Numbered from the stretch's first letter, positions 1-8,311 are shown. The stretch: 8,311 bases of DNA from Deltaproteobacteria bacterium RIFOXYA12_FULL_61_11 (GCA_001799195.1 MGSU01000163.1:641-8951); one strand, 5' to 3'. Numbers and translations: made by a program. Notes: a model not told the origin generated them from the sequence alone.

Positions 1-166
1 TATCTACCTCCAAAAAAAATAGCGGTTGCGCTGATCATTCGCTCCGTTTGCACCCCTGAATGAGCGATTTTTCGTGGGAGGTCAAGGAAAAAACGCCGAG
101 AGAAAAACTTGTTGCCTTCGCCCGCAGGCAGGACTAGGAGGAGAACGCTCTCCGACGGCGAGTTGG

Positions 167-172
167 CAGGAG
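167..172 (+). promoter_or_regulatory. Ribosome binding site of the ROK kinase
   Basis: CAGGAG ends 9 nt before the ATG at 182, which supports that start over the upstream GTG at 74. A stronger-looking AGGAGGAG at 136-143 has no in-frame start at a suitable distance. Confidence 0.6.
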
Positions 173-181
173 CTCGGGGGA

Positions 182-1177
182 ATGACGATGGGATGGTTCA
201 TCGGGGCCGATTGCGGAGGCACCAACCTCCGCCTGGGGCTGGTCGAAGAGACCGGACGGCTGCTCGCGACCTGCAAGACCCCCTCGAGGAAGGGCTCTAC
301 GCCCTTCTCCCAGCGGATCCTCGACGCCGTGGCCGAGCTGTGCCGAGGAGCAGGCCTCGGGCTCGACGACCTCTCCGGCCTGGGCTTCGGTCTGCCGGGG
401 GTGGTCGATCCGCTCTCCGGCGTGGTCCACCGTTCCCCCCACTTCCCGGAATGGCGGCACTTCGATCTTGCAGCAGAACTGCGCGAGCACCTCGCGGCTC
501 CGGTGGTCGTGGCCAATGACGCCAACTGCATCCTGGTCGGGGAGGTCTGGCAAGGCCGCGGGCGAGGTTCCCGCGACGCGTGCCTCTTCACCATGGGGAG
601 CGGCATCGGAGGCGCGCTGCTGCTCGACGGGCGTTTGTACACCGGTGCGGCCGGTCTGGCCGGGGAGTTCGGGCACATGACCGTCGAGGTCCAGGGTTTA
701 CCCTGTGCCTGCGGCAATCGCGGCTGCCTGGAAATGTATTGTTCCAACAGCGGAATTGTGCGCATGGTGGCCGAGTTCCTCGAGGCAGGTTACCCGGTAG
801 GTCCCTACACCAGTACCCAGGACCTCGGCCCCGACTTCGATGCCCTGGACCTGTGGCAGGCCGCCGAGCAGGGTGATGCGATGGCCCAGAAGATCTTCGA
901 CACCGTGGGGACGTACCTTGGGATCGGTATCGCCAACCTCGTGCAGATCACCAATCCCTCCCTCGTCCTGGTCGGAGGGGGAGTCAGCGCGGCCTGGCCC
1001 TTCTTCGAGGACACGATGCGCGAAGAAATCGAACGCAGGGTTTACAGCGAGGAGCAGCGCGGCGTGACCATTGCCCCGTGCAGTCTTGGGGATGACGCTG
1101 GAGTGCTCGGAGCCGCCCGCCTTGCCGCCGAACATGGGGAACGGCTCGGTCGGTCGAGGGAGAGCTCCCCTGAATAG
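182..1177 (+). CDS. ROK-family sugar kinase, probably glucokinase
   Basis: This predicted 331-residue cytoplasmic kinase transfers a phosphate from ATP to a hexose, most likely glucose at C6. The N-terminal phosphate-binding loop DCGGTN is at residues 10-15. The catalytic Asn-Asp pair is at 112-113, in VVANDAN. The sugar-binding GAAGLAGEFGH block is at about 155-165. The ROK zinc motif CxCGxxGCxE spans 175-184, with His165 as the likely fourth ligand. The length is usual for the family. The ATG at 182 is chosen because CAGGAG lies 9 nt upstream. The longer GTG frame from position 74 adds 36 residues of unlike composition, has no ribosome site, and would precede the family's normal N terminus. 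Sugar specificity cannot be read from the motifs, so a fructokinase or N-acetylhexosamine kinase is possible. The isomerase gene follows on the same strand after 87 bp and may be co-transcribed. Confidence 0.93.
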   Translation: MTMGWFIGADCGGTNLRLGLVEETGRLLATCKTPSRKGSTPFSQRILDAVAELCRGAGLGLDDLSGLGFGLPGVVDPLSGVVHRSPHFPEWRHFDLAAELREHLAAPVVVANDANCILVGEVWQGRGRGSRDACLFTMGSGIGGALLLDGRLYTGAAGLAGEFGHMTVEVQGLPCACGNRGCLEMYCSNSGIVRMVAEFLEAGYPVGPYTSTQDLGPDFDALDLWQAAEQGDAMAQKIFDTVGTYLGIGIANLVQITNPSLVLVGGGVSAAWPFFEDTMREEIERRVYSEEQRGVTIAPCSLGDDAGVLGAARLAAEHGERLGRSRESSPE

Positions 1178-1251
1178 CGAATGACGCAGCGGCGCGGGCA
1201 GCAAGGTCGCCTTCGTCCGCGGCGTTGAGAAGAGTGGAACAGGAGTATGGG

Positions 1252-1258
1252 AAGGAGG
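1252..1258 (+). promoter_or_regulatory. Ribosome binding site of the cyclophilin gene
   Basis: AAGGAGG, 6 nt before the ATG at 1265, is a near-ideal Shine-Dalgarno site. It lies downstream of the alternative ATG at 1247 and so decides the start. Confidence 0.8.
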
Positions 1259-1264
1259 TACGTC

Positions 1265-1888
1265 ATGAGGATGTTCGTGAGTGTGTGTGTGATGCTGGCG
1301 GTGGGGCTGGCCCTGGCCGCCGAGACCAAGGACCCCAAGAAGGAGATGACGGTGGACAAGCAGGCGAAACCTCAGGAGCAAACGGCTGATCCGGTGGTGG
1401 TGTTCGAGACCTCGATGGGAAACCTCGAGGTACTCCTGGACCAGGCCAAGGCGCCGATCTCGGTGAAGAATTTCCTCCAGTACGTGAAGGACGGCTTCTT
1501 CGACGGCACCATCTTCCACCGCGTCATCAACAAGTTCATGATCCAGGGCGGCGGTTTCACTGCGGACATGAAACAGAAGCCGACCCGCGAGACGATCAAG
1601 AACGAGGCGCACAACGGCCTCAAGAACCTGCGCGGGACCATCGCCATGGCCAGGACCAATGTGGTGGATTCGGCTACGGCCCAGTTCTTCATCAACGTCG
1701 AGGACAACGCGTTCCTCGATCACCGCGCTCCCGATCCCCAGGGCTACGGTTACGCGGTTTTCGGCAAGGTCATTGCTGGCATGGACGTGATCGACAAGAT
1801 CAAGGTCGTGAAGACCACCTCGAAGAACGGGCACGAGAACGTGCCGGAGACCCCGGTGGTGCTCAAAAAAGCGTATCTCAAGAAGTGA
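1265..1888 (+). CDS. Exported cyclophilin-type peptidyl-prolyl cis-trans isomerase
   Basis: This 207-residue protein should catalyse cis-trans isomerisation of Xaa-Pro bonds in proteins outside the cytoplasm. Residues 1-19 form a signal peptide: a short Arg-containing start, a hydrophobic stretch, and ALAA near residue 19. A charged, Lys- and Glu-rich linker runs from 20 to 43, and the cyclophilin domain from about 44 to 205. Key motifs are FHRVI at 84-88 (Arg86 matches the catalytic Arg55 of human cyclophilin A), FMIQGGG at 91-97, AMAR at 127-130, AQFFIN at 139-144 and the GYAVFGKVI strand at 162-170. Phe150 replaces the cyclosporin-contacting Trp, as in many bacterial cyclophilins such as E. 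coli PpiA and PpiB. The ATG at 1265 is preferred over that at 1247 because AAGGAGG lies 6 nt before it and the shorter form begins directly with the signal peptide. Its last 11 bp overlap the convergent glycosyltransferase gene. Confidence 0.95.
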
Positions 1889-3098
1889 GCCCGGCCCGAC
1901 GTTTCCTCTCCAAGCCTTCCTTGTAGAGTTCCACCAGCCGTTCAGCGATCCTCGCGGGAGTATACTCAGCCAGCATCAGGGCCCTCCCCGCCTCCCCCAG
2001 CCTTTTTCCGTGGTCGGGTCGGTCCAGCAGGTCGGCGAGCGCCTCGGCGAGACCCCTGCTGTCGTTGAGCGCCACGAAGCGCAGCACCCGCCCATCGGGA
2101 TCCACCGCCCGGTGTCCGGCGATGTCGCTGACCACGGCAGGGAGGCCGCAGGCCAGGGCTTCTTTGAGAGTCCTGGGAGAGCCCTCGTTGCGGGAGAAGG
2201 AGACGAAGACCTTGGCCTCCCGATACTGGGCGAGGAGTTCGAGCCGGTTCTTCGCGTGGGTCACTTCGATGCGGTCGGCGGCGGGATGATCGTGGAGCAG
2301 GTGTTCGAGCCTGGTCTGTTCGCGTTGGTCGGCGCCACCGCAGAGGCGTAAACGGGCGGACGGGTGACGCGAACTGAGAGAGGAGAAGGCTTCCAAGAGC
2401 GTGTCCAGACCTTTGCGTCGGACGAGGATCCTGCCGACGCAGAGGATCAAGGGCTCGTGGATCGGGCGAATCTCGGCCGAGGGGCGGAAGATGGCGGCGT
2501 CGACCTCGGAGGGCCAAAAGCGTAGATGGTCGGGAGAAGTTCCGAAGAAGGTACGAAAGTCTTCGAGGAGGCCGGTCGAATTGCCGGTGATGAGGTTCGA
2601 GGTTCGGTGGGCGAGGTATTCCAAGGCCAAGCGCCGGCCGAGCAGAGCGAGGTACTCGAGGTCTTCGAGCGTGCAGCGGTGGTGGTCGTCGTCCCGCCAA
2701 GCCCGGGTTCGCCACAGTTCCACGTTGTTGGCGTAGAGCGAGGTGATGACGAGCAGCTCGGGTCTGGGGGTGAGCCGACGCAGGAAAGGTCCGATCCAGG
2801 GCACGAAGAAGTCATGCAGCACGACCGGTTCCGACCTCGGGAGAGCGCGGAGGAGCCGATGACTCTCCTGTAGGGCGAAGGCCAGGAAGCGCAGGCCGCG
2901 GGCTGAAGAGGGAGGTACGTGGAGGGAGAGAGCAGAGGGCAGCGGACCGAGTTCGTCGGGCAGGGGCTGTTTGGTAATCAGGTGCACCCGAGGGAGTATT
3001 CCGGCGAGGGCGAGGATGGTGTTCGCCCGGTCGAGGTAAGCGCGGAAATCGGGGAAGACGAGGATGGCTGTCGGCGGCGTGGGTTGGAGAGAGGACAT
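1878..3098 (-). CDS. GT4-family (GT-B fold) glycosyltransferase
   Basis: This 406-residue predicted cytoplasmic glycosyltransferase transfers a sugar from a nucleotide-sugar donor to an acceptor, presumably a lipid-linked or growing polysaccharide. The C-terminal Glycos_transf_1 domain starts at about 216. [10 protein letters not shown] at 221-230 holds the donor-phosphate-binding Arg223 and Lys229. The EX7E motif is EGSPRTLKE at 305-313, followed by [12 protein letters not shown]. The N-terminal acceptor half (about 10-200) is divergent and lacks the usual glycine-rich loop, so donor and acceptor cannot be named. No transmembrane segment is evident. The ATG at 3098 is chosen because GGGAG lies 11 nt upstream. 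An ATG at 3119 and a TTG at 3161 give longer forms without recognisable ribosome sites. The gene converges on the cyclophilin gene, overlapping it by 11 bp, and no clear promoter was found upstream. Confidence 0.9.
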
Positions 3099-3234
3099 GA
3101 AAAGGCGTGCTCCCGGCATGGGCTTGGCCGGAATGCTGGCGGTTTCTCGTGGGATTGGCAAGAGGGAAAGAGGTTGCAGAGGACCCTTCAGTCTTGGGTG
3201 GTTTGAGGGATTCGAGGGGTCCTGTCACCTCCCA

Positions 3235-3288
3235 CCCCCACCATGCTCATCCTTGCGCGTGGCGGGGGACCCCCGTCGGTGCCACCCC
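3235..3288 (+). repeat. 54-bp repeat, copy 1 (inverted relative to copy 2)
   Basis: All 54 bases match the reverse complement of 8217-8270, checked base by base. Identity stops at both ends: the next bases differ on each side. The copy contains the 13-bp palindrome CGGGGGACCCCCG at 3263-3275. It is intergenic, 66 bp before the -35 box of the epimerase promoter. It could be a dispersed intergenic repeat, a mobile-element end or a recombination site. No transposase is seen beside it. Confidence 0.95.
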
Positions 3289-3312
3289 GTCGTGGTGACA
3301 AAAACAACCAGT

Positions 3313-3330
3313 AATCCACCCAAGACAGAA
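3313..3330 (+). repeat. Diverged second box next to repeat copy 1
   Basis: These 18 bases match the reverse complement of 8174-8191 at 15 of 18 positions. The box lies 24 nt from the core of copy 1, and its partner lies 25 nt from the core of copy 2. This suggests that the repeated element extends beyond the perfect 54 bp in a less conserved form. Confidence 0.5.
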
Positions 3331-3353
3331 GGATTACGTTGCAAAGGAAGCAG

Positions 3354-3382
3354 TTGCCAATCTACGTCCGGGCGGGTATGGT
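3354..3382 (+). promoter_or_regulatory. Putative sigma-70-like promoter of the epimerase gene
   Basis: TTGCCA at 3354-3359, a 17-nt spacer and TATGGT at 3377-3382 match the housekeeping consensus at 5 of 6 and 4 of 6 positions. Transcription from here would give a leader of about 40 nt before the ATG at 3431. Sequence match only; promoter consensus in this lineage is assumed. Confidence 0.5.
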
Positions 3383-3430
3383 CGCTTCCGGTCGCGGCAG
3401 CAGCGACCTCTCCATCCTCACGGAGGCAGC

Positions 3431-4483
3431 ATGAAGGTTCTGGTCACCGGCGCGGCCGGATTCATCGGGTACCACCTGGTCGGTCGCTGTCTGGCCGAGG
3501 GCTACGACGTGGTCGGGCTCGATTGCATCAACCATTACTACGATCCGGCGATCAAGTATGCGCGGCTCGGACGGCACGGTCTCGCGACCGAGCGTCTTGT
3601 TCCCGGCACCCTCGTGCAGAGCGAACTGCACCCGGCCTACCGCTTCGTCAAGCTGCAACTGGAGGAACGGCAAGCCCTGCACGATTTGTTTGCGGTCGAG
3701 AAGTTCGATGCGGTCTGCCACTTGGCGGCCCAGGCCGGGGTGCGCTACTCCCTCAAGAACCCCTATGCCTACCTCGACAGCAACTACCACGGCTTCCTGA
3801 ACATCCTCGAGGGCTGCCGCCACAACGGGGTTGGCCACCTGGTCTATGCCAGCAGCTCCAGCGTGTACGGGCTCAACCAGCACATGCCCTTCTCGACCAG
3901 CGACAGCGTCGATCACCCGGTCAGCCTGTACGCGGCCTCGAAGAAGGCCAACGAGCTCATGGCCCACGCCTACGCCTACCTCTACGGTCTGCCGACCACG
4001 GGGTTGCGCTTCTTCACCGTCTACGGACCCTGGGGAAGGCCGGATATGGCCCTCTTCCTCTTCACCCAGGCCATCCTCGCGGGGCGGCCGATCGACGTTT
4101 TCAACCACGGGGACATGGAGCGGGACTTCACCTACATCGATGACATCGTCGAAGGGTTACACCGAGTCCTTCGCCGACCGCCCTCGCCGTCGAAGGACTG
4201 GGATCCCGAGCGACCCGACCCGGCGGCCTCTCCGGCTCCTTACGCCCTGTACAACATCGGCAACGGCGCCCCGGTGCGCTTGCTGGACTATATCGAGGCC
4301 CTGGAGAGGGAGCTCGGTCGCACCGCCGAACGCAATTTCCTGCCTCTGCAGGCCGGGGATGTGCCGGCTACCTTTGCCGACACCACGGCCTTGCTCCGCG
4401 ATTTCGACTATCGCCCCGCGACGCCAGTGGCCGAGGGCATTCGCCGCTTCGTTGCCTGGTACCGCGAGTTTTACGCCTGCTGA
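3431..4483 (+). CDS. UDP-glucuronate 4-epimerase-type NAD-dependent sugar epimerase
   Basis: This 350-residue short-chain dehydrogenase/reductase-type epimerase is predicted to interconvert UDP-glucuronate and UDP-galacturonate in the cytoplasm, supplying an acidic sugar for polysaccharide synthesis. The NAD-binding GxxGxxG is at residues 7-13 (GAAGFIG). The catalytic Ser lies in SSSSVYG (141-147), and Tyr167 and Lys171 form the YxxxK motif. FFTVYGPWGRPDMA (194-207), RDFTYIDDIVEG (231-242) and LPLQAGDVPATFAD (304-317) are typical of the CapI/LpsL-like UDP-glucuronate epimerases. The GLDCINHYYDPAIKYARL stretch near residues 29-46 also fits this group better than UDP-glucose 4-epimerases. GGAGG ends 4 nt before the ATG, a slightly short spacing. 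The gene ends in a 13-bp convergent overlap with a glycosyltransferase gene, which fits a glycan-building role. Substrate assignment is by motif resemblance. Confidence 0.93.
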   Translation: MKVLVTGAAGFIGYHLVGRCLAEGYDVVGLDCINHYYDPAIKYARLGRHGLATERLVPGTLVQSELHPAYRFVKLQLEERQALHDLFAVEKFDAVCHLAAQAGVRYSLKNPYAYLDSNYHGFLNILEGCRHNGVGHLVYASSSSVYGLNQHMPFSTSDSVDHPVSLYAASKKANELMAHAYAYLYGLPTTGLRFFTVYGPWGRPDMALFLFTQAILAGRPIDVFNHGDMERDFTYIDDIVEGLHRVLRRPPSPSKDWDPERPDPAASPAPYALYNIGNGAPVRLLDYIEALERELGRTAERNFLPLQAGDVPATFADTTALLRDFDYRPATPVAEGIRRFVAWYREFYAC

Positions 4484-5604
4484 GCCGTACGACCGGCGGC
4501 GGCTATTGCGGTGAACAAGGTCAGCCATTCCTCGGCGATGCGTTCCAGCGAGAGCCGTTCGACGATACGTTCCGCCTCTCGGCCCAAGCGTCGGGCCAGG
4601 CCGGGATCGCCGAGGAGCCGTTCCATGGCCAAGCAAAGGGCCGCGGAAGACCCCGGGGGGACGAGGAGACCGTTCTTCTCGGGTTCGATCAGCTCGGCCG
4701 GTCCGCAGGGGCAGTCCGCGCTCACCACGGGCAGACCGCAGGCCATGGCCTCGCACAGGGCGTTGGGAAAACCCTCGTACCGCGATGAGAGCACGAACAG
4801 GTCGGCCTTCCGCAGGATAGCACCGGGGTTCCGTACGGTACCGAGGAAATGAACCCTCCCGACCAGGCCGAGGCGTTCCGCTTGGTGTTCCAAGGCTTCA
4901 CGGAGCGGGCCGGAGCCGAGCAGGTACAGGTGGGGCCGCGGTTCGGCTCGGACCTCGGCAAAGGCCTCGAGCAGCAGGTCGAAGCCTTTTTGCGGCGTCA
5001 AACGGCCCATGGCGACCACGGCCGGGTGTTGGAGGTCGAGGCCGGGCTCGCCGGCGTCGGAAGAGCCGCGATCATCGCGGTGGGGCAAGGGGTTCTCGAT
5101 CACGGTTAGGAGCCGGCTCTGCAGGAAACGCTCGAACCAACCTCGCACGCGCCGGGTCTGCACCACCACGGCGGCGGCGCGCGGGTAGAGCAGGCGTCTT
5201 GCAGCCGCCAGAGGGCGGGGCAGGATTCTCCTCGCAGGATCGTTGCGCTCGGCCACCACCACGGGCAGGGAAGAGCCGAGGGTTACCAGGAGGACGATCA
5301 GGTTGGTGAGGTCCATGAACGAGATCACCACGTCGGGCGAGGTCCTGACCAGGAGGCGACGCAGGTGCCAGAGACCGAGGGGGCGATGGAGCAGCTTTCG
5401 CAGGCCTTGTTTTCCTGGGGGAAATCCCCCGTGCAGGGCGACCCGGCGTACCTGGGGGCAAAGCGGGTAGGCCAGGGTTTCGCCGTGATCCAGGGTGACG
5501 AGGGTCACGCGATGCCCCAGGGCTGCCCAGCGGTTGCACAAGAGCACGGCTACGCGTTCGGCTCCGCCGGTGCCGAGGGTGCTGATGCAGAGGGTCAGGT
5601 TCAC
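4471..5604 (-). CDS. GT4-family glycosyltransferase (PglJ/PglH-like architecture)
   Basis: This 377-residue retaining glycosyltransferase of the GT-B fold probably adds a hexose or N-acetylhexosamine to a lipid-linked glycan at the inner face of the membrane. The glycine-rich acceptor-domain loop LGTGGAERV is at residues 10-18. The donor domain shows MGRLTPQKG at 199-207 with Arg201 and Lys206. The EX7E motif is EGFPNALCE at 277-285, continuing into AMACGLPVVSADCPCGPAELI. This last block is common in transferases that act on undecaprenyl-linked sugars, but the exact donor is unknown. The start is GTG. No ATG lies between it and the preceding in-frame stop, and the family's normal N terminus begins here. 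The ribosome site is weak: TGGAG, 14 nt upstream. The M14 peptidase gene lies 77 bp upstream on the same strand, so read-through transcription is likely. Confidence 0.92.
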   Translation of the reverse strand: MNLTLCISTLGTGGAERVAVLLCNRWAALGHRVTLVTLDHGETLAYPLCPQVRRVALHGGFPPGKQGLRKLLHRPLGLWHLRRLLVRTSPDVVISFMDLTNLIVLLVTLGSSLPVVVAERNDPARRILPRPLAAARRLLYPRAAAVVVQTRRVRGWFERFLQSRLLTVIENPLPHRDDRGSSDAGEPGLDLQHPAVVAMGRLTPQKGFDLLLEAFAEVRAEPRPHLYLLGSGPLREALEHQAERLGLVGRVHFLGTVRNPGAILRKADLFVLSSRYEGFPNALCEAMACGLPVVSADCPCGPAELIEPEKNGLLVPPGSSAALCLAMERLLGDPGLARRLGREAERIVERLSLERIAEEWLTLFTAIAAAGRTAQQA

Positions 5605-5681
5605 GTCGCGAGAAGAGGCTCCAGGTCGGGTTGACGGGGCATCAGCCGGTCAGGAAACAGCGGAAGAGGTGTGGGCGTTTG

Positions 5682-6605
5682 TCACGGACGGGTCGCGGCC
5701 AGTTCTTCGGCGCTGAGGTTGCCGCGGCACTGAGCCGGGTCGTGGACGTGCTTCTGCGAGCGCAGGTCGGGCAGCAGGGCGTAGTAGGCGACCAGGGCCT
5801 TGGCGTCCTTGTCCAGGTTGGCCTGCCGCGACATCTCGAGCAGCATGGTCCAGACTCCGTACTTGTGGTAGGCCCAGTCTTCGAAGGAGCCCACCGCGGG
5901 GTAGATCACATCGGTGTGCGTACCGGTGCGGTAGCTGTTGAAGGCCACTGCCGCCTTCGCGACCTTGTCGTAGAAGGCGTGGTCCGCGGTCTGGGTGTTC
6001 TTGGTGTGGATGCCCCAGGGATAGGTGAAGGTGCCGATATAGCCGTGACCGGTCACCGCGCCGACGATCTCGTGCTCGTGGATGAAACGGGCCAGGGCCG
6101 TGGTCGAGGTTAGGTTGAAGGCGGCGTTGTTGGTGCAGGCGTCGGGATAGTCGCGGTTGGGATCGTAGGTCCGACCGTTCTTGGCGGTCTCGGCCCGGCT
6201 GCCCCGGTTGTACCCGGTGACGTTGAGCACCGGGAAGACATAGAGCACGGCCCGGGCGTAAATGCCATGGAGGGAGTTGGCCGGGTCGCCAAGGATGGAG
6301 AGGACCTTGTCGATGAAGGGGAAGGCCACGTCGGCGGTGAGTTGTTCGTTACCGTGATGGGTGCCGATATAGAGGTAGGCCGGCCGTTCGAGGTCAAGGA
6401 GGTCCGAGGACGCATCGGTGAGCCTCAGACCGAGGAGCTGGGTACCCTGGTCATTCTCGCCAAGGCTGACCATGGACGCCAGAGCCGGCTTCGCCTTGGC
6501 GATGGCCGCGAGCTTCTCGACCATGACGTCATAGGGGGCGGCCAAGGCACTGATCGGCAGGATAGTCGCGCAGAGCAGCAGGAACGCCGAACGTACTGAG
6601 TTCAT
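5682..6605 (-). CDS. Exported M14-family zinc carboxypeptidase
   Basis: This 307-residue single-domain metallopeptidase probably removes C-terminal residues from peptides, or trims peptidoglycan peptides, outside the cytoplasm. Residues 1-22 form a signal peptide ending in ALA. The zinc site is His84 and Glu87 (HGNE motif) plus His187 in TGHGY. DPNRDYP at 148-154 holds the Asn-Arg pair that binds the substrate carboxylate. Tyr235 (VIYPAVGS) and Glu257 (MLLEMS) sit 22 residues apart, as do Tyr248 and the catalytic Glu270 of carboxypeptidase A. All core catalytic residues are therefore present and the enzyme should be active. There is no propeptide or C-terminal anchor. The ATG at 6605 has AGGAGG 6 nt upstream. 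A promoter and an inverted repeat lie just ahead. The second glycosyltransferase gene follows 77 bp downstream. Substrate specificity is not readable. Confidence 0.92.
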   Translation of the reverse strand: MNSVRSAFLLLCATILPISALAAPYDVMVEKLAAIAKAKPALASMVSLGENDQGTQLLGLRLTDASSDLLDLERPAYLYIGTHHGNEQLTADVAFPFIDKVLSILGDPANSLHGIYARAVLYVFPVLNVTGYNRGSRAETAKNGRTYDPNRDYPDACTNNAAFNLTSTTALARFIHEHEIVGAVTGHGYIGTFTYPWGIHTKNTQTADHAFYDKVAKAAVAFNSYRTGTHTDVIYPAVGSFEDWAYHKYGVWTMLLEMSRQANLDKDAKALVAYYALLPDLRSQKHVHDPAQCRGNLSAEELAATRP

Positions 6606-6611
6606 GAATCC

Positions 6612-6617
6612 CCTCCT
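6612..6617 (-). promoter_or_regulatory. Ribosome binding site of the M14 peptidase gene
   Basis: On the minus strand this reads AGGAGG, 6 nt before the ATG at 6605. It is a consensus Shine-Dalgarno site that fixes the start. Confidence 0.8.
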
Positions 6618-6627
6618 CGCCGTGAGA

Positions 6628-6645
6628 GTTCGGATACCTCCGAAC
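6628..6645 (-). promoter_or_regulatory. Inverted repeat in the peptidase leader, possible operator or hairpin
   Basis: Seven-base arms GTTCGGA and TCCGAAC are separated by 4 nt. The repeat begins 10 nt downstream of the predicted -10 box of the peptidase promoter and ends 10 nt before its ribosome site. It could be a repressor-binding dyad at the transcription start or an RNA stem-loop near the 5' end of the message. The arms are perfect; the function is inferred from position. Confidence 0.45.
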
Positions 6646-6655
6646 CCGACAACGG

Positions 6656-6684
6656 TTCATACCAGAATAGTCGCGAGCTGACAA
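6656..6684 (-). promoter_or_regulatory. Putative extended -10 promoter of the M14 peptidase gene
   Basis: On the minus strand, TTGTCA (6684-6679), a 17-nt spacer and TATGAA (6661-6656) match the sigma-70 consensus at 5 of 6 and 4 of 6 positions. TGG just before the -10 box gives an extended -10 element. The leader would be about 45 nt. This is the best promoter match I noticed in the window. Confidence 0.6.
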
Positions 6685-6717
6685 GCCCTGTTCCGGGACA
6701 ATCTTGGCGCCTGAGGA

Positions 6718-6744
6718 GGGGTGGGGGGGGGAAAGGGACCTGGG
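6718..6744 (+). other. G-rich tract fitting the G-quadruplex pattern
   Basis: Four G-runs of 4, 9, 3 and 3 bases are separated by loops of 1, 3 and 4 nt. This satisfies the usual G3+N1-7 quadruplex rule on the plus strand. The tract lies upstream of both divergent promoters. Whether it folds or matters in the cell is unknown. Confidence 0.5.
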
Positions 6745-6817
6745 CGAAACTGGAAAATGGAATTCAAAACAATGAACAAACCTATGTTGCATCTGAGGAT
6801 CCGGGGGTAGGTTGGCT

Positions 6818-6846
6818 TTGACAAGCCCCAGGGGTTCTGCTACCAG
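6818..6846 (+). promoter_or_regulatory. Putative promoter of the aminotransferase gene
   Basis: A perfect TTGACA at 6818-6823 is followed by a 17-nt spacer and TACCAG at 6841-6846. The -10 box is poor (3 of 6) but is preceded by TGC, an extended -10 feature. The leader to the ATG at 6925 would be about 70 nt. A short dyad (CCCCAGGGG) lies inside the spacer. Confidence 0.4.
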
Positions 6847-6912
6847 AGGCGGGGAGCGGCCCGTACAGGGGCGGTTTCCGGGCGGAAGAGCCGGACGTCG
6901 GTGACGAGCAAT

Positions 6913-6917
6913 GAGGT
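6913..6917 (+). promoter_or_regulatory. Ribosome binding site supporting the ATG at 6925
   Basis: GAGGT lies 7 nt before the ATG at 6925. The alternative GTG at 6901 has only a GGAAGAG about 10 nt upstream. Both are possible; the ATG gives the family-typical N terminus. Confidence 0.5.
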
Positions 6918-6924
6918 ACTGGTC

Positions 6925-8127
6925 ATGCCCCCAGTTCGGGTCGAGCCCTCGGCGCGCAGTCGTGAGATCAAGTACGCGGTCCGCGATATCGTACTCCTGG
7001 CCAACCAGGCCAAGGAACGCGGGAAAGAATTGCTCTATCTCAACATCGGAGATCCGCTCGAGTACGATTTCGAGACCCCCCCCCATCTGATCGAGGCCGT
7101 GGAACGGGCCATGCGGAACCAGCGCAATGGCTATTCTCCCTCGTCGGGCACTGCCGAAGCCCTGGAGGCGATCCGCGGTCTGGCCGAGCGGCGGGGGTTC
7201 CGCGAGGTGCAAGAGGTCTTCGTCACCTCGGGAGGCAGCGAGGCCATCGAGTTGGCCCTGGCCGCCCTGGTCGACCCGGGGGACAACGTGTTGGTGCCCT
7301 GCCCCGGCTACCCGCTCTACACCGCGGTCCTGCCCAAACTCAGCGCCGAGGCCCGACCCTATTTCCTCGACGAGGAGCGCGATTGGCAACCCGATCTCGC
7401 CGACCTCGAGGCCAAGATCGACCACCGCACCCGTGGACTGGTCCTGATCAACCCGAACAATCCCACCGGCGCGGTCTATACCCGTGAGGTCTTGTTGGAG
7501 ATCCTCGAACTTGCGCGGCGCTACCGCCTGGTCGTCTTCGCTGACGAGATCTACGACCTCCTGGTCTACGGGAAAGAGCGCAAGCACGTCTCCATCGCCA
7601 CCCTGTGTGACGACGTGGTCGTGGTCACCTTCAATGGCCTGAGCAAGAGCTATCTGGCCCCTGGGTGGCGCATCGGCTGGGGTATCATCAGCGGGGATCG
7701 GGTTGCGGCAGCGGAGTACGCTGAGGCCGTGCTCAAGTTCACCCGCGCCAGGCTGTGCGCCAGCCACCCCATGCAGGCAGCCATACGACCGGCCCTGGAG
7801 GGCGACCAGAGTCACCTCGAGAAGGTCAGGAACAAGCTGTACTGGCGGCGCAACCTGACCGTGCAGATGCTCAACTCCATCGACGGCATCCACTGCGTGT
7901 TGCCGCAAGCCGCCTTCTATGCCTTCCCCACGATAGAACTCGGGATCGACGATGAGGCCTTCGTCCACCGGCTGATCATGACCTCGGGTGTGGTCGTCGT
8001 GCCGGGCAGCGGCTTTGGCCAACGCCCCGGCAGCCACCATTTCCGCGTCGTCTTCCTGCCCGAGGAGCATATCCTGCAGCGGGCCTTCGAACGCCTGGCC
8101 GAGGTTGCGGCGACCTTCCGCGGTTGA
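6925..8127 (+). CDS. Class I/II PLP-dependent aminotransferase, alanine aminotransferase-like
   Basis: This 400-residue cytoplasmic transaminase probably interconverts alanine and 2-oxoglutarate with pyruvate and glutamate. It resembles E. coli AlaA and the archaeal (Pyrococcus-type) alanine aminotransferases. The N-terminal block EIKYAVRDIVLLANQ (residues 14-28) and LNIGDPLEYDF (39-49) are typical of that group. Further landmarks are INPNNPTGAVY (175-185, with cofactor-contacting Asn179), FADEIYDLLVYG (205-216, Asp207 and Tyr210), the Schiff-base Lys241 in SKSYLAPGWR (240-249), and Arg374 in HHFRVVF, which binds the substrate carboxylate. The length matches the family. If translation began at the GTG at 6901, eight residues would be added. 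The gene diverges from the M14 peptidase gene. Other amino-donor preferences, such as aspartate or valine, cannot be excluded from sequence alone. Confidence 0.93.
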   Translation: MPPVRVEPSARSREIKYAVRDIVLLANQAKERGKELLYLNIGDPLEYDFETPPHLIEAVERAMRNQRNGYSPSSGTAEALEAIRGLAERRGFREVQEVFVTSGGSEAIELALAALVDPGDNVLVPCPGYPLYTAVLPKLSAEARPYFLDEERDWQPDLADLEAKIDHRTRGLVLINPNNPTGAVYTREVLLEILELARRYRLVVFADEIYDLLVYGKERKHVSIATLCDDVVVVTFNGLSKSYLAPGWRIGWGIISGDRVAAAEYAEAVLKFTRARLCASHPMQAAIRPALEGDQSHLEKVRNKLYWRRNLTVQMLNSIDGIHCVLPQAAFYAFPTIELGIDDEAFVHRLIMTSGVVVVPGSGFGQRPGSHHFRVVFLPEEHILQRAFERLAEVAATFRG

Positions 8128-8173
8128 GGCGTGTCCAGAAAAACGTAGAAGCGGATGTATGCCTTCAGTAAAG

Positions 8174-8191
8174 TTCAGTTTTGGGTGAATT
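8174..8191 (-). repeat. Diverged second box next to repeat copy 2
   Basis: Its reverse complement matches 3313-3330 at 15 of 18 positions. It lies 25 nt from the core of copy 2, on the side facing the aminotransferase, mirroring the arrangement at copy 1. Confidence 0.5.
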
Positions 8192-8216
8192 GCACGTAAG
8201 TGATCACTCGATCGCA

Positions 8217-8270
8217 GGGGTGGCACCGACGGGGGTCCCCCGCCACGCGCAAGGATGAGCATGGTGGGGG
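8217..8270 (-). repeat. 54-bp repeat, copy 2 (inverted relative to copy 1)
   Basis: This is a perfect reverse-complement match to 3235-3288, starting 89 bp after the aminotransferase stop codon. The internal palindrome CGGGGGTCCCCCG lies at 8230-8242. The two copies bracket 4,928 bp. The absence of a single substitution, while the flanks have diverged, implies recent spread, gene conversion or strong constraint. Confidence 0.95.
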
Positions 8271-8311
8271 CGACCGCATGGATGCGGACCTCCAAGCGAC
8301 GCGCAGGATGC

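Follow-up and report, generated by a model that had tools for sequence, protein, structure and literature searches.

Exact 54-bp inverted repeats flanking a four-gene block are probably the interiors of a dispersed MITE with REPIN-like internal units

The perfect 54-bp inverted repeats that bracket four genes in this stretch of DNA are most probably the conserved interior of a dispersed, non-autonomous MITE of ~150 bp, of which two independent insertions became neighbours by chance. To this reading as a whole, including the interior units and the transposases that we infer, we assign a probability of about 0.88. The window, 8,311 nucleotides in all, corresponds to positions 641-8951 of contig C163 in a 4.64-Mb MAG (342 contigs, 87% complete). 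Within it, 3235-3288 and the reverse complement of 8217-8270 form arms that are complementary at 54 of 54 positions and lie 4928 bp apart; because the chance expectation of such a match in 8.3 kb is ~1e-23, the pair reflects real homology. A first-pass annotation made from the sequence alone had reported this exact identity, which direct comparison reproduced, and had called both copies intergenic; each indeed lies between genes. The four genes it had named in the intervening block were recovered with Pfam: an epimerase (PF01370), a GT4 glycosyltransferase, an M14 peptidase (PF00246) and a class I/II aminotransferase (PF00155). These are ordinary metabolic genes on alternating strands, and they are bystanders, unrelated to the repeat and flanked by its copies by chance.

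Sequence identity between the two window copies ends at 54 bp: outside, only 16 of 49 and 9 of 41 ungapped positions are equal. Beyond the 54 bp almost nothing matches, and we regard the copies as separate insertions. The left copy is complete, spanning 157 bp on the minus strand (3181-3337; ends GTAATCC...GGGTCC by family alignment). It consists of a left terminal inverted repeat (TIR; GTAATCCTTCTGTCTTGGGTGGATT, 3313-3337, with 20 nt at 90% complementarity), a left arm, the first copy of the 54-bp core (3235-3288), a right arm (TGGGAGGTGACAGGACCCC, 3216-3234) whose T pairs with the A of the core's GGCACC, and a right TIR (AAACCACCCAAGACTGAAGGGTCC on the minus strand, 3181-3204). An 8-bp target-site duplication brackets this copy, with GTTGCAGA on its left side (3173-3180) and GTTGCAAA on its right (3338-3345), matching at 7 of 8 positions. 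Because the left copy on its own has this flanking duplication, the mobile unit is each copy and not the block. The right copy, on the plus strand (8157-8311, by family alignment), belongs to a left-arm subfamily (GTATGCCTTCAGTAAAGTTCAGTTTTGGGTG...; CAGTAAAGTTCAGTTTTGGGTG) other than that of the left copy. Its core (8217-8270) is followed by the start of a second 54-bp double-hairpin unit of type B (8271-8311, plus strand), recognized through a pattern match at C163:8916-8951 and complete in other copies. Window base 8311 is the last base of C163 (8951), and the contig breaks here inside the repeat. The limit of identity at 54 bp, the left copy's own 8-bp duplications and the contig end had all been overlooked in the first-pass annotation.

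The same anatomy recurs across the family. In the orientation of the right-hand copy, a member starts with the terminal repeat GTAnnCCTTCAGTCTTGGG(T/G)GGATTG and continues with a variable left arm, the 54-bp core, TGAGAGGYGACAGGACCCC and the inverted terminal repeat, which finishes GACTGAAGGnnTAC at the far end; the TIRs are ~20 bp long and begin GTAnnCCTTCAGTCTTGGG. Copies free of additional units are 143-161 bp long, without coding capacity or a transposase gene. Across 73 copies, the 8 bp immediately outside the two ends match at a mean of 4.73 of 8 positions, compared with 2.12 (SD 0.15) for shuffled partners, and the duplication is perfect in 17 of the 73. Only a length of 8 gives a peak, with 59% identity versus about 24-31% at most other lengths. 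The repeat therefore has the properties of a MITE, namely terminal inverted repeats, a target-site duplication, short length, no transposase gene and many copies.

Searching the whole MAG with the 54-bp core, as the first-pass annotation had proposed, located it with 3 or fewer mismatches at 52 places, split evenly between the strands (26 each); a reversed control pattern gave 0. The right arm, KGAGAGGYGACAGGACCCC, occurs at 86 places with at most 2 mismatches (its reversed control gave 9 matches at a looser, 3-mismatch setting), and the TIR consensus has 22 genome matches. Altogether the family occupies about 90 genome places, bearing out the dispersed repeat that the annotation had listed as one option. 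Since many copies are cut by contig ends, the true copy number should be higher than counted. Neither 58 other genomes nor GTDB contigs (exact pattern), IMG/VR, plasmids or phages contained a match to the core, and the 54-bp unit had none in one same-phylum genome. The repeat is likely restricted to this lineage, the genomes searched including almost no relatives; all family copies analysed come from one genome.

The interior of the MITE is modular. From core start to right arm, the distance is 72 bp in 35 copies, 125-126 bp in 11, 179 bp in one and 180 bp in one, that is, it grows in 54-bp steps. Optional units fill several slots: D before the core (contigs C252 and C329), A in the core hairpin loop, B after the core, and C in the loop of B (C269). 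Direct reading of the longer copies shows such units in tandem or nested in the loop of the second hairpin. Two hairpins make up each optional unit: one resembles a REP and has a head of GTRG type, and the second has a loop of GCAGGATGCA type. Homology extends across the eight unit types, A-H (alignment z 2.5 to 14), each of which folds into the two hairpins, with stems that differ in sequence yet still pair and with conserved loops (AAGGAT and GCAGGATGCA, or variants of these). The core has in common with the units a GTGG start and the loop motif of the second hairpin; its homology to them is weak (z <=3.75) and mostly not significant, and by these shared motifs it is possibly a diverged unit.

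By direct reading, units were found with all left-arm subfamilies. Subfamily 2 includes copies with no unit (L001, L014), with B (L005, L008, L073), with A (L146) and with A and B (L150); subfamily 3 likewise includes copies with none (L012, L015, L016), with B (L020), with B and C (L063) and with A and B (L122). Automatic A/B module calls confuse homologous units and were excluded from the counts in favour of direct reading. Between arm subfamilies, the cores are 94-97% identical, compared with 58-62% for the arms. Cores that are alike across diverged arms, together with units in all subfamilies, indicate that interior and arms do not have one common history. In one copy, on C338 (L148; C338:18646-18681), unit A is fused into the end of unit B and the second half of the core is deleted, from which it follows that recombination between units happens.

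Units of the same kind exist outside the MITE. Contig C194 (L163:1144-1995) carries an intact 283-aa Y1_Tnp gene (Pfam E 1e-9, over the cut-off), the last codons of which are overlapped or supplied by two 54-bp units at its 3′ end; the best NCBIfam model for the protein, REP_Tyr_transpos (NF047646), scores 30.4 bits, below its cut-off of 80. A relic on C56 shares its C-terminus and unit with the C194 gene, and similar gene-end contexts, with a CAGTCTTTTTTC-like sequence ahead of the first unit, were found on C53, C34, C192, C3, C268, C309 and C35. At C194, C56, C53 and elsewhere, a GTRG head leads into a GC-rich palindrome that has a short unpaired stretch at its centre (GTGGCGGCAGGGATGCCG), and the head of unit B is GTGA or GTGG. 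Allowing up to 3 mismatches, the REP hairpin GTGGCGGCAGGGATGCCGACCT is found at 35 places, of which some belong to unit B of the MITE. It recurs in tandem at 54-bp spacing on C268 (three), C287, C34, C53 and C194, with free arrays on C268, C287 and C34. Nested units with a GTG(G/C) start lie at equivalent loop positions in the core (A), in unit B (C269) and in free units on C192, C53, C3 and C289.

Because the units stand both at the 3′ end of a RAYT-like gene and free at 54-bp spacing, they are best described, from sequence and predicted folding, as REPIN/BIME-like. We say REPIN-like and not REPIN because a REP was found only on the 3′ side of the C194 gene and none on its upstream side. A protein search for RAYT relatives in GTDB contigs confirmed none. 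At C34:15333-15460 (L186, around 1500), a unit array of the RAYT-3′-end kind forms a chimera with the right arm of the MITE and its terminal repeat.

With respect to mechanism, the whole MITE would have spread by the action of a cut-and-paste DDE transposase on its ends, plausibly of IS66 type. Elements of the IS66 family produce 8-bp repeats and have ends starting GTAAGCG (PMC11946415). The MITE resembles them in its 8-bp duplication and in ~20-bp ends beginning GTA(A), and differs in lacking the GCG and in that no parent element was found. A degraded IS66 element on C53 (L162:1379-2563), with TnpA, TnpB and a partial TnpC, has an end, GTAAGCGCGTAACC, that agrees with the MITE in its first four bases only, GTAA. 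The only IS66 TnpC over the cut-off, on C91 (L089), is without internal stops, and the DNA examined around it contains no matching ends. The ends were used to look for a parent transposon, both genome-wide and near the IS66 and Y1 genes; every TIR match read was a MITE copy, which in an 87%-complete assembly is weak evidence of absence. Many accepted MITEs are without a resident parent.

The interior units, in turn, would have been acquired from RAYT-associated repeats, with which they may still be exchanged, either by single-strand transposition or by recombination between units. A more specific model, which we put forward tentatively and consider rather doubtful as a whole, is a merger between a MITE of DDE type and a RAYT/REPIN system: the MITE would act as carrier, and an HUH transposase would insert the 54-bp REPIN-like units site- and orientation-specifically, in tandem and into the second-hairpin loop of a unit already present, so that the element would grow into a nested hairpin tree and be spread by two unrelated transposases. 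Having the same 54-bp unit at a RAYT-like gene, free-standing and nested in a MITE at equivalent loop positions supplies junctions at which the RAYT insertion model can be tested. Such junctions bear on how REPINs spread and on how composite repeats such as BOX gain modules.

A different account of the interior dispenses with RAYT altogether, holding that the 54-bp identity reflects ongoing gene conversion, with unequal recombination as the sole route by which units come and go. The A/B fusion on C338 and the finding of module states with all arm subfamilies are what such a process could leave behind. However, the RAYT-like gene and the free arrays also have units of this 54-bp length, and the nested insertions at several loci open with the REP head at equivalent positions in the loop; we consider gene conversion as the sole explanation possible, though unlikely.

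The MITE interior is also strongly structured. The consensus fold of 36 aligned unit-free copies contains the pairings GGGGT-ACCCC, CRCC-GGYG and CCCCCRCCA-TGGTGGGGG. An R in the core is paired with a Y in the right arm in all 75 readable copies (47 G-C, 27 A-T, 1 G-T; 27 G-C and 9 A-T in the aligned set), a covariation that comes from one genome and could also arise from exchange of core and right arm as a block or from template switching at the hairpin. One hairpin pair is G-T in 28 of the 36 copies, A-T in 7 and G-C in 1, and the G-T form would fit an RNA of the strand read here. One could suppose that selection maintains the interior as a structured RNA, regulatory or CsrA-binding, inside a mobile repeat, and that RNA function rather than recent spread or exchange has conserved the 54 bp. 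The covarying R-Y pair, a G-U pair that fits a one-strand transcript, a core far more conserved than the arms and a CsrA gene in the genome (L142; C112:33503-33658) would all agree with this. Unit hairpin loops such as AAGGAT, closed by C-G, resemble CsrA sites. About half of the cores, however, are without GGA (AAGNAT, where N is C, A or T), and the matched changes have the other sources just named, so that we judge a selected RNA to be improbable. A CsrA sponge, considered as a candidate, was demoted to a minor rival upon the loss of GGA in half of the cores. Rfam, with HEARO/omega RNA considered, gave nothing at gathering level in the window and nothing of note at E<=1 at five loci.

Our preferred reading, a dispersed MITE with REPIN-like units, has its closest known kinds in pneumococcal BOX elements for its architecture and in RAYT/REPIN repeats for its modules. 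The boxB module is ~45 bp long and is not known to have a link to RAYT genes. Here, unlike in BOX, the modules are 54-bp double hairpins that also stand at a RAYT-like gene, form free arrays and nest in loops. In Streptococcus pneumoniae, BOX is organized as boxA-(boxB)n-boxC, with MITE-like ends, a target duplication, a folded transcript, repeats that insert into each other, and internal modules that are fixed in length, vary in number and pair little with the ends (PMC3049150), to be compared with the 72-, 126- and 180-bp interiors found here. This likeness is one of architecture alone, by description, and we do not file the repeat as a BOX element.

In the literature, REP sequences lie at RAYT genes and combine a GTRG head with a GC-rich palindrome whose short middle stays unpaired (PMC2817692, PMC3116915, PMC3733652). 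Like REP, REPIN and BIME sequences, our units place the GTRG head directly before the palindrome (GTGG CGGCA GGGA TGCCG at the C194 gene), contain paired hairpins, form tandem arrays and overlap a Y1 transposase gene at its 3′ end. In contrast to them, many copies here lie inside a MITE that makes 8-bp target duplications. Furthermore, the second hairpin carries no GTRG head on its own strand, so the unit departs from the canonical inverted REP doublet. ERIC, bcr1, Correia and NEMIS are likewise small, non-coding and intergenic, with terminal inverted repeats, strong secondary structure and many copies (PMC3733652, PMC2817692), but the present repeat differs from them in its 8-bp duplications, its GTA...TAC ends and its variable 54-bp internal units. 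We found no description of REPIN units as the interior of a MITE in the open-licence literature.

Two readings that give the gene block itself a role fare worst. The first-pass annotation had offered the repeats as paired transposon ends or as an invertible block, and had named many solitary copies as the finding that would speak against both; this is what the genome contains, and the left copy alone is bracketed by its 8-bp duplication. We counted 7 pairs of neighbours lying within 5.1 kb of each other (4 inverted, 3 direct), where random placement would give ~10, and since such pairs are no commoner than chance, the window pair is not special. That the block and both repeats make up one 5-kb composite or compound element that carried the four genes together is very improbable: two inverted copies do flank a block, but each has its own terminal repeats as far as readable, the left one sits directly within its own 8-bp duplication, the two come from different arm subfamilies, spacing and orientation of nearest neighbours match chance, and the genes are metabolic and of alternating strand. 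Programmed or frequent inversion of the block is just as hard to credit: perfect inverted identity over 54 bp might in principle permit rare homologous recombination, but ninety-odd copies share the sequence, which leaves nothing specific to the window pair, and no window protein matches a recombinase in Pfam. We agree in this with the annotation, which had seen no recombinase or transposase gene in the block and had considered an autonomous element unsupported. Perfect 54-bp inverted repeats can be two members of one abundant repeat family, and recognizing this removes a tempting but wrong account of an invertible or transposable gene block.

The family has also left its mark on the assembly. 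Contigs ending inside the repeat are C163, C53, C90, C149, C158, C166, C167, C169 and C170, and further C196, C244, C252, C296, C298 and C336; the repeat family is a main cause of fragmentation in this MAG.
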